Assembly (NCBI RefSeq): GCF_014836985.1
Contig: NZ_JACSPU010000002.1
Location: 434,001 to 498,000 of the forward strand
Direction: 5' to 3'
Source: Planococcus wigleyi
GTDB taxonomy: Bacteria > Bacillota > Bacilli > Bacillales_A > Planococcaceae
Length of the DNA stretch: 64,000 bases
In this document: one piece after another, positions 1 to 64,000 of the stretch
Layout: the number at the start of each line of letters is the position of its first letter
How positions within the stretch are numbered: position 1 is the stretch's first letter
Notes under the pieces: model-generated
Seen by the model: only the letters and a program-made list of their open reading frames with translations
Database searches by the model: none
What the model was told of the DNA's origin: nothing
Program-made: the position numbers and the translations under genes

Positions 1-152
1 GTTTTTTTATTTCCAAAGAAATAAAAAAGCGATGTACCATATGGTATGGTATAAAGAGTCTTGTTTTTTTACATAATTTAGGTTTAACATAAGGACATCA
101 TAATTCATATGTCACAAAATGAAGCGGTATTGTAATGAAACATGCCCTTTAT

Positions 153-169
153 TGTTACATGCCTGTAAT
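153..169 (+). promoter_or_regulatory. WalR (YycF) box
   Basis: TGTTAC-ATGCC-TGTAAT matches the WalR consensus TGTWAH-N5-TGTWAH at every fixed position. It lies about 50 bases upstream of a LysM/3D cell-wall gene, the type of gene (yocH) that WalRK activates in Bacillus subtilis. The stretch 1-152 holds no gene; a perfect 12-bp palindrome TACCATATGGTA sits at 35-46, function unknown. Confidence 0.7.
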
Positions 170-219
170 ATTCCCGTGCTATTTTAATTGTACTTAGAAA
201 AAGCAAAGGGGATAGCAGA

Positions 220-786
220 TTGAAAAAACTATTGGCAGTCTTAAGTTTTGCACTGATTTTATTCCTAGCAACTTCGATTCAAAGTTCAGCGGCATCAAAT
301 GTGTATACAGTAAAAAGCGGGGACACATTATATAAAATTTCAAAATCTCAAAAAGTATCAGTCAGCAATTTGAAAATCTGGAACAATTTAAAGTCCAATA
401 CGATTCATCCAAAACAGAAACTTAAATTGAAAAAACCGGCTGCTAAAACAGTTTCGAAAAAAACGACTCCTTCACGTTCAACAAGCGGAACAGTCGCAAA
501 GGAATTCACAGTGAGCGCCACTGCATATACAGCTTCGTGTAAAGGATGTTCAGGCATTACACGCACAGGGATTAACTTGAAAAAGAATCCAGGGCTGAAA
601 GTCATTGCAGTGGATCCAAAAGTTATACCTCTAGGGACGAAAGTTCATGTGGAAGGCTATGGATATGCTGTTGCAGGTGATACCGGCGGTGCTATCAAAG
701 GGAAAAAAATCGATGTCTTCATTCCGACCCAAAGCAAAGCGCTTAAGTGGGGACGCAAAAATGTTAAATTAAAAGTATTGAAATAA
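220..786 (+). CDS. LysM and 3D domain cell-wall protein (YocH-like)
   Basis: Secreted 188-residue protein of the YocH type, probably a peptidoglycan-binding muralytic enzyme. Residues 1-25 form a signal peptide (lysine pair, hydrophobic core, small residues before the cut). One LysM peptidoglycan-binding module spans about 27-71 (YTVKSGDTLYKIS). A Lys/Ser/Thr-rich linker follows, and from about 97 comes a 3D domain with its three signature aspartates, D132 (VDPKVIPLG), D154 (AGDTGG) and D165 (KIDVF). The start is TTG at 220, chosen because AAAGGGGAT lies just upstream and it begins the signal peptide. A perfect WalR box at 153-169 suggests control by the essential cell-wall regulator. It is monocistronic, closed by a terminator at 791-823. 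Homologues usually carry one or two LysM copies. Confidence 0.9.
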   Translation: MKKLLAVLSFALILFLATSIQSSAASNVYTVKSGDTLYKISKSQKVSVSNLKIWNNLKSNTIHPKQKLKLKKPAAKTVSKKTTPSRSTSGTVAKEFTVSATAYTASCKGCSGITRTGINLKKNPGLKVIAVDPKVIPLGTKVHVEGYGYAVAGDTGGAIKGKKIDVFIPTQSKALKWGRKNVKLKVLK

Positions 787-790
787 GTGA

Positions 791-823
791 AATCCGGCTC
801 ATGAAAATGAGCCGGATTTTTTT
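791..823 (+). terminator. Rho-independent terminator after the LysM/3D gene
   Basis: AATCCGGCTC and GAGCCGGATT form a 10-bp stem around ATGAAAAT, followed by seven T. Confidence 0.85.
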
Positions 824-875
824 GCGTTCAGCAATTGACTACTGGGGAATTGCGGGTAAGTAACTTCACAGAAAG

Positions 876-901
876 ATTTAAAAAAATTGGAAATAGGGTA
901 A
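876..901 (+). promoter_or_regulatory. SigB-type promoter of the crt operon
   Basis: ATTTAA, 14 bases, GGGTAA: 5 of 6 matches to the SigB -35 (GTTTAA) and a full match to the -10 (GGGWAW). It is about 95 bases upstream of the first carotenoid gene. Two TATAAT hexamers at 936-941 and 947-952 could be SigA -10 elements, but neither has a good -35. Staphyloxanthin genes of Staphylococcus aureus are SigB-controlled, which fits; the call itself is inference. Confidence 0.5.
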
Positions 902-994
902 ATTCAAATGAATAGTCTTTTTTAAGGTTAGGCGGTATAATATTTGTATAATTAATGTAGAATATATAAGGCAATTTGAAATGGAGGCATCTTT

Positions 995-2521
995 ATGTCA
1001 GAGAGAATGATTGTGATAGGGGCAGGGCCTGGTGGATTAGCTGCAGCTATGTTGTTGGCCAGCAAAGGATACCAAGTGGATGTCTACGAAAAACAGCCAT
1101 GGGTAGGAGGGCGAAATGCAGAACTGCGTCTTGGCGATTTTACTTTTGACACAGGCCCTACCTTTTTGAGCATGCTGCATTTAGTGGAAGAGTTGTTTGA
1201 AGCAACAGGCAGAAACTTAAAAGACTATATGGATGCCGTTGAATTGGATCCCATGTACGAATTGATTTTTGAAGATCAAAATTTGGTTATGACCCGAAAT
1301 AACCAAGAAATGAAAAAACAAATCAATGAAAACTTCAAAGGCGATGGCGAAGGATACGAGCGGTTCATGAAAGATACCGGCAAGAAATTGGAAGCTCTGT
1401 CTCCCATTCTGCAAACCAAGATGGATAGTTATTTCAGAATGGTCCAGCCGAAAGTATTGAAGGCTTTGCCTGAACTCGAAGTGAATAAAACATTATACGA
1501 TGTATTGTCCCGGTATTTTAAAGATGAACGGCTGAAAATGGCCTTTGCTTTCCAATCCAAATACCTCGGTATGTCGCCATGGGAATGCCCTGGGGCTTTT
1601 TCCATTCTTTCCTACATGGAACATGCGTATGGCATTTATCACCCGATCGGCGGGGTAAATCAATTGTCGCAGGCTATGGCAAAAGTAGTGGAAGAACTGG
1701 GCGGCCGAATCCACACCAGCACAGGAGTCAAAAAGTTGTGGATTGAAAATCGTGAAGTGAAAGGCGTAGACCTTGAAAATGGACAACGCAAGGAAGCGGA
1801 TGAAGTAATTATTAACGGTGACTTCGCTCATGCCATGAACCATTTGGTCGAACCAGGGATTTTGAAAAAGTACACTCCTGAAAAATTGGCGAAGAAGAAA
1901 TATTCCTGTTCCACGTTTATGCTTTATTTAGGGCTTGATAAAAAATACGATCTTTCCCACCATACGATTGTCTTTTCAAAAGATTACAAGAAAAATGTGG
2001 AAGAAATGACAAAAACGCAAATTCTTTCTGCAGATCCATCCATTTATGTCCAAAATGCCAGCGTTACCGACCCTACGTTAGCGCCTGAAGGGAAATCAGC
2101 CTTGTACATTCTAGCCCCGGTGCCGAATAACTTCAGTGACATCGGCTGGGAAAACGAGCAACATGCTTTCCGTGAACTGGTGTTGGATATTATTGAGGAA
2201 AAGACAGAGTTCAAGAATTTGCGCGACCATATCGAAGTCGAAAAAATGTTGACGCCGATGGGCTGGCAGGAAGATTACTCAGTCTATCAAGGAGCGACGT
2301 TCAATCTGGGCCATCAATTATCTCAAATGATGGTCTTCCGTCCCCACAATAAATTTGAAGAACTGAAAAACTGCTGGTTGGTTGGTGGAGGCACGCATCC
2401 AGGAAGCGGCTTGCCAACCATTTTGGAATCGGCACGCATCACAGCCAATGGCATTCTTGAACAGCATGGCAAAAAAGGGATCCCGGTGTTGCCGCTTCCT
2501 GCATTGGAGGGCTTTGCATGA
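995..2521 (+). CDS. CrtN-family carotenoid desaturase/oxidase (CrtNc-like)
   Basis: FAD-dependent phytoene-desaturase-family enzyme, 508 residues, usual length. The N-terminal dinucleotide fold reads VIGAGPGGLAAAMLL (residues 7-21), followed by the GGR loop (VGGRNAELRLGDFTFDTGPT). The family C-terminal FAD motif reads VGGGTHPGSGLP. It is the least like Staphylococcus CrtN or CrtP of the three relatives in this cluster, so it is probably the third oxidoreductase, called CrtNc in Halobacillus and Bacillus C30 pathways, acting on the diapo/apo-carotenoid backbone or on an end group. Exact substrate cannot be read from sequence. ATG is preceded by TGGAGG. The stop overlaps the next start as ATGA, so the + operon is translationally coupled. 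A SigB-like promoter lies upstream. Confidence 0.8.
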   Translation: MSERMIVIGAGPGGLAAAMLLASKGYQVDVYEKQPWVGGRNAELRLGDFTFDTGPTFLSMLHLVEELFEATGRNLKDYMDAVELDPMYELIFEDQNLVMTRNNQEMKKQINENFKGDGEGYERFMKDTGKKLEALSPILQTKMDSYFRMVQPKVLKALPELEVNKTLYDVLSRYFKDERLKMAFAFQSKYLGMSPWECPGAFSILSYMEHAYGIYHPIGGVNQLSQAMAKVVEELGGRIHTSTGVKKLWIENREVKGVDLENGQRKEADEVIINGDFAHAMNHLVEPGILKKYTPEKLAKKKYSCSTFMLYLGLDKKYDLSHHTIVFSKDYKKNVEEMTKTQILSADPSIYVQNASVTDPTLAPEGKSALYILAPVPNNFSDIGWENEQHAFRELVLDIIEEKTEFKNLRDHIEVEKMLTPMGWQEDYSVYQGATFNLGHQLSQMMVFRPHNKFEELKNCWLVGGGTHPGSGLPTILESARITANGILEQHGKKGIPVLPLPALEGFA

Positions 2522-3975
2522 AGATTGCAATGATTGGCGGAGGCGTCGGCGGGATGATGGGCGCTTTGTATTTAACGAATATGGGCTTTGATGTCACGAT
2601 TTTTGAAAAAGAGGAAAAGCTTGGAGGCCGTTTAACGTTTGTTGAGCGAGATGGCTTTAAAGTAGATCAGGGGCCCACCATTGTATTATTGCCTGAGATG
2701 TTTCAGGATCTGCTTCAGCAAGCAGGGATTCCTGCTGAAGATATCGAATTATTATTATGTGATCCGCTTTATTCCATTCGCTTTTCGGATGGCACTGTTT
2801 ATACTAAGTATCCTGATATCAATCGCCAGTTGGAAGAAATTGAAAATGTTTTTCCGGCTGAAAAAGAAGGATTTCTTCGGTATATTTCAGAAGGCCGCAA
2901 GCGGTTTGAGATCGGCAAATCTTCATTCTTAGAGCATTCATTCGTCAATAAAGCCGATTTCTTTACCGCTGGAAACGTCAAGAAATTGTTGAAGCTCAAA
3001 CCTCAGCAGTCTGTCAAAAAACTGACATCCAATTATTTTCGGGACGAACGGCTGCAGTTGGCTTATTCGCTGCAATCTTTGTATATCGGTGGAGACCCGT
3101 TCCGTGCACCTGCCATGTACTCGCTTGTCCCTTTCAGTGAACACGAACATGGGGTATATTATTTGAAAGGCGGTTATGGAAGCCTGATTCCAACGTTGGA
3201 AAAAGCACTTCGGTCACGTAATAATCTGACCATCAAAACAAATACGGCAGTTCAACAAATTGTTACAGAAGAAGGTAAAGCTAAAGGGATTGAAACGGCA
3301 GAAGGCTATGAAGCGTTTGATGGCATTGTCTATAATGGCGATTTTCCAGGTATTGAAAAAGTATTGCCTGAGCAGAAAAAGAAAAGTTATACCGCCTCTT
3401 CAGGATGTGTATTGCTGTATTTTGGCTTGAACAAAGTGTACGAAGAAGGAAATGTCCATCAGTTTTTCATCGGTGACAGTTACGAAGACCATATGGATGA
3501 TGTGTTTGTGAAAAAACGGAAAACTGAAAATCCGGCAATTTATACTTTTCATCCATCAAAGATAGATGATTCATTGGCTCCTGAAGGAAAGGGTGTCCTT
3601 TATGTATTGGTTCCGGTTCCTTCAGGAACGGATATCGATTGGGCAAATGATTCAGCCTGGATCGAAAAAATCATCGATCGTATGGAAGATTTAGCTTTTC
3701 CTAATTTCCGGGAAGCGGTAGAATGGATGGAAGTCCGGACACCTACAGAGGCAGAAGCATTCGGTCTGTTCAAAGGAGGAAGTTTCGGAATTGGCCCTAC
3801 ATTGTTCCAATCCGGTGTTTTCCGTCCTCAAGTCAAGCCGTTCAAAACCGATCGCTTGTATGCAGTAGGTGCATCTGTCCATCCTGGCGGAGGCATTCCA
3901 ATCGTCATGCAAGGGGCAAAGCTACTGGCAGAGCAAATCCAAGGCGATTTTGCAAAGGAAAGGGGCAGTGTATGA
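2518..3975 (+). CDS. crtN: diapophytoene desaturase-like protein (CrtN/CrtNa)
   Basis: Second FAD desaturase, 485 residues. GGGVGGMMGALYL is the N-terminal Rossmann motif, LGGRLTFVERDGFKVDQGPT the family signature, and VGASVHPGGGIP the C-terminal FAD motif. Among the three paralogues, its middle region (an EHSFVNKADFF segment, then FQSLYIGGDPFRAPAMYS-like spacing) best resembles staphylococcal CrtN, which turns colourless 4,4'-diapophytoene (or its apo-8' equivalent) into the conjugated chromophore. It overlaps the genes on both sides by four bases (ATGA), directly before the crtM synthase, which supports a role early in the pathway. The crtN symbol is by resemblance from memory; crtNa and crtNc could be exchanged. 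Confidence 0.75.
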   Translation: MKIAMIGGGVGGMMGALYLTNMGFDVTIFEKEEKLGGRLTFVERDGFKVDQGPTIVLLPEMFQDLLQQAGIPAEDIELLLCDPLYSIRFSDGTVYTKYPDINRQLEEIENVFPAEKEGFLRYISEGRKRFEIGKSSFLEHSFVNKADFFTAGNVKKLLKLKPQQSVKKLTSNYFRDERLQLAYSLQSLYIGGDPFRAPAMYSLVPFSEHEHGVYYLKGGYGSLIPTLEKALRSRNNLTIKTNTAVQQIVTEEGKAKGIETAEGYEAFDGIVYNGDFPGIEKVLPEQKKKSYTASSGCVLLYFGLNKVYEEGNVHQFFIGDSYEDHMDDVFVKKRKTENPAIYTFHPSKIDDSLAPEGKGVLYVLVPVPSGTDIDWANDSAWIEKIIDRMEDLAFPNFREAVEWMEVRTPTEAEAFGLFKGGSFGIGPTLFQSGVFRPQVKPFKTDRLYAVGASVHPGGGIPIVMQGAKLLAEQIQGDFAKERGSV

Positions 3976-4805
3976 TGAATTTAAAAGATGCTTATGCTTC
4001 CTGTGAACAAGTCATTGCTATGCATTCTAAAAGTTTCTATAAAGCATTCTCCTTGCTCCCTAAGGAAAAACGAAAAGCTGTTTGGGCTGTTTACACATTT
4101 TGCCGGACTGTAGACGATATTGTGGATGAAGGATTGAATTCAGAAGAAGAACTTGAACAATTCAAAGTGGATTTCGAAGAATTTTTAACAGGAGCCTACG
4201 ACAATGATAATCCAATGTGGGTAGCACTGGGACATGTCTTTGAAAATTACGAGATGGACGTGGATGCGTTTTTCGGGTTGATTAGAGGGCAAGAAATGGA
4301 TTTGACCATCCATCGCTATCGGACAATGGAAGAGTTGCTGAACTACAGCTATCATGTGGCCAGTACAGTTGGCCTCATGCTGTTGCCGATATTGGCTCCC
4401 GGTAAAACAGGTATCCTGAAAGAAGGCGCTATTTCACTTGGATATGCCATGCAGATCACAAATATTCTGCGTGATATCGGCGAAGATCTGGAATTAGGCC
4501 GCATCTATTTGCCTGAAGAGATTATGGGCAAGTATGAATTGTGTGAAGATGAGCTCCGTTCCGGAATTGTCAGTCCTCAATTCATTGCGGTTTGGGAAGA
4601 ATTGGCGGAAAAAGCCGAATTCCATTACAAAAAAGCATTTGAAACGATTCAGGATTATCCTTTGTCTTCAAGAGTCCCTGTTAAAGGAGCCGCACTTGTC
4701 TACCGTGAAATTCTTTTCACAATCCGTTCGAAGCAATACAATGTCTTCCGCGAAAAACATTATGTGCCCGAAGAGTCGAAACAAGCCATATTGGCTTGTT
4801 TGTAA
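3972..4805 (+). CDS. crtM: diapophytoene synthase CrtM (squalene/phytoene synthase family)
   Basis: Condenses two prenyl diphosphates (farnesyl-PP in the C30 pathway) head to head to give the C30 carotenoid precursor. The 277-residue protein has both Mg-binding aspartate motifs at the staphylococcal CrtM positions: D48-D52 (DDIVDE) and D168-D172 (DIGED, in NILRDIGEDLELGRIYLP). The open frame extends upstream inside crtN; the start was placed at ATG 3972, which forms the ATGA overlap with the crtN stop and follows AAAGGAAAGGGG. A second ATG directly after it at 3975 cannot be excluded. It is the last gene of the + operon, facing the - strand half of the cluster across a shared terminator. Confidence 0.9.
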   Translation: MMNLKDAYASCEQVIAMHSKSFYKAFSLLPKEKRKAVWAVYTFCRTVDDIVDEGLNSEEELEQFKVDFEEFLTGAYDNDNPMWVALGHVFENYEMDVDAFFGLIRGQEMDLTIHRYRTMEELLNYSYHVASTVGLMLLPILAPGKTGILKEGAISLGYAMQITNILRDIGEDLELGRIYLPEEIMGKYELCEDELRSGIVSPQFIAVWEELAEKAEFHYKKAFETIQDYPLSSRVPVKGAALVYREILFTIRSKQYNVFREKHYVPEESKQAILACL

Positions 4806-4806
4806 A

Positions 4807-4880
4807 GAAAAAAGCGGAAGTGCCCGTCGGACCTGGGCGCTGGAGCTGGACAATAGAGAAAAGCGTCATCGCCTATTGTC
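4807..4880. repeat. fragment of an interspersed repeat
   Basis: After crtM, AAAAAAGCGGAAG, then GCGCTGGAGCTGGACAA and AGAAAAGCG. The 15-base GCTGGAGCTGGACAA (4839-4853) recurs exactly, on the other strand, at 14080-14094, again next to AAGAAAAGCGGAAG. This looks like a short member of the intergenic repeats ending in AAAAGCGGAAGC that are common in Bacillales. Confidence 0.5.
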
Positions 4881-4890
4881 TTCTCTAAAT

Positions 4891-4934
4891 ACAAAAAGAC
4901 AGCTTCATCATTTCGATGAAGCTGTCTTTTTGTA
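4891..4934. terminator. bidirectional terminator between the two crt operons
   Basis: ACAAAAAGACAGCTTCATC pairs with GATGAAGCTGTCTTTTTGT around ATTTC, with A and T runs on both sides, so it can end transcription from both strands. The last codons of the - strand oxidase gene lie inside the stem. Confidence 0.85.
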
Positions 4935-6401
4935 TTTAGCGATTATCTTATTTGCTACATTCAAACCGCTCAAGACTACCATTGGTGAACCGCCGCCGGG
5001 GTGGCTGCTGCCGCCGACGAAATAAAGATTTTGAATATCGCGGCTGGCATTGGGCGGACGAAGAAAGGCATCTTTCGGGCGGTTGGAAGAAGGGCCATAT
5101 AAAGCTCCCCGGAAAGCGCCGAACTTATCCCGAATAAAAGCTGGAGTGAAGATTTTCTCTTCAGCGATATAACTGCGTACATCGATTCCGTAACTTAGAA
5201 GAAAGTCATAAATGCGTTCTTTATATGTTTCTGGATCAATCTGCAGCTGTCCTTCTTTAGTCAGTGCAGGTGCATTGACCAGAATAAACAGGTTGTCGCC
5301 ATCAGGTGATACGCTTGGATCTGTATAGGAAGAGTTGCTGATATAGACGGTGGGCTCATCGCTGTATGCGGAAGCATCGAATAAATCGCTGAATTCCTTC
5401 TGGTAGTCTGAAGAGAAAAAGACGTTATGATGCTTCAGGGCATCAAGACGTTCTGTTAATCCGACCGTAATGACAAAGGCCGAAATAGATGGTTCAAAGG
5501 CTGCCACTTTGGCATCAGACAACGATGGCCGATGTTTTTCTTCGACCAAAGCGGGAAAGGCCGACAGCAAATCGCCGTTTAAAATGACCAGGTCAGCGTC
5601 GACCCGTGTACCATCTTTAAGCTCGATGCCTTTTGCCTGACCGTCATCAGTAAGTATTCTTGTCACTTCTTTTCCGGTTTGCAGAACAGCACCGGAATTT
5701 CTGGCAACAGCTGAGAAAGCTTGGGCAATACCTGTATTTCCTCCTTTTTTGTAATAGACGCCTTCCACCAATTCCAGGTAAGCGATCATGGAAAAAGTGG
5801 CAGGTGCCCGGTAAGGGGAAGAGCCGATGTATGTGGCGTACCGGTCAAATGCCTGGACCAGCAAAGGGTTCTTGAAATACCGCTTGAAAAAATGGTGCAT
5901 CGATTCTGCGGGACGCACCTGCAGCAGAGCAAAGCCGAGAGAAGGAGACAAATAATCGCGCCAGGATTGAAAGGTTACTGGGAAAAAATAACGTTCAGAG
6001 AAATTATAAAGGCGGCTGATTTCCTTGATGAATGCGGGGTATTTATTGGCAGCATGGGTATCGAAAACGTGAAGCTGCTGAATCATTTTTTTCTGGTCGA
6101 CGGTGAAATCGAATGAACTGCCATTCGGAAAATGATTTCGGGTATGAACTTCCAAAGGCATAAAGTCCAAATAATCCTGTGGGTTTTCACCGGTTTGGGC
6201 AATGACTTTTTCAAAGACAGCCGGCATCGTAATCGTGTTCGGACCGAAATCAAAAGTATAGCTCCCAAGTTCCACAGGCATCAGTTTGCCGCCGAGATGA
6301 TCATTCTTTTCAAAAAGCTCTACTTCAAACCCTGCGTGGGCAAGCGTGACCGCGGAGGCAAGTCCGCCTAACCCGCCACCGACTATGACAATTTTTTTCA
6401 T
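4908..6401 (-). CDS. crtP: CrtP/CrtNb-type carotenoid oxidase (terminal methyl oxidation)
   Basis: Third CrtN-family FAD enzyme, 497 residues. N-terminal motif IVGGGLGGLASAVTLAHAG, then LGGKLMPVELGSYTFDFGP, and C-terminal FVGGSSHPGGGSPMVVLSG. The last motif and the block near SSPYRAPATFSM match staphylococcal CrtP (4,4'-diaponeurosporene oxidase) better than CrtN, so the likely role is oxidation of the terminal methyl to aldehyde or acid. The open frame also has an ATG at 6422, but ATG 6401 has GGAAAGGAAGG at ideal spacing, begins the Rossmann fold and gives an ATGA overlap with the upstream glycosyltransferase stop. It is last in the - strand operon. The aldehyde-to-acid step may need an aldehyde dehydrogenase; one exists at 15846-17366 but has a different context. 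Confidence 0.8.
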   Translation of the reverse strand: MKKIVIVGGGLGGLASAVTLAHAGFEVELFEKNDHLGGKLMPVELGSYTFDFGPNTITMPAVFEKVIAQTGENPQDYLDFMPLEVHTRNHFPNGSSFDFTVDQKKMIQQLHVFDTHAANKYPAFIKEISRLYNFSERYFFPVTFQSWRDYLSPSLGFALLQVRPAESMHHFFKRYFKNPLLVQAFDRYATYIGSSPYRAPATFSMIAYLELVEGVYYKKGGNTGIAQAFSAVARNSGAVLQTGKEVTRILTDDGQAKGIELKDGTRVDADLVILNGDLLSAFPALVEEKHRPSLSDAKVAAFEPSISAFVITVGLTERLDALKHHNVFFSSDYQKEFSDLFDASAYSDEPTVYISNSSYTDPSVSPDGDNLFILVNAPALTKEGQLQIDPETYKERIYDFLLSYGIDVRSYIAEEKIFTPAFIRDKFGAFRGALYGPSSNRPKDAFLRPPNASRDIQNLYFVGGSSHPGGGSPMVVLSGLNVANKIIAKYKKTASSK

Positions 6402-7498
6402 GAATAATGCCTTCCTTTCCATGAATAAGGCTGTTTTTTAAAGGATTTCCGCATCGATTCAACCAAAACTCCGAGCATCGCTGCTGCCTGGAGAGGAATC
6501 AGGAACGACAAGTACCAGCGTTGGTTGGTCACCATATCCACATACCAGCGTTGTATTACTGTCAGCACGTAAGGGATCATCCATGAGTATAAACCATTAA
6601 ATACTCCGTAAAGGGCCAAAAAAGGAGGAAGGATGTAAAAGGTTGAATAAAAAAGGATGAGCACACCTGCAAGAAAAGGTGACCGTCCGATGCCGGCGTA
6701 ACTGTTCTTCAAAAACCCTTCCCATACTTCAGTGTTGGTGTCGTACATCCGGCATTTTACTGACATGGTGATATTCGCCAATACGACCTTATAGCCATGT
6801 GCTTTTATTTCCCGGGCAATATGGACATCCTCGACCAGTGAGTTATAGACGGCCGCGTGGCCGCCGATTTTTTGATAGCTGTTTCTTTCAAACATCATCC
6901 ACATGCCATTGGCGGCTGTCGCGGCTTTAAATTTCGTATAGTTGGCCAAAGCGATCGGCAAATGAAATAAAATAACAAAATGGAGCATCGGCACGAGCAG
7001 TTTGCTGAGAAAAGGAGCCACATCAAAAGCGGGGAAACCAGTCAATAAGTGTGCTTTTTTTCGCTCCATTAATGCCAAGGACTGTTCAATCGCTTTCGGC
7101 CGGAAGCGGACGTCAGCATCGACAAACAATAAATAATCGCCGGAAGCGGCTTGCTGAAGCTGATGGCAGGCATGGACTTTACCGACCCATCCTTCGGGAA
7201 GTTCTTTGCCCTGCAGGATTGTGAACCGGGAATCCCCTTCGATTGTGCGCTCCAGCTCTTTTTGTGTGCCATCTGTCGATTGGTCATTTAAAAGGATAAA
7301 TTCCATCTGGTCATAGGATGAATTCTTTAAGGATTTTATCAGGACTTCGACATTTCGCTCTTCATTCCGCATCGGCACGAGAACGGATACCAGGGGTCTT
7401 CCAGAAAGCTCCGGTTGCTTCGGCAATGCCGGAAGAAACAGGCGATTGATGATGATCCAGCCTAAAAATGCCAGATGAATTGCGATATAAAGGGCCAT
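6398..7498 (-). CDS. crtQ: carotenoid glycosyltransferase (GT2, CrtQ-like)
   Basis: Family 2 glycosyltransferase of 366 residues, likely attaching glucose to the oxidised or hydroxylated C30 carotenoid at the membrane. An N-terminal membrane helix (about 1-24) leads into the GT-A core: VSVLVPMRNE, NDQSTDGT, the DxD-type FVDADVRF, and the acceptor-site EDVHIARE. Two or three further hydrophobic segments lie near the C terminus (about 275-345). This order matches staphylococcal CrtQ and hopanoid-type glycosyltransferases. ATG 7498 lies directly after the acyltransferase stop. Its own stop overlaps the crtP start by ATGA. The sugar and the acceptor group cannot be read from the sequence. Confidence 0.8.
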   Translation of the reverse strand: MALYIAIHLAFLGWIIINRLFLPALPKQPELSGRPLVSVLVPMRNEERNVEVLIKSLKNSSYDQMEFILLNDQSTDGTQKELERTIEGDSRFTILQGKELPEGWVGKVHACHQLQQAASGDYLLFVDADVRFRPKAIEQSLALMERKKAHLLTGFPAFDVAPFLSKLLVPMLHFVILFHLPIALANYTKFKAATAANGMWMMFERNSYQKIGGHAAVYNSLVEDVHIAREIKAHGYKVVLANITMSVKCRMYDTNTEVWEGFLKNSYAGIGRSPFLAGVLILFYSTFYILPPFLALYGVFNGLYSWMIPYVLTVIQRWYVDMVTNQRWYLSFLIPLQAAAMLGVLVESMRKSFKKQPYSWKGRHYS

Positions 7499-7500
7499 AA

Positions 7501-8175
7501 TTATTTCCCCCTTTTTCCGAGCGATTGAAACGCTTCACTGTTTTCGCTGATTACGGTACTCTTCAATGAATCTAGCTGTTCCGTACAAAGCTCTTGCAGG
7601 TAGAGGGTCTTTTCTTTACGGTTCAGATGTTCCAGTGTTTTTGTCGCTACCTGTGGATGTTGCTGAATCCACAGTTCAGGTTTTTGCTGATGGCCAAATG
7701 AATAATAGAAACTAAGAGGCACCACAGGCACTTCCGGACAATGTTCCATCAAGTAAGCCACTCCCGTCTGGAAATCGAGAGGGCGCGTTTCAAGGTGGAA
7801 TTCATCCCCTTGGGGAAACAGAACCACGGACTTTCCTTGTTTCAATAAAGCTTCAGCGTACTGAAGTGAAGTCAGAATTTCTTTTGGTTTTTTTCGGTTG
7901 ATGGAAAATGCGCCAAGGTAACGAAAATAGGAATGTTTTCTCAGTCCCTCTTCATGCATCATCATGTGTATATCGTGCCGCCAGACCGTGCGGTTCAAAT
8001 AGAAAAATACAAGGCCGTCCCACCAAGAGCTGTGGTTTGCGATAAACAGCACCGGTTTCTCTGGAATGATTTTTACTCCCTGGCCAAGTATTCGAGAAAA
8101 AGAAGAACGGATGAGCGGCGTTAAGTATAGATTAAAGCCGAATTCGAATAAACTGGATTTTTTCGCATCGATCAT
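7501..8175 (-). CDS. PlsC-type acyltransferase of the carotenoid cluster
   Basis: Lysophospholipid-acyltransferase fold, 224 residues, probably esterifying the sugar of the glycosyl carotenoid, the job done by CrtO in staphyloxanthin synthesis. The HX4D catalytic motif is H48-D53 in ANHSSWWDG, and the later acyl-acceptor motif is FPQGDEF in place of FPEGTR. The open frame starts at 8247, but ATG 8175 was chosen because it overlaps the upstream cruF stop by ATGA and starts just before the folded domain. It is unrelated in sequence to staphylococcal CrtO as far as I recall; function is inferred from motif plus context. Confidence 0.75.
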   Translation of the reverse strand: MIDAKKSSLFEFGFNLYLTPLIRSSFSRILGQGVKIIPEKPVLFIANHSSWWDGLVFFYLNRTVWRHDIHMMMHEEGLRKHSYFRYLGAFSINRKKPKEILTSLQYAEALLKQGKSVVLFPQGDEFHLETRPLDFQTGVAYLMEHCPEVPVVPLSFYYSFGHQQKPELWIQQHPQVATKTLEHLNRKEKTLYLQELCTEQLDSLKSTVISENSEAFQSLGKRGK

Positions 8176-8921
8176 ACCGGTTGCCTCTTCCAGGCCAGAG
8201 CGACAATCAAGACAGTTAAAGCAGTCGTCAATAGCACAGCCAGCCATAATCCGCCGATTGCTCCCAGCATGATAAACATAGCGATCATCAATACGTATAA
8301 AAGAAGCATCCGCTTTTCTGGAAGGTTTGAAGTAATCGTCAACGATTTTTTCTTCATCGTTAGGTCAATCACCAAATGCAGGACAAATGCCACAACGAAC
8401 CAACCGAAAAAATTAGTCCAGGGAATATTATAGTAAAGTCCGGTATCTTCCCAAATCCAATACTGTTTTACTTGATAGGCGACCGGATCGATGATCAGAT
8501 CAATGATCACTGCACCTATCCCCCCCACGATAGCGTAAAGTAAGCCACCGCCTGGAACAATCCAACGTGCCACCACATGGGTGGTGGCCATGACCATAAG
8601 CCAAGCGAAACCGATGGCAATAGGAACCCCAAATACGTTTGGCGCAAAACGGTCTGTGTAGTCATACGAGCCGAACAGAAAGCCGCTGTCTGCTCCTGCC
8701 CACTCGACAATGAATGTTGAGAAGAAGATAAGGACACCGATTGACGCCCCGGGAATTGCACCGAAACGTTTCAGGAAGTATAGAAAGCCGAGCGTTCCGG
8801 CGAGTATGAGGAAGAATGCGTTTGCCCACTCCAGCCAGGAAGGCAGAAGGTCAAAGCCGACTAGGATAATTCCGCAAACATACCAAAAGATGAAAAGTTT
8901 GAATATCCGATTTTCCCACAC
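8172..8921 (-). CDS. CruF-like carotenoid 1,2-hydratase (DUF422 membrane protein)
   Basis: Integral membrane protein of 249 residues with about seven hydrophobic segments, matching the carotenoid biosynthesis (CruF/DUF422) family: FIVEWAGADSGFLFGSYDYT, then GVPIAIGFAWLMVM and IIDLIIDPVAYQ, including the conserved acidic residues in E-W-x-G and D-P-x-A. CruF of cyanobacteria and Deinococcus adds water across the 1',2' double bond of a psi end, making a tertiary hydroxyl that can be glycosylated. That predicts a product hydroxylated at one end and oxidised at the other, consistent with the glucosyl apo-lycopenoate type reported from Planococcus (established knowledge, from memory). First gene of the - strand operon; a TATAAT -10 lies at 8958-8963 on this strand. 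Confidence 0.8.
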   Translation of the reverse strand: MWENRIFKLFIFWYVCGIILVGFDLLPSWLEWANAFFLILAGTLGFLYFLKRFGAIPGASIGVLIFFSTFIVEWAGADSGFLFGSYDYTDRFAPNVFGVPIAIGFAWLMVMATTHVVARWIVPGGGLLYAIVGGIGAVIIDLIIDPVAYQVKQYWIWEDTGLYYNIPWTNFFGWFVVAFVLHLVIDLTMKKKSLTITSNLPEKRMLLLYVLMIAMFIMLGAIGGLWLAVLLTTALTVLIVALAWKRQPV

Positions 8922-9282
8922 AAAAAACAGCCCCTTAGATAATTTTCTTATACAAAGATTATACAGGAGTTACGTCGAAATATGAAAACATGAGACGCAG
9001 CTTCACAAAGATAGTCAGCTGCAGGCAACTATAAAGAAATGTAAAGTTTCGAATTTACAAAATAAGGGGATAAATTCTTATGTCCATAAGTCTGCATAGT
9101 AGAAAATAATTAATAATAAAACCAATAGTTTCAGGCGAATAGGCTAGTTACTTAGAGTAAATTTTAAAAAATGTTAAATTTATCTCCAGCTTTATTTTTT
9201 CTTAAACCCTTTGTTAGAAGGCTTTTGAATGGTTTTTTAAGTATTCAAAGAATCCGGTTAATATTGAATTTTCGGTAAACTA
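8922..9282. other. intergenic region, no gene seen
   Basis: AT-rich divergent spacer. On the - strand TATAAT at 8958-8963 lies about 37 bases before the cruF start and is a plausible -10. I see no conserved ORF, RNA structure or repeat in 9000-9280. Confidence 0.5.
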
Positions 9283-9311
9283 TTGCAGGGTTTCCTGCAT
9301 GCTTGTATACT
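9283..9311 (+). promoter_or_regulatory. promoter of the rpiR-family gene with overlapping palindrome
   Basis: TTGCAG (9283-9288), 17 bases, TATACT (9306-9311). The inverted repeat TGCAGG-N4-CCTGCA at 9284-9299 overlaps the -35, a good place for a repressor to bind; autoregulation by the RpiR protein is inferred. Confidence 0.55.
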
Positions 9312-9355
9312 TTAGGAAGAGTATTTAAGTGTGTTCTTCAAGTGGAGGCGTTAAT

Positions 9356-10198
9356 ATGCAGGATTTACTGCGCAGTGTGTCAGATTCATATCCGGAATTT
9401 AGTTCAGGCCAGAAAAAAGTCGGAGATTTGTTTTTCAAAGAACCTATTTTCTTAGCTTTCTCTTCTGCACTTGAAGTCGGCAGACGCGTCAACGTCAGTG
9501 AATCGACAGTCATACGCTGGACACAAAAGCTGGGTTATAAAGGATATGCTGAATTTCAGCATGTCGTACAGCGGAAACTGGCGGAAGAACGACTGGAAAA
9601 AGCAGAACAGAAAATAGTTGAGCCTGCTGCCCAACAATCTTTTTTGATGAATTTGCTGGATGCCGATATTTCAACGATTGAAAAACTGAAAGAATCGATC
9701 AACGAAAAGGAACTTCTGCAGGTTGTCGATAAAATCAGTCAGGCTAACCGGATTTTCGTTACCGGCAATTTCTTCGATTACGGAATCGCCCATTGGTTTT
9801 CCAACTGGCTGAATCTTGCGCTTGATCACTCAGAAATGCTTTACCCTTCAACTGGAGAATATTACACACAGCTCTCCAAAATGGGCAAAGGGGATTTAGT
9901 CATTGCTTTCGTATTTCCCCGTTACACAAACCTAATCATCGATGCATTAAAAAGTGCCAAAGCACAAGGTGCGGATGTGGTTGTTTTGACTGATTCAACA
10001 GAATCTCCAGCTCTTGCCTATGCGGATTGTGCTCTTGCAGTGTCCGTGAATTCAAGTTTGAATATTGATTCCTACACCTCCGTCCATGCACTTTTGACAT
10101 CGATCATGCGATTCATTTATGTCAAAGATCAAGAAAAAGTAAATGGCAATTGGGCAAAAGCAGAAGAAGTATACAAAGAGCGGAATCTTTTTATTTAA
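9356..10198 (+). CDS. RpiR-family transcriptional regulator (HTH plus SIS domain)
   Basis: 280-residue regulator with an N-terminal HTH_6 (about 1-77, VNVSESTVIRWTQKLGYKGY) and a C-terminal SIS sugar-phosphate-binding fold (about 115-250, IFVTGNFFDYG, GDLVIAFVFPRYTNLI, ADVVVLTDS). ATG 9356 follows GTGGAGG at good spacing; a GTG at 9329 in the same frame overlaps no ribosome site. RpiR proteins usually sense a phosphosugar, yet the next genes encode an amino-acid ABC importer 74 bases downstream with no terminator between, so it probably controls that operon, perhaps in response to amino-sugar or amino-acid status. A palindrome overlaps its own -35. Confidence 0.85.
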   Translation: MQDLLRSVSDSYPEFSSGQKKVGDLFFKEPIFLAFSSALEVGRRVNVSESTVIRWTQKLGYKGYAEFQHVVQRKLAEERLEKAEQKIVEPAAQQSFLMNLLDADISTIEKLKESINEKELLQVVDKISQANRIFVTGNFFDYGIAHWFSNWLNLALDHSEMLYPSTGEYYTQLSKMGKGDLVIAFVFPRYTNLIIDALKSAKAQGADVVVLTDSTESPALAYADCALAVSVNSSLNIDSYTSVHALLTSIMRFIYVKDQEKVNGNWAKAEEVYKERNLFI

Positions 10199-10272
10199 GC
10201 AAGCCAATGTATTGGGAAATTCCGAAACGCCTCGGCGATTTGGTCAAATAAAAACGAAAAGGGGAGAAAAAG

Positions 10273-11112
10273 ATGAAAAAGAAATTATCATTTTTAAGTG
10301 TAGTTTTTTCCGCGGGAATGTTATTGGCAGCTTGTGGAGGGGATGACTCATCCAGTTCGGAAGAAGGATCAAGTACTGAGGGCGGAGGCAGCGATCTGAA
10401 TTTGCTTGAAGAAGGTAAATTCACGACTGCATCAAGTGGTTTATACAAACCGTTCAGTTTTGAAGAAGGCGGAAATCTGGATGGATTTGATATCGATATC
10501 GGCAATGCCATTGCAGAAGAAATGGGGCTTGAGCCAAATCCGGTCACTACACCATTCGAAACCATCATTCAAGGGTTGAATACAAACCGCTTTGATGCAA
10601 TTATCGGATCAATGTCTAAAACCGCTGAACGTGCGGAACAAGTCAGCTTTTCTGATCCATACTATTATTCAGGTGGAGCCATTTTCGTGCGTGAAGGAAC
10701 TACAGATATCCAATCTGTAGAAGATTTGACGGATAAGAAAATCGGTGTAGTTGGTCAGACTACATATGATACGGTTGCTCAAGAATACACAGAAGACATC
10801 CAATACTATTCAAGTGACGTTGTTGCTCTGCAGGATTTAGCAATTGAAGGCCGCTTAGATGCTGTTATTACAGCAGACGTGGTAGGGTTTGAAGCGCAAA
10901 ATGAAGGACTGGCAGTCGAAATGATCGGCGATCCGCTATGGGTCGAACAACCATCAATCGCTGTTCGCAAAGATGATGAGGCATTGCTTGAGGAAATTAA
11001 TAAAGCCTTGGATACTATCATCGAAAATGGAACTTATGATGAGATTTCACAAAAATGGTTCGGCCGCAATCTCCTCGACATAGATCTTGAAGGCGTTGAA
11101 GTTCTCGAATAA
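10273..11112 (+). CDS. polar amino-acid ABC transporter, substrate-binding lipoprotein
   Basis: Family 3 solute-binding protein, 279 residues. Signal peptide ends in a lipobox LLAAC, with lipidated Cys21, followed by a Ser/Gly/Asp/Glu linker. The binding core shows FTTASSGLYKPFSF, GFDIDIGNAIAEEMG, FDAIIGSMSKTAERAEQVSFSDPYYYSG, the usual features of glutamine/cystine-type receptors, with the arginine of the ER-A-E-Q segment likely binding the substrate carboxylate. It is first in a three-gene importer with permease and ATPase. The exact amino acid (cystine, glutamine, arginine) is not decidable from reading. ATG follows AAAAGGGGAG. Confidence 0.9.
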   Translation: MKKKLSFLSVVFSAGMLLAACGGDDSSSSEEGSSTEGGGSDLNLLEEGKFTTASSGLYKPFSFEEGGNLDGFDIDIGNAIAEEMGLEPNPVTTPFETIIQGLNTNRFDAIIGSMSKTAERAEQVSFSDPYYYSGGAIFVREGTTDIQSVEDLTDKKIGVVGQTTYDTVAQEYTEDIQYYSSDVVALQDLAIEGRLDAVITADVVGFEAQNEGLAVEMIGDPLWVEQPSIAVRKDDEALLEEINKALDTIIENGTYDEISQKWFGRNLLDIDLEGVEVLE

Positions 11113-11140
11113 TTTTTTGAGATAAAGAGGAGTGGAAGGT

Positions 11141-11809
11141 ATGCCAGAGATAATTACAACAGTTTACGACGTATTTATGCGCACGTATCCTGGATTTTTA
11201 GAAGCGACCGTCGTTACTTTGCAATTGACAGCTATTGGTGTCATTTTGGGAACGGTTATCGGACTTGTTTTCGCGCTGATGAAAATCTCAGGCTCTAAAA
11301 TTTTACAGGCCATTGCCAACATTTACATCACAATTATTCGCGGTACTCCGCTGATCGTACAGATTATGTTCCTATACTTCGGGATTGTTGAACTTTATAC
11401 AATGTCGAATTTCTGGGCCGGCGCTATAGCGCTCGGTGTCCATAACGGTGCTTATATCGCGGAAATTTTCCGGGGCTCAATCCAGGGTATTGATCCGGGA
11501 CAGCGGGAAGCCAGTATGTCGCTGGGTATGGACCGCCGCCAGACAATGAGCCGAATCGTTTTTCCACAGGCTTTACGCCGTTCGATTCCGCCGCTTGGCA
11601 ACCAGTTCATCATTACATTGAAAGATTCATCACTTGTTTACATCATCGGGGTAGCGGAAATCTTCTCACTTGGAAACCGTGAAGCCGCACAATCTTACCA
11701 GCCATTTGAATCGTTTTTGGTTGTTGCGCTCTACTACCTGGTGCTCGTAATGATTTTCACATTCCTATTGCGTTTGTATGAAAACAAACTCGATGTCGAC
11801 AGAGCCTAA
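11141..11809 (+). CDS. polar amino-acid ABC transporter permease
   Basis: 222-residue HisMQ-type inner-membrane permease with about five membrane helices. The EAA coupling loop reads GQREASMSLGMDRRQTMSRIVFPQALRRSIPPLGN. The open frame has a GTG at 11132, but ATG 11141 has AGAGGAG at eight-base spacing. A single permease gene suggests a homodimeric channel, as in GlnP/TcyB-type systems. It sits between the binding lipoprotein and the ATPase, 28 and 12 bases away. Confidence 0.9.
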   Translation: MPEIITTVYDVFMRTYPGFLEATVVTLQLTAIGVILGTVIGLVFALMKISGSKILQAIANIYITIIRGTPLIVQIMFLYFGIVELYTMSNFWAGAIALGVHNGAYIAEIFRGSIQGIDPGQREASMSLGMDRRQTMSRIVFPQALRRSIPPLGNQFIITLKDSSLVYIIGVAEIFSLGNREAAQSYQPFESFLVVALYYLVLVMIFTFLLRLYENKLDVDRA

Positions 11810-11821
11810 GGAGGGACTAAC

Positions 11822-12544
11822 ATGATTATTGGTGAAAACATTCATAAATCCTTTGGTGACCTCGAGGTACTGAAAGGTGTAGACCTTCATGTCAAACCCC
11901 AGGAAGTGGTTGTACTTGTCGGAGTCAGCGGCTCCGGAAAAAGTACGCTTCTCAGATGCTTTAATTTCCTGGAAATGATCAATGACGGAAAAATTACGAT
12001 TGATGGCCATACGGTCAATCCGAAAAAGGATAATTTAACGAAAATACGTGCCGAAGTCGGCATGGTATTCCAGCATTTCAACTTGTTTCCTCATAAAACG
12101 GTGCTGGAGAACGTCATAGAAGCTCCAATCACCGTCAAAAAGATGAAGAAAGAAGCGGCTAAGAAGCTGGGAACAGAATTGCTGGAAAAAGTAGGCCTGG
12201 GTGATAAAGCCAATGTCTACCCGAGCAAACTTTCTGGTGGGCAAAAGCAGCGCGTTGCGATAGCACGTTCGCTTGCCATGCAGCCAAAAGTTATGCTGTT
12301 TGATGAACCGACTTCTGCACTCGATCCCGAACTTGTCGGAGAAGTGCTGCAGGTTATGAAGCAGTTGGCTGAAGAAGGAATGACCATGGTCGTCGTCACC
12401 CATGAAATGAAGTTCGCCAAAGAAGTGGCGGATCGCATCATTATGATTGATGAAGGCAAGATCATTGAATCGGCAGATCCGAAGAATTTCTTTGAAAATC
12501 CGCAAAATGAGCGAACCAAGCAATTTATTCAGCTGGTCGAATAA
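11822..12544 (+). CDS. polar amino-acid ABC transporter ATP-binding protein
   Basis: 240-residue ATPase, the normal length for GlnQ/HisP-type subunits. Walker [11 protein letters not shown]-loop [19 protein letters not shown], signature LSGGQKQR, Walker [13 protein letters not shown] and the switch histidine in VVVTHEM are all intact. Start ATG after AAGGAGGGAC. It closes the importer operon, followed by a terminator at 12580-12619. Confidence 0.92.
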
Positions 12545-12579
12545 TCAGTCACCATGCGGGATGAAAATACTAGGTGAAA

Positions 12580-12619
12580 AGGAAGGAATCGGTTCAAAGG
12601 AACTGATTCCTTCTTTCTT
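12580..12619 (+). terminator. terminator after the amino-acid ABC operon
   Basis: GGAAGGAATCGGTTC pairs with GAACTGATTCCTTC with one mismatch around AAAG; the tail TTTCTTG is only moderately T-rich. Confidence 0.65.
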
Positions 12620-12694
12620 GTGGTATTTAACGTTTGCTGAGGAGGAATTTGGTTAAGTTATATAGTAATGGGAAAACTTGAGGAGGCAGAAGGG

Positions 12695-13111
12695 ATGAAA
12701 ATCAAAGAGATCATGACGACCGATGTCGAAACGTGTATGCCCGAATCAACGCTCCAGGAAGTTGCCTTAAAAATGCGGGAAATCAACGTGGGGTCTATTC
12801 CGATTTGTGAGGATGGCCGTTTGGTTGGAATTGTTACTGACCGAGATATTGTTGTCCGCGGCTTGGCTGAACAAATCCCTAGTGAGGCGCCTATTTCGGA
12901 AATTCTGTCAGCGGAAGTCGTTACGGGAACTGTAGACTTGACTGTTGAAGAAGCGGCTGAGATGATGGCCACCCATAAGATCCGCAGATTGCCTATCGTG
13001 ACAGGAGAACAAGTAATCGGCATTGTTTCATTGGGGGACTTGGCAATAAGGGACGTTTCAGCAAACCATTATGCAGAGAATACCATTATTGAAATCTCGG
13101 AAGTGGAATAA
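12695..13111 (+). CDS. tandem CBS domain protein
   Basis: 138-residue cytosolic protein made of two CBS modules (about 1-60, IMTTDVETCMPESTLQEVA to RLVGIVTDRDIVVRG, and 70-130, AEVVTGTVDLTVEEAAEMM to VIGIVSLGDLA). Stand-alone pairs of this kind bind adenine nucleotides and act as energy sensors; the partner is unknown. The YhcV/YrbC-type Bacillus proteins are similar. ATG 12695 was chosen over 12668 because GAGGAGG lies nine bases before it and it opens directly into the first CBS. Monocistronic. Confidence 0.85.
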   Translation: MKIKEIMTTDVETCMPESTLQEVALKMREINVGSIPICEDGRLVGIVTDRDIVVRGLAEQIPSEAPISEILSAEVVTGTVDLTVEEAAEMMATHKIRRLPIVTGEQVIGIVSLGDLAIRDVSANHYAENTIIEISEVE

Positions 13112-13119
13112 TAATAATC

Positions 13120-13151
13120 AAAAAAGCCGATTCGCAGTGAATCGGCTTTTT
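13120..13151. terminator. bidirectional terminator between CBS gene and lipoprotein gene
   Basis: AAAAAAGCCGATTC-GCAGT-GAATCGGCTTTTT; A and T runs on both sides serve both converging genes. Confidence 0.85.
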
Positions 13152-13159
13152 GAAGGAGT

Positions 13160-13576
13160 TTATTCAGCTTTTTCGATAAGAGAAGCAGAAATCATAGGCA
13201 TCTCTTCTTCGGCCTTGCCTTCAAAAATGCCATCTGCTGTAATGCGGTCTCCGACTTCAACTGGTGTTTCCGCCATATTCCGAACATAAACCTGGCTTTC
13301 GCCATCTCCTATAATGAAGGAAGGAAAAGCGATGTCATCTGCCAGTTCTTCAACTGTTCCTTGAATCGATACGCCTGTGCCTGCTTCTATGTTTCCGGAA
13401 GACAGTTCATCAAAGCTTACAAATTCTGCATTCTCAGCTTCTTCTGGGGCCGTAGGGTCCAACTCTCCTTCTGGAGCAGTCACTTCTGTCTGGGTTTCTT
13501 CTGTAACATCGGGTGCTGTCCCTCCGCAAGCAGTTAATAAAAAGACCAGACTCACTGGAATTAGAACTTTGTACAT
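13160..13576 (-). CDS. lipoprotein with OB-fold-like domain
   Basis: 138-residue predicted lipoprotein: signal peptide with lipobox LLTAC (Cys17), then an acidic Thr/Pro/Glu linker (about 20-50). The folded part, about 52-138 (GTGVSIQGTVEELAD, SQVYVRNMAETPVEVGDRITADGIFEG), has the strand pattern of small OB-fold proteins (tRNA_anti-like). Function unknown. ATG follows AAGGAG on the - strand. A weak SigB-like GGGTAA lies at 13613-13618 but without a convincing -35. Monocistronic. Confidence 0.75.
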   Translation of the reverse strand: MYKVLIPVSLVFLLTACGGTAPDVTEETQTEVTAPEGELDPTAPEEAENAEFVSFDELSSGNIEAGTGVSIQGTVEELADDIAFPSFIIGDGESQVYVRNMAETPVEVGDRITADGIFEGKAEEEMPMISASLIEKAE

Positions 13577-13715
13577 AAACTCACACTCCTTAATAAATAC
13601 GGTTAATTGACTTTACCCTTTACCGAATGCTTCCTAACACGGCCGACGAAGTTGTGGTTTTCTTTTCATTTACCCGTGTTCAGTGTATGGTGTGGAAAAG
13701 GGGTGAGGTGAAGAG

Positions 13716-14015
13716 ATGGAATTGATTGAAACACCCAATTTGTTGGAAGAGAAAAACAAACATATTCAAAAAGCATTAAGTTTCGGCAAAACCAAAGTCG
13801 TGAACATGCAATTGCAGACAGGCGAAAAGATTGCTGAGCACGATTCTGCAGCTGATGTGGTCATTATTGTACGGAGCGGAAAAGTCTCATTTAATGTGGA
13901 AGGACAAACGGTGGAAGTTACACCTGATACCATTCTGCATCTGAATCCGAAAGAAAAACACAGCCTGACTGCAATTGAGCCAAGTGATTTGTTGGTTCTT
14001 CAAATTACTTCATGA
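13716..14015 (+). CDS. small cupin-domain protein
   Basis: 99-residue single cupin barrel: motif 1 around GEKIAEHDSAADVVIIVRSGKVSF and motif 2 around HLNPKEKHSLTAIEPSD. Metal-binding histidines are partly conserved (H in IAEHD, H in HLNP and KHS). No operon partners. Role unknown. Homologues are annotated only as cupin proteins. ATG after GGGGTGAGG. Confidence 0.75.
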   Translation: MELIETPNLLEEKNKHIQKALSFGKTKVVNMQLQTGEKIAEHDSAADVVIIVRSGKVSFNVEGQTVEVTPDTILHLNPKEKHSLTAIEPSDLLVLQITS

Positions 14016-14049
14016 AAAAAGCTCACGCTGAGAAAGCGTGAGCTTTTTT
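14015..14049 (+). terminator. terminator after the cupin gene
   Basis: AAAAAAGCTCACGCT-GAGAA-AGCGTGAGCTTTTTT, a 15-bp perfect stem with flanking A and T runs, able to work on both strands. Confidence 0.9.
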
Positions 14050-14060
14050 CATGGGGTTGA

Positions 14061-14203
14061 GCTGCTTCCGCTTTTCTTGTTGTCCAGCTCCAGCAGCCAG
14101 TCCCTCGAGTCGCTTCAGTTTTACCGAAAATGGCAAACAACGCCATTACCGGTAAAGCTTCCAACGCTTGTCGGAGCTAAACGGCTGCTTTCGCTTTTCT
14201 TGT
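14061..14203. repeat. interspersed intergenic repeat, about 140 bp
   Basis: The element is bounded by two direct copies of GCTGCTTYCGCTTTTCTTGT (14061-14080 and about 14184-14203). The inner part carries TTGTCCAGCTCCAGC, matching 4839-4853 in reverse complement, and CGCTTGTCGGAGCTAA near its right end. No coding potential. It is of the type of small non-autonomous repeats scattered in Bacillales genomes. Confidence 0.6.
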
Positions 14204-14919
14204 CACCATTCAAAGTCTTCTGGATACTCCGCTTGGACAGTGATTTCATGTATCGACTTTTTATGGGGGGCAGCGGCAGCTAGAACCTGGTTGCGGAAGG
14301 CGGTATAGTCCTGGTCCTGCACTGCAATTTTCATGGCAATGGCAGAAAGGCTTTGTTCCCGCTGCTGTTTGGTCATGCCGATGTATTTCAGGTTTAAAAA
14401 GTCTACGTATTGGATGGCATAGTCATTAACGGTAACCGGCTGGTTAAAGGATTTCAGGATCATACCGAACTCCTCTTGAGGAACGTGCCCTTGCAGGCAG
14501 TCGAGTACCAAAGACTGGAAGCGGGAAATGACCGGTAAATGGGTGTCCCACAGCGGAAATTGTTTTTCTTCCTGGTAGAACTTAACAAAATCCTTCAAGG
14601 CAATAACCGCATATATCAATTCCGGCCAAAGAATTTCGGTTGAAAAGTAAATATTCTTATCAGGAGCGATAAAGCCATGCTGTTTCATCGTATGATCGTG
14701 AAGACCATTGAAAACGAAATCAACATTGCGGTCGCCTTGAGCTGCATGGCGGATTTCATAGGAAATGCCTAGAATCCGCATCCGGGATCCCTCATAACCG
14801 TAATACTGGTCTTCTTGCCCGATGACTCTGTAGATCGCCTGGTTCAGTTCATCCAAATCGAAATAGTCACCGCTGATTTTAACACCTGTATGGTTTGGCG
14901 TGCTTTTCATGGTCAACAT
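14203..14919 (-). CDS. conserved protein of unknown function (DUF6904-like)
   Basis: 238-residue soluble protein with no signal peptide or membrane segment. It opens with a charged beta-rich part (GVKISGDYFDLDELNQAIYRVIG, ILGISYEIRHAAQGDR) and continues with a helical half. It reminds me of the DUF6904 family, but I am not certain. ATG 14919 was chosen over 14985 because GAGGAGG precedes it and the earlier frame overlaps the upstream gene. It lies 13 bases behind rluF on the same strand, so the two are co-transcribed. Its stop codon sits at the edge of the interspersed repeat. Confidence 0.6.
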   Translation of the reverse strand: MLTMKSTPNHTGVKISGDYFDLDELNQAIYRVIGQEDQYYGYEGSRMRILGISYEIRHAAQGDRNVDFVFNGLHDHTMKQHGFIAPDKNIYFSTEILWPELIYAVIALKDFVKFYQEEKQFPLWDTHLPVISRFQSLVLDCLQGHVPQEEFGMILKSFNQPVTVNDYAIQYVDFLNLKYIGMTKQQREQSLSAIAMKIAVQDQDYTAFRNQVLAAAAPHKKSIHEITVQAEYPEDFEW

Positions 14920-14932
14920 GGCAATGTCCTCC

Positions 14933-15640
14933 TCAGCGTTTTGGTGTGTAATCGAGTTCAGCAAACAACTCGGTGCGTTCAGCATCGGTTAAATCGCGCC
15001 ATTCACCCACAGCAAGATCTCCGAGCAGTATGTTCATGATGCGGACCCGTTGTAGAGCTCGGACTTCATAGCCGAGTGCTGTGCACATGCGGCGGATCTG
15101 CCGGTTCAATCCCTGCCGTATCGTCAGTTTAAAGGTATAAGTGGAGAGCTTTTCGGCTTTCGCCGGAAGGGTCTTTGTATCGAGTATTTCCACCCCTTCC
15201 TCCATTTTTGCCAAAAATGATTCAGTGATCGGCATATCGACTTTGACGATATATTCTTTTTCATGCTCGTTTTCAGCACGAAGAATTTCGTTGACGATGT
15301 CTCCATCGTTGGTTAATAGAATCAGGCCTTCTGAATCTTTATCGAGGCGGCCGATATGAAAAATGCGTTCGGAGTGGTTGACGAAGTCGACAATATTTCC
15401 TTCGATATGGCGTTCGGTCGTACTGGTGATGCCAACTGGCTTATTCAAAGCCAAATAAACATATTGCTGTTTCGGCTGTTCAATAACTTTTCCATCTACC
15501 TGGACTGTATCTCCAACTTCGACTTTACTGCCGAGTTCGGCAGGCTTTCCATTGATGGCCACACGTCCCGCTTCGATGAACTTATCGGCTCCGCGGCGGG
15601 AAGTGATGCCTGTTTCGCTTAAAAACTTATTGATTCGCAT
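14933..15640 (-). CDS. rluF: 23S rRNA pseudouridine synthase RluF
   Basis: 235-residue RsuA-family enzyme that isomerises a uridine in 23S rRNA (U2604 in E. coli RluF). An S4 RNA-binding domain spans about 1-60 ([22 protein letters not shown]). The catalytic aspartate is in [17 protein letters not shown], the second conserved block is EKEYIVKVD, and the third [19 protein letters not shown]. Closely related RluB/RsuA have similar motifs, but the short length and the NRQIRRMC block favour RluF. First gene of a two-gene unit with the DUF6904-like protein. Confidence 0.85.
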
Positions 15641-15747
15641 AATAAATTCCTTTCAATTCCGTATTTCCAGTTCTCGTTCTCATTATACATGAACTATAGG
15701 ATGAATAAAAAATTTCGGTGTTCTACAGTTGCAATTTTTAGATTAGT

Positions 15748-15814
15748 TTGACAATATAGAAGGGAAGCTGTTATTGATGCGCCAAGGGGTATTGATTAAA
15801 TGTAAGCGCGTACA
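15748..15814 (+). promoter_or_regulatory. aldehyde dehydrogenase promoter with cre site
   Basis: TTGACA at 15748-15753 with a weak -10 (TATTGA, 15772-15777). TGTAAGCGCGTACA at 15801-15814 matches the CcpA cre consensus TGWAANCGNTNWCA in all but one position and lies downstream of the presumed start of transcription, where CcpA would repress by roadblock. Confidence 0.55.
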
Positions 15815-15845
15815 TAATGGTAAAAAGAAAAAGGGAGAGATGAGA

Positions 15846-17366
15846 ATGGTCTATGCAATGCCAAACACGGAAGGTTCGAAAGTTACGTTTAAAGATAAGT
15901 ACGAAAACTTTATAAATGGGGAATGGAAAGCGCCGGTAAAAGGCCAATACTTTGAAAACGTGTCACCGGTCACGGGCAAGAAGTTTACGGAAATCGCCCG
16001 TTCGACTGCTGAAGACGTGGAGTTGGCGTTGGACGCAGCGCATGCAGCCAAAGATGCCTGGGGGAAAACGTCGGTCACGGAACGGGCCAATGCCCTGTTG
16101 AAGATTGCGGACCGGATGGAACAGAACCTGGAAATGCTGGCCGTTGCGGAAACGTGGGATAACGGCAAAGCCGTGCGCGAAACCTTGAATGCCGATCTGC
16201 CATTGGCCATTGACCATTTCCGTTATTTCGCCGGCGCGATCCGTGCGCAGGAAGGGTCACTGAGCCAAATCGATAACGATACCGTCGCGTATCATTTCCA
16301 CGAGCCGCTTGGTGTGGTCGGACAGATCATCCCGTGGAACTTCCCGATCTTGATGGCGGTCTGGAAATTGGCCCCGGCTTTAGCTGCCGGCAACTGTGTG
16401 GTATTGAAACCCGCAGAACAGACACCGGCAAGCATTTTGGTGCTGGCTGAATTGATCGGCGATATTCTGCCGCCGGGCGTACTGAACATCGTCAACGGTT
16501 TTGGCCTTGAAACCGGCAAGCCGCTTGCTTCGAGTCCGCGCATCAGCAAAGTCGCATTTACCGGTGAGACGACGACTGGGCGTATGATCATGCAATACGC
16601 TTCCCAGAACCTGATTCCGGTCACGTTGGAACTGGGAGGCAAATCACCGAACATTTTCTTCAAAGACATCATGGACCAGGACGATGCGTTTCTGGATAAA
16701 GCCATTGAAGGATTTGTCATGTTCGCCTTGAACCAAGGGGAAGTCTGTACCTGCCCGTCCCGTGTACTGATTCAAGAGGACATTTATGACGAATTCATAG
16801 AACGTGCACTAAAACGCGTAGCGGCCATCAAAACCGGGAACCCGCTTGATCCGGAAACGATGATGGGTGCGCAGGCTTCCACGGAACAGATGGAAAAAAT
16901 CCAGTCCTATTTGGACATCGGCAAACAAGAAGGCGCCAAAGTGCTTGCAGGCGGTGACCGCAACATGTTGGATGGAGAGCTTTCCGAAGGCTTCTACATC
17001 CAACCGACTGTATTTGAAGGGCATAACAAGATGCGCATTTTCCAGGAAGAGATCTTTGGTCCGGTCGTATCTGTGACAACGTTTAAAACAAAAGAAGAAG
17101 CACTTGAACTGGCAAACGATACTTTATATGGTTTGGGCGCCGGAATTTGGACGCGCGACACCAATACGGCTTACCGTTTTGGCCGCGGCATCCAGGCAGG
17201 GCGCGTATGGACGAACTGTTACCACCAGTATCCGGCCCACGCCGCGTTCGGCGGTTACAAAATGTCCGGATTCGGCCGTGAAAACCATCTCATGATGCTC
17301 AATCATTACCAGCAGACGAAAAACATGCTGGTCAGCTACAGCGAAGACAAGCAAGGATTCTTCTGA
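15846..17366 (+). CDS. NAD-dependent aldehyde dehydrogenase (AldA/ExaC type)
   Basis: 506-residue aldehyde dehydrogenase, normal length, oxidising acetaldehyde or similar aliphatic aldehydes with NAD. The oxyanion Asn lies in [13 protein letters not shown], the general-base Glu in [13 protein letters not shown], and the nucleophile in GEVCTCPSR. The C-terminal [13 protein letters not shown] block is typical. ATG 15846 has AAGGGAGAG at good spacing; the ATG at 15840 is too near and the open frame to 15774 overlaps the cre site. The DUF779 gene 58 bases downstream is a usual partner of this AcoD/ExaC-type subgroup, which argues for alcohol or acetoin catabolism rather than the carotenoid aldehyde step, though the latter cannot be excluded. 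Confidence 0.88.
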
Positions 17367-17424
17367 TCCCAAGGAATAACCAACCCACAGGAATTTCGAA
17401 GATTACCGGAAAGTAGGGATAGCA

Positions 17425-17787
17425 ATGGTCGAACGCGTAATTGCGACAGATGCTGCTATTGAATTGATTCAATTGCTCAAGGAAAAGCACGGTCCGGTCA
17501 TGTTTCACCAATCAGGGGGCTGCTGTGATGGCAGTTCCCCGATGTGTTATCCTGAAGGCGACTTGTTTATCGGAGATCAGGACATTCTGATGGGCGTCAT
17601 CGGGGACAGCAAATTCTATATGCACAAGAACCAATTCGACTACTGGAGCCACACGCAATTGATCATTGATGTCGTGCCAGGGCGAGGCGGAATGTTCTCT
17701 TTGGAAGGAGTCGAAGGCAAGCGATTCCTGACAAGGTCACGTGCTTTCACTCCGGAAGAGGCCAAGGAACTACAGGAACAGGTTTAA
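17425..17787 (+). CDS. DUF779 protein
   Basis: 120-residue protein with the DUF779 signature MFHQSGGCCDGSSPMCYPEG, rich in cysteines that probably bind a metal. DUF779 genes very often follow acetaldehyde dehydrogenase genes (acoD/adhB neighbourhoods), as here, suggesting a helper role such as metal or cofactor handling; the biochemical role is not established as far as I know. Same operon as the dehydrogenase. Confidence 0.88.
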   Translation: MVERVIATDAAIELIQLLKEKHGPVMFHQSGGCCDGSSPMCYPEGDLFIGDQDILMGVIGDSKFYMHKNQFDYWSHTQLIIDVVPGRGGMFSLEGVEGKRFLTRSRAFTPEEAKELQEQV

Positions 17788-17790
17788 AGG

Positions 17791-17820
17791 AAACCGGATG
17801 CTGATGCATCCGGTTTTTTT
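17791..17820 (+). terminator. terminator after the aldehyde dehydrogenase operon
   Basis: AAACCGGATGC-TGAT-GCATCCGGTTTTTTT, an 11-bp perfect stem and T run. Confidence 0.9.
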
Positions 17821-17881
17821 AATTCCGATACCTATTGAAAAGGTATAGAAAACCTAGATGAATCAAGGGGTGAAGATAGAA

Positions 17882-17916
17882 TTCATGCTGGGAAAATGGT
17901 ATAATTGCAGCATGAA
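17882..17916 (+). promoter_or_regulatory. toxin-antitoxin promoter framed by a 9-bp inverted repeat
   Basis: TTCATGCTG (17882-17890) and CAGCATGAA (17908-17916) are perfect inverted repeats separated by 17 bases. Between them lies an extended -10, TGG-TATAAT (17897-17905). No good -35 is seen. A protein binding both arms would cover the promoter, as expected for an autoregulated toxin-antitoxin unit. Confidence 0.6.
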
Positions 17917-17930
17917 AGGTGGTCATACAG

Positions 17931-18119
17931 TTGACGAAATTAGTGAACCGAGTTTCCCATGAACAAGCCAATCACGCGATTTCCTGCGCTTCACATTCTC
18001 TTGTTACGGAGGGGTTTGATGTAACAAATGAGGATGAGAATTTCGTTCGGTCGGTATTGACTGGTGAACGGACGGAGGCACAATTCCATCAGGCCATCAA
18101 AAGGAAGTTCGATGTCTAA
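17931..18119 (+). CDS. VbhA-like antitoxin of a Fic toxin-antitoxin pair
   Basis: 62-residue helical protein. SLVTEG (residues 23-28) is the (S/T)xxxE(G/N) inhibitory motif whose glutamate blocks ATP binding in Fic AMP-transferases, as in Bartonella VbhA. The start is placed at TTG 17931, eight bases after GAAAGGTGG; GTG 17919 in the same frame lies inside that ribosome site. Its last 8 bases overlap the fic gene. The motif is seen directly; the family name is inference from motif, size and position. Confidence 0.8.
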   Translation: MTKLVNRVSHEQANHAISCASHSLVTEGFDVTNEDENFVRSVLTGERTEAQFHQAIKRKFDV

Positions 18120-18702
18120 GTATCAGCATACTTCAATGTATTGCTATCCTGGAACTGATGTATTGATCAATTTGTTTGATGTACAGGACGAAGAAAAACT
18201 GAAGGAGCTGGAGAAAGTCTATACACTGTTCCGCCTTTCGGAACTCCAGTTGCAGAAACCGGCAGATCCTGTGGATGCGAAGGCATTTTTAGCCATTCAT
18301 CGATACTTGCTCCAGGATGTCTATCCATTTGCTGGAGAGTTGCGGCAAGAGATGATTTCAAAAGGTTCTTCATCTTTTGCGCATCCGAAACACATTGAGA
18401 CGCATCTCATGAAAATTTTTGAAGAACTGAAAGCAGAAAATTACTTAAAAGACTTGCCGCGAAATGGGCTGGTTTCCCAGCTTGCCTATTTTCTGTCTGA
18501 GTTGAATGCCCTTCATCCTTTTCGGGAAGGCAATGGTCGCAGCATCCGTGAATTTGCGCGTCAGTTGCTCTTGAATGCAGGATATCGGCTGGATTGGGAA
18601 AAAGTACTGGAACCTGCAGAGATCATCAATGCTTTTGTCGATTCATTCAATAAGGACAACAACCGTCTGGAAAGGCTGTTGGATGAAATCATTACGCGGT
18701 AA
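18112..18702 (+). CDS. Fic-domain toxin (AMP-transferase)
   Basis: 196-residue Fic/DOC protein. The catalytic loop HPFREGNGRS (H135, E139, N141, R143) is complete, so AMPylation activity is expected; targets in relatives include DNA gyrase and topoisomerase IV. Upstream, the helix with YPFAGELRQEMISKG contains the flap preceding the active site. No extra type IV secretion (BID) domain is present, so it is a cell-internal toxin of the FicT class. ATG 18112 follows AAGGAAG and overlaps the antitoxin stop. A terminator follows at 18702-18735. Confidence 0.88.
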   Translation: MSKYQHTSMYCYPGTDVLINLFDVQDEEKLKELEKVYTLFRLSELQLQKPADPVDAKAFLAIHRYLLQDVYPFAGELRQEMISKGSSSFAHPKHIETHLMKIFEELKAENYLKDLPRNGLVSQLAYFLSELNALHPFREGNGRSIREFARQLLLNAGYRLDWEKVLEPAEIINAFVDSFNKDNNRLERLLDEIITR

Positions 18703-18735
18703 AAATGCCAGCTGCTCAAAGAGCGCTGGCATTTT
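18702..18735. terminator. bidirectional terminator between fic and the acetyltransferase gene
   Basis: AAAATGCCAGC and GCTGGCATTTT, an 11-bp perfect stem between two converging genes. Confidence 0.75.
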
Positions 18736-19546
18736 ACGTGCTTTCTGGTGCCGGCTGAGTGCGAAGCCAGTCAATTCCAAATTCGACCAGAGGTTTCATT
18801 TCCGCAAGACGGATTTGGGCTTGTCCGAGCGATCCTTCGACAATGTTGCCAGGAAAGGCTTTCGCAATTTCCGGAAAACGATCCGAATCCATTTCTACGC
18901 AGTCGTAGGTCTGCCAGACCCTTTTTCCGTCGAGCAAAATAGCGGCGCCTTGTGGAGAAGTGACGCGGTGTTCCTGAACAAATTCAGCATAATGGAGAGC
19001 GGTGCATGAATCGAAACCGACGCCGATCAACAGAATTTTTACATGTGCCTGCATCATTTTTGCGAGTGGGGAGCGTTTGCCGAAGGAATCGTCAATCGGC
19101 TGTTCACTCATCCAATCGGCTGCCTGTCTGCCCCATGCGATAAAGGAGTGGGATGGATGCGGGCTTCGGATGGTCAACGGATGACGATGGAAACATTCCG
19201 CGATTTTTCCCATTCCGCGCATTCCACTTAAAAAAGGATCGAACGCAGGAAGTTCATCACGGATCGGCTGATGCCAATTTTCAGGGACCGGAGGCTCCAT
19301 CCAGTAAACAGGGTCTGAGTTGTCTGCAGACTGTGCGGGCATAATTAATGTGCCCGCATCAGTGACAGTCTCCATTAAAGCTTCCACGACGGCTTGAGCG
19401 CCTCCAGCGACCCATCCCATGGACTTTAGTGAAGAGTGGACCATCAATGCGTCTCCAGAAGTGATGCCAAGCTGATGAAGCTGGCGTTTTAATGTTTCTT
19501 TCGATTGGAATTCAGGTGTGTTTAAAATATTCAATAACTCTGACAT
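18734..19546 (-). CDS. aminoglycoside N(3)-acetyltransferase family protein
   Basis: 270-residue member of the AAC(3) antibiotic acetyltransferase family (YokD/BA2930-like). Characteristic blocks are LMVHSSLKSMGWVAGGAQAVVEALM, TLIMPAQS, and the acetyl-CoA site with H-P-S-H-S-F and LLIGVGFDSCTALHYAE. Members in Bacillus chromosomes often lack strong resistance activity, so it may act on another amine. ATG 19546 after GGAGGGAT; the longer open frame to 19783 has no ribosome site. It stands alone, which does not suggest a mobile resistance gene. Confidence 0.8.
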   Translation of the reverse strand: MSELLNILNTPEFQSKETLKRQLHQLGITSGDALMVHSSLKSMGWVAGGAQAVVEALMETVTDAGTLIMPAQSADNSDPVYWMEPPVPENWHQPIRDELPAFDPFLSGMRGMGKIAECFHRHPLTIRSPHPSHSFIAWGRQAADWMSEQPIDDSFGKRSPLAKMMQAHVKILLIGVGFDSCTALHYAEFVQEHRVTSPQGAAILLDGKRVWQTYDCVEMDSDRFPEIAKAFPGNIVEGSLGQAQIRLAEMKPLVEFGIDWLRTQPAPEST

Positions 19547-19639
19547 AAAGTATCCCTCCGATTTCACTATATTATAAAGGAAAGCCTGTTGTTTTGGGAA
19601 ACCTCTGTCGACAGGGCAAATGAGAAAGGAATGAAGGCA

Positions 19640-20116
19640 ATGGAAGCAAGATTTATGAAAGAATCCAGAACAATTCAAACGAAATTGGTGCTCCCTCCGG
19701 ACACCAACCACATGGACTCCATATTCGGCGGAAAAGTATTGGCTTATATCGATGAGATCGCAGGAATTACAGCGATGAAGCATGCACGCCGCAAGGTAGT
19801 GGTGACAGCATCAATCGACTCGGTGGATTTTTTATCTTCGGCACGGGTCGGAGATGTATTGGAGCTTGAGGCGAACGTCACTTCAACGGGCCGGACATCT
19901 ATGGAAGTATATGTTCGGGTAAAATCACAAAACCTGCAAACGGGGGAAGAAAAACTGACAACGGAATCATTCTTGACGATGGTAGCAATGGGGGACGACG
20001 GGAAACCAACTCCTGTGCCGGCTGTTGTGCCGGAATCCGAAGGGGAAAAGCTGTTTTTTGAAACAGCGCCCGCAAGACGTGAACACCGGAAAAATCGAGT
20101 GAAAACACCAAGATGA
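19640..20116 (+). CDS. acyl-CoA thioesterase (hotdog fold)
   Basis: 158-residue single-hotdog thioesterase of the YkhA/BACH type: LVLPPDTNHMDSIFGGKVLAYIDEIAGITAMKHAR carries the conserved N-x-x-x-x-x-x-G-G and D catalytic pattern, then VVTASIDSVDFLSSARVGDVLELEA. The C terminus is basic (RREHRKNRVKTPR). It hydrolyses medium or long-chain acyl-CoA. ATG 19640 was chosen because AGAAAGGA lies nine bases before it; ATG 19631 is too close. Monocistronic. Confidence 0.85.
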   Translation: MEARFMKESRTIQTKLVLPPDTNHMDSIFGGKVLAYIDEIAGITAMKHARRKVVVTASIDSVDFLSSARVGDVLELEANVTSTGRTSMEVYVRVKSQNLQTGEEKLTTESFLTMVAMGDDGKPTPVPAVVPESEGEKLFFETAPARREHRKNRVKTPR

Positions 20117-20118
20117 TA

Positions 20119-20152
20119 AAAAGGTGCCTGGATGTTTGTCCATGCACCTTTT
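20119..20152. terminator. bidirectional terminator
   Basis: AAAAGGTGCCTGGA pairs with TCCATGCACCTTTT (one mismatch) between the thioesterase gene and the converging DUF421 gene. Confidence 0.75.
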
Positions 20153-20668
20153 CTATCTTCCGACTGATTCCTTGGAATTGACGTTTTCCAGCGCATTGCC
20201 CGGTTCGCTGCTTATGACCGACAGGCTGCCGTCTGTTTCCAAAACGACAGCTGCCACTTTTTCAGTAGAACCTGAGCCGGAATTTCGGATAGCCTGCAAA
20301 ATTTCAATTTCTTTGATCCGTTCTTTTTTCATTGCACTTCTTATAAATTGGCCATTCAGAAACAACAGGCGTGGTTCCGATTTGATGACGTTATTGAACC
20401 AGTCGGAATGGACAGCAAGAAGGGTAATGACATACTGCAATAGAATCAGTAGAGCGAATGCAGTCAGCCCTTCAAGCAGGCTGATGCTGCTGTCCAGTAG
20501 AATAGTGGCCAATGTTGAGCCTAAAGCCACCGTTACGACTAAATCAAAAGCGTTTAATTTAGTCAACGTGCGTTTACCGGAAATGCGTAGAAAAATGATT
20601 AAGCCGATATAAGCAAGAAATCCGACTGTGACGATCCGAATAAAGCTGTCGAGAGTAATTTCGAACAT
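20153..20668 (-). CDS. DUF421 membrane protein (YetF-like), first copy
   Basis: 171-residue protein with three N-terminal membrane helices (about 10-90, IVTVGFLAYIGLIIFLRISGKRTLTKLNAFDLVVTVALGS) and a cytosolic tail (WFNNVIKSEPRLLFLNGQF, EVLQ-type region). The R-x-x-G-K-R/K-x-x-x-x-L-x-x-F-D block is the DUF421 hallmark. Function unknown; spore-envelope and stress roles have been suggested for relatives. ATG 20668 follows AGGAGGGATAAA. A second DUF421 gene lies at 50510-51217. Confidence 0.82.
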   Translation of the reverse strand: MFEITLDSFIRIVTVGFLAYIGLIIFLRISGKRTLTKLNAFDLVVTVALGSTLATILLDSSISLLEGLTAFALLILLQYVITLLAVHSDWFNNVIKSEPRLLFLNGQFIRSAMKKERIKEIEILQAIRNSGSGSTEKVAAVVLETDGSLSVISSEPGNALENVNSKESVGR

Positions 20669-20702
20669 TTTATCCCTCCTTCTGAAAAGGGTTTTGATAA
20701 TT

Positions 20703-20892
20703 TTATCCACATGTTGATAAGTTTTATTTATTCTTAAATATCAACAAAATTCAAACATCTTATCCACATAGCACACATTATTTGTTGGTTTATTGTGCAT
20801 AAGCATAAAAATATGGAGGTTTTTATGAAAAAATGCAGGATTGTGGACAGTTCTGCCGTTACTCGTTATGATTCCCTGTAAAGTTATCAACA
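20703..20892. other. cluster of DnaA-box-like sequences
   Basis: Two perfect TTATCCACA boxes (20703-20711, 20760-20768) on the + strand, one TTATCAACA (20884-20892), and a reversed TTATCAACA abutting the first box, so that TTATCCACATGTTGATAA is an 18-bp near-palindrome. It lies in an AT-rich stretch with no gene (20669-20979). No dnaA or dnaN is near, so this is not oriC. Confidence 0.5.
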
Positions 20893-20979
20893 AACGCCAA
20901 AAACCTAAATTGCTGAACTCCTTCCTATTTTGGAAGGGAAGACATACATCACTTGAATTTCAGTTGGGAGTGATTGAGG

Positions 20980-21201
20980 ATGGCATCGTTCTTGAACGTA
21001 CTTTGCCTTTTGGGTCTGGTGATTTTTGCTGCAGGAATCGCTCTGTCTTTGCTGACGCTGGCCAATTTTGTTTTCGGCTTTACCGACGGTTTATGGCTGC
21101 GTATCTACTTCATACGCTTTTATTTATTTTTGGCGGTTTCCGGTATTCTGTTGTACATCCTCATTACATTCCGAAGAAAAGACGATGAAAAAAAGGAGTA
21201 G
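20980..21201 (+). CDS. small two-helix membrane protein
   Basis: 73 residues, two membrane helices (about 5-30 and 42-64) and a charged tail RRKDDEKKE. I do not recognise the family. ATG 20980 has TTGGGAGTG about eight bases upstream; the TTG at 20974 is too near. The 3' end of the gene, including the stop, forms half of the terminator stem. Confidence 0.6.
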   Translation: MASFLNVLCLLGLVIFAAGIALSLLTLANFVFGFTDGLWLRIYFIRFYLFLAVSGILLYILITFRRKDDEKKE

Positions 21202-21219
21202 CCGAAGCTACTCCTTTTT
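21190..21219. terminator. terminator overlapping the end of the small membrane protein gene
   Basis: AAAAAGGAGTAGC-CGAA-GCTACTCCTTTTT, perfect 13-bp stem, symmetrical A and T runs. Confidence 0.85.
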
Positions 21220-21266
21220 GCTGCTTTAGCAGTCATGAAGGAAAAATCCTTCAAGCTGGTTAAAGC

Positions 21267-22286
21267 TTATTTTTTTGCTAGCAATTCTTCGAAATAAGCT
21301 CCGAATTCTTTTGAACGCTTCAAGATTGTGCTTGAAGACACGCCGAATTTTTCGCTTAAATCTTTTGCAGATAGCATAGGGCCTTTGATCAGCTCATGGT
21401 CCTGCAGGAATCTCCAATATCCGGCTACAAGAGCTTCCGGTTTTTGGACAGTCGGCTGCTGGCTGACAAGATAGCTGTTCAAGATGCTTGTAACATTGCT
21501 GACGGTCTCTTCATCAAAATCCGCCTGCTCAATATGCTTATCCAGTTCTGCCATAACAGAATCGTGTTCAGGAGAAAGCTGAATGCTTTCTTCTACACTT
21601 CCAGTTGAATACTTAACGATTTGTTCGACAACTGCTAAGTAGTTGTCACGCAGGTAGCTTTCATCCTGCGAAGCATTTTCAGAAGCGATTTGAGCTTTCA
21701 ACTGCTCGAAGAACGGTGCGAATTCACCGACAACCGTCAAATAACCGTTGAGGAATAGTACACCTTTTTCTCCCACGCGAGAGTCCGGAAGCAGGATGGC
21801 CAATAAGCCTTGCCCGTTTTCCATATCTGTTGGAGGCTGATCGGCCATTTCAAGTGTTTCGTTTGTAAAGACATCGGTGAACTGTGCTTTTTCCGCATCG
21901 CCCTTAACATATTGGCCAAGGAACACTTTCACGTCTTTCCAGTCTTCCAGCACTTCTTTGGTCGAAGGACGCTGGGCAAGTTCGATTTGTTTCGCTAAGA
22001 ATTCTTCCCATAGTTCAGGTTTTTTCATGAACAGGAAGTTTTCGATTACGAAAGCCTGTGCATCGTTTTCAGCCATTGATTGCATCAAGCGTGGCTGCCA
22101 TTCTTGCTGAAGTTCGCGGAATTCTGCAAGTTGTTCCTGGTTTGGATTTTCCGAGAAGAACTGTTGGCGTACTTTGAACAGTTCATCATTCACCAAATCA
22201 TTGATGGATACAGTTTGCTGTTTTCCGTGACATTTTTTGTATTTTTTGCCGCTGCCACATGGGCATGGATCATTTCTTCCTACCAT
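21267..22286 (-). CDS. SEC-C motif protein of unknown function
   Basis: 339 residues. It begins with a SEC-C zinc motif ([19 protein letters not shown], residues 3-21), the element used by SecA to bind SecB and ribosome-associated partners. The rest is helical and acidic with no recognised enzyme motif; near the C terminus [24 protein letters not shown] has the look of a helix-turn-helix. Bacillus has similar-sized proteins annotated only as SEC-C proteins. ATG 22286 is preceded by AGGTGA; the GTG at 22295 lies inside that site. Monocistronic. Confidence 0.75.
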
Positions 22287-22551
22287 TCTAATCACCTACA
22301 TTTTTTATTGAGTGTAACATAAAATTGCGATACGCTCAAAAGTCTGACGATTCAGACGGGAATCGGCCGTATGAAAAAGGGTGTAAGGCTGCTGATGCTG
22401 TACCGAATAAGGAGTTGGGCAACAGACAATTCGGACTGGAAAAATCTTAAACACTTTTGGGATTCATTAGGTATTAGAGAATCGAAAGTATGCACAAATT
22501 GGCATGCGTATTATAATTAAGAAAGAATAAGCAGGAGCAGGAGGGGACGAT

Positions 22552-23085
22552 GTGTTTGAAGATCCGGTAAAAGAGTTTATTTCCTGGATGCGGGTCATCT
22601 TTTTGACTGTGCTTATCGTCTTGGGATCACGGTATTTTCTGTTTGAACCGGTAGCTGTCCATGGAGAATCCATGATGCCCACGTTCGAAGAAAATGACAA
22701 AGTCATGCTTTTTAAGATTCATACGATAGAAAATTTTGACATGATCGTCTTCAAAGCACCCAATGGCGTCAATTTCATCAAACGGGTAATCGGTGTTCCA
22801 GGAGACCGCATTTCAATGAAAGACGATCAGCTGTATGTGAACGGCACTCCCCAAGCGGAACCTTATTTGGATAAGAACCGGAAAGCGGCGGAGCAAGAAG
22901 GATTGATGCAGCTGACTGAAGATTTCCAGGAATTTGTCGTACCTGCCGAATCTTATTATGTATTAGGGGATAACCGCTTAAATAGCATGGATTCCAGGGT
23001 TTTGGGTTTTATTTCTAAAGACTCAGTCCTTGGTGAAGTGAAAATCAGGTTGTCGCCTTTCGAGCATATCGGTTTTGTGAAATGA
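22552..23085 (+). CDS. sipS: type I signal peptidase
   Basis: 177-residue membrane-bound signal peptidase removing Sec and Tat signal peptides. A short N-terminal cytosolic part is followed by one membrane helix (about 13-31), catalytic Ser40 in HGESMMPTF, and the general-base Lys77 in NFIKRVIGVPGD. GDNRLNSMDSR is the conserved box E. The start is GTG 22552, preceded by GGAGGGG; an ATG two bases earlier is out of frame and stops after six codons. TATAAT at 22512-22517 is a likely -10. Bacillales carry several such genes, so the exact sip letter is nominal. Confidence 0.88.
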   Translation: MFEDPVKEFISWMRVIFLTVLIVLGSRYFLFEPVAVHGESMMPTFEENDKVMLFKIHTIENFDMIVFKAPNGVNFIKRVIGVPGDRISMKDDQLYVNGTPQAEPYLDKNRKAAEQEGLMQLTEDFQEFVVPAESYYVLGDNRLNSMDSRVLGFISKDSVLGEVKIRLSPFEHIGFVK

Positions 23086-23115
23086 ATCAGATGTGGACAA
23101 TCTTCTCAATTTTTA

Positions 23116-23151
23116 AAAGGACAGCAGCCCCGTATTGGGACGCTGTCCTTT
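23116..23151. terminator. bidirectional terminator between signal peptidase and mtnE
   Basis: AAAGGACAGC and GCTGTCCTTT, a perfect 10-bp stem around a 16-base loop that itself contains CCCC/GGGA. Confidence 0.7.
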
Positions 23152-23158
23152 ATGCACT

Positions 23159-24322
23159 CTAAAATAATTTCAAAGCTTCGATGCGATTGACCGCTTCAAT
23201 GATGCGGGTTTCATCAACCAGTAATCCGACACGGACAAAACCTTCTCCAACATCGCCGAAACCACTGCCTGCCGCAACTGAAATATCTGCTTTCTCAAGA
23301 AGGAAGTCGGCAAATTCCACGCTGGTGAAACCTTCTGGAACCGGCAGCCAGGCAAAGAAAGAGCCTTGTGGTGCTTTAATGTTCCAACCGATCCGCGCGC
23401 ATTCAGCCACCAGGACGTTGCGGCGTTTTTCATAAAGGCCGACCAATTCATCTACGCATTGCTGGTCGGCATTCAACGCCTCTGCCGCAGCCAATTGGAC
23501 GGCAGGGAACAAACCGGCGAAAAAATGGTCCTGGATCAAGTTCAAGGCTTCAATCATTTTGGAATTGCCGACAGCAAATCCGATGCGCCAACCTGCCATG
23601 TTGTAAGTCTTCGATAAAGTGTACATTTCGATGCCAACTTCTTTAGCCCCTTCAGATTGAAGGAAACTGACCGGTTTTTTTCCGTCAAACCCGACAGCTC
23701 CATAAGCGAAATCATGGACAACCGCAATGCTGTTGTCCTTGGCGAATTTGACTGTCTCATCAAAGAATTCTTTAGTCGCTACTGCACCGGTCGGATTGTT
23801 CGGGTAGTTCAAATACATCAGTTTGGCGCGTGAGCGGATGCTTCCAGTCAACTCGGCATAATCCGGCAAATAGCCATTTTCCGGATTCAGCCTCATCAGC
23901 TCATACCCGATGTCTGCGAGCGGGGCACCCGACAAGTAATCCGGATAACCGGGATTCGGCAGAAGTAATAGATCATCCGGATCCAACAGAGCCAAGGGCA
24001 GCTCAACAAGTCCGATTTTCGTTCCTGCCAAGATTGCCACTTCGAGGTCAGGATCGATATCCACACCATACTCGCGTTTGTAAAAATTCACAGCGGCTTG
24101 ACGCAGTTCCGCTATACCGCGAAAAGGTGAATATTTATGCGTTTTTGGATCAGCCGCAGCAGTTTGCAGGGCTTTGATAATATGGTCGGGCGTCGGCTGG
24201 TCCGGATTGCCTTGGCCAAGATTGATGACATCGCGTCCTTCAGCGATTGCTTTGCTTGTTTTGGCCACCAGTGAAGCAAAAAATTGAGTGGGCAAGTTTT
24301 GGAGCCGTTTTGAAAAGTCCAT
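23159..24322 (-). CDS. mtnE: aminotransferase of the methionine salvage pathway (MtnE-like)
   Basis: 387-residue fold-type I PLP aminotransferase. SKTYNMAGWRIGFAVG contains the PLP lysine; NYPNNPTGAVA and the C-terminal RVGLLVDE (substrate-carboxylate Arg) are present. It resembles Bacillus YkrV/MtnE, which transaminates the keto-acid precursor to regenerate methionine. The assignment rests on that resemblance and on the divergent mtnU homologue, which is also an mtn-region gene in B. subtilis; aspartate or alanine aminotransferases of the same class are the alternative. No other salvage genes are within the window. Confidence 0.75.
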   Translation of the reverse strand: MDFSKRLQNLPTQFFASLVAKTSKAIAEGRDVINLGQGNPDQPTPDHIIKALQTAAADPKTHKYSPFRGIAELRQAAVNFYKREYGVDIDPDLEVAILAGTKIGLVELPLALLDPDDLLLLPNPGYPDYLSGAPLADIGYELMRLNPENGYLPDYAELTGSIRSRAKLMYLNYPNNPTGAVATKEFFDETVKFAKDNSIAVVHDFAYGAVGFDGKKPVSFLQSEGAKEVGIEMYTLSKTYNMAGWRIGFAVGNSKMIEALNLIQDHFFAGLFPAVQLAAAEALNADQQCVDELVGLYEKRRNVLVAECARIGWNIKAPQGSFFAWLPVPEGFTSVEFADFLLEKADISVAAGSGFGDVGEGFVRVGLLVDETRIIEAVNRIEALKLF

Positions 24323-24408
24323 GTGATTCTCCTTATTTTCGAAATAATTGCACTTCTACTTCAAATCTTATAGAGTTGAAGGTAACTTGTCTAGTGGAGG
24401 AGAAACGA

Positions 24409-25197
24409 ATGAAAATTGCATGCGTTCAAATGGATATCGCTTTTGGTCAGCCGGAATTGAATTATCGGAAGGTCCTGGATTATTTAACGGAAGCGGCCAG
24501 CAATGGAGCGGAGACGATCGTCTTGCCTGAAATGTGGAATACAGGATATGCATTGACCGAACTGGATACATTGGCAGACAGCACAAACCGGACAGTGGAA
24601 TTGCTCAAAAGTTTTGCGAAAGAGCATAAAGTCAATATTGTGGGTGGCTCTGTTTCGACTGAAAAAAACGGCGGATTTTACAACACGATGTACGTTGTCG
24701 ACAAAGACGGCGGGCTGGTTTCGGAATACGATAAAGCCCATCGTTTTTGTTTAATGGATGAACATATCCATCTTGAAGAAGGCGATACACTTGGCACATT
24801 CGAATTGGATAATCAGACATACGGAGGCGTCATTTGTTACGATATCCGTTTTCCAGAATGGATCCGTGCCCAGGCGCTGAACGGTGCAAAACTTGTATTT
24901 GTATCAGCGGAATGGCCCGAAGCGCGGATTGATCATTGGCGCATCTTGTTACAGGCACGCGCCATCGAAAACCAAATTTTTATTGTCGCCTCGAACCGTA
25001 TCGGCAGTGATCCAAACAATGAATTCGGCGGCAGCACGATGGTGATCGCCCCCTGGGGAGAAGTTCGTTTGGATATGAAGAAAGAGGAAGGCATTGGTTA
25101 TGCAGAAATCGATTTGGATGAAGTAGAGGAAGTCCGGAAGCGCATTCCGGTATTCGCCGATCGCCGTGAGCAATTGTACGAAAAATTCAAAAAGTAG
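24409..25197 (+). CDS. mtnU: carbon-nitrogen hydrolase, omega-amidase-like (MtnU)
   Basis: 262-residue nitrilase-superfamily enzyme with the Glu-Lys-Cys triad: Glu in VLPEMWNTGY, Lys in EYDKAHRF, Cys in GVICYDIRFPE. YkrU/MtnU of Bacillus is of this type and is proposed to hydrolyse 2-oxo-amides such as alpha-ketoglutaramate formed by the glutamine-dependent aminotransferase MtnE. The divergent partner here is just that enzyme. ATG 24409 follows GTGGAGGAG; the longer frame back to 24247 overlaps mtnE and was rejected. Confidence 0.82.
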   Translation: MKIACVQMDIAFGQPELNYRKVLDYLTEAASNGAETIVLPEMWNTGYALTELDTLADSTNRTVELLKSFAKEHKVNIVGGSVSTEKNGGFYNTMYVVDKDGGLVSEYDKAHRFCLMDEHIHLEEGDTLGTFELDNQTYGGVICYDIRFPEWIRAQALNGAKLVFVSAEWPEARIDHWRILLQARAIENQIFIVASNRIGSDPNNEFGGSTMVIAPWGEVRLDMKKEEGIGYAEIDLDEVEEVRKRIPVFADRREQLYEKFKK

Positions 25198-25250
25198 ATT
25201 GACACTCGCTGGGGATGCCTGTAACATAAAATTCAATTAAATAACTTAAA

Positions 25251-25405
25251 CTTATCAAGAGAGACTGAGGGACAGGCCCTGTGACGTCCGGCAACCCCCG
25301 ATTGGGAAGGTGCCAAATCCAACGGAACCCAATGTTCCGAAAGATAAGTCGAGAAACTAAATTTTTCGATGCTTCTTTCTTGATGAAAGAGGCATCTTCT
25401 TATTG
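25251..25405 (+). promoter_or_regulatory. SAM-I (S-box) riboswitch with terminator
   Basis: Aptamer about 25251-25348: P1 CTTATC...GATAAG, AGAGAGACTGAGGGAC, the conserved GTGACGTCCGGCAACC and GAAGGTGCCAAATCC blocks. The expression platform has the terminator GATGCTTCTTTC-TTGAT-GAAAGAGGCATC followed by TTCTTATT (25368-25409). Binding of SAM should stop transcription of metNIQ. Confidence 0.93.
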
Positions 25406-25418
25406 GCGGGAGGAAGCT

Positions 25419-26432
25419 ATGATACAGATTGAGAAATTGACGAAAACCTACACAACTAAGCATGGCACCGTCACTGGAGTGGATAATGTTTCATTGGAAA
25501 TCGGAAAAGGTGAAATTTTCGGCATCGTCGGCTATTCAGGTGCCGGCAAAAGTTCGCTGATCCGTTGCATCAACTTGCTTGAACGGCCGACTTCCGGCAG
25601 CGTCACAGTAGATGGCAATGATTTGACCAAACTAAACAGTGAAAAATTGAGAAAAGCCCGTTTGAAAATCGGTATGATTTTTCAGCATTTCTACCTGATC
25701 AGCCAAAAGACGGTGTACGACAATATCGCTTTTGCGCTTCGGGCTGCAGGCACCCCATCTAAAAATCTGAAAGGCCGCGTAGAAGAATTGTTGGAAATGG
25801 TCGGTTTATCAGATAAACGCGATGTTTATCCAGCTCAATTGAGCGGTGGACAGAAACAGCGTGTTGGCATCGCACGGGCATTAGCCAACAATCCGGCCGT
25901 TTTATTATGCGACGAAGCTACGTCGGCACTGGATCCGAATACCACATTGTCCATTTTGCGTTTATTGAAAGACATCAATCTTAAATTGAACATCACAATT
26001 GTACTGATTACCCACGAAATGAATGTCGTCAAGGAAATCTGTGACCGCATGGCCGTCATGCAAGGTGGCCGTGTCATTGAAGAAGGTCAGGTCTACGACA
26101 TTTTTGCAGATCCTCAAAAGGAATTGACTAAGGAATTCATCTCCAGCGTCGTCTCTTTCAATGTTCCGGAACACCTGTTGAGCGAATTTACGGGTACAGT
26201 AGTGAAAGTATTGTTCAAAGGGGGAGTGGCCGGAGAAGGCGTAATTTCCGATATGCTGCAGAATTATCCGGTCAAAGGAAACTTTTTGCATGGAGCAATT
26301 GAGTACATTCAGGAAAGGCCGCTTGGCGTTTTTATCATGGAGTTGAAAGGGACTTCTTCTGACGTCATGGATGCATTGAAGTATATGGAAAGCAGATCGG
26401 CAATTGTGGAGGTGATTCCGAATGGGCGTTGA
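25419..26432 (+). CDS. metN: methionine ABC transporter ATP-binding protein MetN
   Basis: 337 residues: an ABC domain (Walker A GYSGAGKSS, signature LSGGQKQR, Walker B VLLCDEATSALD, switch ITHEM) followed by a C-terminal NIL (ACT-like) methionine-sensing domain (about 260-337, LLSEFTGTVVKVLFKGG to SAIVEVIPNGR) that gives transinhibition. ATG 25419 after GGGAGGAAG; the frame upstream crosses the riboswitch. It overlaps metI by 11 bases. Confidence 0.93.
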   Translation: MIQIEKLTKTYTTKHGTVTGVDNVSLEIGKGEIFGIVGYSGAGKSSLIRCINLLERPTSGSVTVDGNDLTKLNSEKLRKARLKIGMIFQHFYLISQKTVYDNIAFALRAAGTPSKNLKGRVEELLEMVGLSDKRDVYPAQLSGGQKQRVGIARALANNPAVLLCDEATSALDPNTTLSILRLLKDINLKLNITIVLITHEMNVVKEICDRMAVMQGGRVIEEGQVYDIFADPQKELTKEFISSVVSFNVPEHLLSEFTGTVVKVLFKGGVAGEGVISDMLQNYPVKGNFLHGAIEYIQERPLGVFIMELKGTSSDVMDALKYMESRSAIVEVIPNGR

Positions 26433-27093
26433 ATGGGGACGAATTATTGAATTATGGCCCGAAATACAGACTGCTTTTTTTCAGACACTGACAATGATTG
26501 GGATTTCCTTAGCAGTGGCTTTGATTGTCGGCCTGCCTTTGGGAATCTTGCTGTTCATTACAGACCGCGGCTTATTTCTTGAAAACCGGCCGGTCAATGC
26601 TGTGATTGGTTTTATCGTCAATATTGTGCGTTCTATTCCGTTTATCATTTTGTTGGTGGCACTTATCCCGCTGACGAAACTTATTACAGGAACAACCATT
26701 GGCCCGATTGCGGCGAGTGTGTCCCTATCGGTTGCGGCGATTCCGTTTTTCGCACGTATTGTGGAAAACTCACTGCGTGAAATCGATAAAGGCGTCATTG
26801 AGGCAGCGATTGCCGTGGGTGCCACACCATGGATGATCATCAAAGACGTTCTGCTGCCGGAAGCGAAAGCAAGCATTATCCAGGGGGTGACATTGACCAT
26901 CATCAGCCTGGTCGCCTATTCTGCGATGGCAGGCGTAGTAGGCGGCGGAGGCATTGGAGATTTGGCCATCCGCTTCGGCTATTACCGCTACGATAATACG
27001 ATCATGATTGTTACTGTTGTCATTTTGATTGTGTTGGTCCAATTGATTCAACAAGCTGGCGACTATACGGCGAAAGCCATCGATAAACGATAA
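26422..27093 (+). CDS. metI: methionine ABC transporter permease MetI
   Basis: 223-residue permease, five membrane helices, with the EAA loop IDKGVIEAAIAVGATPWMIIKDVLLPEAKASI. GVVGGGGIGDLAIRFGYYRY is typical of MetI. ATG follows GGAGGTGAT inside the end of metN. Works as a dimer with MetN. Confidence 0.93.
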   Translation: MGVEWGRIIELWPEIQTAFFQTLTMIGISLAVALIVGLPLGILLFITDRGLFLENRPVNAVIGFIVNIVRSIPFIILLVALIPLTKLITGTTIGPIAASVSLSVAAIPFFARIVENSLREIDKGVIEAAIAVGATPWMIIKDVLLPEAKASIIQGVTLTIISLVAYSAMAGVVGGGGIGDLAIRFGYYRYDNTIMIVTVVILIVLVQLIQQAGDYTAKAIDKR

Positions 27094-27105
27094 GGGGAGA
27101 ATGAC

Positions 27106-27936
27106 ATGAAAAAATTAGGATTTATTTTAGCAGCAAGCGCATTGGCTTTGGCAGCATGCGGCAGTGGAGAAGAAAGCGGCTCTGAAGGAACTGGAGGAGA
27201 AGCTTCGAAGGACATTAAACTAGGGGCTACTGCAGGTCCATACAGCGACATGCTGAGCAAAGCTATTGTGCCTGGACTTGAAGAAAAGGGTTACACAGTG
27301 GAATTGGTGGAGTTCAGCGATTACATTCAGCCGAACGTAGCACTTGATGGTGGCGATATTGATGCCAACCTGTTCCAGCACACGATTTACCTGGAAAACT
27401 TTGAAAAAGAGAATGGCATGGACCTATCCGCACTGATTACGGTGCCAACAGCGCCTATGGGCCTCTACTCGAACCAATACGATTCTTTGGAAGCAATTGA
27501 GGATGGAGCAACCATTGCGATTCCGAACGATCCGGTCAACGGTGCACGTGCTTTGCTGATGCTGCAGGATGAAGGCTTAGTCGAGTTGGATCCGGAAGCT
27601 GAAGTGCTGCAGGCGTCCGAAAGAGATGTTATTACAAATGAGAAAAACTTGGAATTTCAGCCGATCGAAGCAGGCCAATTGCCGCGGGCAGTTGATGGTT
27701 CCGACTTGGCGGCTGTACCCGGAAACTTTGCAATAGCTGCTGAAATGGATCTATTGGATGCATTGGCACTTGAAAACATGCCGGACCAATACCGCAATGT
27801 GGTGGCGGTCAACGCAGAAAATGAAGGCAGCGAATTGGCAAAGGATTTAGTGGAAATTGTGGAATCGGCTGAATTTGAAGCAGTCATTGATGAAGAATTT
27901 GAAGGATTCGGCAAGCCGGAATGGATGGCTGAATAA
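27106..27936 (+). CDS. metQ: methionine-binding lipoprotein MetQ
   Basis: 276-residue NlpA-family lipoprotein; lipobox LALAAC with Cys18, acidic Gly/Ser linker, then the MetQ core KLGATAGPYSDMLSKAIVPGLEEKGY, DANLFQHTIYLENF, TVPTAPMGLYS and IAIPNDPVNGARALLMLQ. It captures D/L-methionine for MetNI. Last gene of the S-box operon, closed by a strong terminator. Confidence 0.93.
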   Translation: MKKLGFILAASALALAACGSGEESGSEGTGGEASKDIKLGATAGPYSDMLSKAIVPGLEEKGYTVELVEFSDYIQPNVALDGGDIDANLFQHTIYLENFEKENGMDLSALITVPTAPMGLYSNQYDSLEAIEDGATIAIPNDPVNGARALLMLQDEGLVELDPEAEVLQASERDVITNEKNLEFQPIEAGQLPRAVDGSDLAAVPGNFAIAAEMDLLDALALENMPDQYRNVVAVNAENEGSELAKDLVEIVESAEFEAVIDEEFEGFGKPEWMAE

Positions 27937-27950
27937 AAATTTCGATACAG

Positions 27951-27987
27951 AAAGCCGCTCCAGCGAAAAAATCTGGAGCGGCTTTTT
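27951..27987 (+). terminator. terminator after metNIQ
   Basis: AAGCCGCTCCAG and CTGGAGCGGCTTTTTT around CGAAAAAAT. Confidence 0.9.
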
Positions 27988-28001
27988 TATGTTGAACAAT
28001 G

Positions 28002-28565
28002 TCAGGAAATGGTCTTGACCATATGATGGAAGGGCTCACCGATAATGGTCCAAGGCTCCGTTATGGAATAGCCCAGGCGTTTGTAGAGGCGGATCGCTCC
28101 TTCTTTACCAATATCCACATTCAACGAGAGTTTGCCGCCTCCTTCAGCCAACACGCGTTCTTCTGCGAATTCAAATAGCTTTGAGCCGATTCCTTGCCCC
28201 TGGTAGGCTGGATCGACTGACACAGTATCGATATACCATTCGTCAAGATGGGCTTCCGGTTCAATCGAACGATCATGGCCTTGCTTTTTCAGTTGATCAA
28301 TTAAATAGCGGTCCAGGGCTTCAGCTTGATTGCCGTGATAGAGCACCAAGGCGCCCGCAATAGTGCCATTGACTAAAGCGGTGTAGGTATAGTGATAGCT
28401 ATGGCGTGTATGTTCCCCGCGTACCATCTCCGCAACTTTTTCCAATACGGCCCCTGGCTCTTTTTGTGCCGTCATATGATCGGCGATTTCACCGATGGCA
28501 TTAATAATGAGCGGCGCTACGTTTTCTGCGTCTTCTGGCCGTGCTTGTCGTATAATGACATTCAT
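28002..28565 (-). CDS. GNAT-family N-acetyltransferase
   Basis: 187-residue GNAT enzyme. DEWYIDTVSVDPAYQGQGIGSKLFEFAEERV contains the acetyl-CoA pyrophosphate loop (QGQGIGSK), and NVDIGKEGAIRLYKRLGYSITE the C-terminal motif B. The N terminus IIRQARPEDAENVAPLI is standard. Substrate unknown. ATG after AAAGGAGG. Monocistronic, converging on metQ. Confidence 0.85.
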   Translation of the reverse strand: MNVIIRQARPEDAENVAPLIINAIGEIADHMTAQKEPGAVLEKVAEMVRGEHTRHSYHYTYTALVNGTIAGALVLYHGNQAEALDRYLIDQLKKQGHDRSIEPEAHLDEWYIDTVSVDPAYQGQGIGSKLFEFAEERVLAEGGGKLSLNVDIGKEGAIRLYKRLGYSITEPWTIIGEPFHHMVKTIS

Positions 28566-28642
28566 ACGGTATTCCTCCTTTTCTTACTCAACAATTAAAT
28601 TATAGCAAGGAAGAAGCCATTTAACATGAAGGAGGTCAACAG

Positions 28643-29602
28643 ATGGTAAAAACAAAGCACGTCCTGACATACGGAGATGCATTTGTGGATTATATCGCAG
28701 CGGATACTGATAATTCTTCGTTCAACCGCCATTTGGGTGGAGCGACAGTGAACGTGGCTGCAGGCATCAGCCGGTTAGGCCTGTCCTCGAGGTTTATCAC
28801 CATAACAGGGGATGATGAGACATCGGCTTTTGTACGCAACGAACTATTGAAAGAAGGCGTGGATTTATCGCACGCTATTCAGGTGCCTGAAAAGCGGGTA
28901 AGCGGTGTTTATATCCACCTGACACCTGAATTTGACCGTGTGTTTGCAGATTATGTCAATGAAACGCCCGATCTTCAAGTTGGAGGACACGAACTGGAGA
29001 AAAAGGCTTTTGAAAAGGCCAGCATTTTTCATTTTTGTTCGGGAACCCTATTCCATCCCGAAGCGAGGGAGACGACCCGGAAAGCTCTGGAACTGTCAAA
29101 AGAACATGGTGTCCTATGTTCATATGATGTCAATATTCGTCCATTGCGCTGGGAAAGTGAAGAGCTTTGCCGTGAAACAGTTCTCGAATTTCTGCCATCA
29201 GCAGATATCGTCAAACTGACGACAGCAGAATTGGATTTCTTAATGGAAACTGAGTCTATGGAGGAAGGGCTTGAACGGTTGTCCGGTTTTGCTATTCCTT
29301 TGGTTTTTGTAACGGATGGTGAAAATGGGACGCATGCTGTTTTCCAGAATAAAGTTCATCATGTGCCGGTTGTTCCGGTACAGCAAGTGGACACTACGGG
29401 AGCAGGAGATGCTTTTATGGCAAGTGTCATCCGCCACGTCCATTTGCAAGGCTTGCCTGGTACGGAGCAGGAGGTCATTGCCTGTGCTGATTTCGGCAAC
29501 AAATTGGGAGCGCTTTGTGCGACAAAGGCCGGTGCGTTGACGGCGATGCCGCGCATTGAAGAAATAGCAAAAATCACTAATCAAGGGAGTGGAGCGTTAT
29601 GA
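28643..29602 (+). CDS. PfkB-family sugar kinase (fructokinase-like)
   Basis: 319-residue ribokinase-fold kinase. N-terminal LTYGDAFVDYIA and HLGGATVNVAAGISRLGL are the substrate-lid and first PfkB motif; DTTGAGDAFMASVI is the second motif with the catalytic Asp and anion hole. Similar to Bacillus fructokinase/2-dehydro-3-deoxygluconokinase-type enzymes; the sugar is undetermined, and no sugar transporter is beside it. ATG after AAGGAGG. The stop overlaps the OsmC gene by ATGA. Confidence 0.85.
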   Translation: MVKTKHVLTYGDAFVDYIAADTDNSSFNRHLGGATVNVAAGISRLGLSSRFITITGDDETSAFVRNELLKEGVDLSHAIQVPEKRVSGVYIHLTPEFDRVFADYVNETPDLQVGGHELEKKAFEKASIFHFCSGTLFHPEARETTRKALELSKEHGVLCSYDVNIRPLRWESEELCRETVLEFLPSADIVKLTTAELDFLMETESMEEGLERLSGFAIPLVFVTDGENGTHAVFQNKVHHVPVVPVQQVDTTGAGDAFMASVIRHVHLQGLPGTEQEVIACADFGNKLGALCATKAGALTAMPRIEEIAKITNQGSGAL

Positions 29603-30048
29603 CATTGCATAGCTTTCATTTAAAAGCAGATTGGCCAGGTCTCCGCAATGATGTGGGAGACATTGAAGTCGGGGGGCTAAAAACCCAAATATCCATTCCG
29701 CCTGAAATGGATGGACCGGGAATTGGTACAAATCCAGATGAAATGCTGTTGGGCGCTGCCGCGACTTGTTACATTATTACACTTGCCGCAATGATGGAAC
29801 GCAGCAAATTGGAAAAGCAGTCTCTGACGATGGAATCAGAAGGGATTGTGGAAGTGGAAAAAGGCGTTATCACTTACAAACGCATCATCCATAAACCACT
29901 TGTGGTCCTGATGGCCGATGCTTCCGAAAAGGACTTGGCTTTAGCACAGAAGCTGGCTGAGAAAGCCGAAAGCTCCTGCATGATTACACGGGCCATCAAA
30001 GGCAATGTGGAAATTGAATTGCAGGCTCAGATTACAACAGGAAACTGA
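29599..30048 (+). CDS. OsmC/YhfA-family protein
   Basis: 149-residue OsmC-like protein. Two cysteines in the expected places (GAAATCYIITLAAMM and AEKAESSCMITRAIKGN) are the peroxidatic pair, so thiol-dependent hydroperoxide reduction is possible. It differs from the true Ohr at 61916-62335. Translationally coupled to the sugar kinase by ATGA, an odd partnership that gives no clue to the substrate. Terminator follows. Confidence 0.82.
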   Translation: MTLHSFHLKADWPGLRNDVGDIEVGGLKTQISIPPEMDGPGIGTNPDEMLLGAAATCYIITLAAMMERSKLEKQSLTMESEGIVEVEKGVITYKRIIHKPLVVLMADASEKDLALAQKLAEKAESSCMITRAIKGNVEIELQAQITTGN

Positions 30049-30057
30049 ATTTCAAGA

Positions 30058-30092
30058 AATCCTTCATCTTTCATAGATGAAGGATTTTTTTC
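30058..30092 (+). terminator. terminator after the OsmC gene
   Basis: AAATCCTTCATCT-TTCAT-AGATGAAGGATTTTTTT, 13-bp stem plus T run. Confidence 0.9.
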
Positions 30093-30124
30093 GCTGTCTT
30101 TTGCTTCAATGTTTATATGGATAT

Positions 30125-30140
30125 ATACCGGGTAGGGTAC
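30125..30140 (+). promoter_or_regulatory. CstR-type operator in front of the DUF302 gene
   Basis: ATACCG-GGTA-GGGTAC matches 10 of 12 half-site positions of the ATACCC-N4-GGGTAT element found at the cst promoters downstream. It overlaps a possible -10 (TATATA/TATACC) 15-17 bases after TTGCTT (30101-30106). Confidence 0.5.
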
Positions 30141-30170
30141 TTAGAAAGTGAAACTAAAAGGAGGAACAAG

Positions 30171-30557
30171 ATGATGTTTAATTACACAGTGGATACATCA
30201 AAAACAGTCAGTGAAGCGGTTGAAGCTTTAGAAGAGAATTTGAAAGCAGAGAAATTCGGTATTCTCTGGAACTTTGATTTAACTGCCAAGCTCCAGGAAA
30301 AAGGAGAAGATTTTGATACCCCCTACACCATTTTGGAAGTTTGCAACCCGAAAGAAGCGAACCGTGTTTTATCGGAAAACTTGATGATCGGCTATTTCCT
30401 GCCATGCAAAATCGTTGTCTATAAAGAAAGCGATGGAGTGAAAATCGGAATGCCGAAGCCTACTGCCCTAATCAGCATGGTGGAAGACGAGAACATCAAA
30501 TCGATTGCTGAAGATATTGAAGAGCGATTGATCAAGTGCATCGATCAATCTGCATAA
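30171..30557 (+). CDS. DUF302 protein
   Basis: 128-residue soluble DUF302 protein: YTVDTSKTVSEAVEALEENL, FGILWNFDLTAKLQEKG, YTILEVCNPKEANRVL and FLPCKIVVYKESDGVKIGMP are the family blocks. The cysteine in EVCNP and the one in LPCK are conserved in many members, suggesting thiol or persulfide chemistry, but no activity is known to me. ATG 30171 after AAAGGAGGAAC. A CstR-like operator lies upstream and the cstR gene follows 147 bases later, so it probably belongs to the persulfide-stress regulon. Confidence 0.8.
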   Translation: MMFNYTVDTSKTVSEAVEALEENLKAEKFGILWNFDLTAKLQEKGEDFDTPYTILEVCNPKEANRVLSENLMIGYFLPCKIVVYKESDGVKIGMPKPTALISMVEDENIKSIAEDIEERLIKCIDQSA

Positions 30558-30627
30558 CTTGCTGCGCGGTCTGCGGACAGTTGATTTAACCATGTTTCTT
30601 AAATCGATTTTATTGCGAGCTAATAGG

Positions 30628-30656
30628 TTGACTTAATACCCTTAGGGGTATAATAT
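30628..30656 (+). promoter_or_regulatory. cstR promoter with CstR operator
   Basis: TTGACT (30628-30633) with -10 TATAAT (30649-30654) or TAATAT (30651-30656). Between and overlapping them lies the perfect palindrome ATACCC-TTAG-GGGTAT (30636-30651), the known type of CsoR/CstR-family operator. Confidence 0.8.
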
Positions 30657-30704
30657 AGGGGTTAGTTAAACATCCTTATATTATTTATGGGAGGCATAGT
30701 TAAG

Positions 30705-30965
30705 ATGAAATACGACAAACTTGTTGAGAATCGATTGAAAAGAATAGAAGGCCAACTTCGCGGTGTCATCAAAATGGTTGAAAATGATGGAGAATGCAGA
30801 GACGTAGTCATGCAGCTGTCCGCGGTAAGAAGCGCAGTTGATCGCGCCATTGGTGTTATTGTCAGCGATAACCTGGAGACATGTGTACGCGAAAGCATCG
30901 AAAAAGGCGAAAGCACTGAAGGCATGGTAAAAGAAGCTGTCGACTTGCTAGTGAAAAGCAGATAA
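30705..30965 (+). CDS. cstR: persulfide-sensing repressor CstR (CsoR family)
   Basis: 86-residue all-helical DUF156 repressor. The two reactive cysteines are Cys31 (ECRDVV) and Cys60 (LETC), exactly the numbering of Staphylococcus aureus CstR. The copper-binding His of CsoR, four residues before the second Cys, is Asn56 here, so it should not sense Cu(I) but form di- to tetrasulfide bridges on exposure to persulfides and leave DNA. ATG 30705 lies ten bases after GGGAGG; ATG 30687 lies ahead of that site. Operators surround the gene. Confidence 0.9.
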   Translation: MKYDKLVENRLKRIEGQLRGVIKMVENDGECRDVVMQLSAVRSAVDRAIGVIVSDNLETCVRESIEKGESTEGMVKEAVDLLVKSR

Positions 30966-30977
30966 AGAAATTTTTGT

Positions 30978-31020
30978 TTGACTTTCAGAAAGATATGCTT
31001 TAATATACCCTATGGGGTAT
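30978..31020 (+). promoter_or_regulatory. promoter of the cst sulfur operon with CstR operator
   Basis: TTGACT (30978-30983), 17 bases, TAATAT (31001-31006); the perfect operator ATACCC-TATG-GGGTAT (31005-31020) overlaps the -10 and start point. Confidence 0.8.
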
Positions 31021-31070
31021 GAAAGAAGTGCGGCGCCACTATAAAACGTCATTTTTTTTCGAAATAAAAT

Positions 31071-31086
31071 ATACCCCCACGGGTAA
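31071..31086 (+). promoter_or_regulatory. second CstR-type operator in the leader
   Basis: ATACCC-CCAC-GGGTAA, 11 of 12 half-site positions, 66 bp downstream of the first operator and 21 bases before the DsrE start codon. Confidence 0.65.
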
Positions 31087-31106
31087 TTGGAAATGGAGGC
31101 AATAAA

Positions 31107-31589
31107 ATGGCACAAGAACAAAAGAAGACGACAATCGTATTATTCAGCGGGGATTACGATAAGGCAATGGCAGCTTACATTATCGCCAACGGTGCTGCTG
31201 CATACGATCATGAAGTGACAATCTTCCATACATTTTGGGGATTGAATGCATTACGGAAAGAAAATCCGCCAGCGTTGAAAAAAGGGCGTCTGGAAACGAT
31301 GTTTGCGAAAATGATGCCAAGAGGTGCAGATAAACTTGGTTTATCGAATATGCAGTTCGGCGGAATGGGACCTAAAATGATCAAGCAAGTCATGAAAAAG
31401 CATAATGCACTGACTTTGCCCCAATTAATTGAAATGGCAGAAGAACAGGACGTAAAAATGATCGCTTGTACGATGACGATGGACCTTCTTGGTTTGCAGA
31501 AAGAAGAACTATTGGATGGAGTCGAGTATGCAGGAGTCGCTGCTTATCTTGGAGATGCCGAAGACGGCAACGTCAACCTATTCATCTAA
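31107..31589 (+). CDS. DsrE/DsrF-like sulfur-carrier protein (DsrE2 type)
   Basis: 160-residue DsrE-family protein: KTTIVLFSGDYDKAMAAYIIANGAAAYDHEVTIFHTFWGLN is the family start, and the likely persulfide-carrying cysteine is Cys121 in MIACTMTMDLLG. It would relay sulfane sulfur between the rhodanese and TusA proteins encoded downstream. ATG 31107 after TGGAGGC. First gene of the long operon that runs to the TauE exporter. Confidence 0.85.
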   Translation: MAQEQKKTTIVLFSGDYDKAMAAYIIANGAAAYDHEVTIFHTFWGLNALRKENPPALKKGRLETMFAKMMPRGADKLGLSNMQFGGMGPKMIKQVMKKHNALTLPQLIEMAEEQDVKMIACTMTMDLLGLQKEELLDGVEYAGVAAYLGDAEDGNVNLFI

Positions 31590-31620
31590 TCGCATTTACA
31601 GCAGAAGGGAAAGGTGCAGC

Positions 31621-31987
31621 ATGGAATGGATACTTATGGGTTCTAATTGGAGCGGCAGCTCTTTGGATAGCTTACCGATTTACTTCACCGGCTAAAGGAA
31701 TTCAGTCGATATCTACAGAAGAAATGAAAACGCAGCTTGGCAAGAAAGATAAGCAGTATATCGATGTTCGGACACCGGGAGAGTTCAAAGGGAACCACAT
31801 TAAGGGTTTTAAGAACATCCCATTAAATGAGTTGCCAAAACGGATGAATGAACTGTCAAAAGAAAAAGAAGTACTGGTCATTTGCCAAAGCGGTATGCGC
31901 AGCAGCAAAGTCAGCAAATTATTGAAGAAGAACGGATTCACCACCATCACAAATATTAGAGGCGGTATGAGTAGCTACCGCGCATAA
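31621..31987 (+). CDS. membrane-anchored rhodanese, apparent frameshift near its start
   Basis: Most of a rhodanese is open to 31987: helix WVLIGAAALWIAYRF, then YIDVRTPGEFKGNHIKGF and the active loop VICQSGMRSS. No usual start codon lies in this frame between the DsrE stop and the membrane helix. ATG 31621, with AGAAGGGAAAGG eight bases before it, is in another frame (MEWILMGSN, stopping within 25 codons). Removing one base, for example A31636, joins them as MEWIL-WVLIGAAALW, which looks like the natural protein of about 121 residues. So this is a sequencing error, a real inactivating indel, or +1 slippage. If functional, it is a single rhodanese tethered to the membrane with the active site in the cytosol. 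Confidence 0.7.
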
Positions 31988-32000
31988 AGGAGAAATTATA

Positions 32001-32297
32001 ATGAAAACAATGACAACTCAGCAAGTTCGGGAATTAGTGGAAAGCAAACAAACAATCAATTTGATTGATGTTCGGGAAACCAATGAAGTTGCAGCCGGGA
32101 AGATTCCAGGCGCTATCAATATTCCTTTGGGCTTACTGGAATTTCGGATGAATGAGCTCGATAAATCGAAAGAATACATCATGGTTTGCCGTTCAGGCGG
32201 ACGCAGCGGACAAGCCACCAGCTTTCTTGAAAATCAAGGGTATAAGGTGACGAACATGGATGGTGGAATGCTGGATTGGAATGGCGAAACCAACTAA
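32001..32297 (+). CDS. single-domain rhodanese sulfurtransferase
   Basis: 98-residue cytosolic rhodanese. INLIDVRETNEVAAGKIPGA is the CH2A-like block, and MVCRSGGRSGQ the active loop, where the six-residue loop CRSGGR suits sulfane sulfur rather than phosphate. It starts 13 bases after the previous rhodanese, ATG after AAAGGAGAA. Expected to move sulfur from persulfides or thiosulfate to acceptors such as TusA. Confidence 0.88.
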   Translation: MKTMTTQQVRELVESKQTINLIDVRETNEVAAGKIPGAINIPLGLLEFRMNELDKSKEYIMVCRSGGRSGQATSFLENQGYKVTNMDGGMLDWNGETN

Positions 32298-32338
32298 AGA
32301 ACTGCCGAAAACAGATGAATTTTATAGGGGGAACTTAA

Positions 32339-32896
32339 ATGGTACAGACTGACGTAACATTAGATGCAAAAGGGCTGGCATGCCCAATGCCGATTGTGAA
32401 AACGAAAAAGATGATGAAGACGATGGATTCAGGAAAAGTATTGGAAATCCTTGCAACAGATAAAGGTTCAACAGCTGATCTGCAAGCATGGGCAAAGAGT
32501 TCAGGCCATCAATATATCGGCACTGAAACCGAAGGGGACGTCTTACATCATTTCCTTCGCAAGGATGGAGCAGGAGCTCCGGAAGAAACCATCACTATTC
32601 CAGAAATTTCACTGGCTGATTTCACTCAAAAGGTGGAAGCTGATGAACACATGACAATTTTGGATGTCCGTGAAAAAGATGAATTTGAAGAAGCCCATAT
32701 TCCGGGAGCAATCCATATCCCTCTAGGCGAAGTCGAAGCACGAATGGATGAATTAGCCAAAGAAGATGCAATTTATATCATTTGCCATTCAGGCAGAAGA
32801 AGCGGCATTGCAGGAGATATGATGGCCAAAAATGGTTTTGGCACTTTATACAATGTAGTACCTGGTATGAGCAACTGGACAGGGAAGACAGAGTAA
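32339..32896 (+). CDS. TusA-rhodanese fusion protein (CstA-like)
   Basis: 185 residues in two parts. TusA domain, about 5-75, with Cys15 in [14 protein letters not shown]; rhodanese domain, about 88-183, with Cys149 in [10 protein letters not shown]. Staphylococcal CstA has rhodanese, TusA and rhodanese domains, so this is a shorter relation of the same design, letting sulfur pass between two cysteines within one protein. Start ATG after TAGGGGGA. Flanked by rhodanese and persulfide-dioxygenase-like genes. Confidence 0.88.
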
Positions 32897-32914
32897 AAAA
32901 ATTTAGAAAAATAT

Positions 32915-32930
32915 ATACCCCTGGAGGTAA
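32915..32930 (+). promoter_or_regulatory. degenerate CstR-operator-like sequence over a ribosome binding site
   Basis: ATACCC-CTGG-AGGTAA: the left half is perfect, the right half is 4 of 6. The right half contains GGAGGT, the ribosome site of the next gene (start 32938). It could be chance, since ATACCCC followed by GGAGGT needs few fixed bases. Confidence 0.35.
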
Positions 32931-32937
32931 TTCTAAT

Positions 32938-34065
32938 ATGACTGTAAAAGCGATGAAAGCAAGTGAAGTAGCAAAGAAAGTAGTGAACAATCAGCCATTG
33001 TTCATTCTGGATGTACGAAATGGAGATGCCTTTGCTGATTGGAAAATCGAAGGCGGGAATATCCAGTATATAAATACACCTTATTTCGATTTATTGGACG
33101 GCGTCGAAGAAGTGGTTTCAGAATTGCCGACAGATAGAGATATCCTGGTAGTCTGTGCAAAAGAAGGCTCTTCCGTCATGGTGGCAGAAATGCTGTCAGA
33201 GGAAGGCGTTGACGTGGCCTATCTTGAAGGCGGCATGAAAGCTTGGAGTGAGCACCTGGAACCAGTGAAAGTCGGTGAATTGCAAGGCGGCGGCGAATTG
33301 TATCAATTTGTTCGTCTTGGCAAGGGATGCCTGTCGTACATGGCCATCTCTGAAGGGGAAGCCGCTATTATTGATGCAACCCGCATGGCAAATATCTTCT
33401 TGGACTTCGCGCAGGAAAAAGGCGCAACGATCAAACATGTATTCGATACACATTTGCATGCGGATCATATTTCCGGTGGCCGTGCAATTGCAGCAGCAAC
33501 AGGGGCAAGCTATTATTTGCCGCCTAAAGATGCAGAAGAAGTAGTGTTCGACTACACAGCTTTGGAGAATGGCTTGGAAGTGGCAATCGGAAGCTCGAAA
33601 ATTGAAATTGAAGCGTTGTATTCACCGGGGCACACGATTGGATCTACATCATTCATCGTAGACCAACAATATTTGATGACAGGTGATATTTTATTCATCG
33701 ACTCTATCGGCAGACCGGACCTTGCCGGCTTGGCTGACGACTGGGTTGGAGATTTAAGGGAATCATTATACACACGTTATCAGAAATTGGCGGATGAGCT
33801 CATTGTATTGCCTGCTCATTTCATGATCATCGAAGAATTGAACGAAGATGGCAGTGTCGCTAAAAAACTGGGCGATCTGTTCAAGGAAAACCACGGCTTG
33901 AATATCGCAGATGAGCAAGAATTTCGAGATATGGTTACCTTGAACTTGCCGCCGCAACCAAATGCTTATCAGGACATCCGCAAAACGAATATGGGAAAGA
34001 TTACTCCTGACGAAGAAGTACAGCGTGAAATGGAAATCGGGCCAAACCGTTGTGCAGTTCGTTAA
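32938..34065 (+). CDS. rhodanese/metallo-beta-lactamase fusion (CstB-like persulfide dioxygenase)
   Basis: 375 residues. N-terminal rhodanese-like domain (about 1-110) with Cys73 in VVCAKEGSS; then a metallo-beta-lactamase domain with HxHxDH (THLHADH, H172, H174, D176, H177), SPGHTIGS and TGDILF, the iron site of ETHE1-type persulfide dioxygenases. It should oxidise low-molecular-weight persulfide to sulfite. Staphylococcal CstB has the opposite order, dioxygenase first and rhodanese last. The C-terminal IGPNRCAVR carries a further cysteine. ATG 32938 after CTGGAGG; the frame upstream runs into the TusA-rhodanese gene and was rejected. Confidence 0.85.
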
Positions 34066-34215
34066 GCAACGATTTATGGCAATCGATATTCCGCAAAACA
34101 GCTGGCTTGCCTGGTGGCCTGTGTTGCTTTGCTTCATATTCAAGTGGCAGCTAAGCACCGAATCTTATAGAGAAAGAAACTTAACATTAAATAAAACCCA
34201 AAAGGAGAGATTTTG

Positions 34216-34443
34216 ATGAACGCAGATAAAGTATTAGACGCAAAAGGGCTGGCATGCCCGATGCCGATCGTAAAAACAAGAAAAGAAATGAAGGAAATGG
34301 AAAGTGGGCAGGTTCTTGAAATCCTGGCAACCGACACAGGCGCAAAGGCGGATCTGGTTGCATGGGCAAAATCAGGTGGACATGAGCTGCTGGATTCGCA
34401 GGAAAATGGCGATGTCTTTACATTCTGGATCAAGAAAGGCTAA
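34216..34443 (+). CDS. TusA-family sulfur carrier
   Basis: 75-residue TusA. Cys14 in [16 protein letters not shown] is the sulfur-carrying residue. It is nearly identical in its first 30 residues to the TusA domain of the fusion at 32339-32896, so one likely arose from the other by local duplication. ATG 34216 after AAAGGAGAG. It lies 150 bases after the dioxygenase gene, with no terminator seen between. Confidence 0.88.
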   Translation: MNADKVLDAKGLACPMPIVKTRKEMKEMESGQVLEILATDTGAKADLVAWAKSGGHELLDSQENGDVFTFWIKKG

Positions 34444-34502
34444 GAGCCGGATTAAAGGGCATCGCCATGATGTCCTTTTCCCTTTTAGAGAGGTGAAAAG
34501 AA

Positions 34503-35279
34503 ATGAGTCTGGACTTTATGATTGTCATTTTTCTCATTGGTTTTGTAGGTTCCTTCATCTCCGGAATGGTAGGAATCGGCGGTTCGATCATCAAGTATCC
34601 GATGCTGCTCTATATACCGGTGATGCTGGGCTTTACTGCATTCAGCGCACACGAAGTTTCGGGCATCAGTGCCATCCAAGTCTTTTTCGCGACCATTGCG
34701 GGGGTTTGGGCCTACCGTGGCAGCGGTTATTTAAATAAAACCTTAATCGCTTATATGGGGGGCGCCATTTTAGTGGGCAGTTTCATCGGCGGCTATGGTT
34801 CGACTTTGCTGTCTGAGCAGGCCATCAATATTGTCTATGCAGGATTGGCCACCATTGCAGTCGTGATGATGTTCATGCCGAAAAAAGGCGTCGATGACAT
34901 CCCGCTTGACCAAGTGTCTTTCAATAAATGGCTGGCAGCAGGATTGGCGTTTATCGTCGGTATTGCCGCTGGAATTGTGGGGGCGGCTGGGGCCTTCATC
35001 CTTGTGCCTATCATGCTTGTTGTCTTAAAAATTCCAACTCGAATGACAATTGCGACGTCGCTTGCGATTACGTTTTTGTCATCCATTGGTTCGACAGTCG
35101 GCAAAATCGTTACGGATCAGATCCTTTATGGACCGGCAGCTGTCATGATTGTTGCAAGCATACTCGCAGCACCCCTTGGAGCGAAGCTGGGACAAAAAAT
35201 GAACACCAAGTATCTACAGTGGATTTTGGCCTTGCTGATTTTAGGCACAGCCATTAAAATTTGGACAGATATCCTGTAA
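34503..35279 (+). CDS. TauE/SafE-family (TSUP) sulfite or sulfur-compound exporter
   Basis: 258-residue membrane protein with about eight helices in the two-fold repeat of the TSUP family: [24 protein letters not shown] and [25 protein letters not shown] are the paired signatures. Placed last in the operon, it likely exports sulfite made by the dioxygenase; import of a sulfur compound is the alternative. ATG after GAGAGGTGAAAAG. Terminator follows. Confidence 0.85.
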
Positions 35280-35282
35280 TGC

Positions 35283-35320
35283 AAAAGAGAGGGCGCCCTT
35301 TAAAGGCGTCCTCTCTTTTT
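35283..35320. terminator. terminator after the sulfur operon
   Basis: AAAAGAGAGGGCGCC and GGCGTCCTCTCTTTTT around CTTTAAA, also usable by the converging gene. Confidence 0.88.
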
Positions 35321-35323
35321 CGA

Positions 35324-35998
35324 TCAGTCGATGCTTTTGGAACTTATTTTCTCGATTCGGTCCGATGGATAGGTATAATTGCCGGTCCGTTCGATTTGAG
35401 CCACTTCATACATAGCGAGCGCGACGTCCCTTGCTTCGACAGGTTTGTATTTCTTCATTTTCCCTTTCAACAATTTGCTGATGGCGGGGCTTAAGACAGT
35501 TGCGGCTTTTTCGCCTAAGCGGAATTCCTGGCGATCGCCGAGCAATAAAGAAGGCTGGAAAATATGAAGAGCAGTCAAACCGATTTTCTTCAAACGCACT
35601 TGAAGTTGTCCCTTGGTGCGGCTGTAGAAGACTTTTGACTCCGCATCCGCTCCTAAAGCCGTAATGATCAGAAAGTTCTTCACCTGCTGTGACTTTGCCA
35701 ATTCAGCCATCTTCAATGGATACTCATAATCGACTTTTTTGAATGCATCCTGTGAACCTGCTTTTTTAATGGTGGTGCCAAGGCAGCAATAGACATCATC
35801 CACATCAAAGTGATGGGCATAGTCGTCCAGGCTATCAAAATCTGTGGCCACTTGTTCTAATTTTTCATGGGTTATGTCCAGTGGACGGCGAACCAGAATT
35901 TTCACTTCTTTGTAATGAGGGCTGTCTAAAAGGATATGGAGCAATTCGTTACCGACCAGTCCGCTTGCACCTGCCAGTAAAGCAGTTTTGTTAGTCAT
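35324..35998 (-). CDS. NAD(P)H-binding oxidoreductase (atypical SDR, YraM/HTATIP2-like)
   Basis: 224 residues; Rossmann motif LLAGASGLVGNELLHILL at the N terminus, CCLGTTIKKAGSQDAFKKVDYEY and ITALGADAESKVFYSRTKGQLE-type block, where Y-S-R-x-K replaces the SDR YxxxK. Function unknown; relatives are annotated as oxidoreductases. ATG 35998 follows AAAGGAG; the longer frame to 36166 overlaps the divergent topoisomerase gene. Confidence 0.8.
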   Translation of the reverse strand: MTNKTALLAGASGLVGNELLHILLDSPHYKEVKILVRRPLDITHEKLEQVATDFDSLDDYAHHFDVDDVYCCLGTTIKKAGSQDAFKKVDYEYPLKMAELAKSQQVKNFLIITALGADAESKVFYSRTKGQLQVRLKKIGLTALHIFQPSLLLGDRQEFRLGEKAATVLSPAISKLLKGKMKKYKPVEARDVALAMYEVAQIERTGNYTYPSDRIEKISSKSID

Positions 35999-36135
35999 AG
36001 TGAACGACTCCTTTTTCAATGTGTTCTTTCTGTTAGAACCTACTATACCCCAATTTGCATGGAATTGTCTTTTTGCTTTTATTCTTTGGCTGAAGCAGTA
36101 CAATAAGAATAAGACCGAAGGGGAGGAAGAAGTGC

Positions 36136-38244
36136 ATGAAACCAGTGATCGTCGCTGAAAAACCAAGCCAGGCCAAAGCCTATGCCGAAGCGTTCAAGAG
36201 CGTGAAACGCGATGGCTATATTGAAGTCGCTCCCGATGCGATTTTTCCGGAAGGCGCCTATATCACTTGGGGAATCGGACACCTTGTGGAACTGAAAGAA
36301 CCGAAGGCCTATGATCCGAAATGGGCCAGATGGTCGCTGGCTGCGTTGCCGATTTTGCCGGATACCTACCAGTTTCAAGTGGCAAGAGGCAAAGCCCAGC
36401 AATTTGGCATCATCAAAAAATTAATTTTTCAAACCGATACGGTCATCAACGCTTGTGATGTTGACCGGGAAGGATCCAATATATTCTATAGCATCTACTA
36501 CCAGACGGGTGCAAAAAATAAAAAGATTAAACGATTGTGGATCAACTCGCTGGAAGCTGATGAAGTACGGAAAGGTTTCCAGGAATTGCGCGATAACCAG
36601 CAGGACCTGCTATTGTACCAGGAAGCCAAAGCGCGTCAGATCAGTGATTGGCTGGTGGGGATGAACGGATCCCGCCTGTATTCCTTATTGCTTCAGGAAA
36701 AAGGAATACGTGAAGTATTTGCGATTGGGCGTGTCCAGACGCCGACTGTATTTCTGATCTATCAGCGGGAAAAAGAAATTGAAGCATTTGTGCCGGAGCC
36801 TTTCTATGAAATTGAAGGCATATTCGATGCGGAAAAAGGCCGCTACAAAGGCAAGGCGAAGTTGCGGGCCAAAGAACGGAAAGAAGCGGAAGAGCTTTTG
36901 GCTAAACATACGATTGCTGCAAAAGAAGAAGGCGTTGTCACACAGGTGAAAACCACGGAAAAGCGTACACCGCCGCCACAGCTCCATTCTTTATCAACGT
37001 TGCAGGCAGCAGCCAACCGGAAGTGGAAATACAGTCCGGCGAAGGTATTGTCTGTCATGCAGGGCCTATACGAAAAAAAACTTGTCAGTTACCCAAGAAC
37101 CGATACCCAGCATATTACGCCGGGCGAGTTCAGCTATTTGGCAGGGCAAGTTGAAAAGTATCAGAAGCTGATTGATATGCCTTTTCCGATCGCCTCCAAA
37201 GCACCGAAAAAGCGTTTTGTGGACAGCTCCAAAGTCCAGGAGCATTATGCCATCATTCCAACGAAAACCATACCGACAGCCAGAAAACTGGAAGGATTGG
37301 CGAAAGACGAACGCAATCTGTATGAAGAAGTTCTGCGGACGACGTTAGCGATGTTCCATAAAGATTACCGCTATGCTGAAACAAAAGTGACAACGGATGT
37401 TAAAGGGCTGGCATTTTTCACAACCGGCAAAACCGAACTCGAAAAAGGGTGGAAAGAGCTTTTCCCTCCTGCCAAAGAAGCAAAGGCAGAACCGTCTTTG
37501 CCCGAACTGAGGGAACAGGAACGGGTGAAAAGCAAAGTTGATATAAAAGAAGGCATGACAATGCCGCCAAAGCCTTATACAGAAGGCCAATTGATTGCCA
37601 TGATGAAAACTTGCGGAAAATTTGTAGAGGATGTCGAAGATACGGAGATCCTTAAAGAAATTGAAGGGTTGGGAACGGAAGCGACAAGAAGCGGAATCAT
37701 TGAAACGATCAAGCGGCATGAATATATTTCGGTCTCTAAAAATATCGTTTCAATTACGGAAAAAGGTCGAATCCTATGCCAGTCTATTGAAGGAAATTTA
37801 TTGTCCAGTCCGTCGATGACTGCGAAATGGGAGACGTATTTAAAGAAAATCGGCAGAGGCGAAGGGTCAGCTGAAGTTTTTCTGGCCACCATCGGCAAAT
37901 TTATCCAGAAACTGCTTGATGAAGTGCCAGGGCAAATGCAGAAAAACGGGTTGCCGGCACAGCTGGCGATGCCGAACGCCAAAGACGAAATTGCCCCTTG
38001 CCCAAGATGCAAAACAGGCATGATCGTCTCGAGAAGAGGCTCTTACAACTGCACGGAACACGCCAATGGATGCAAGCAATCGTTTCCAGCAATTTTCCTG
38101 AAGAAACGATTGACCGCTAAACAGATTGAATATCTATGCACGAAAGGCAAGACGCCTGTCATTAAAGGTTTTGTTTCAAAAAATGGCAAAAAGTTCAACG
38201 CCAAGCTGGTGTTGGAAGACGGTAAATTGAAAATGGAGTTTTAA
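36136..38244 (+). CDS. type IA DNA topoisomerase (TopB-like, divergent)
   Basis: 702-residue type IA topoisomerase. Toprim domain at the N terminus (IVAEKPSQAKAYAEAF, GHLVELKEP, CDVDREGSNIF), active-site tyrosine in KLVSYPRTDT, GRVQTPTVFLIYQRE, and a C-terminal zinc-ribbon-like part (CPRCKTG, CTEHANGC). It relaxes or decatenates DNA through single-strand passage. The toprim block reads DREGS instead of the usual DREGE, and overall it is unlike the standard Bacillus TopB I remember, closer to the accessory type IA enzymes of Gram-positive plasmids and chromosomes. ATG after GGGGAGGAAG. No mobile-element genes are near. Confidence 0.85.
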   Translation: MKPVIVAEKPSQAKAYAEAFKSVKRDGYIEVAPDAIFPEGAYITWGIGHLVELKEPKAYDPKWARWSLAALPILPDTYQFQVARGKAQQFGIIKKLIFQTDTVINACDVDREGSNIFYSIYYQTGAKNKKIKRLWINSLEADEVRKGFQELRDNQQDLLLYQEAKARQISDWLVGMNGSRLYSLLLQEKGIREVFAIGRVQTPTVFLIYQREKEIEAFVPEPFYEIEGIFDAEKGRYKGKAKLRAKERKEAEELLAKHTIAAKEEGVVTQVKTTEKRTPPPQLHSLSTLQAAANRKWKYSPAKVLSVMQGLYEKKLVSYPRTDTQHITPGEFSYLAGQVEKYQKLIDMPFPIASKAPKKRFVDSSKVQEHYAIIPTKTIPTARKLEGLAKDERNLYEEVLRTTLAMFHKDYRYAETKVTTDVKGLAFFTTGKTELEKGWKELFPPAKEAKAEPSLPELREQERVKSKVDIKEGMTMPPKPYTEGQLIAMMKTCGKFVEDVEDTEILKEIEGLGTEATRSGIIETIKRHEYISVSKNIVSITEKGRILCQSIEGNLLSSPSMTAKWETYLKKIGRGEGSAEVFLATIGKFIQKLLDEVPGQMQKNGLPAQLAMPNAKDEIAPCPRCKTGMIVSRRGSYNCTEHANGCKQSFPAIFLKKRLTAKQIEYLCTKGKTPVIKGFVSKNGKKFNAKLVLEDGKLKMEF

Positions 38245-38360
38245 GCAGGCAAGCGGATTTGCGAAAGGGCCAAAAGCCTGATTGGTTGCAATGGTTCTAG
38301 TCTTTCTTTGATAATGAAAGTGAAGATAAAGCACAATGTCCAGAGGAAAGGGAGTTTCGC

Positions 38361-39566
38361 ATGAAGTATAATTTTGATGAAATCGTCAACAGAAGAGGCA
38401 CTTATTCCATGAAGTGGGATGGAGGAGAGCTGATCAAACAATTCGGGCTTACAGAAAGATATGACGAAGACACCATTCCGTTGTTCACCGCTGATATGGA
38501 TTTGCCGGTTCCCCAGCCATTGGTGGAGGCATTGCATAAAACAGTAGATCATCGAATCTACGGTTACTCTGTCTTTCCGGATGAATACTTTGAGGCCATC
38601 CAATCCTGGCTGAAGAAACGGCATGGCTGGAAAGTCGAAAAAGAACAAATCGTCTATAGTCCGGGAACTGTGCACGCGTTGAATATTGCGGTTAAGGCAT
38701 TTACAAATGTGGAAGACGGCATCATCATCCAACGTCCTGTTTATCCTCCGTTCACTTCGGTGATTGAAGGAAACGGCCGGAAAGTAGTCAATAACGCATT
38801 GAAACAAGAAGCTGATGGCTATTATTCCATCGATTTCGAGGATTTTGAAGCCAAAGCAAAGGATGACCATACGACAATGTTTATTCTCTGCAATCCACAT
38901 AATCCTACAGGCAGACTGTTTAATGAAGAAGAGTTGAAAAAAATGGCGGCCATCTGCCATGAAAATAATGTATTGATTGTAGCGGATGAAATCCACGGAG
39001 ACTTGCTGCGCCGTGGCAAGGAATTTATTCCGATGGCAAAAATAGCTGACCATACGGACCATATCATCACCTGTACCGCCATCAATAAAACATTCAATGT
39101 AGCGGGACTGCACTGCACCAACGTCATTATTTCCGATGAAGAGCTGCGGACTAAATTCGCTACTGAAATGGGCATGCAATTGGCGTCTCCATTCGCCATC
39201 TCCGCTTTGATTGCGGTTTACAACGAAGGTGAAGATTGGCTTGAGCAGTTGAAAGACTATGTCGATGGGACAATGGCATATATCAAGGAGTTTTTAGCTG
39301 AAAAGATGCCTGAAGTGAAAGTGGCCATTCCGGAAGGCACGTACATCATGTGGCTGGATTTCAGCGGCTATGGCATTTCAGCGAAAGAAATTCACGACCG
39401 CATCTACAATAAAGCCAATGTTTTATTGGAAGACGGCAGTATGTTTGGTGAAGAAGGGGAATTCTATCAACGAATCTGTACGCCTTCCCCGCGGCCGCTC
39501 ATTCAAGAAGCATTGGAAAGAATCGCTAAAGAATTCGAAGACCTATCCGGAAAAGGCAACAAATAA
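38361..39566 (+). CDS. patB: PatB/MalY-type cystathionine beta-lyase (PLP)
   Basis: 401-residue fold-type I PLP enzyme: N-terminal FDEIVNRRGTYSMKWD and FTADMDLPVPQPLVEAL are PatB hallmarks; CNPHNPTGR and ADEIHGDLL bind PLP, and the Schiff-base lysine is in AINKTFNVAGLH. PatB cleaves cystathionine and other cysteine S-conjugates, giving homocysteine, pyruvate and ammonia. ATG after GAAAGGGAG. Monocistronic. Aminotransferase activity is a less likely alternative. Confidence 0.85.
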   Translation: MKYNFDEIVNRRGTYSMKWDGGELIKQFGLTERYDEDTIPLFTADMDLPVPQPLVEALHKTVDHRIYGYSVFPDEYFEAIQSWLKKRHGWKVEKEQIVYSPGTVHALNIAVKAFTNVEDGIIIQRPVYPPFTSVIEGNGRKVVNNALKQEADGYYSIDFEDFEAKAKDDHTTMFILCNPHNPTGRLFNEEELKKMAAICHENNVLIVADEIHGDLLRRGKEFIPMAKIADHTDHIITCTAINKTFNVAGLHCTNVIISDEELRTKFATEMGMQLASPFAISALIAVYNEGEDWLEQLKDYVDGTMAYIKEFLAEKMPEVKVAIPEGTYIMWLDFSGYGISAKEIHDRIYNKANVLLEDGSMFGEEGEFYQRICTPSPRPLIQEALERIAKEFEDLSGKGNK

Positions 39567-39608
39567 AACGGATTTCTGAATTTACACTCAATTGAATATG
39601 CTGATAAC

Positions 39609-39812
39609 TTTACCTTGGATAAGAAGTCTAGTATAATAAAAACACTTGGAAAACAAATAGTGTTTCCGACTTTGCACACAATTTCTCTGCCCATTCTATT
39701 GCTTACTTACACATTTGGTAATTTCATATGATGGTTAAATATTTCAGACAATAGAGCTGATATAAAAGCCGAAAAGAATCCTTTGAAAAAGGGGGTTCTT
39801 TTCGGCTTTTTC
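39609..39812 (+). promoter_or_regulatory. promoter, leader and strong terminator upstream of a small gene
   Basis: TTTACC (39609-39614), 17 bases, TATAAT (39632-39637). A leader of about 120 bases then reaches AAAAGCCGAAAAGAATCC / GGGTTCTTTTCGGCTTTTTC (39764-39812), an 18-bp intrinsic terminator. The ribosome site and ATG of the next gene follow within 30 bases. It may be a small RNA, an attenuator, or a promoter followed by the terminator of the patB gene. A 7-bp inverted repeat AAACACT/AGTGTTT lies early in the leader. Confidence 0.45.
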
Positions 39813-39841
39813 TATTTCTGAAAAAGAAAGGAATGAATGGT

Positions 39842-40036
39842 ATGTATTATTTCATTGACCATAAGAAAAAGCAGATTCACCAACGGCAATTTGCCGGCGA
39901 TCGTTGTGGTTTCGTAGAAACACCTGTGGAAAAAAGAGAATTTACGGATGAGGTCGAATATATTGAGCAGCTGGAAGAAAAAAACTCTTATGAATTTTGC
40001 CCCTATTGCCAATCAGCTCAAACCATCAGCAGCTAG
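39842..40036 (+). CDS. small cysteine-containing protein of unknown function
   Basis: 64 residues, soluble and charged, with Cys22 (DRCGF) and a CPYC pair (Cys53, Cys56) near the C terminus. That could bind zinc or act as a redox pair. I do not recognise the family. ATG 39842 was chosen because AGAAAGGA lies nine bases upstream; ATG 39833 abuts it. It follows the leader terminator described at 39609-39812. Confidence 0.55.
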   Translation: MYYFIDHKKKQIHQRQFAGDRCGFVETPVEKREFTDEVEYIEQLEEKNSYEFCPYCQSAQTISS

Positions 40037-40095
40037 AAATAATTTTTAGAGAGCCAAAGTTGCTGTGCCAGCTGGTCAGGCTCCTTATAAAAAAA

Positions 40096-40135
40096 GACTA
40101 TAGACAGCTCGAACCCTTCGAGTTTGTCTCTAGTC
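40096..40135 (-). terminator. terminator of the - strand DUF2294 gene
   Basis: GACTATAGACAGCTCGAA and TTCGAGTTTGTCTCTAGTC pair with one mismatch and one bulge; read on the - strand the hairpin is followed by CTTTTTTTA. Confidence 0.65.
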
Positions 40136-40138
40136 AGC

Positions 40139-40167
40139 AAAGCCGGCTGAACAGCTGGCTTTTTTTA
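40139..40167 (+). terminator. terminator of the + strand small gene
   Basis: AAAGCCGGCTG and CAGCTGGCTTTTTTT, facing the DUF2294 gene. Confidence 0.7.
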
Positions 40168-40860
40168 TTTAGGCGTTTCCAGCAACAGCACAATATACCC
40201 TTTATCCGTTATGAAATTCCAGTCAAGGAATACCTCCATAATGGGTTGCCCTAAGATGGCTTCAATCTGGGTCTGCAAAATCAATCGGCGTTCCAACGGC
40301 CGCTTAACCAATTTCAATTCTTCAATAAAGCCGCCTTTGATCAGCTCTTTTTCGATTTCCACAAAAATTCCCGAGCGCTCAATCAATAATGTTCGCTTAT
40401 TCAACCAATACAGTTCAGTGGACTCAGGTGTTTTTTGTGCTTTACGGCTGGCTTCCATGACTTCCTCACGAATATTCTCCACTTGAATGTCCGAATCCCA
40501 TTCAAAATCAGCTGCAGGCGTCTTATCAGGCATAATCGCCAAAATCATGCCTGTTTGATCATCTAAATTCCAGTCTGCATAGACATCTTCAATATCGATT
40601 TTGCCGATCTTCCATAATTCCAATTTGATATCGGAGACCAGTTGATTCATCAGAAGGTCACGTGTTTCCAACACTCTTCGGTGCTCTTGCTGCTTCATTA
40701 GGATCTTTTCAGAGGGAGCCAAAAATCCACGAAGATGTATGGTAATAAAAGGAGGCTTGACTGTTACGAAGACTGATGTTGGGCCTTTTCCAAAATGATC
40801 ACGCAGCAAAGTGGAAATATAACTGCCGACTTCAGTGTGGATTGTTTTTTCATTTGGCAT
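40165..40860 (-). CDS. tandem DUF2294 protein
   Basis: 231 residues built from two DUF2294 copies (about 5-112 and 118-230). The end blocks match each other: IEDVYADWNLDDQTGMILAI (about 90-109) and IMEVFLDWNFITDKGYIVLL (about 207-226). Single-domain DUF2294 proteins are about 115 residues; a double one is a known but less usual form. Function unknown. ATG 40860 after AAGGAGAG. Confidence 0.8.
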   Translation of the reverse strand: MPNEKTIHTEVGSYISTLLRDHFGKGPTSVFVTVKPPFITIHLRGFLAPSEKILMKQQEHRRVLETRDLLMNQLVSDIKLELWKIGKIDIEDVYADWNLDDQTGMILAIMPDKTPAADFEWDSDIQVENIREEVMEASRKAQKTPESTELYWLNKRTLLIERSGIFVEIEKELIKGGFIEELKLVKRPLERRLILQTQIEAILGQPIMEVFLDWNFITDKGYIVLLLETPK

Positions 40861-41163
40861 AATCTGCTCTCCTTTTAATCGTAGGTAAGACCGAGTTGGC
40901 CCTGGCGGTTAATTGGTTTCATTATACGGGATTCATCAGATTTATTAAAGAAATCGGATAGCAATAGCGGAATTACGCTGAATTTGATTGTGTGACAAGC
41001 TGATATAAAGGTTGTAGATTTTTTGGTCTTATTGGCTCATGATTTTGGTTTTCTTATTGCGGTGATTGTTTTAGGCCTACAGAATAAGGGTATTATTTGG
41101 AAAAAGCTGAAATCTATGCTTATGAGTTCTCAAAAAGCCGATTTAATGAGAAAGGAGGATTCC
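40861..41163. other. divergent spacer of about 300 bases
   Basis: Between the DUF2294 and DUF2243 genes. The only clear signal is the SigB-type promoter at 41068-41093. An open frame reads through from 41023 into the DUF2243 gene but lacks a ribosome site. Confidence 0.6.
41068..41093 (+). promoter_or_regulatory. SigB-type promoter of the DUF2243 gene
   Basis: GTTTTA, 14 bases, GGGTAT: 5 of 6 at the -35 and a perfect -10 for SigB. About 70 bases before the start codon. Confidence 0.7.
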
Positions 41164-41673
41164 ATGCCTTCAACTACAGTCAAAACCACTGACTACACAA
41201 AGGAAAAAAACCGGAGAGTCCATGCCAAAAGAAACGTTTGGTCAGGCTTCCTGTTTGGAGTCGGATTGGTGGCTTTCATTGATGAAACGGTCTTTCACCA
41301 ATTACTGCATTGGCACCATTTTTACGATAAGTCTACAAGTGATGCCGGATTGGTATCAGATGGTTTTTTTCACGCCTTCAGCTGGTTTGCGACCGTAGCT
41401 TCCTTATTTCTCCTTGCTGATCTTCAGCGCCGCAAAGCCTGGTGGCCCAAGCGCTGGCTAGGGGGAATGCTGATCGGTGCTGGAGCCTTTCAGCTTTATG
41501 ACGGTATTGTCCACCACAAATTATTGGAGCTCCATCAAATTCGCTATGGGGTGGAGTTGTTGCCCTATGACCTTGTATGGAATATAACAGCAGTAGTCAT
41601 ACTGGCCTTAGGGATATTCCTGCTTTATAAAACACCCAATACGCCAGTAAAGTCGAATGGAAACAAAGAATAG
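41164..41673 (+). CDS. DUF2243 membrane protein
   Basis: 169-residue integral membrane protein with four helices. The DUF2243 signature GFLFGVGLVAFIDETVFHQLLHWHHFYD is clear, with several histidines that could bind metal or haem, followed by SDGFFHAFSWFATVASLFLLADL and LYDGIVHHKLLELHQ. Function unknown. ATG 41164 after GAAAGGAGG; the upstream frame was rejected. A strong SigB promoter suggests general-stress expression. Confidence 0.85.
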   Translation: MPSTTVKTTDYTKEKNRRVHAKRNVWSGFLFGVGLVAFIDETVFHQLLHWHHFYDKSTSDAGLVSDGFFHAFSWFATVASLFLLADLQRRKAWWPKRWLGGMLIGAGAFQLYDGIVHHKLLELHQIRYGVELLPYDLVWNITAVVILALGIFLLYKTPNTPVKSNGNKE

Positions 41674-41712
41674 AGTTGAGGCAATGAATCTAGGATATGG
41701 AGAAGTGTATTT

Positions 41713-42297
41713 TCATCTTTCATACTTGCCTTTTAAAGGAACGAATAACACTTCACTCAGCAGCGTCGTGTAGATTTTGCCCTGATGATCCTTTTCAATC
41801 AACCGCAATTCCTGGCTGAAAGAACTTCCGACAGGAATGACCATTTTCCCGCCGATTTCCAATTGTTCCAGGAGCTCTTTTGGCACTTCTGCAGCGGCAG
41901 CTGTCACCATAATCCGGTCATAGGGAGCGAACTCTTTCCAACCTTCACTGCCATCCCCCAATTTAAAATGGATATTTTGGAAGTTCAATTGAGCCAACCG
42001 TTCTTTTGCGCGAGCATGCAGTTCTTCGATTCGTTCGATGGTATAGACGGATTCTGAGAAAGCGGCAAGCAGAGCAGTTTGAAAACCTGACCCTGTGCCC
42101 AGCTCTAAAACTTTCTGTTCTGGATGAAGATCAAGCGCCAGCGTCATTTCGAGAACCAGGGACGGCTGTGAAATCGTTTGTTCAAATCCAATAGGTAGGG
42201 CTTGGTCAAATACGGCCAGGTCTTTATTGGAGTCCATGAAAAAGCTGCGGTCCATTTGCTTAAAGTAAGAAATGATTTCCTTTCTTTGGCTTTTCAT
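41713..42297 (-). CDS. pcm: protein-L-isoaspartate O-methyltransferase-like protein
   Basis: 194-residue SAM-dependent methyltransferase of the PCMT family: MDRSFFMD in the N-terminal part, TISQPSLVLEMTLALDL, SAM loop VLELGTGSGFQTALLA, and LGDGSEGWKEFAPYDRIMVTAAAAEVP. It would repair isoaspartyl residues. It lies opposite msrA, another protein-damage repair gene, across a shared intergenic region with a palindrome. Confidence 0.82.
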   Translation of the reverse strand: MKSQRKEIISYFKQMDRSFFMDSNKDLAVFDQALPIGFEQTISQPSLVLEMTLALDLHPEQKVLELGTGSGFQTALLAAFSESVYTIERIEELHARAKERLAQLNFQNIHFKLGDGSEGWKEFAPYDRIMVTAAAAEVPKELLEQLEIGGKMVIPVGSSFSQELRLIEKDHQGKIYTTLLSEVLFVPLKGKYER

Positions 42298-42370
42298 CGC
42301 GTATCCCTGCTTTCTTTTGCTATTGTTCTCTTATTTGAGTAGGTATGCCATGCATTTTCGAATAGGTCTT

Positions 42371-42396
42371 GTTACATTGATTTTAAAGGATGTAAC
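42371..42396. promoter_or_regulatory. inverted repeat between pcm and msrA
   Basis: GTTACAT-N12-ATGTAAC, perfect 7-bp arms, centred between the divergent genes; TATAGT at 42404-42409 may be the msrA -10. A candidate operator; the regulator is unknown. Confidence 0.4.
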
Positions 42397-42470
42397 TAAC
42401 GACTGTATAGTATTTGCTCTGCGCTTTCCTGCGCAGCGGCAGAAGAACCAGAAAGGTGGGTGCTCAGCCA

Positions 42471-43136
42471 ATGAACATTGAAACAATCGAAAAAGGCCTT
42501 TATCAAAATGGGGGACAGCTGGAGCTGGCCACTTTTGGAATGGGTTGCTTCTGGGGGCCGGAAGCCCGATTCGGCAGTTTGCCTGGAGTTATACGCACCC
42601 GTGTCGGTTTTGCAGGCGGCCACACAGACTCGCCTACATACCGGGAAATGGGTGACCATACAGAAACCGTCCAAATTGAATTTGATCCTTCCATCATCAA
42701 CTATACGGAGGTACTTAAAGAATTTTGGCAAAACCATTACCCGAATAGGGACAATTATAAAGGAAGACAGTATATTTCATTGCTTCATTACCATACAGAA
42801 CAGCAGCACAGACTAATTGCCGAGGCCAAAAAAGAAATGGAAGGTCAGTTGAGGGAGACGGTCGAGACGGAAATTTCACCTTTTACTGAGTTCACCACAG
42901 CTGAAGAACGCCATCAAAAATATTATTTGAAACGATATCCCAAGGCTTTGGAACAATTGTCAGGGCTGTATCAGGACCAAGAACTGCTGAGAGATTCAAC
43001 TTTTGCCGCACGGCTGAACGGTTTTGTGAAAGGTTACGGAACAAAAAAAGGTGTAATCGAAGAGCTGGAAAAATGGAACATCGGAAGAGCCGAGAAGCTG
43101 TTTTTAATCGATCTCTTTTCAAAGATGAAGTGGTAA
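42471..43136 (+). CDS. msrA: peptide methionine sulfoxide reductase MsrA
   Basis: 221-residue MsrA. Catalytic Cys26 in GCFWGPEA (family GCFWG), then TRVGFAGGHTDSPTYREMGDHTE and FWQNHYPNRD. It reduces Met-S-sulfoxide in proteins. ATG 42471 follows GAAAGGTGGG; the frame upstream to 42414 was rejected. No MsrB domain is fused. It is longer than the minimal 177-residue MsrA by a C-terminal helical tail. Confidence 0.9.
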   Translation: MNIETIEKGLYQNGGQLELATFGMGCFWGPEARFGSLPGVIRTRVGFAGGHTDSPTYREMGDHTETVQIEFDPSIINYTEVLKEFWQNHYPNRDNYKGRQYISLLHYHTEQQHRLIAEAKKEMEGQLRETVETEISPFTEFTTAEERHQKYYLKRYPKALEQLSGLYQDQELLRDSTFAARLNGFVKGYGTKKGVIEELEKWNIGRAEKLFLIDLFSKMKW

Positions 43137-43189
43137 GCCGAAAAGGGAGTTCATGCCCCAGCTCTGTCTGACAAGTCAGGAGGGATATG

Positions 43190-43885
43190 ATGGACTTGCT
43201 GCCGACAGATTATATGGAGATTGTGACCCGTTTGCTGGCTGCAGCTTTTTTTAGTGGCTTGATTGGCATTGAAAGGGAAGCGAAAAACCAGCCAGCGGGA
43301 CTTCGGACACATTTATTGGTCGGGATTGGTTCATGTCTGATGATGATTTTGTCGATAACCGGCTTCGATTCCTTTCTCAACAGCGACAACAGTGCAATCC
43401 GTTTTGACCCTGCCCGGATTCCTTCCTATGTCATCAGTGGCATCGGTTTCCTGGGAGCGGGCACCATTATCGTCCATCGGGGGTCTGTCAGAGGGCTGAC
43501 GACTGCTGCTTCTGTCTGGGTGGCATCGGGCATTGGATTGACCATTGGCGCAGGAATGTACTATTCAGCAGTGCTGGCCACGGTTATTGTCTTACTGACT
43601 TTGTATGTCCTGTATCATATCGAAAACAAGTTTTTTAAAAATCGGCTGCAGAAGAATGTTGCGGTAACAGCTCAAGATCGAGAAAACCTGTTTTCAGAGT
43701 TGGTTGCCGTTTTTGAAGAATCAAAAATAGACATCCATGAATTCCAGATTGAAAATGCCGTATCATATGGCGGTAACAGCTTTTCTACCTATAATTTCAC
43801 AGTCAGCGAAAGCAAAATCAGCAATGAAATCAATTTAGTCAAGAAATTGCAGGAAATTGATGGAGTAACCAAGATCATGATGTAG
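43190..43885 (+). CDS. MgtC/SapB-family membrane protein
   Basis: 231 residues: about five membrane helices with the MgtC signature LIGIEREAKNQPAGLRTHLLVGIGSCLMM and GIGFLGAGTIIVHRGSVRGLTTAASVWVASGIG, then a cytosolic ACT-like tail (about 160-231). MgtC proteins modulate ATP synthase and Mg or acid stress tolerance; in Bacillus the role is unknown. ATG 43190 has AGGAGGG at five bases; ATG 43187 is directly before it and too close. Confidence 0.85.
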   Translation: MDLLPTDYMEIVTRLLAAAFFSGLIGIEREAKNQPAGLRTHLLVGIGSCLMMILSITGFDSFLNSDNSAIRFDPARIPSYVISGIGFLGAGTIIVHRGSVRGLTTAASVWVASGIGLTIGAGMYYSAVLATVIVLLTLYVLYHIENKFFKNRLQKNVAVTAQDRENLFSELVAVFEESKIDIHEFQIENAVSYGGNSFSTYNFTVSESKISNEINLVKKLQEIDGVTKIMM

Positions 43886-44011
43886 AATAAAAGGAAAAGA
43901 CCGAACGATTACCAGCTTCGGTTTTTTCGTGTTTTCAATAAAACCAACATCAGCAAACGGAATTCATCATGAAAAGTTGTTTTTATCAATACGAATATGA
44001 GGAGAAAAAAC

Positions 44012-44206
44012 ATGGACCAAACAACAATGCTTTTGGCTTTACTGCCGATATTTGTCATTCAAATCGGCTTGATGATTTTTGCTTTAGTGGATTTAATCAA
44101 AAACCCAAATCCAAACGGTCCAAAATGGATGTGGGGCATCATTATTGTCGTCGTTAATATTATTGGACCTATTGTGTACTTTGTTGTTGGGAGGAGAAAT
44201 TATTGA
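44012..44206 (+). CDS. PLDc_N membrane protein (YxlE-like)
   Basis: 64 residues, two membrane helices joined by LVDLIKNPNPNGPKWMWG, the PLDc_N (phospholipase D nuclease N-terminal) motif. It looks like Bacillus YxlE, which with YxlD-G dampens the ECF sigma factor SigY. ATG 44012 after GAGGAGAAAA. Its TGA stop overlaps the TTG start of the ABC gene, so the three genes at 44012-45866 form one unit. Confidence 0.8.
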   Translation: MDQTTMLLALLPIFVIQIGLMIFALVDLIKNPNPNGPKWMWGIIIVVVNIIGPIVYFVVGRRNY

Positions 44207-45084
44207 GCTTAGTCGAAGTCAACAACCTAACGAAGCAGTATGGACAGGAACTGGCAGTTGAAAATCTTACTTTCAGATTGGAAAAAGGAACAGCGACAGC
44301 TTTAATAGGGCCGAATGGTGCAGGAAAAACGACAACTCTGTCCATGTTGGCTGATTTATTGTCTCCTTCGAGCGGTGAAATCAGTTTGGCTGATGGCTTG
44401 ACAGTCGGCTTCCTGCCGCAGTATCCGCAATTTTTCCCTTGGCTGACCGCACTGGAATTCACTGAGATGGCTGCCAAATTAAGTGGAGTCGGCGCAAAGA
44501 AAGCAAAGCTGCAGGCAATCCGTACATTGGAATTTGTCGGGCTTGAGGGAGCCTTGTACAAAAAAACTGGTGCTTTTTCTGGCGGGATGAAACAGCGATT
44601 GGGTCTTGCGCAAGCTATTGTCCATCAGCCTAAACTTCTTTTGCTGGATGAACCGATTTCAGCACTTGATCCCACCGGCCGCCGGGAAATCATGGATTTA
44701 CTGAAATCGCTGCAGCAAGACACAACAATTTTATATTCCACCCACATTTTAAACGATGCAGAAGAAATGACAGATCAGCTGCTATTTATGAAGGATGGGC
44801 ACTTGATCGAACATGGATCTTTGGAAGAAGTCAAAAGCAGGCATGCCAATCCCCGTATCCGCATCCGATTCCATAAACCTGCCGAAGCGGTGAAGTTTGC
44901 TGAGGAACATTCATGGAAAATGCAAGTGTTAACAGATTCTGTTTATCTCTCTGTCGATAAAGAAGGCTCCAGCATGCAGCAAGTGCTCCATACCTTATCT
45001 TCAGAAAAGCAGGACATCTTAGGAGTGGAATTTCAAACAGCTTCTTTGGAAGAAATCTTTTTGAAGGTGGTTGCTGGCCAATGA
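44203..45084 (+). CDS. ABC transporter ATP-binding protein (YxlF-like)
   Basis: 293-residue ABC ATPase of the drug/antibiotic-resistance type: Walker A GPNGAGKTT, signature FSGGMKQR, Walker B LLLLDEPISALDP, switch STHIL. A C-terminal extension of about 80 residues is typical of CcmA/YxlF-type subunits. TTG start at 44203 with GGAGGAGA upstream overlaps the previous stop. It overlaps the permease by four bases. Confidence 0.87.
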   Translation: MSLVEVNNLTKQYGQELAVENLTFRLEKGTATALIGPNGAGKTTTLSMLADLLSPSSGEISLADGLTVGFLPQYPQFFPWLTALEFTEMAAKLSGVGAKKAKLQAIRTLEFVGLEGALYKKTGAFSGGMKQRLGLAQAIVHQPKLLLLDEPISALDPTGRREIMDLLKSLQQDTTILYSTHILNDAEEMTDQLLFMKDGHLIEHGSLEEVKSRHANPRIRIRFHKPAEAVKFAEEHSWKMQVLTDSVYLSVDKEGSSMQQVLHTLSSEKQDILGVEFQTASLEEIFLKVVAGQ

Positions 45085-45866
45085 AGCAATTTAGTATTCT
45101 ATTGCAAAAAGAATGGCGAGAAAATATACGGAATTATAAAATCTTCTGGATTCCTTGTGTTTTTATTCTATTGGGAATCACTGAACCTGTTGTAAACTAC
45201 TTTATGCCTCAGATTTTAGAGGCATCCGGAGGTTTACCCGAAGGGGCGGTATTTGAATTTCCCACCCCATCTCCTGATCAGATTTTAATGGCTGTCATGG
45301 AACAATTCCAAACAATCGGTATAGTTGTGCTGATTTTGGCTTATATGGGAACAATCGCTGGGGAGCGGAACAGCGGAACAGCGACTTTGCTGTACGTCCG
45401 TCCGTTGTCTTTTCTGTCCTATTTTTTAAGTAAATGGACAATGGCAGCAGCCATCTCTCTAATCAGTCTGTGGCTTGGATTTTTAGCTGGGTATTACTAT
45501 ACGTTATTGTTTTTTGAAGAGCTTGAATTTAGCGCTCTTCTTCAAATGGTGGGATCCTACAGCATCTGGATTTTGCTGATTCTTACACTTACACTGGCTG
45601 CCAGCGCTATTTTGCCAAATGGTGGACTGGCAGCGGCTGCAGCATTTGCGGTATACCTGCTCGTTCAGTTGGCGGATGGATTGCTGGGAGCAAATTGGAC
45701 GATTTCCCCAATGAAACTGCCTGGATATGCAGCAGCTTGGTTAACCGGAAATCCCCGTCTCAGCGAATTTGTTGGAGCGATTGGACTTGCTTTACTGGCC
45801 ATTATAGGATTGATTGTTTTAGGCAGCTGGGCTGCTTGGAAAAATAAAGCGAAAACCAAAGTTTGA
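45081..45866 (+). CDS. ABC-2 type permease (YxlG-like)
   Basis: 261-residue permease with six membrane helices. FSILLQKEWRENIRNYK at the N terminus and the loop TIAGERNSGTATLLYVRPLSFLSYFLSKW are typical of ABC-2 permeases. It partners with the ATPase before it. Substrate unknown. No sigY-like sigma factor or its partners yxlC/yxlD are next to it. Confidence 0.85.
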   Translation: MKQFSILLQKEWRENIRNYKIFWIPCVFILLGITEPVVNYFMPQILEASGGLPEGAVFEFPTPSPDQILMAVMEQFQTIGIVVLILAYMGTIAGERNSGTATLLYVRPLSFLSYFLSKWTMAAAISLISLWLGFLAGYYYTLLFFEELEFSALLQMVGSYSIWILLILTLTLAASAILPNGGLAAAAAFAVYLLVQLADGLLGANWTISPMKLPGYAAAWLTGNPRLSEFVGAIGLALLAIIGLIVLGSWAAWKNKAKTKV

Positions 45867-46146
45867 TCAGCTGCTTCACGCGCACAAGTGGACGCCGGGA
45901 CTGAAAAGATGCGACAATGGAGAGCGCGTATCTTTTATGGGGATTTCCATTCCTATGCAATACTTATAAAAGTTGCTGAACTTCGGAAATTTGAAGTTGC
46001 CGAACCGGAAAAAAAACGGGGGCATAAATAAGCCTGAAACGTGGATTATCAGGATCTGCCGTTAATTAAGCCAGAGAAGAAAGAACAGATTAGTGGGCTG
46101 CGCAGACACAATCGACTTAAACAGAATCGAATAGAGGTTAAGTTTT

Positions 46147-46977
46147 ATGAAGAAACTCGCAGTATTTTTACTGCTCATATTATTAGTATGGGGCTTATTT
46201 TGGGGCAGCAACCACTGGGTGCAAACAACAGAGTATACAGTAGCCTCCCAAGAACTGCCGCAAGCCTTTGATGGATCGAGAATTGTTCAGGTGTCGGATC
46301 TGCACGACGCCACATTCGGAAAAAACCAATCATCCTTGATTGAAAAGGTAAAGGCGGCCAATCCGGATGCCATCTTTTTGACTGGAGACCTCGTTGACAG
46401 CAACCGCTACGACTTGGATTCCAGTCTAGTGTTAGTGGATGCCCTGATAGAAATGAGTGAAGTTTATTACGTTACCGGAAACCATGAAGTGGCCTCCAAT
46501 AAAGTCGATGAAATTTTAGGGGCCCTGCAGGAACGTGGTGTGACAGTCCTGGAAAATGATTCGGTTGAATGGGTGAAAGACGGAGAGTCGGTCCAAATTG
46601 CAGGAATCGATGATCCATTGATGGTGCCGGACATTCATGAAGAAGAAGTTACAGAGCAAAGCCTTGCAACTGCTCGGCTTACAGAAGATTTCACACTTCT
46701 GCTGGCACATCGACCGGAATACCTGCCGATTTATGCCGATTACGGTGTGGATTTGGTCTTTTCCGGACATGCCCATGGCGGCCAGGTCCGTATACCCGGG
46801 ATTGGCGGCTTGATTGCACCAGGTCAAGGCTGGTTTCCGAAAGTGACGGAAGGTATCTTTGAAGTGGACCAGTCACAAATGGTTGTAAGCCGAGGGCTGG
46901 GCAATAGCACGTTTCCCGTGCGCATTTTCAATTTGCCGGAAATTGTTGTCGTGACATTGGAAAAAGGAAACAGCTAA
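46147..46977 (+). CDS. membrane-anchored metallophosphoesterase (YkuE/YaeI-like)
   Basis: 276 residues. N-terminal membrane anchor (about 3-20), then the calcineurin-type motifs SDLHD, TGDLVD, TGNHE, LLAHRPE and SGHAHGGQ in order, giving a di-metal site outside or at the membrane. Bacillus YkuE and E. coli YaeI have this form; lipid-linked phosphate is a possible substrate. ATG after AGAGGTTAAG. The 280 bases before it hold no convincing gene. Confidence 0.85.
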   Translation: MKKLAVFLLLILLVWGLFWGSNHWVQTTEYTVASQELPQAFDGSRIVQVSDLHDATFGKNQSSLIEKVKAANPDAIFLTGDLVDSNRYDLDSSLVLVDALIEMSEVYYVTGNHEVASNKVDEILGALQERGVTVLENDSVEWVKDGESVQIAGIDDPLMVPDIHEEEVTEQSLATARLTEDFTLLLAHRPEYLPIYADYGVDLVFSGHAHGGQVRIPGIGGLIAPGQGWFPKVTEGIFEVDQSQMVVSRGLGNSTFPVRIFNLPEIVVVTLEKGNS

Positions 46978-47066
46978 AGTCGGCATATAGGATTCAGCGA
47001 ACCCGTTATTCGTCTGTTTTTAAAATAGTGGATGGACAGCGAATGTAAATAAGGAGGCCGCTTCAC

Positions 47067-47555
47067 GTGATTAAGAAAAGAGAAGTTACATTGCACCGCT
47101 ATTCTTCAGGAGTTTCGATTGATTACGATTTGCCATCAGATCAATTGGAATTTACACGTCTGCCTAAGGAAATTGTAGAAAAAGATGCAAAAGACCGATC
47201 GAAACATTTCATCATCATAAAGGCACGAGGCGAAGACGCGGGTTTTTTTGAACTGGATGAATCAGAAGATCGGAAAAAGTATTCGGATAATCCGAAAGCC
47301 TTGTTGCTGAGAGGATTTTCGGTGAATCCTAAATTCCAAGGCAGAGGCATCGCTACAGGTTCCATTTATGCGCTTCCTGAATTTATGAAGACGGAATTTC
47401 CGGGCTTTGATGAAGTGGTGCTAGGCGTCAATGCCCGTAATCTTCCGGCTCAACGCCTTTACCAAAAAGCCGGATTCAAAGATACAGGCAGACGGATTAT
47501 GCGGACCAAAGGCGAACAGCATGTAATGTCCCTATATTTGAATGAAAAAGAGTGA
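47067..47555 (+). CDS. GNAT-family N-acetyltransferase
   Basis: 162-residue GNAT enzyme; SVNPKFQGRGIATGSIYALPEFM is the acetyl-CoA loop (QGRGIA) and VNARNLPAQRLYQKAGFKDTGRR the C-terminal motif. GTG start 47067 after AAGGAGG. Substrate unknown. Terminator follows directly and includes the last codons. Confidence 0.85.
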   Translation: MIKKREVTLHRYSSGVSIDYDLPSDQLEFTRLPKEIVEKDAKDRSKHFIIIKARGEDAGFFELDESEDRKKYSDNPKALLLRGFSVNPKFQGRGIATGSIYALPEFMKTEFPGFDEVVLGVNARNLPAQRLYQKAGFKDTGRRIMRTKGEQHVMSLYLNEKE

Positions 47556-47579
47556 AAGCAGAAATGCTTTCGCTCTTTT
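47546..47579 (+). terminator. terminator at the end of the GNAT gene
   Basis: AAAAGAGTGAAAGCA pairs with TGCTTTCGCTCTTTT (one wobble pair). Confidence 0.8.
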
Positions 47580-47613
47580 ATTTTCAACTGGAAAATGCAC
47601 TCCTTTCAGCTCC

Positions 47614-47937
47614 TTATCCGAAGTATAGGTGTTTATGCAAATTGCAGCCTGGATTGAATGGCGATGAACAGGAAGGGCAGGTTGAAGCGCAGGCTAGATA
47701 GTCTTCGACCGACAGTTCATGTCCGCACGTTCCGCATAGCACCGCCTTTTCATCGAAACGGTCTTTGGGCCAAACCTCATGCTTGCCGCAACCTTCCGCT
47801 TGATGGCATTCAAAGCAGGGAAAGTATTCCTGGCAGCAAAAAAACTTAATGGCAATCCGGTCGATTGGAGAATGATAATGCAAACAACGTGTTTCCGCAT
47901 CGACTTTAAGGCCTTTGACAATTTGGTGGTGGGCCAT
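47614..47937 (-). CDS. CHY zinc-finger protein
   Basis: 107 residues, a stand-alone CHY zinc finger: RCLHYHSPIDRIAIKFFCCQEYFPCFECH, GCGKHEVWPKDRFDE, LCGTCGHELSVEDYLAC and CPSC, about a dozen metal-ligand Cys/His. In eukaryotes this module is part of RCHY1 ubiquitin ligases; in bacteria it is a small protein of unknown role. ATG 47937 after AAGGATGG-type site. Monocistronic. Confidence 0.85.
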   Translation of the reverse strand: MAHHQIVKGLKVDAETRCLHYHSPIDRIAIKFFCCQEYFPCFECHQAEGCGKHEVWPKDRFDEKAVLCGTCGHELSVEDYLACASTCPSCSSPFNPGCNLHKHLYFG

Positions 47938-48151
47938 GTTAAAACCATCCTTTCTACAGCATGATTTGTTGGTGATAAGATTTCAGAAAACTATAGGTAG
48001 TTTGGGTTTTTTGAAACAATTTACCGATTGGTACCGGTGGAATATGGCATATGAAAAGCAAACTGCCCTGCTCCCAAAGGCCAATTTCTTATAACTTCTA
48101 TAGTTCAGTTTCTTTCTATGCTACTATGAAAAGGACGAAACTACGAATCTA

Positions 48152-48317
48152 ATTCTTCGGGGCAAGGTGAAATTCCTTACCGGCGGTGAGCAGGGAACTG
48201 CAAGTCCGTGACCCGGTTAAGCGAATGCAGGCATAGGCCACTATGTTTAAAGCGCTTAAGCGGTGGAGCTGGTGAAATTCCGGCACCGACAGTTACAGTC
48301 TGGATGGGAGAAGAATT
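48152..48317 (+). promoter_or_regulatory. FMN riboswitch (RFN element)
   Basis: ATTCTTCGGGGCAAGGTGAA, CCGGCGGTGAGCAGG, CGTGACCCGG, GGTGAAATTCCGGCACCGACAG, TACAGTCTGGATGGGAGAAGAAT: all conserved RFN blocks, with P1 ATTCTTC/GAAGAAT. It controls the rib genes downstream. The rest of 47938-48381 holds no gene; the expression platform (48318-48375) contains CAATCGTTTGAAATTG, which may form the sequestering helix. Confidence 0.93.
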
Positions 48318-48381
48318 CAGAGATCGGTTTCGTTATGTGCCTCTTCTTTTCAATCGTTTGAAATTGAAAGGAGGAATTTGT

Positions 48382-48654
48382 ATGACCAAAATACCTGAAC
48401 AGGGACCCGTCTCTGGAAATGCAACACACCGATCTTTAATGCTGCTCTTTTCCTCCGCGGAAACCGGGCTTTTTAAAGGTACCCAAAATTGTCGGGAAAC
48501 CGGCCAGCTTGTTAAAGAAGCAAGGCACATGCAAACAACCTTCAGCGCCATCCTTTCCTCACCACCCATACGCCCCATGGTGGAAAGCACCCAACTACTT
48601 GTACGAAAACGAATTAAATCTGCTCCGGCGACCGGAATGGAGGAGTGTGCCTAA
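48382..48654 (+). CDS. short ORF of unknown nature in the ribD position
   Basis: 90 codons from ATG 48382 (after AAAGGAGGAA) to TAA immediately before ribE. In Bacillales this place is held by ribD (about 360 codons). None of the RibD motifs is seen (no HAE zinc site, no PCxxxGxxPPC) in any frame. The first residues MTKIPEQ and the segment PIRPMVESTQLLVRKRI weakly recall the start of RibD and its PNPMVGAVLVKDG block, so it may be a decayed or internally deleted ribD, but that resemblance is slight. It may equally be leader sequence open by chance. Confidence 0.35.
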   Translation: MTKIPEQGPVSGNATHRSLMLLFSSAETGLFKGTQNCRETGQLVKEARHMQTTFSAILSSPPIRPMVESTQLLVRKRIKSAPATGMEECA

Positions 48655-49284
48655 ATGTTTACAGGTATAGTCGAAGAAGTCGGCCGCGTTGCGCAAGTCC
48701 GCGCAAAACCGCAGGCTATGGAACTGACGATTTCCTGTGTGCTGATTTTGGAGGACATGAAGCGTGGAGACAGTATTTCCATAGACGGAGTGTGTTTGAC
48801 TGTTTCTTCCTTCGATGCTCAAACGTTCACAGTCGATGTCATTCCAGAAACGGTCAAGTCTTCAACAATGAAGGAATTAAAAACAGGAGCGCGCGTAAAT
48901 CTCGAGCGTGCCATGCCAGCCACCGGCCGCTTTGGCGGCCATTTCGTCAGCGGCCATATCGATGGCGTCGGCGTGATCCGTTCAGTGAAGAAAGAAGCCA
49001 ATGCTGTCACCAAAACAATTGAACTCGATCCTCAGCTGATGAAATACATGATGCTGAAGGGTTCGATAGCAGTTGATGGGACTTCATTGACGATTTTTAA
49101 ACTTGGCCACAATACGGTTGCCATTTCCCTCATCCCGACCACACGGGAGGATTCGTTATTAGGCGAAAAAGGGATTGGCGATAAGGTCAATATTGAGTGT
49201 GATCTCTTGGCGAAGTATACCGAACGAGTTCAAACCGCAGAACCGAAAATCAGCAGAAGCTGGCTTGCGGAAAATGGATTTTAA
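48655..49284 (+). CDS. ribE: riboflavin synthase alpha subunit
   Basis: 209 residues, two homologous lumazine-binding barrels. [10 protein letters not shown], the first repeat with [23 protein letters not shown] between, and the second repeat AVDGTSLTI. It dismutates two 6,7-dimethyl-8-ribityllumazine to riboflavin and 5-amino-6-ribitylaminouracil. ATG directly follows the stop of the upstream ORF (TAAATG), with GGAGGAG at nine bases. Confidence 0.93.
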
Positions 49285-49298
49285 AGGGAGATGCTGAA

Positions 49299-49922
49299 AT
49301 GATGTTCTACACTGTAGAAAAAGCCGTCGAAGATTTAAAGGCTGGAAAAGCAGTTATTGTAATCGATGATGAAGACAGAGAAAACGAAGGCGATTTTATC
49401 GCATTGGCAGAGTTTGCTTCACCTGAGATTGTCAATTTGATGGCGACGGAAGGGCGAGGATTAATTTGTGTCCCGATTGCCGGTTCCATCGCACAGCGAT
49501 TGGAGTTTGGCATGATGACTGATCAAAATACAGATGAATTCGGCACCGCCTTCACCATCAGCATTGACCATAGAGATACAACCACGGGTATCAGCGCTTT
49601 TGAGCGTTCCCACACCATCACCAGCCTGATCAAGCAAGAAGCGAAGGCTGCAGACTTTAAACGTCCGGGCCATATTTTTCCATTGATTGCGAAAGATGGC
49701 GGCGTGCTTGAACGGGCAGGCCATACGGAAGCGGCTGTCGATTTGGCGAAGCTTGCGGGATCTGCTCCGGCAGGGGTCATCTGCGAAATCATGAACCCAG
49801 ACGGCACGATGGCCCGTGTGGATGATTTGGAGAAAGTGGCAGAGCGGCTCAACCTTGGGGTGTTGACAATCAAGGATTTGGTTGTGTATCAGCAGAAAAA
49901 CCAGCAGACAACAGCGTATTAA
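49299..49922 (+). CDS. ribB: 3,4-dihydroxy-2-butanone 4-phosphate synthase, monofunctional
   Basis: 207 residues with the RibB motifs [33 protein letters not shown] region, [29 protein letters not shown] and [10 protein letters not shown]. It makes the four-carbon unit from ribulose 5-phosphate. Bacillales normally have a fused RibBA of about 400 residues with a GTP cyclohydrolase II half; here the protein ends at [15 protein letters not shown], right at the interdomain linker, and ribH follows 21 bases later. So the RibA half is absent. Confidence 0.92.
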
Positions 49923-49943
49923 TTCAGTGGAGGAGATGGAAAA

Positions 49944-50408
49944 ATGACGGTTCATTTTGAAGGATATTTAAACGGTGAAGGGTTGCGGATCGGCATCGTG
50001 GTCGGCCGCTTTAATGAATTTATCACCAGCAAACTATTGAGCGGAGCAGAAGATGCGTTAAAACGCCATGGCGTTGGAGAAGACGACGTCTCGATCGCCT
50101 GGGTACCGGGAGCTTTTGAAATTCCCCTGGTCGCCAAAAAGATGGCGATGAGCGGAAACTATGATGCAGTCATCACATTAGGGACGGTCATTAGAGGGGC
50201 GACGCCTCATTTCGACTATGTCTGCAGCGAAGTGGCAAAAGGTGTATCTCGGGCCAGTGATCAAGCAAATATTCCGGTCATTTTCGGGGTTTTGACCACG
50301 GATTCAATTGAGCAGGCAATCGAACGTGCTGGCACAAAAGCCGGCAACAAAGGCTGGGAATCTGCAGCAGGCGCCATTGAAATGGCCAATCTTATGAAAA
50401 AATTATAA
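49944..50408 (+). CDS. ribH: 6,7-dimethyl-8-ribityllumazine synthase
   Basis: 154 residues, standard Rib[52 protein letters not shown] (catalytic His), and [26 protein letters not shown]. It joins the RibB product with 5-amino-6-ribitylaminouracil in an icosahedral capsid. Terminator follows. Confidence 0.93.
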
Positions 50409-50414
50409 TCTACT

Positions 50415-50445
50415 GACGCCTGGGCTTTTGTCCAGGTGTTTTTTT
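50415..50445 (+). terminator. terminator of the rib operon
   Basis: ACGCCTGG-GCTTTTGT-CCAGGTGTTTTTTT. Confidence 0.8.
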
Positions 50446-50509
50446 GATTAAAAGATGAGGTTTAGGGGAAAGGGATGTATAACGACCTTAGGACTGGAGG
50501 ATCAGTAGG

Positions 50510-51217
50510 ATGATGTATATAGAAATAGCTTCAAAACTATTTTTTGGCTTGATCGCATTATTGCTGATTACTCGTATCTTGGGGAAAAAAGAAATGTCCC
50601 AGTTAACTCCCTTTGACTTTATTTATTCCATTGTGCTAGGCGGGATTTTGGAAGAAAGCATATATGACGATAAAGTGAACCCTCTGCATGTTTGGTTTGC
50701 AGTGGCTGTATGGGGAATCATGCTGTATATTATCGAAAAAACGACTCAAAGGAATGATAAAATACGGAAACTTCTAAAAGGCGAGACCTCCATTTTAATT
50801 CAAGACGGCGAATTCAATATAGACGAATTAAATAAAAATCACCTGGAGATGGAACAGCTTCGCGTGATGCTTCGTCAACAAGGGGTTTTTTCACTGAGCG
50901 AAGTTTGTGATCTGTTTTTAGAACCAGGAGGGACCATCAGTTTAAAAAAATATGCCAAGTATAAGGAAGTAACGCCAGACATGCTGAATCTGCAGGCAAA
51001 AAATGAATCGGTAAACTTTTTGTTTGTGGACGAGGGTAAAATAAACGAAGGCATTTTAGAATATGTGGGGAAATCAAAACAATGGCTGTATGACTCCCTT
51101 GCCGAGGAAGGTTATCCAAATCTCAAGGAAGTTTTGTATGCGGAATGGTCAGAAACAAATGGATTTTACATTAAGGGATACAGTAAAAGTAAAGAGAATA
51201 TCAAAAAAGTGAACTAG
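50510..51217 (+). CDS. DUF421 membrane protein, second copy
   Basis: 235 residues: three membrane helices with RILGKKEMSQLTPFDFIYSIVLGGILEES, then a cytosolic part (RKLLKGETSILIQDGEFN, ELMEQLRVMLRQQGVFSLSEV-like). It is longer than the DUF421 protein at 20153-20668 and belongs to the YrbG/YdfR-type group with a full C-terminal domain. Function unknown. ATG after ACTGGAGG. Confidence 0.82.
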   Translation: MMYIEIASKLFFGLIALLLITRILGKKEMSQLTPFDFIYSIVLGGILEESIYDDKVNPLHVWFAVAVWGIMLYIIEKTTQRNDKIRKLLKGETSILIQDGEFNIDELNKNHLEMEQLRVMLRQQGVFSLSEVCDLFLEPGGTISLKKYAKYKEVTPDMLNLQAKNESVNFLFVDEGKINEGILEYVGKSKQWLYDSLAEEGYPNLKEVLYAEWSETNGFYIKGYSKSKENIKKVN

Positions 51218-51227
51218 GGTGGAAAAT

Positions 51228-51758
51228 ATGAAAAAAACAATTTACTTGATTAGGCATTGCCAAGCAACCGGGCAGGCACCCGATACAGAATTGACCGAAG
51301 CGGGAAGGCGGCAAGCGCATAAATTGGCTGATTTTCTGGAAAAGCAGGATGTGGTCCATCTGATTACCAGTCCGTTCACCCGAGCCATCCAATCCATTGA
51401 ACCGGCGGCAAATCGATTGAATTTGCCGATCGAAGTGGATGACCGACTGGCAGAACGTGTGTTGAGCATGCAGGACTTGCCGGACTGGATGGGAAAACTG
51501 GAGGAATCGTTCGGTGATGCAGAGTTAAAGTTCGCTGGAGGCGAATCGGGAAAAGAAGCGGCTGACCGCGCAATGGAAGTGATGAGTGAAATGAAAGATG
51601 GGACGGCAGCGGTGACACATGGAAACTTATTAGGTCTGCTCTTGAAAAAAATCGATTCAGGCTATGGGTTTTCAGAATGGCAAAAGCTGACGAATCCGGA
51701 TGTCTATAAAGTGGAAGTGGAAAATGGGCATTCCTCAGTGGCGCGGATATGGAAATGA
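51228..51758 (+). CDS. histidine phosphatase family protein
   Basis: 176 residues with the phosphoglycerate-mutase-like core: YLIRHCQATG (RHG variant RHC, catalytic His), TSPFTRAIQSIEPAA, DRLAERVLS and AVTHGNLLGLLL (second His). Small-molecule phosphatase, substrate unknown. ATG 51228 has AGGGTGG at five bases; GTG 51219 lies inside it. It is ten bases after the DUF421 gene, so likely the same transcript. Confidence 0.83.
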   Translation: MKKTIYLIRHCQATGQAPDTELTEAGRRQAHKLADFLEKQDVVHLITSPFTRAIQSIEPAANRLNLPIEVDDRLAERVLSMQDLPDWMGKLEESFGDAELKFAGGESGKEAADRAMEVMSEMKDGTAAVTHGNLLGLLLKKIDSGYGFSEWQKLTNPDVYKVEVENGHSSVARIWK

Positions 51759-51771
51759 CAATTTAAAAAGA

Positions 51772-51794
51772 CCAACAGCTGAGGAGGCTGTTGG
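51772..51794. terminator. terminator after the phosphatase gene
   Basis: CCAACAGC-TGAGGAG-GCTGTTGG with AAAAAGA before and TTTA after; short T run. Confidence 0.55.
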
Positions 51795-51809
51795 CTGTTT
51801 AGCGGAATG

Positions 51810-52433
51810 TCATTCCAGCGTATTTCCTTCATTTGGAATGGGATTATTCTTGAGCAGTCCAGCTAAATGATAGGTATTATAAGCAAGCCGCTGAATTGCG
51901 GATTTGGTGAATTCATTGTTGCGCCCGGCATCCATATAAGAATCGCCGGGTCCTGCTTCACCGACCCAATAAGCATCAACATTCGGCGGGATAACAAAAC
52001 CGATATGGGAAAGCCCGTATAGAATGGAAGCCGCTGAATGTTTTGCTCCATCTTCGTTGCCGGTTACAACCACGCCGCCAACTTTATTGTAGAAAACGGC
52101 TTGCCCTTTGTCGTTGGTGACGCTGCTGCTTCCATAAAGGCGTTCAATGGCTTGCGTCGCCAAGGAACTTTTTTCGCCTAGCCAAATGGGGGTGCCGATA
52201 ATGACAATATCTGCAGCCAATACTTTCTCAAGGATTTGGGGCCATTCATCACCGTCGCCCATGTCTTCCTGGACACCATAGGCGATGGAGTAATCAGCCA
52301 AACGCAAGGTTTCAGATTCTACTCTCAATTGATTATAATGGTATTGAACATCCTTGATAAACCCTTCTGTATGAGAAGGTTCTTTGGAATTTTTCAACGA
52401 AGTGTTAAGGAAAAGTGCTTTTAAGGGTTGCAT
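51810..52433 (-). CDS. flavodoxin-like NAD(P)H-dependent oxidoreductase
   Basis: 207-residue flavodoxin-fold protein: KALFLNTSLKNSKEPSHTEGFI at the FMN phosphate loop, ADIVIIGTPIWLGEKSSLATQAIERLYG and GGVVVTGNEDGAKHSAASILYGLSHIGF. It belongs to the FMN reductase (NADPH-dependent) group; substrate unknown. ATG 52433 after AAAGGAGCG; the longer frame to 52544 is rejected. Monocistronic. Confidence 0.83.
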   Translation of the reverse strand: MQPLKALFLNTSLKNSKEPSHTEGFIKDVQYHYNQLRVESETLRLADYSIAYGVQEDMGDGDEWPQILEKVLAADIVIIGTPIWLGEKSSLATQAIERLYGSSSVTNDKGQAVFYNKVGGVVVTGNEDGAKHSAASILYGLSHIGFVIPPNVDAYWVGEAGPGDSYMDAGRNNEFTKSAIQRLAYNTYHLAGLLKNNPIPNEGNTLE

Positions 52434-52544
52434 TTTATCGCTCCTTTTATATTTTCGTTTCTGTTTAGTCCTTGTTTTCCCTTTTACCAGGAATATATGC
52501 AACAATCGATTCGAGCAATCGTCTGAAGAAAAGAGGTGTTTCAA

Positions 52545-54365
52545 ATGAAAAAAAATGATGCCCTGCCCTATATACTGATTTTCCTCTTGTTGCTAATTAA
52601 AGTGAGTGCTTTTCGTGTGCTTATTTTTGATACAAAATCGATTTTGCATATTGTTTTGATTGAATTTCCAATGTGGGCCCTTCTGTTATCTGCTGTTTTG
52701 CTGCTGGCAAAAAAACGGATATGGTTGGCTGTTTTTATTTTTAATCTGCTGACTTCCGTCATTTTCTTTACTGTCACGTTGTATATACGCTATTATTCCA
52801 CCATCCCTTCTTACTACGATTTACAGCAGCTGACGCAGTCGAGTTCTGTCAGCAATACCATTTCGATGCTTGCAAATCCTTGGGATTTCCTGTTTTTCCT
52901 GGATGCGATTTTGCTGGTGTTCATTGCCCGCCGCTTCGAAAAACCGGTGAAAATTGTTGCCATGAAATATACGGCAGTCACTATGGCCGCGATTTGTGCG
53001 ATTACCATTGTGTATGCGCTGCAACAACCGATCATTGATGTTTCTTATTTTGCGAAAGAAAATGGATTTTTGCAGTCTCAGCTGGCTCAATTGTATGATC
53101 GTTCCACAGAAACCGCACATGCCTCTTCCAGCAAGCTGTCAGCTAAAGAATTGGAAGAGTTGAAAGGCAATAAGTATGTGGAAGTCAGTAAACACGACAA
53201 TTTTGGAATCGCGGAAGGGCGGCATTTATTCGTCATCCAAGTAGAATCACTGCAGAATTTCGTGATTGGCCGAACCTTGCACGGCCAGGAAATCACACCA
53301 AACCTCAATAAGCTGTTGAGTGAAAGTGCCTACTTCTCCAATGTCTTCCAACAGGTGGGTGCGGGGACAACTTCTGATGCAGAATGGATGGCCAATACCG
53401 GACTGTATCCGCAAGGCATGATTCCGACGGCCAACAGCCTCACCGGAAAAGAAGTGCCTTCCCTGGCCCGTACATTAAAAGACAAAGGTTATGGATCTGC
53501 CACCTACCATGCGGACGATGTGACATTTTGGAACCGGGATGTGCTTTATCCGGTTCTTGGCTACGAAGAGGTCTTCTCGATCGATGACCTCCCAAATATC
53601 AAAACTGTCGGTTTCGGTCCGGCAGATGAAGTGCTGTTTGATTTTGTAGCAGGAGAACTGCCGCGCCAGCTCGACACTTACGAGCGTATTTATGCCAACA
53701 TCGTTACAGTCACCAGCCATACTCCATTTGAAATGCCGGGTGCTATGGAGTATCTTAACCTCCCAGCAGAATACGAAGGCATGTACATTGGGAACTATCT
53801 GCAATCCATCCGCTATGCAGACGAACAAATCGGCTTATTTATACAGGAACTGAAGGACCGGGGAATTTACGATGAATCCTTAATTGCCATTTTTGGAGAC
53901 CACTCCGGTATGCACGGCACTTTAGTGACGGAAGAAGACCGGCAGCTATTAAGCAACTTCTTGGGGCATACGTATTCTTTAAAAGATCAATTTACCATTC
54001 CGCTGATTTTTACAGGTGGAAATCTGTTTGAAGAAGCTGAAATGACGCGTCTAGGCGGCCAGGCCGACATTATGCCGACATTATTGGCGCTGCTTGGGGT
54101 GGAGCACGACGAGCCGATGATGGGGCACAATCTATTCCATTACAAAAAAAATCTGCTGGGCATGCGCTATTATATGCCTGGAGGGTCCTACATCCAGTCG
54201 GAACAATTCTATAAAGCGCCTGGAGCCAAACTGCCTGAAGTGCTGTACGATTTAAAGAGCATGGAAAAGCGCAGTAAAAACAGCGAAGCTAAAAAACATA
54301 TCCGGGATACGGAAACCTTGATGAACTATGCGGATACGTTATTAAAAGACTATATCGAGGAATAA
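52545..54365 (+). CDS. LTA synthase family sulfatase (LtaS/YfnI-like)
   Basis: 606 residues: five N-terminal membrane helices (about 8-165), then an extracellular sulfatase-type domain. Catalytic Thr276 in GTTSDAEW, Glu234 in VIQVESLQN, then FWNRDVLYP and FGDHSGMHG with the metal Asp-His pair. It polymerises glycerol phosphate from phosphatidylglycerol on the lipoteichoic acid anchor, or primes it. The usual KTSD is TTSD here. ATG 52545 after AAGAGGTG. Bacillus has four paralogues, so the precise role is open. Confidence 0.87.
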   Translation: MKKNDALPYILIFLLLLIKVSAFRVLIFDTKSILHIVLIEFPMWALLLSAVLLLAKKRIWLAVFIFNLLTSVIFFTVTLYIRYYSTIPSYYDLQQLTQSSSVSNTISMLANPWDFLFFLDAILLVFIARRFEKPVKIVAMKYTAVTMAAICAITIVYALQQPIIDVSYFAKENGFLQSQLAQLYDRSTETAHASSSKLSAKELEELKGNKYVEVSKHDNFGIAEGRHLFVIQVESLQNFVIGRTLHGQEITPNLNKLLSESAYFSNVFQQVGAGTTSDAEWMANTGLYPQGMIPTANSLTGKEVPSLARTLKDKGYGSATYHADDVTFWNRDVLYPVLGYEEVFSIDDLPNIKTVGFGPADEVLFDFVAGELPRQLDTYERIYANIVTVTSHTPFEMPGAMEYLNLPAEYEGMYIGNYLQSIRYADEQIGLFIQELKDRGIYDESLIAIFGDHSGMHGTLVTEEDRQLLSNFLGHTYSLKDQFTIPLIFTGGNLFEEAEMTRLGGQADIMPTLLALLGVEHDEPMMGHNLFHYKKNLLGMRYYMPGGSYIQSEQFYKAPGAKLPEVLYDLKSMEKRSKNSEAKKHIRDTETLMNYADTLLKDYIEE

Positions 54366-54430
54366 TTCCATCCGGTATAGGGAAGCCGTTATAATAGACA
54401 GTAAGTATGAAATGAGGGGGAAACCGGTCT

Positions 54431-55444
54431 ATGGTAAAAGAATTTGAAAAAGAAGTCATGCAGGCAATGGACAAGATGTTTGAAAATGAAATGAAAAAAG
54501 TCAATGATGCACTGGATCAAGATCTTCTGATTTCCTTAATCGGAGAAGTGAACGCGGGCAAATCATCCACCGTCAATAAAATCATCGGTGAAGATATTGC
54601 CAGCACCAACCCGATGCCAGGGGAAACCGTCAGTGTGGATCCCTATAATATTCATGGCCTGGAAAATATCAAATTTATGGATACACCGGGCTTAAACGAT
54701 CCGAATGATGAAAATCCCAAGAAAACACTGGAGTTCGTCCAGAAATCCGACGTCGTGCTGTTCTTCCTGAATGCAGCAGGAACGGTATTCTCTGAAAGCG
54801 AAAAAGAGAAATTCAATGAAATTGAAAAACACAATAAAGATATTTTAATTGTCTTGAATAAAATCGATGCAGCAGAGAATATTCCGTCCATTGTCCAGTT
54901 CGTCAAAGAGCATACCGCCCATAAATACAAAGTCATTCCGATTTCTTCGAAAACAGAAGAAAATCTGGAAACCTTAAAGAAGGAAATCCTTTTTTTGCTC
55001 GAAAAGAAAGGTAAAGACCTGCTCTTCGCCAAAAGCATGAAAGAAAAGTCTTCAGCTGCCACACGCTGGATCATTGGGGCTGGCGTTTCAGCTGGTGTGA
55101 TCGGTGCATCGCCGATTCCAGGATCTGACGTGTTGCCGTTGACTACCTTGCAAGTTGGGTTGATCATCAAATTATCGAACCTTTACGATAAGCCATTAAC
55201 CAAAAAAGCGGCAAAAGACATGATTGTCATTACGGCTACTCAAACCATCGGCCATACAATTTACCGCCAAGCCTTGAAATTCATTCCTGGAGCAGGATCC
55301 ATTATTGGAGGGACTGTTGCTTCATCCATGACCTTGGCACTGGGTTATGGTGTCAAATATGCGTATGAAAACAATATCGCCATTGATTACGACATGATCG
55401 GCGATATCTTTGAGAAGCTTAAAAACCGTGAAAAAAAAGCCTGA
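54431..55444 (+). CDS. GTPase with C-terminal DUF697 domain
   Basis: 337 residues. Dynamin/Era-like GTP-binding domain: G1 GEVNAGKSS (38-46), G3 DTPG, G4 NKID, with IPISSKT as G5. The C terminus (about 205-320) is a hydrophobic DUF697 part, GVSAGVIGASPIPGSDVLPLTTLQVGLIIKLS and PGAGSIIGGTVASSMTLALGYG, that likely sits at the membrane. Relatives are thought to act in membrane stress. ATG 54431 after GAGGGGGAAA. Monocistronic. Confidence 0.83.
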   Translation: MVKEFEKEVMQAMDKMFENEMKKVNDALDQDLLISLIGEVNAGKSSTVNKIIGEDIASTNPMPGETVSVDPYNIHGLENIKFMDTPGLNDPNDENPKKTLEFVQKSDVVLFFLNAAGTVFSESEKEKFNEIEKHNKDILIVLNKIDAAENIPSIVQFVKEHTAHKYKVIPISSKTEENLETLKKEILFLLEKKGKDLLFAKSMKEKSSAATRWIIGAGVSAGVIGASPIPGSDVLPLTTLQVGLIIKLSNLYDKPLTKKAAKDMIVITATQTIGHTIYRQALKFIPGAGSIIGGTVASSMTLALGYGVKYAYENNIAIDYDMIGDIFEKLKNREKKA

Positions 55445-55549
55445 TCGCTTGCTGAACCGCTCTTCGAACGTTGAAGGGCGGTTTTCAAGTTGCTTGCGTC
55501 ATTTGGATTTGTCATTTACCTTTAGGAGAAAGAACGACGGAGGTGCAGG

Positions 55550-56230
55550 ATGAAGATATTGGTGGTGGAAGATAACCCAAGCGTCAGTTCCATGCTGGAG
55601 CTGTTCTTTTCAAAAGAAGGCATACAAGGTGAATTCGCAGCTGATGGACTGGAAGGATACCGTAAATACAAAGACGGAATATACGACCTGCTGATCTTGG
55701 ACTGGATGCTTCCCGGGATGGATGGCATTGCACTATGCCGCAAAATCCGGGAGGAAGGAAACACGGTGCCGATCATCATGCTGACGGCAAAAGACAGTGA
55801 ATCCGACCAGGTCATCGGTTTTGAAATGGGAGCAGACGATTATGTCACGAAACCATTCAGTCCGCTAACGTTGATGGCGCGAATCAAAGCGGTTACACGC
55901 CGAACACAGAAAGTCGAGCCTGTATCGGACTCCATCCAAACCGTCCATTTCATCGTCAACAAAGAGACGCGGGATGTACTGAAGGATGGGCAGGCGGTAG
56001 ACAGCTTGACCCCGAAGGAATTCGATTTATTGGTGTTTTTCCTGCAGCATCCGAAGCAGGTGTTCAGCCGGGAACAATTATTGGAACAGGTATGGGGCTA
56101 TCAGTTTTACGGCGACGAGCGGACAGTAGACGTTCACATCAAACGGTTGCGCAAGAAAATCGATGGCGGAGACAAACTGTTCCATACGGTATGGGGAGTT
56201 GGCTATAAATTTGAAGAACACGCGAATTAA
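55550..56230 (+). CDS. yclJ: OmpR-family response regulator (YclJ-like)
   Basis: 226 residues. Receiver domain with phosphorylation Asp51 (LILDWMLPGMDG) and Lys in VTKPFSP; winged-helix DNA-binding domain with REQLLEQVWGYQFYGDERTVDVHIKRLRKKID. Long stretches agree with my memory of B. subtilis YclJ (SESDQVIGFEMGADDYVTKP). YclJK is linked to ResDE and anaerobic growth in that species. ATG after GACGGAGG. It overlaps the kinase gene by 20 bases. Confidence 0.85.
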   Translation: MKILVVEDNPSVSSMLELFFSKEGIQGEFAADGLEGYRKYKDGIYDLLILDWMLPGMDGIALCRKIREEGNTVPIIMLTAKDSESDQVIGFEMGADDYVTKPFSPLTLMARIKAVTRRTQKVEPVSDSIQTVHFIVNKETRDVLKDGQAVDSLTPKEFDLLVFFLQHPKQVFSREQLLEQVWGYQFYGDERTVDVHIKRLRKKIDGGDKLFHTVWGVGYKFEEHAN

Positions 56231-57614
56231 GTATTTCTATCAGCTGATTGCCAGCCATATGAGCATTTTGCTGATCGCATTTTTAATATTGAGTATTTTA
56301 TTCGTCCGCTATGTGGATGATTTTGCCTATGATGAAAAAGCGGAAGAACTCGAGAATTACGGGGAACAGATCATCGCTGAACTTGAACGGGCACGCCCAG
56401 GCACTAATCTGCAGGCTTATGTATCGATCCTGGAAGCGCAGAACATCAGTTTCATCGTTTTTGATCAGCAGAGTCGGATTTTGTATCCGGTCTCCGGCTC
56501 TTTCCCGCCTGTAGAACTGACACAGGAAGAATGGAATGTCATCGAACAGGGCGAGACGTTGGTCGTCAACCGGGATGTCGAAAGGTTTGAGCTCACAGTG
56601 ACGTTTGTGGCGATGCCTTATTTCGATAATAACCAATTGGCAGGCGGTGTCCTGCTTGCTTCGCCCGTCAGCGGCGTCAGCGAAATGATTGCCGAGTTGA
56701 ATAAAACTTTGATCACGACGATTTTGATCGCTTTCGCAATTGCGCTGCTGTTCAGCTTGTGGCTGTCGAAAATGCATGTCAGCCGGATCCAGCGGATGCG
56801 CAAAGCGACTTCCATGATCAGTGAAGGCCATTATGACGTCAATCTGCCGGAATCGAATTTCGATGAGTTTGGCGATTTGGCCCATGACTTCAACAAGATG
56901 GCGGCTAAGCTTCAGCAATCCAATGAAGAAATCGACCGCCTTGAAAACCGGAGGCGCCAGTTTATGGCGGACGTCTCGCATGAAATGCGGACGCCTTTGA
57001 CGACGATTGCCGGCATCATTGAAGGGCTGCGCAACAATATGATTGAAGAAGGGCAAAGGGAAAAAGGCATTCGATTGGCAAGTGAAGAAACGAAGAGGCT
57101 GATGCGCTTAGTCAACGAAAACCTGGATTATGAGAAAATCAGATCCAATCAGGTGGAGCTGACTAAAGAAGAAATCGAAGCGGACGAACTTCTAGAAATT
57201 ATCCAGGAACAGTTGTATCTGCAGGCAAAGCAGAAAGAGAATCTGATTGTGGTCAATACCCAGCCAGGTGATGTCATCTATGGGGATATGGACCGCCTGA
57301 TTCAAATTCTGATGAACATCACTAAAAATGCGATCCAGTTTACCGAAAACGGCACGATTTCGCTTTCTACTTTCTCAGAGGGTGATGACATGGTGATCAC
57401 CGTGGAAGACGACGGGTCAGGAATCGATGTCAAAGAAATCGATATGATTTGGCGTCGTTTCTACAAAGCTGATTTGTCACGCGGCAGCGGGCAATTTGGG
57501 CTTGGTTTGTCAATCGTCAAGCAATTGGTGACGCTGCATGACGGAGAAGTTCGCGTTGAAAGCGAAAAAGGGAAAGGGACGAAATTTATTATCCGCCTCC
57601 CCCACAAAAAGTAA
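56211..57614 (+). CDS. yclK: sensor histidine kinase (YclK-like)
   Basis: 467 residues: first membrane helix about 10-33, extracellular sensor part to about 160, second helix about 165-190, HAMP, then HisKA with SHEMRTPL (phospho-His) and HATPase_c with NITKNAIQF, DDGSGID and GQFGLGLSIV. Start placed at TTG 56211, at MKNTRIKYFYQLI, because the earlier in-frame ATG at 56163 lies deep in the regulator gene; ribosome site is GGGGAG, rather far. Terminator follows. Confidence 0.82.
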   Translation: MKNTRIKYFYQLIASHMSILLIAFLILSILFVRYVDDFAYDEKAEELENYGEQIIAELERARPGTNLQAYVSILEAQNISFIVFDQQSRILYPVSGSFPPVELTQEEWNVIEQGETLVVNRDVERFELTVTFVAMPYFDNNQLAGGVLLASPVSGVSEMIAELNKTLITTILIAFAIALLFSLWLSKMHVSRIQRMRKATSMISEGHYDVNLPESNFDEFGDLAHDFNKMAAKLQQSNEEIDRLENRRRQFMADVSHEMRTPLTTIAGIIEGLRNNMIEEGQREKGIRLASEETKRLMRLVNENLDYEKIRSNQVELTKEEIEADELLEIIQEQLYLQAKQKENLIVVNTQPGDVIYGDMDRLIQILMNITKNAIQFTENGTISLSTFSEGDDMVITVEDDGSGIDVKEIDMIWRRFYKADLSRGSGQFGLGLSIVKQLVTLHDGEVRVESEKGKGTKFIIRLPHKK

Positions 57615-57642
57615 CCCTGGGATTTTCCCTCGGGTTATTTTT
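57611..57642 (+). terminator. terminator after the two-component genes
   Basis: AACCCTGGGA-TTT-TCCCTCGGGTT (imperfect) followed by ATTTTTTG. Confidence 0.7.
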
Positions 57643-57740
57643 TGTGCCGAACTTTCTCTTTCTGTTAAAACTCTGGTCATAGTTTATTCATAACTGCTTG
57701 ATAAGCTTTGTATAACGGCTTAAGAAAAGAGGGAACAGAG

Positions 57741-58607
57741 ATGAAGAAAGTTTACTATATCGCCATTGGTGCGGCAGCGGCAGCGGTTATCTTTATGCTG
57801 GTTGCATTTTCAGAAGATGAAACAGTGGCTTCAGTAGGAGACACGAAAATTACAAAAGATGCACTATATGAAAAAATGTTGGCTTCTTCGGGGCCTGCGG
57901 CACTGGATGTTTTGATTTCCAATGAAGTGGTCAATCAGGAAGCGGATAAAGCGGGAGTCAAAGTGACGCAGGAAGAGCTGGATGCGGAAATGACAGTTTA
58001 CGAAGAAAGCTATGGCGGGACAGAAGCGCTTGAACAAGCTCTTGCTGCCAGCGGCATGGCGATAACGGATTTGAAAGAGGAGATGGAGATCTACTTGAAG
58101 GTCGAGAAAATCGTCGGGCCTGATATTAAGATAAGCGATGAACAGATCAAAACCTATTTCGAAGAAAATAAGGATGCATTCAATCAGCCATCACAGGTGG
58201 AAGCGAACCATATATTGGTAGCTACTCAGGAAGAAGCCGACGAAGTCAAAGCCAAGTTGGATGACGGCGGCGACTTCGCTGAAATGGCGGCGGAATATTC
58301 GACAGATACAAGCAATGCTGAAAATGGCGGTGCATTGGGAGCTTTTGGTGCCGGTGAGATGGCCCCTGAATTCGAGGAAGCTGCATTCAGTATGGAAGTA
58401 GATGAAATCAGTGAACCTGTCCAAACAGATTATGGATTCCATATTATCCAGGTGACAGGAAAAACCGCTGCAGTCGAGGCGAACTTGGAAGACAGCAAAG
58501 AGCAAATCAAAGAAACTTTATTTGATGAAGCGTTGAATACGAAATACGCAGAATGGCTGGCCGAAAAAACGGAGTCATACGACATCGTTAATACGTTGGC
58601 AGAATAA
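57741..58607 (+). CDS. parvulin-type foldase, membrane-anchored (PrsA-like)
   Basis: 288 residues. N-terminal membrane helix (about 5-22, IAIGAAAAAVIFMLVAF) with no lipobox cysteine, then a SurA-N-like part (about 30-135), a PpiC rotamase domain (about 145-235, VEANHILVATQEEADEVKAKL to TDYGFHIIQVTG) and a short helix. Firmicute PrsA is usually a lipoprotein, so this one is a different anchor type, probably helping secreted proteins to fold outside the membrane. ATG 57741 after AAGAGGGAAC. It is directly ahead of htrA, nine bases apart, so both would be made in secretion stress. Confidence 0.83.
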   Translation: MKKVYYIAIGAAAAAVIFMLVAFSEDETVASVGDTKITKDALYEKMLASSGPAALDVLISNEVVNQEADKAGVKVTQEELDAEMTVYEESYGGTEALEQALAASGMAITDLKEEMEIYLKVEKIVGPDIKISDEQIKTYFEENKDAFNQPSQVEANHILVATQEEADEVKAKLDDGGDFAEMAAEYSTDTSNAENGGALGAFGAGEMAPEFEEAAFSMEVDEISEPVQTDYGFHIIQVTGKTAAVEANLEDSKEQIKETLFDEALNTKYAEWLAEKTESYDIVNTLAE

Positions 58608-58616
58608 GGAGGACAT

Positions 58617-59813
58617 ATGATGGGATATTATAATTCGAATGACAAGAAAACGGGCAAACGAGGCTATTTCGCTTCGAGCTTTACAGGATTGATTGCAGGG
58701 GCGTTATTGGTGGGAGTCATTTCGCCTGGCGTAACAGACGCAGAACCGGAAACGGCTGTAGGAGCAACAACAACCGAGTCGGTCAGTGGCGTGCAGACAA
58801 CTTCCACATTGGTCACTTCGGATGTGACGGAAATTGTAGAACAGACCAACGATGCGGTCGTTGGCGTTTCAAATTTGCAGATGGCACAGCAAAATCCATT
58901 TTCTGCCCCAACTGCCACAGACAATGAAGCGCAGGAGGCCGGTGCCGGATCTGGGGTGATCTACAAGAAAGACGGAGACACTGCCTATATTGTCACTAAT
59001 AACCATGTTGTAGAAGGTGCCGAAGACGTCATGGTCACCTTGTCAGATGGAACTGAATTGGATGCAGAAGTGCTTGGGACGGATGTATGGACTGATTTGG
59101 CTGTTTTGAAAGTTCCAAGTAAAAGTATTGAAATAGTTGCTGAATTTGGAGATTCTTCAGTCTTGAAAGCCGGAGAACCGGTAATCGCAATTGGTAACCC
59201 GTTAGGCCTTCAATTCTCGGGATCGGTGACCACAGGGGTCATTTCGGGAACCGAGCGCTTGATTCCGATTGATGTAAACCAGGACGGCACAGAAGATTGG
59301 CAGTCGGAAGTTCTTCAAACTGATGCTGCCATCAACCCGGGCAATAGTGGGGGCGCGCTGATCAATGCTAAGGGTCAATTGATCGGCATCAACTCCATGA
59401 AAATTGCGCAAGCAGCAGTAGAAGGAATTGGTTTGGCCATCCCAATCAATACCGCTATCCCGATCATTGCAGATCTGGAGACCGAAGGCGCAGTTGAGCG
59501 TCCTTCGATGGGTGTCGCTATATTGGATTTAGCTGAAGTGCCAGCACAGTATCGCACTGGCCAATTAGGGTTGCCCGCAGAAGTGGAAGGCGGCATTGTC
59601 GTCCAATCCGTGGTCGAAGGATCCGGAGCGGCAACAGCCGGAATGGAAGCGTATGATGTCATTGTTGAACTGGACGGCAAGCCGGTGAAATCAATTCTCG
59701 AGCTTCGCCAATACCTTTACAACGAAACGGAAGTTGGGGATACGTTGGAAGTGAAGGCTTATAGAGGCGGCGAACTCATGAGTTTCGAATTGGAATTGAC
59801 GGAAAGCATGTAA
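58617..59813 (+). CDS. htrA: HtrA-like serine protease with PDZ domain
   Basis: 398 residues. N-terminal membrane anchor (about 17-37), a low-complexity linker, then a trypsin-like domain with His130 (TNNHVV), Asp160 (TDLAVL) and Ser244 (GNSGGAL), and a C-terminal PDZ (about 300-395). It degrades or holds misfolded proteins outside the membrane. Start ATG 58617 after AAGGAGG; the ATG at 58620 has slightly better spacing. Transcribed with the PrsA-like gene; a CssRS-type system would be the expected controller, but the two-component genes upstream resemble YclJK and are separated by a terminator. Confidence 0.9.
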   Translation: MMGYYNSNDKKTGKRGYFASSFTGLIAGALLVGVISPGVTDAEPETAVGATTTESVSGVQTTSTLVTSDVTEIVEQTNDAVVGVSNLQMAQQNPFSAPTATDNEAQEAGAGSGVIYKKDGDTAYIVTNNHVVEGAEDVMVTLSDGTELDAEVLGTDVWTDLAVLKVPSKSIEIVAEFGDSSVLKAGEPVIAIGNPLGLQFSGSVTTGVISGTERLIPIDVNQDGTEDWQSEVLQTDAAINPGNSGGALINAKGQLIGINSMKIAQAAVEGIGLAIPINTAIPIIADLETEGAVERPSMGVAILDLAEVPAQYRTGQLGLPAEVEGGIVVQSVVEGSGAATAGMEAYDVIVELDGKPVKSILELRQYLYNETEVGDTLEVKAYRGGELMSFELELTESM

Positions 59814-59869
59814 GTGGAAAAGAGAAAGGATTTGGCATTGAAATAAAGGCTGCGAGTTTTTGAACAGCA

Positions 59870-59901
59870 TAAAAGCTTCCCAATTGCGTGGGAAGCTTTT
59901 T
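59870..59901. terminator. terminator after htrA
   Basis: AAAAGCTTCCCA-ATTGCG-TGGGAAGCTTTTT, perfect 12-bp stem, A and T runs on both sides. Confidence 0.9.
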
Positions 59902-59938
59902 GTGTGGGAATTTCTAAATGGCTCATGTAAGAAAGGGA

Positions 59939-60142
59939 TCAGTTGAAAATTCCGAACCAATCTGTTGCGATTCCAAAACCGACAAGGATGAGAACGAGCA
60001 CAACAAAAATAATGATGCCCAGCTGCAAAGGCTTGTAGCCTGTGGTTCTAGGTTCTTGCAATCCTTCTTTTTCTTCGTTCGGACGGCGCTTCGCTTCTTC
60101 TTCGGTTTCTTTCATGTAATCGTCTTTTTCATTATTGCTCAT
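59939..60142 (-). CDS. small tail-anchored membrane protein
   Basis: 67 residues: very charged N-terminal 33 residues (DDYMKETEEEAKRRPNEEKE), then one membrane helix (about 40-62) at the end. I do not recognise the family. ATG 60142 after AGGAGGC. Upstream on its strand, GGGTAA with a poor -35 at about 60172-60196 could be another SigB site. The gene sits behind the DJ-1 gene. Confidence 0.6.
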   Translation of the reverse strand: MSNNEKDDYMKETEEEAKRRPNEEKEGLQEPRTTGYKPLQLGIIIFVVLVLILVGFGIATDWFGIFN

Positions 60143-60196
60143 TTGAATGCCTCCTTGGACTTACCGTTAATAGTCTTTACCCTTAAAAATAAGGGT

Positions 60197-60901
60197 TCAA
60201 TCCACTAATTTTTCTTCTGTTTTCAGTTCGCGCTGTGTCAATTTTTGTGCCAGTTCACGGCCAAAAAGCTGTGAAGATTGCGGATCTCGACCTGTCAGGA
60301 TTTGTTTGCTGCCCCAAACAACATAGGCATCCTGTTCTTTTTCTTCATGGTAATCTGCGATTCTGCTCAATTCATCCTCTAAGCTGAAAGGCAGCAAATC
60401 CACCACTTCTTCAGGCTCATTTGCATTGGGATAGCCGGTTACTTTCAGCCCTTCAAGAATTCCGCGGCCTTCTCTGGTTTTCGTATAGATGAGTGGTGCC
60501 GGCCCGTGGCAAACTGCAGAAACGATACCACCCAATTCATACATAATATTAATGACAGCATGCAAATCTTCATTATGCGCCAAATCGAACATGGCTCCAT
60601 GTCCACCAACAATCATGATGGCATCGTAGTCACTGGCTTTGACGTCCACAATCGGAGTTGTTTTATCTGCCATACCTGATTCATATTGTTTTTTATAAAT
60701 TCCATCTGGATCATAATCCTTGCTGAGGCTTAATGGATCGACGACGGGTTTTCCGCCATCAATAGAAGCGAGTCCTACGGTATGGCCTTCTTTTTCAAGT
60801 TCCAATGCAGGTGCGAAAAGTTCTTCTGCCCACCAACCTGTTACATAATTATGCTCTTCGTCTGTATAACCATTGGATAACACTGCCAATACTTTTGCCA
60901 T
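60197..60901 (-). CDS. DJ-1/PfpI-family protein (class I glutamine amidotransferase-like)
   Basis: 234 residues. GGHGAMFDLAHNEDLHAVI and the nucleophile elbow VSAVCHGPAPLI with the reactive cysteine define the DJ-1/PfpI superfamily, HchA/Hsp31-like subgroup, often glyoxalase III or protein-deglycase type and stress-induced. ATG 60901 after GGAGGAAG. A good SigB promoter lies upstream at 60942-60966. Confidence 0.83.
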   Translation of the reverse strand: MAKVLAVLSNGYTDEEHNYVTGWWAEELFAPALELEKEGHTVGLASIDGGKPVVDPLSLSKDYDPDGIYKKQYESGMADKTTPIVDVKASDYDAIMIVGGHGAMFDLAHNEDLHAVINIMYELGGIVSAVCHGPAPLIYTKTREGRGILEGLKVTGYPNANEPEEVVDLLPFSLEDELSRIADYHEEKEQDAYVVWGSKQILTGRDPQSSQLFGRELAQKLTQRELKTEEKLVD

Positions 60902-60941
60902 GGTATCTTCCTCCTACTTTAAAAAGTCCTTGTTTCTTCAT

Positions 60942-60966
60942 TTACCCTGTAAAGGAATCCTGAAAC
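60942..60966 (-). promoter_or_regulatory. SigB-type promoter of the DJ-1/PfpI gene
   Basis: On the - strand: GTTTCA, 13 bases, GGGTAA. -35 is 5 of 6, -10 full match to GGGWAW; about 40 bases before the start codon. Confidence 0.6.
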
Positions 60967-61047
60967 GTGGCAAATGAGCAGTTCGTGGATTTGGTCAGGG
61001 GAATTATGCTACGATTATTGCATGAATTGAAAGAAGAGGTGGACCAC

Positions 61048-61848
61048 TTGAAAGAACTCACACAAGAAACGCAAGTAACCTTGCTGGAAGCCATGCTCGA
61101 TGGCAGTAAAGTGGGGACGATCGTAACGGATCCGTCGCAACAGGATAATCCGATCATCTACACCAATCGAACGTTTATTGAAATGACAGGATATACACAA
61201 CAAGAAGTAATCGGAAAGAACTGTCGATTTTTGCAGGGGCCAGAAACCGATAAAGAAGATATAGAGAAAATGAGGAAAGCTATTGCTGCTGAGGAAGCAA
61301 TTACATTGACGTTGCGGAATTACCGGAAAGACGGTTCGCCGTTTTGGAACCGTTTGGCCATTGAACCCGTCCAAATAGAGGATAAACTGTATTTCATCGG
61401 TACGCAGACAGATATCACGCTGGAACGTTCCCAGCAACAGGCGATTATGGCCAATGAAGATGAAATCGAAAAGTTGATGCTTCCTATTCTATCCATACAA
61501 GAGAATGTAGCTACTGTCGCGCTGGTCGGTACGATGAATCTTCAACGTTTTGAAACCTTGAAGGTAAAAATCTGCGAGTATGTGCAAGAACATCGAATTG
61601 AGCACGCCATCATTGATATTACAGGCTTGTCCTGGAATGAAAAATCACCGCTTTATTGGTTCCAGCAGATTTACGAAGCGCTTCGGATTATGGGAAGCAA
61701 TCTCTATGTAACCGGGATCTCTCCGGCCGCTGCACAGCAATTTGCCGACGACTTAGATCGGGACAACCAGCTGATTACTTTTTCCACAATTGAAAGAGCT
61801 TTGAGTTTCATTACTCAAAAAACCACTGGAGAAAACCATTTCAGTTGA
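61048..61848 (+). CDS. ytvA: LOV-STAS blue-light photoreceptor (YtvA-like)
   Basis: 266 residues. LOV/PAS domain, about 10-125, with flavin-adduct Cys59 in GKNCRFLQG, then NYRKDGSPFWN and FIGTQTDIT; a linker helix, and a C-terminal STAS domain (about 150-255). B. subtilis YtvA is a blue-light member of the stressosome that switches on SigB. Start placed at TTG 61048, with AGAGGTGG five bases before it, which lines up with the YtvA N terminus. The frame is open to GTG 60967; an extended -10 (TGCTACGAT, 61007-61015) lies in that stretch. Confidence 0.85.
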   Translation: MKELTQETQVTLLEAMLDGSKVGTIVTDPSQQDNPIIYTNRTFIEMTGYTQQEVIGKNCRFLQGPETDKEDIEKMRKAIAAEEAITLTLRNYRKDGSPFWNRLAIEPVQIEDKLYFIGTQTDITLERSQQQAIMANEDEIEKLMLPILSIQENVATVALVGTMNLQRFETLKVKICEYVQEHRIEHAIIDITGLSWNEKSPLYWFQQIYEALRIMGSNLYVTGISPAAAQQFADDLDRDNQLITFSTIERALSFITQKTTGENHFS

Positions 61849-61915
61849 CTAAGGATTGCCATAAGAGGTAAGTTTTAAGTGTTCTCAAATACAAATCAGG
61901 AAAGAGGTTGGAAAA

Positions 61916-62335
61916 ATGTCAGCATTATTCACAACATCCGTAACAGCCACTGGTGGCCGTGAAGGAAGAGTCATTTCCGAAGACAATGTATTGGATCTTC
62001 AATTGGTTTCGCCGAAAGAATTGGGCGGTCCCGGAGGAGAAGGCACAAACCCTGAACAATTATTTGCAGCAGGCTACTCCGCTTGTTTTGACGGAGCATT
62101 GAACTTAATCATCAAAAGAGAAAAAGCAGATGTCTCCAGCACTTCCATTAAAGCGGATGTTCACTTCCTGAAAGATGAAGGAAATGACGGTTTTAAAATC
62201 GGTGTTACTTTAAATGCTCATTTAGAAGGTGTGGATGAAGCAACAGCGAAAGACCTTGTAGAAAAAGCACATGCGTTCTGCCCATACTCCAAAGCAACAA
62301 GAGGCAATGTCGACGTAGAATTGAAAATCGTATAA
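61916..62335 (+). CDS. ohr: organic hydroperoxide resistance protein Ohr
   Basis: 139 residues, full-length Ohr. Peroxidatic Cys57 in GYSACFDGAL and resolving Cys122 in AFCPYSKATRGN; N-terminal VTATGGREGRV is typical. It reduces organic and fatty-acid hydroperoxides. No ohrR repressor or OhrR palindrome is seen beside it, so it may be the stress-controlled (OhrB) type. ATG after AAAGAGG. Terminator follows. Confidence 0.9.
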   Translation: MSALFTTSVTATGGREGRVISEDNVLDLQLVSPKELGGPGGEGTNPEQLFAAGYSACFDGALNLIIKREKADVSSTSIKADVHFLKDEGNDGFKIGVTLNAHLEGVDEATAKDLVEKAHAFCPYSKATRGNVDVELKIV

Positions 62336-62342
62336 AAATTAG

Positions 62343-62377
62343 AAAAAGCCGGAAAGCTTCACTTTCCGGCTTTTTTT
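62343..62377 (+). terminator. terminator after ohr
   Basis: AAAAAGCCGGAAAG-CTTCA-CTTTCCGGCTTTTTTT; 12-14 bp stem. Confidence 0.9.
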
Positions 62378-62421
62378 ATGGTGAAAAACTGAAGTAGTTG
62401 CAGTGGGAAATACAGAATATG

Positions 62422-62446
62422 GTTTTAAAAAAATAGAGCGGGGTAG
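62422..62446 (+). promoter_or_regulatory. SigB-type promoter of the repeat protein and catalase genes
   Basis: GTTTTA, 13 bases, GGGTAG: 5 of 6 at each element. About 37 bases upstream of the repeat-protein gene. Confidence 0.5.
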
Positions 62447-62482
62447 AAAGATAATGCAGAGTCATAACGAAAATAGAGGAGG

Positions 62483-62776
62483 ATGGAGGGAATAGATAAA
62501 GAACAGAGAAAGCAGCAGACTTCAGAAGACAGCAAAGTTACTGACCAAGATTCAAATGAATCGGCGAATCAGTTTAATGCAGGTGGCAATGACTCTGATT
62601 ATGATGGTGGGCATCCAGGAGATGCCTTGAATGAAGAACAAAAGAAAGAACAGCAAGAATATAAAACCGGTACGTCCTATAATTCAGGTGGAAACGACTC
62701 TGATTACGACGGTGGGCATCCAGGAGATGTCGAGCCTGAAAGTAAGGGACACGTGGGTTCTAAAGACGAAAACTAA
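62483..62776 (+). CDS. small acidic protein with two DxDxDG-type repeats
   Basis: 97 residues, highly hydrophilic and acidic, no signal peptide or membrane part, so probably disordered. The segment GGNDSDYDGGHPGD occurs twice (about residues 34-47 and 69-82), each holding D-S-D-Y-D-G, the pattern of the EF-hand calcium loop, plus a histidine. The linkers are rich in Gln, Lys, Glu. ATG 62483 directly abuts AGAGGAGG, an unusual spacing; the same frame has no other usual start for 20 codons. It is followed 22 bases on by manganese catalase, so the pair is probably co-transcribed. Family not recognised. Confidence 0.65.
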   Translation: MEGIDKEQRKQQTSEDSKVTDQDSNESANQFNAGGNDSDYDGGHPGDALNEEQKKEQQEYKTGTSYNSGGNDSDYDGGHPGDVEPESKGHVGSKDEN

Positions 62777-62798
62777 AATTCTACAGGAGGTTTTATTT

Positions 62799-63617
62799 AT
62801 GTTTTTTCACACAGGAGAACTTCAATACCACGCAAAACCGGATGCTCCAGATCCAGTCTTCGCTAAACAAGTACAGGAACTGATCGGCGGGCAATTCGGT
62901 GAAATGTCAGTTGCCATGCAATACTTATTCCAAGGGTGGAGCACAAGAGGGAACGAAAAATATAGAGATCTTCTGATGGATACTGGAACGCAGGAGTTGG
63001 GGCATATTGAAATGCTCGCAACAATGGTGGCCAGACTCCTTGAAGGGGCACCTGTTTATGAACAGGAAAAAGCTGCAAGCGATCCGATTATAGGCGCAAT
63101 CATGGGCGGCATGAATCCGCAGCATGCCATTGTCCATGGATTAGGCGCTTCTCCAAAAGACAGCAATGGTGTGCCTTGGAACGCGGGATATATCGTAGCA
63201 AGCGGAAACCTGTTGGCGGATTTCCGCGCCAACGTCAATGCAGAATCACAGGGCCGTCTTCAAGTAGCCCGCCTTTACAGCATGACAGACGACAGAGGCG
63301 TAAAAGATCTGTTCTCATTCTTGCTTGCACGTGATACCATGCACCAAAACCAATGGCTAGCTGCTATAAAAGAATTGGAAGCGAAGGAAGGCCCGATTGT
63401 GCCTGGAACACTTCCTCCAGAATGGGAAGCGACAGAATTCTCCCACATCCTTTACACGAACTCAGAAAGCAGCAAAGAGCTGAAATGGATGAACGAGCCA
63501 GCACCGGATGGCCATGAATTTACATTCGGTAAACCAGAACCGTTGAGTGAAAAACCGGTGTTGAAGCCAGCTCCTCCAGAAGCACATAATTCATTGCCAG
63601 AAGATGAATTGAAATAA
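62799..63617 (+). CDS. manganese catalase
   Basis: 272 residues, di-manganese four-helix bundle catalase (YdbD/YjqC/CotJC type). Ligand blocks: GGQFGEMSVAMQYLFQG (Glu), DTGTQELGHIEMLA (Glu, His), NVNAESQGRLQVARL (Glu) and DTMHQNQWLAAI (His). It splits hydrogen peroxide. The Pro/Glu-rich tail (PEPLSEKPVLKPAPPEA) is longer than in CotJC. ATG 62799 after ACAGGAGG. SigB-like promoter upstream through the repeat-protein gene. Confidence 0.9.
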   Translation: MFFHTGELQYHAKPDAPDPVFAKQVQELIGGQFGEMSVAMQYLFQGWSTRGNEKYRDLLMDTGTQELGHIEMLATMVARLLEGAPVYEQEKAASDPIIGAIMGGMNPQHAIVHGLGASPKDSNGVPWNAGYIVASGNLLADFRANVNAESQGRLQVARLYSMTDDRGVKDLFSFLLARDTMHQNQWLAAIKELEAKEGPIVPGTLPPEWEATEFSHILYTNSESSKELKWMNEPAPDGHEFTFGKPEPLSEKPVLKPAPPEAHNSLPEDELK

Positions 63618-63709
63618 TCAGCCCAGGCTGTCCCGAAGTCACCACTATTGGCTTTTAGGGGCATCCTTTATTTTTTTCCAGAAGATTTGCTTAGAAAGGA
63701 GAGAAAGAA

Positions 63710-64000
63710 GTGGCCACAACACCTTGGCTCCTGAAACAGGAATGGAAAGACGTCGTTTTTCTGCACTGGCCTGTAAAGCCTGAATGGCTGCGCCCATTTG
63801 TTCCTGACGAGCTGGAAATCGATTTATATGACGATCAAGCTTGGCTGGGAGTGGTATTTTTTCAAGCGAAAGCGACACGTCCACGATTTCTGCCTCCGGT
63901 TCCGGGAACACGTTCTTTCTTGGAGCTGAATGTCAGGACTTATGTGAAGTATGGAGACAGGAAAGGTGTGTATTTCTTTAGCTTGGATGCCAACAGCCTG
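63710..64000 (+). CDS. DUF2071 protein (YqjF-like), partial
   Basis: First 97 codons of a DUF2071 gene cut by the window end: LLKQEWKDVVFLHWPVKPEWLRPFVPDELEID, AWLGVVFFQAKATRPRFLPPVPGTRSFLELNVRTYV and KGVYFFSLDA match the family. Function unknown; the fold is related to acetoacetate decarboxylase. GTG start 63710 after AAAGGAGAG. Confidence 0.85.
   Translation, partial: MATTPWLLKQEWKDVVFLHWPVKPEWLRPFVPDELEIDLYDDQAWLGVVFFQAKATRPRFLPPVPGTRSFLELNVRTYVKYGDRKGVYFFSLDANSL

Follow-up and report, generated by a model that had tools for sequence, protein, structure and literature searches.

The riboflavin operon of Bacillus subtilis carries an FMN riboswitch, and Escherichia coli has separate RibA and RibB enzymes. 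The gene order in B. subtilis is described as ribDG-E-AB-H (PMC9048828). Regulation of riboflavin genes by Fur has been described in Clostridium acetobutylicum, Clostridioides difficile, Helicobacter pylori and Caulobacter (PMC6041382, PMC6311696), and phosphatases of the HAD family that act on the RibD product are described for B. subtilis, E. coli and Arabidopsis (PMC12051542).

The locus described here lies in a 64-kb stretch of DNA from Planococcus wigleyi (the window, positions 434001-498000 of contig C14; the genome that contains it is G000 in what follows). With B. subtilis it shares the FMN riboswitch and, in unchanged order, ribE, the RibB activity and ribH, and 13 of 46 relatives have the full form of the operon; it differs in that ribD is a remnant, the RibA half is gone and the GTP branch is encoded elsewhere, without an FMN riboswitch. 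As in E. coli, RibA and RibB are single-domain proteins (the best solved match of RibA is 2bz0), but RibA has here some 48 additional residues ahead of the aligned region (query residue 78 aligns to residue 30 of the 2bz0 chain), its gene overlaps ribD, and the operon of this lineage had a RibBA fusion. As in the Fur-regulated systems, a Fur-type box precedes riboflavin genes, and iron limitation would be expected to raise synthesis; whereas in those systems the rib operon or ribBA is iron-controlled, here the box stands on the GTP branch only, the other branch having the FMN riboswitch. Like the phosphatases of B. subtilis, E. coli and Arabidopsis, the third gene of the distant cluster belongs to the HAD superfamily and might be expected to catalyse the same reaction, but it is NT5C-like and forms one cluster with ribA and ribD. 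Neither a ribA-ribD-HAD cluster nor this split in Planococcus appeared in the titles or abstract openings searched in the literature.

The best explanation as a whole, to which we assign a probability of roughly 85%, would combine a split pathway, a decayed operonic ribD, an iron-linked cluster and a HAD phosphatase. Under control of the FMN riboswitch, the window operon would supply RibB for the ribulose-phosphate branch, and RibH and RibE for the final two steps, and the cluster on contig C15 would provide the GTP branch via RibA and RibD, the HAD protein most likely dephosphorylating the RibD product. The operon would descend from a normal ribD-E-BA-H; with the cluster covering the GTP branch, the operonic ribD would have decayed to a short open remnant, perhaps retained because it couples translation of ribE to the riboswitch, and RibBA would have lost its RibA half through a deletion. 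Iron limitation would probably raise the GTP branch, the other branch responding to FMN. Gene content, the split, the co-occurrence of the genes, the ribD remnant and the Fur-like box can be read directly from the DNA; functions, including FMN and iron control, the coupling and the phosphatase activity, are deduced from it. Rearrangements of this kind are known and, in this family, common. Three features make the present case more than routine: the losses can be followed step by step and have left a recognizable ribD remnant, control is probably divided between FMN and iron, and a phosphatase candidate has emerged.

The riboflavin operon of the window

The operon comprises the following features, in window positions.

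48149-48319, + strand: aptamer of an FMN riboswitch (RFN element) whose variable arm is lengthened; RF00050, 108.4 bits (gathering score 66.2)
48342-48375, + strand: 13-pair hairpin holding the Shine-Dalgarno sequence of the leader ORF; minimum free energy -16.5 kcal/mol, z -2.79, conserved in a 12-genome alignment
48382-48654, + strand: 90-codon leader ORF in probable ribD remains, its stop abutting the ribE ATG
48540-48593, + strand: surviving RibD motif at the nucleotide level, in a frame other than that of the ORF (LQRHPFLTTHTPHGGKHP); 33.9 bits to the L311 RibD
48655-49284, + strand: ribE, riboflavin synthase; TIGR00187, 235 bits; PF00677
49299-49922, + strand: ribB, RibA half absent; TIGR00506, 251.5 bits; PF00926
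49944-50408, + strand: ribH, 6,7-dimethyl-8-ribityllumazine synthase; TIGR00114, 195.6 bits; PF00885
50415-50440, + strand: terminator-like hairpin 3' of ribH, 11 pairs and then a T run (five such sites in the region against 3.5 expected from shuffles)

The family models and RF00050 thus bear out the order first proposed for this operon, namely FMN riboswitch, 90-codon ORF, ribE, a RibB without its partner domain, and ribH. In the window RibB, which scores over the cut-offs of TIGR00506 and PF00926, the latter spans residues 7-197 of 207 and is complete; PF00925 (GTP cyclohydrolase II) is absent from this protein, which stops after residue 207 and is not a bifunctional RibBA. The proposal that RibB ends at the domain linker also agrees with the alignment to the RibBA of a relative (G004), where the RibA half begins 10 nt past the last aligned RibB residue; ribB and ribH are separated in the window by 21 nt. 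The aptamer spans 171 nt, against 131 nt in the clade that carries the other type of operon.

The GTP branch on another contig

The G000 genome (3.75 Mb, 21 contigs) has a single GTP cyclohydrolase II match, on contig C15, where genes for a single-domain RibA, a full RibD and a HAD/NT5C-like protein run in one direction at about 122.4-124.8 kb, with a ferritin gene divergent to them. Successive genes overlap at their ends, ribA (253 aa) with ribD and ribD with the HAD gene (190 aa); an overlap between the ribA stop and the aligned ribD start is common to all 34 genomes with the cluster. RibD matches TIGR00326 with 396.5 bits and contains both the deaminase (PF00383) and the reductase (PF01872) domain, and is thus bifunctional. 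RibA is over the cut-offs of NF001591 (196.6 bits; cut-off 148) and PF00925 (158.5 bits; 23.3) and under that of the equivalog-domain model TIGR00505 (186.3 against 205.85 bits). In a region that aligns to 2bz0, residues C102, C113, C115, Y136 and R177 are invariant in seven aligned sequences; we take the cysteines to be the zinc ligands, and Y136 and R177 to be the catalytic Tyr and Arg. An apparent RibD-HAD fusion in G021 and G026 was rejected, a stop codon lying between the two genes.

The 3.4 kb around ribA in G000 contain no riboswitch, and among the best 80 of 576 confirmed matches, a set that leans to close relatives, no FMN riboswitch stands beside ribA-ribD in the 16 scanned of the 60 loci from other genera. 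The two FMN riboswitches of G000 are those of the window operon and of an ECF S-component gene on contig C10, which we take to be RibU. The product of this gene is over the cut-off of PF12822 (117 bits) and under that of the riboflavin-specific PF07155 (22.9 against 26.7), and no NCBIfam model passes; because of these scores the name RibU is given as putative.

From this gene content, a complete riboflavin pathway split over two transcription units appears virtually certain. The original prediction, that ribA and ribD might lie elsewhere and the pathway be split in an unusual way, stands as regards the split; 'unusual' holds only in part, 32 of 79 genomes from other genera of the family having RibB alone. 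These 79 were examined for RibB among the 204 other-genus genomes of a 250-genome family sample: besides the 32 (open frames of 200-272 aa), 41 have RibBA (396-466 aa) and six gave no match. In 31 of the 32 the RibA match has an E-value between 1e-42 and 1e-47, the range of single-domain genes, the kind of gene being judged by this value. The split is thus common in the family, which comes close to what had been named in advance as speaking against the prediction, a common arrangement of this kind in sister strains. Two genomes from other genera show a RibA match without RibB (G122) and a partial RibB without RibA (G096); further half pathways or assembly gaps are possible explanations.

Distribution and history in the genus

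Among 46 genomes of the Planococcus group, 21 have the ribE-B-H order of the window, as the comparison with sister species proposed for the locus brought out, 11 have ribE-BA-H without operonic ribD, 13 have ribD-E-BA-H, and one (G003) has no operon. The second class includes G012, whose contig ends inside RibBA, with part of ribH on another contig. The ribA-ribD pair is found in 34 of the 46, that is, in all 33 that lack operonic ribD and in G005, where pair and full operon occur together; in the other 12 genomes the full operon stands without the pair. Operonic ribD is thus missing only where the cluster exists (33/33). On a single contig of G003, 25 nt separate the sequences that would flank the operon, a precise loss of ribE-B-H; RibB and RibH were not found there, nor was ribE with a DNA query, and ribA, ribD and the HAD gene are all kept without stops. 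This strain should hence need external riboflavin. A single genus displays several stages of the split: some genomes have the full operon, some are without ribD, some are also without the RibA half, and in one it is the other half that has gone.

The rpoB tree implies loss of the RibA half in four clades, the RibE-RibB-RibH tree in two within the genus and one in a neighbouring genus; both are FastTree phylogenies, the rpoB tree being midpoint-rooted. The number of independent losses, two or four, depends on the tree, and the RibA half was lost at least twice in the genus. RibH of the full-operon clade is 66-68% identical to that of the window, compared with 91-99% among the rest, and the rpoB tree places this clade next to G033. 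We infer that the full-operon clade took over a foreign operon and lost its original ribA-ribD pair. The ribA-ribD pairs of 32 genomes form one clade (support 0.996), each beside ferritin; that of G005 and G018 groups elsewhere, without ferritin, and is, judging from the tree, of different origin.

The ribD remnant and the leader ORF

The nearest operons found outside the genus in the 79 genomes (L311 and L312; RibH 88-90% identical) have ribD directly ahead of ribE. In the genus, the RibD stretch PFLTTRLPHGGKNP and its neighbours are detectable at the nucleotide level between riboswitch and ribE. The motif reaches at least 25 bits in 24 of 31 ribD-less leaders and in none of 570 dinucleotide shuffles (best 21.6 bits); the 31 exclude G003, G018 and the 13 intact operons, and the shuffles were drawn from 19 of them. 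As the leaders are mutually related, these are not 24 independent events. The other seven are G002 (24.6 bits), G021 (24.3), G026 (21.2) and, without a match, G024, G025, G030 and G032. A distant operonic RibD as query gave only a faint relic signal (E 0.048 in G000); with RibD of the nearest intact operons, 7 of 18 ORFs gave E 0.001 or better, and the best shuffled ORF 0.65. Pieces of ribD are also present in the leader of G018, whose sisters keep that ribD whole, so that decay of ribD seems to be seen here afresh. It is very likely, on these alignments, that the 90-codon ORF occupies the remains of ribD.

The ORF is preceded by AAGGAGG and has no Pfam match. In the clade of G000 it is free of internal stops in 12 of 12 genomes, while the inner frame shifts from genome to genome; the other two frames hold 49 and 52 stops in total in the same genomes. 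Its stop abuts the ribE ATG in nine of the 12, and in three its frame continues into ribE. We rejected the ORF as a conserved gene because its amino-acid sequence is not kept, the conserved nucleotides falling in different frames in different genomes. The hairpin at 48342-48375 is predicted to be an FMN-controlled sequestor of the leader-ORF Shine-Dalgarno sequence, and translational coupling between the ORF and ribE is likewise probable. A leader ORF with a Shine-Dalgarno sequence and ending at ribE is present in 18 of 32 ribD-less operons and was not found in 14, and coupling is hence not general. Where present, the ORF is perhaps a remnant retained for riboswitch control and coupling to ribE.

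The surviving ribD stretch (window 48553-48587, and the same place in relatives) can form a conserved RNA hairpin, CTTTCC..CACC/GGTGGAAAG, and few parts of the remnant are better preserved; it has possibly been taken over as an RNA element.

The Fur-like box and ferritin

The Fur box consensus used is the 7-1-7 pattern. At least 12 of its 14 positions are matched within 300 nt upstream of ribA in 28 of the 34 cluster genomes, including all 22 that have the cluster as their only GTP branch; the six without the box are G005 and G018, which lack the ferritin gene, and the clade of G024, G025, G030 and G032. The box of G000, TGATAATAATTATTA, matches 13 of 14 positions and lies 105 nt before ribA (L001 2245-2259). 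In the same spacer, near the ferritin start, is a PerR-like site, TTAGAATTATTATAA (13/14; L001 2365-2379). The whole G000 genome has six sites with at most one mismatch, against none for the reversed-pattern control; two of the five others are beside siderophore-transport genes and three of the six near genes without an evident iron role, the genes being judged by eye. The 64 kb of the window contain no Fur-type site within two mismatches.

Among the best 80 of the 576 matches, 17 of 20 Planococcus/Planomicrobium loci have the box and none of the 60 from other genera does, the corresponding figures for a divergent ferritin gene being 20 of 20 and none of 60; one of these other-genus loci (L227) has a ferritin-like gene downstream. 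Because the shuffles for the Fur box preserve base composition only, the whole-genome scan and the contrast between genera weigh more. Together, the divergent ferritin and the Fur-like box suggest that the two branches are probably under different regulators, and iron control of the cluster seems reasonably likely, although the motif could instead serve another Fur-family regulator or the ferritin gene. Riboflavin genes under Fur or iron control have been described in other organisms (PMC6041382, PMC6311696), and the iron link itself is hence not new; the point of interest is the presence of a Fur-like box on one branch only. What follows when different signals (FMN and, probably, iron) are put in charge of the two branches of a single pathway could be studied here as a natural experiment.

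The HAD/NT5C-like gene

HAD genes of at least 55% identity adjoin ribD in 34 of 34 cluster genomes, and the gene is absent from all 12 genomes without the cluster, two of which have only distant paralogues (about 23%). The protein belongs to the HAD superfamily (NT5C, 46.6 bits, cut-off 24.8; HAD_2, 24.4 bits, cut-off 23.8), no NCBIfam model is over cut-off, and sequence search gave no close solved structure, the best hit being an acid phosphatase (E 0.00097). The 60 loci from other genera among the best 80 of 576 matches divide into 43 with ribD and the HAD gene, five with ribD only, two with the HAD gene only and 10 with neither; of the 48 loci in this set with ribD, five thus have no HAD gene next to it. 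In the loci of Bacillus suaedaesalsae (L213) and Peribacillus kribbensis (L234), ribA is followed by the HAD gene with no ribD between them.

According to a 2025 paper, the known phosphatases of the RibD product are nonspecific HAD enzymes, and a dedicated phosphatase for the step after RibD had not been identified before the non-HAD result from Aquifex that it reports (PMC12051542). The strict association with the cluster (34/34 against 0/12) makes the HAD gene a strong candidate for this step, and we consider it rather probable that its product acts on the RibD product. The ribA-ribD-HAD cluster, found in many of the Bacillales loci examined, may provide a testable candidate for a phosphatase dedicated to riboflavin synthesis.

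Alternative explanations

An assembly error might account for the absence of ribD and of the RibA half, the genome being a draft in 21 contigs; since 21 of the 46 genomes of the genus share the ribE-B-H order, two of them single-contig (G008, G038), we rejected this possibility, whose weight is practically nil. The original prediction had also considered a riboflavin auxotroph with leftover genes, or import of a pyrimidine intermediate. A putative RibU with an FMN riboswitch and a relative, G003, that has truly lost ribE-B-H would agree with such a state, but neither alternative is needed for a genome with complete RibA and RibD genes on another contig, and the operon type has been kept in 21 genomes. 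Auxotrophy was rejected on account of these genes, and both ideas appear extremely improbable. That the window operon never had ribD and arrived by transfer as a ribE-B-H unit is highly improbable too: the rpoB and operon trees do disagree in places, but a RibD remnant precedes ribE in the leader and the nearest operons found carry ribD.

The regulatory and enzymatic parts of the preferred reading leave more room for doubt. The Fur-like box might control ferritin, or be a chance match in an AT-rich spacer shared with that gene, ribA-ribD-HAD being constitutive; six of 34 clusters do without a box, and a consensus promoter scan found none on the ribA strand. We nevertheless think this unlikely, as the ferritin start has its own PerR-like site and the Fur-like box lies on the ribA side, is found wherever the cluster is the only GTP branch (22 genomes), and is absent from all 60 other-genus loci among the best 80 of 576 matches, none of which has a divergent ferritin. 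Equally doubtful, in our judgement, is an ordinary nucleotidase caught in the cluster by chance. NT5C, the best family match, comprises 5'-nucleotidases, some ribA-ribD loci have no HAD gene, and the HAD phosphatases reported for the step are described as nonspecific (PMC12051542); on the other side are the perfect co-occurrence with the cluster across 46 genomes and, within the best 80 of 576 matches, the tight spacing to ribD in most loci and the position beside ribA in two that lack ribD. It is tempting, but improbable, to see the cluster as an iron-starvation module whose 5-amino-6-ribitylaminouracil would be useful in itself beyond its role as flavin precursor, for example as a reductant of ferric iron, which would explain both the setting with ferritin and the Fur-like box and the retention of all three genes in G003.

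Other riboswitches and genes near the operon

In 13 of the 14 genomes of one clade (G001 (L105), G005, G014-G016, G018, G019, G028, G036 and G040-G043), the rib operon is preceded by a tandem pair of complete FMN riboswitches whose starts are about 240 nt from each other; in the fourteenth, G035, there is no more than a weak trace. For Bacillota, FMN riboswitches in tandem on ribE, ribB and ribH are already in the literature (PMC12452182). In the rib leaders of G007, G013, G021, G023 and G030 (for example L117), the FMN aptamer is present as two weak pieces, at most about 210 nt apart and below the gathering score, which represent either an aptamer with a very long variable arm or a decayed one. 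A SAM riboswitch (94.7 bits) lies at 25249-25350 of the window. Upstream of the operon, on the opposite strand, a 107-aa ORF (47614-47937, -) encodes a Cys/His-rich protein, presumably similar to the CHY zinc-finger proteins.
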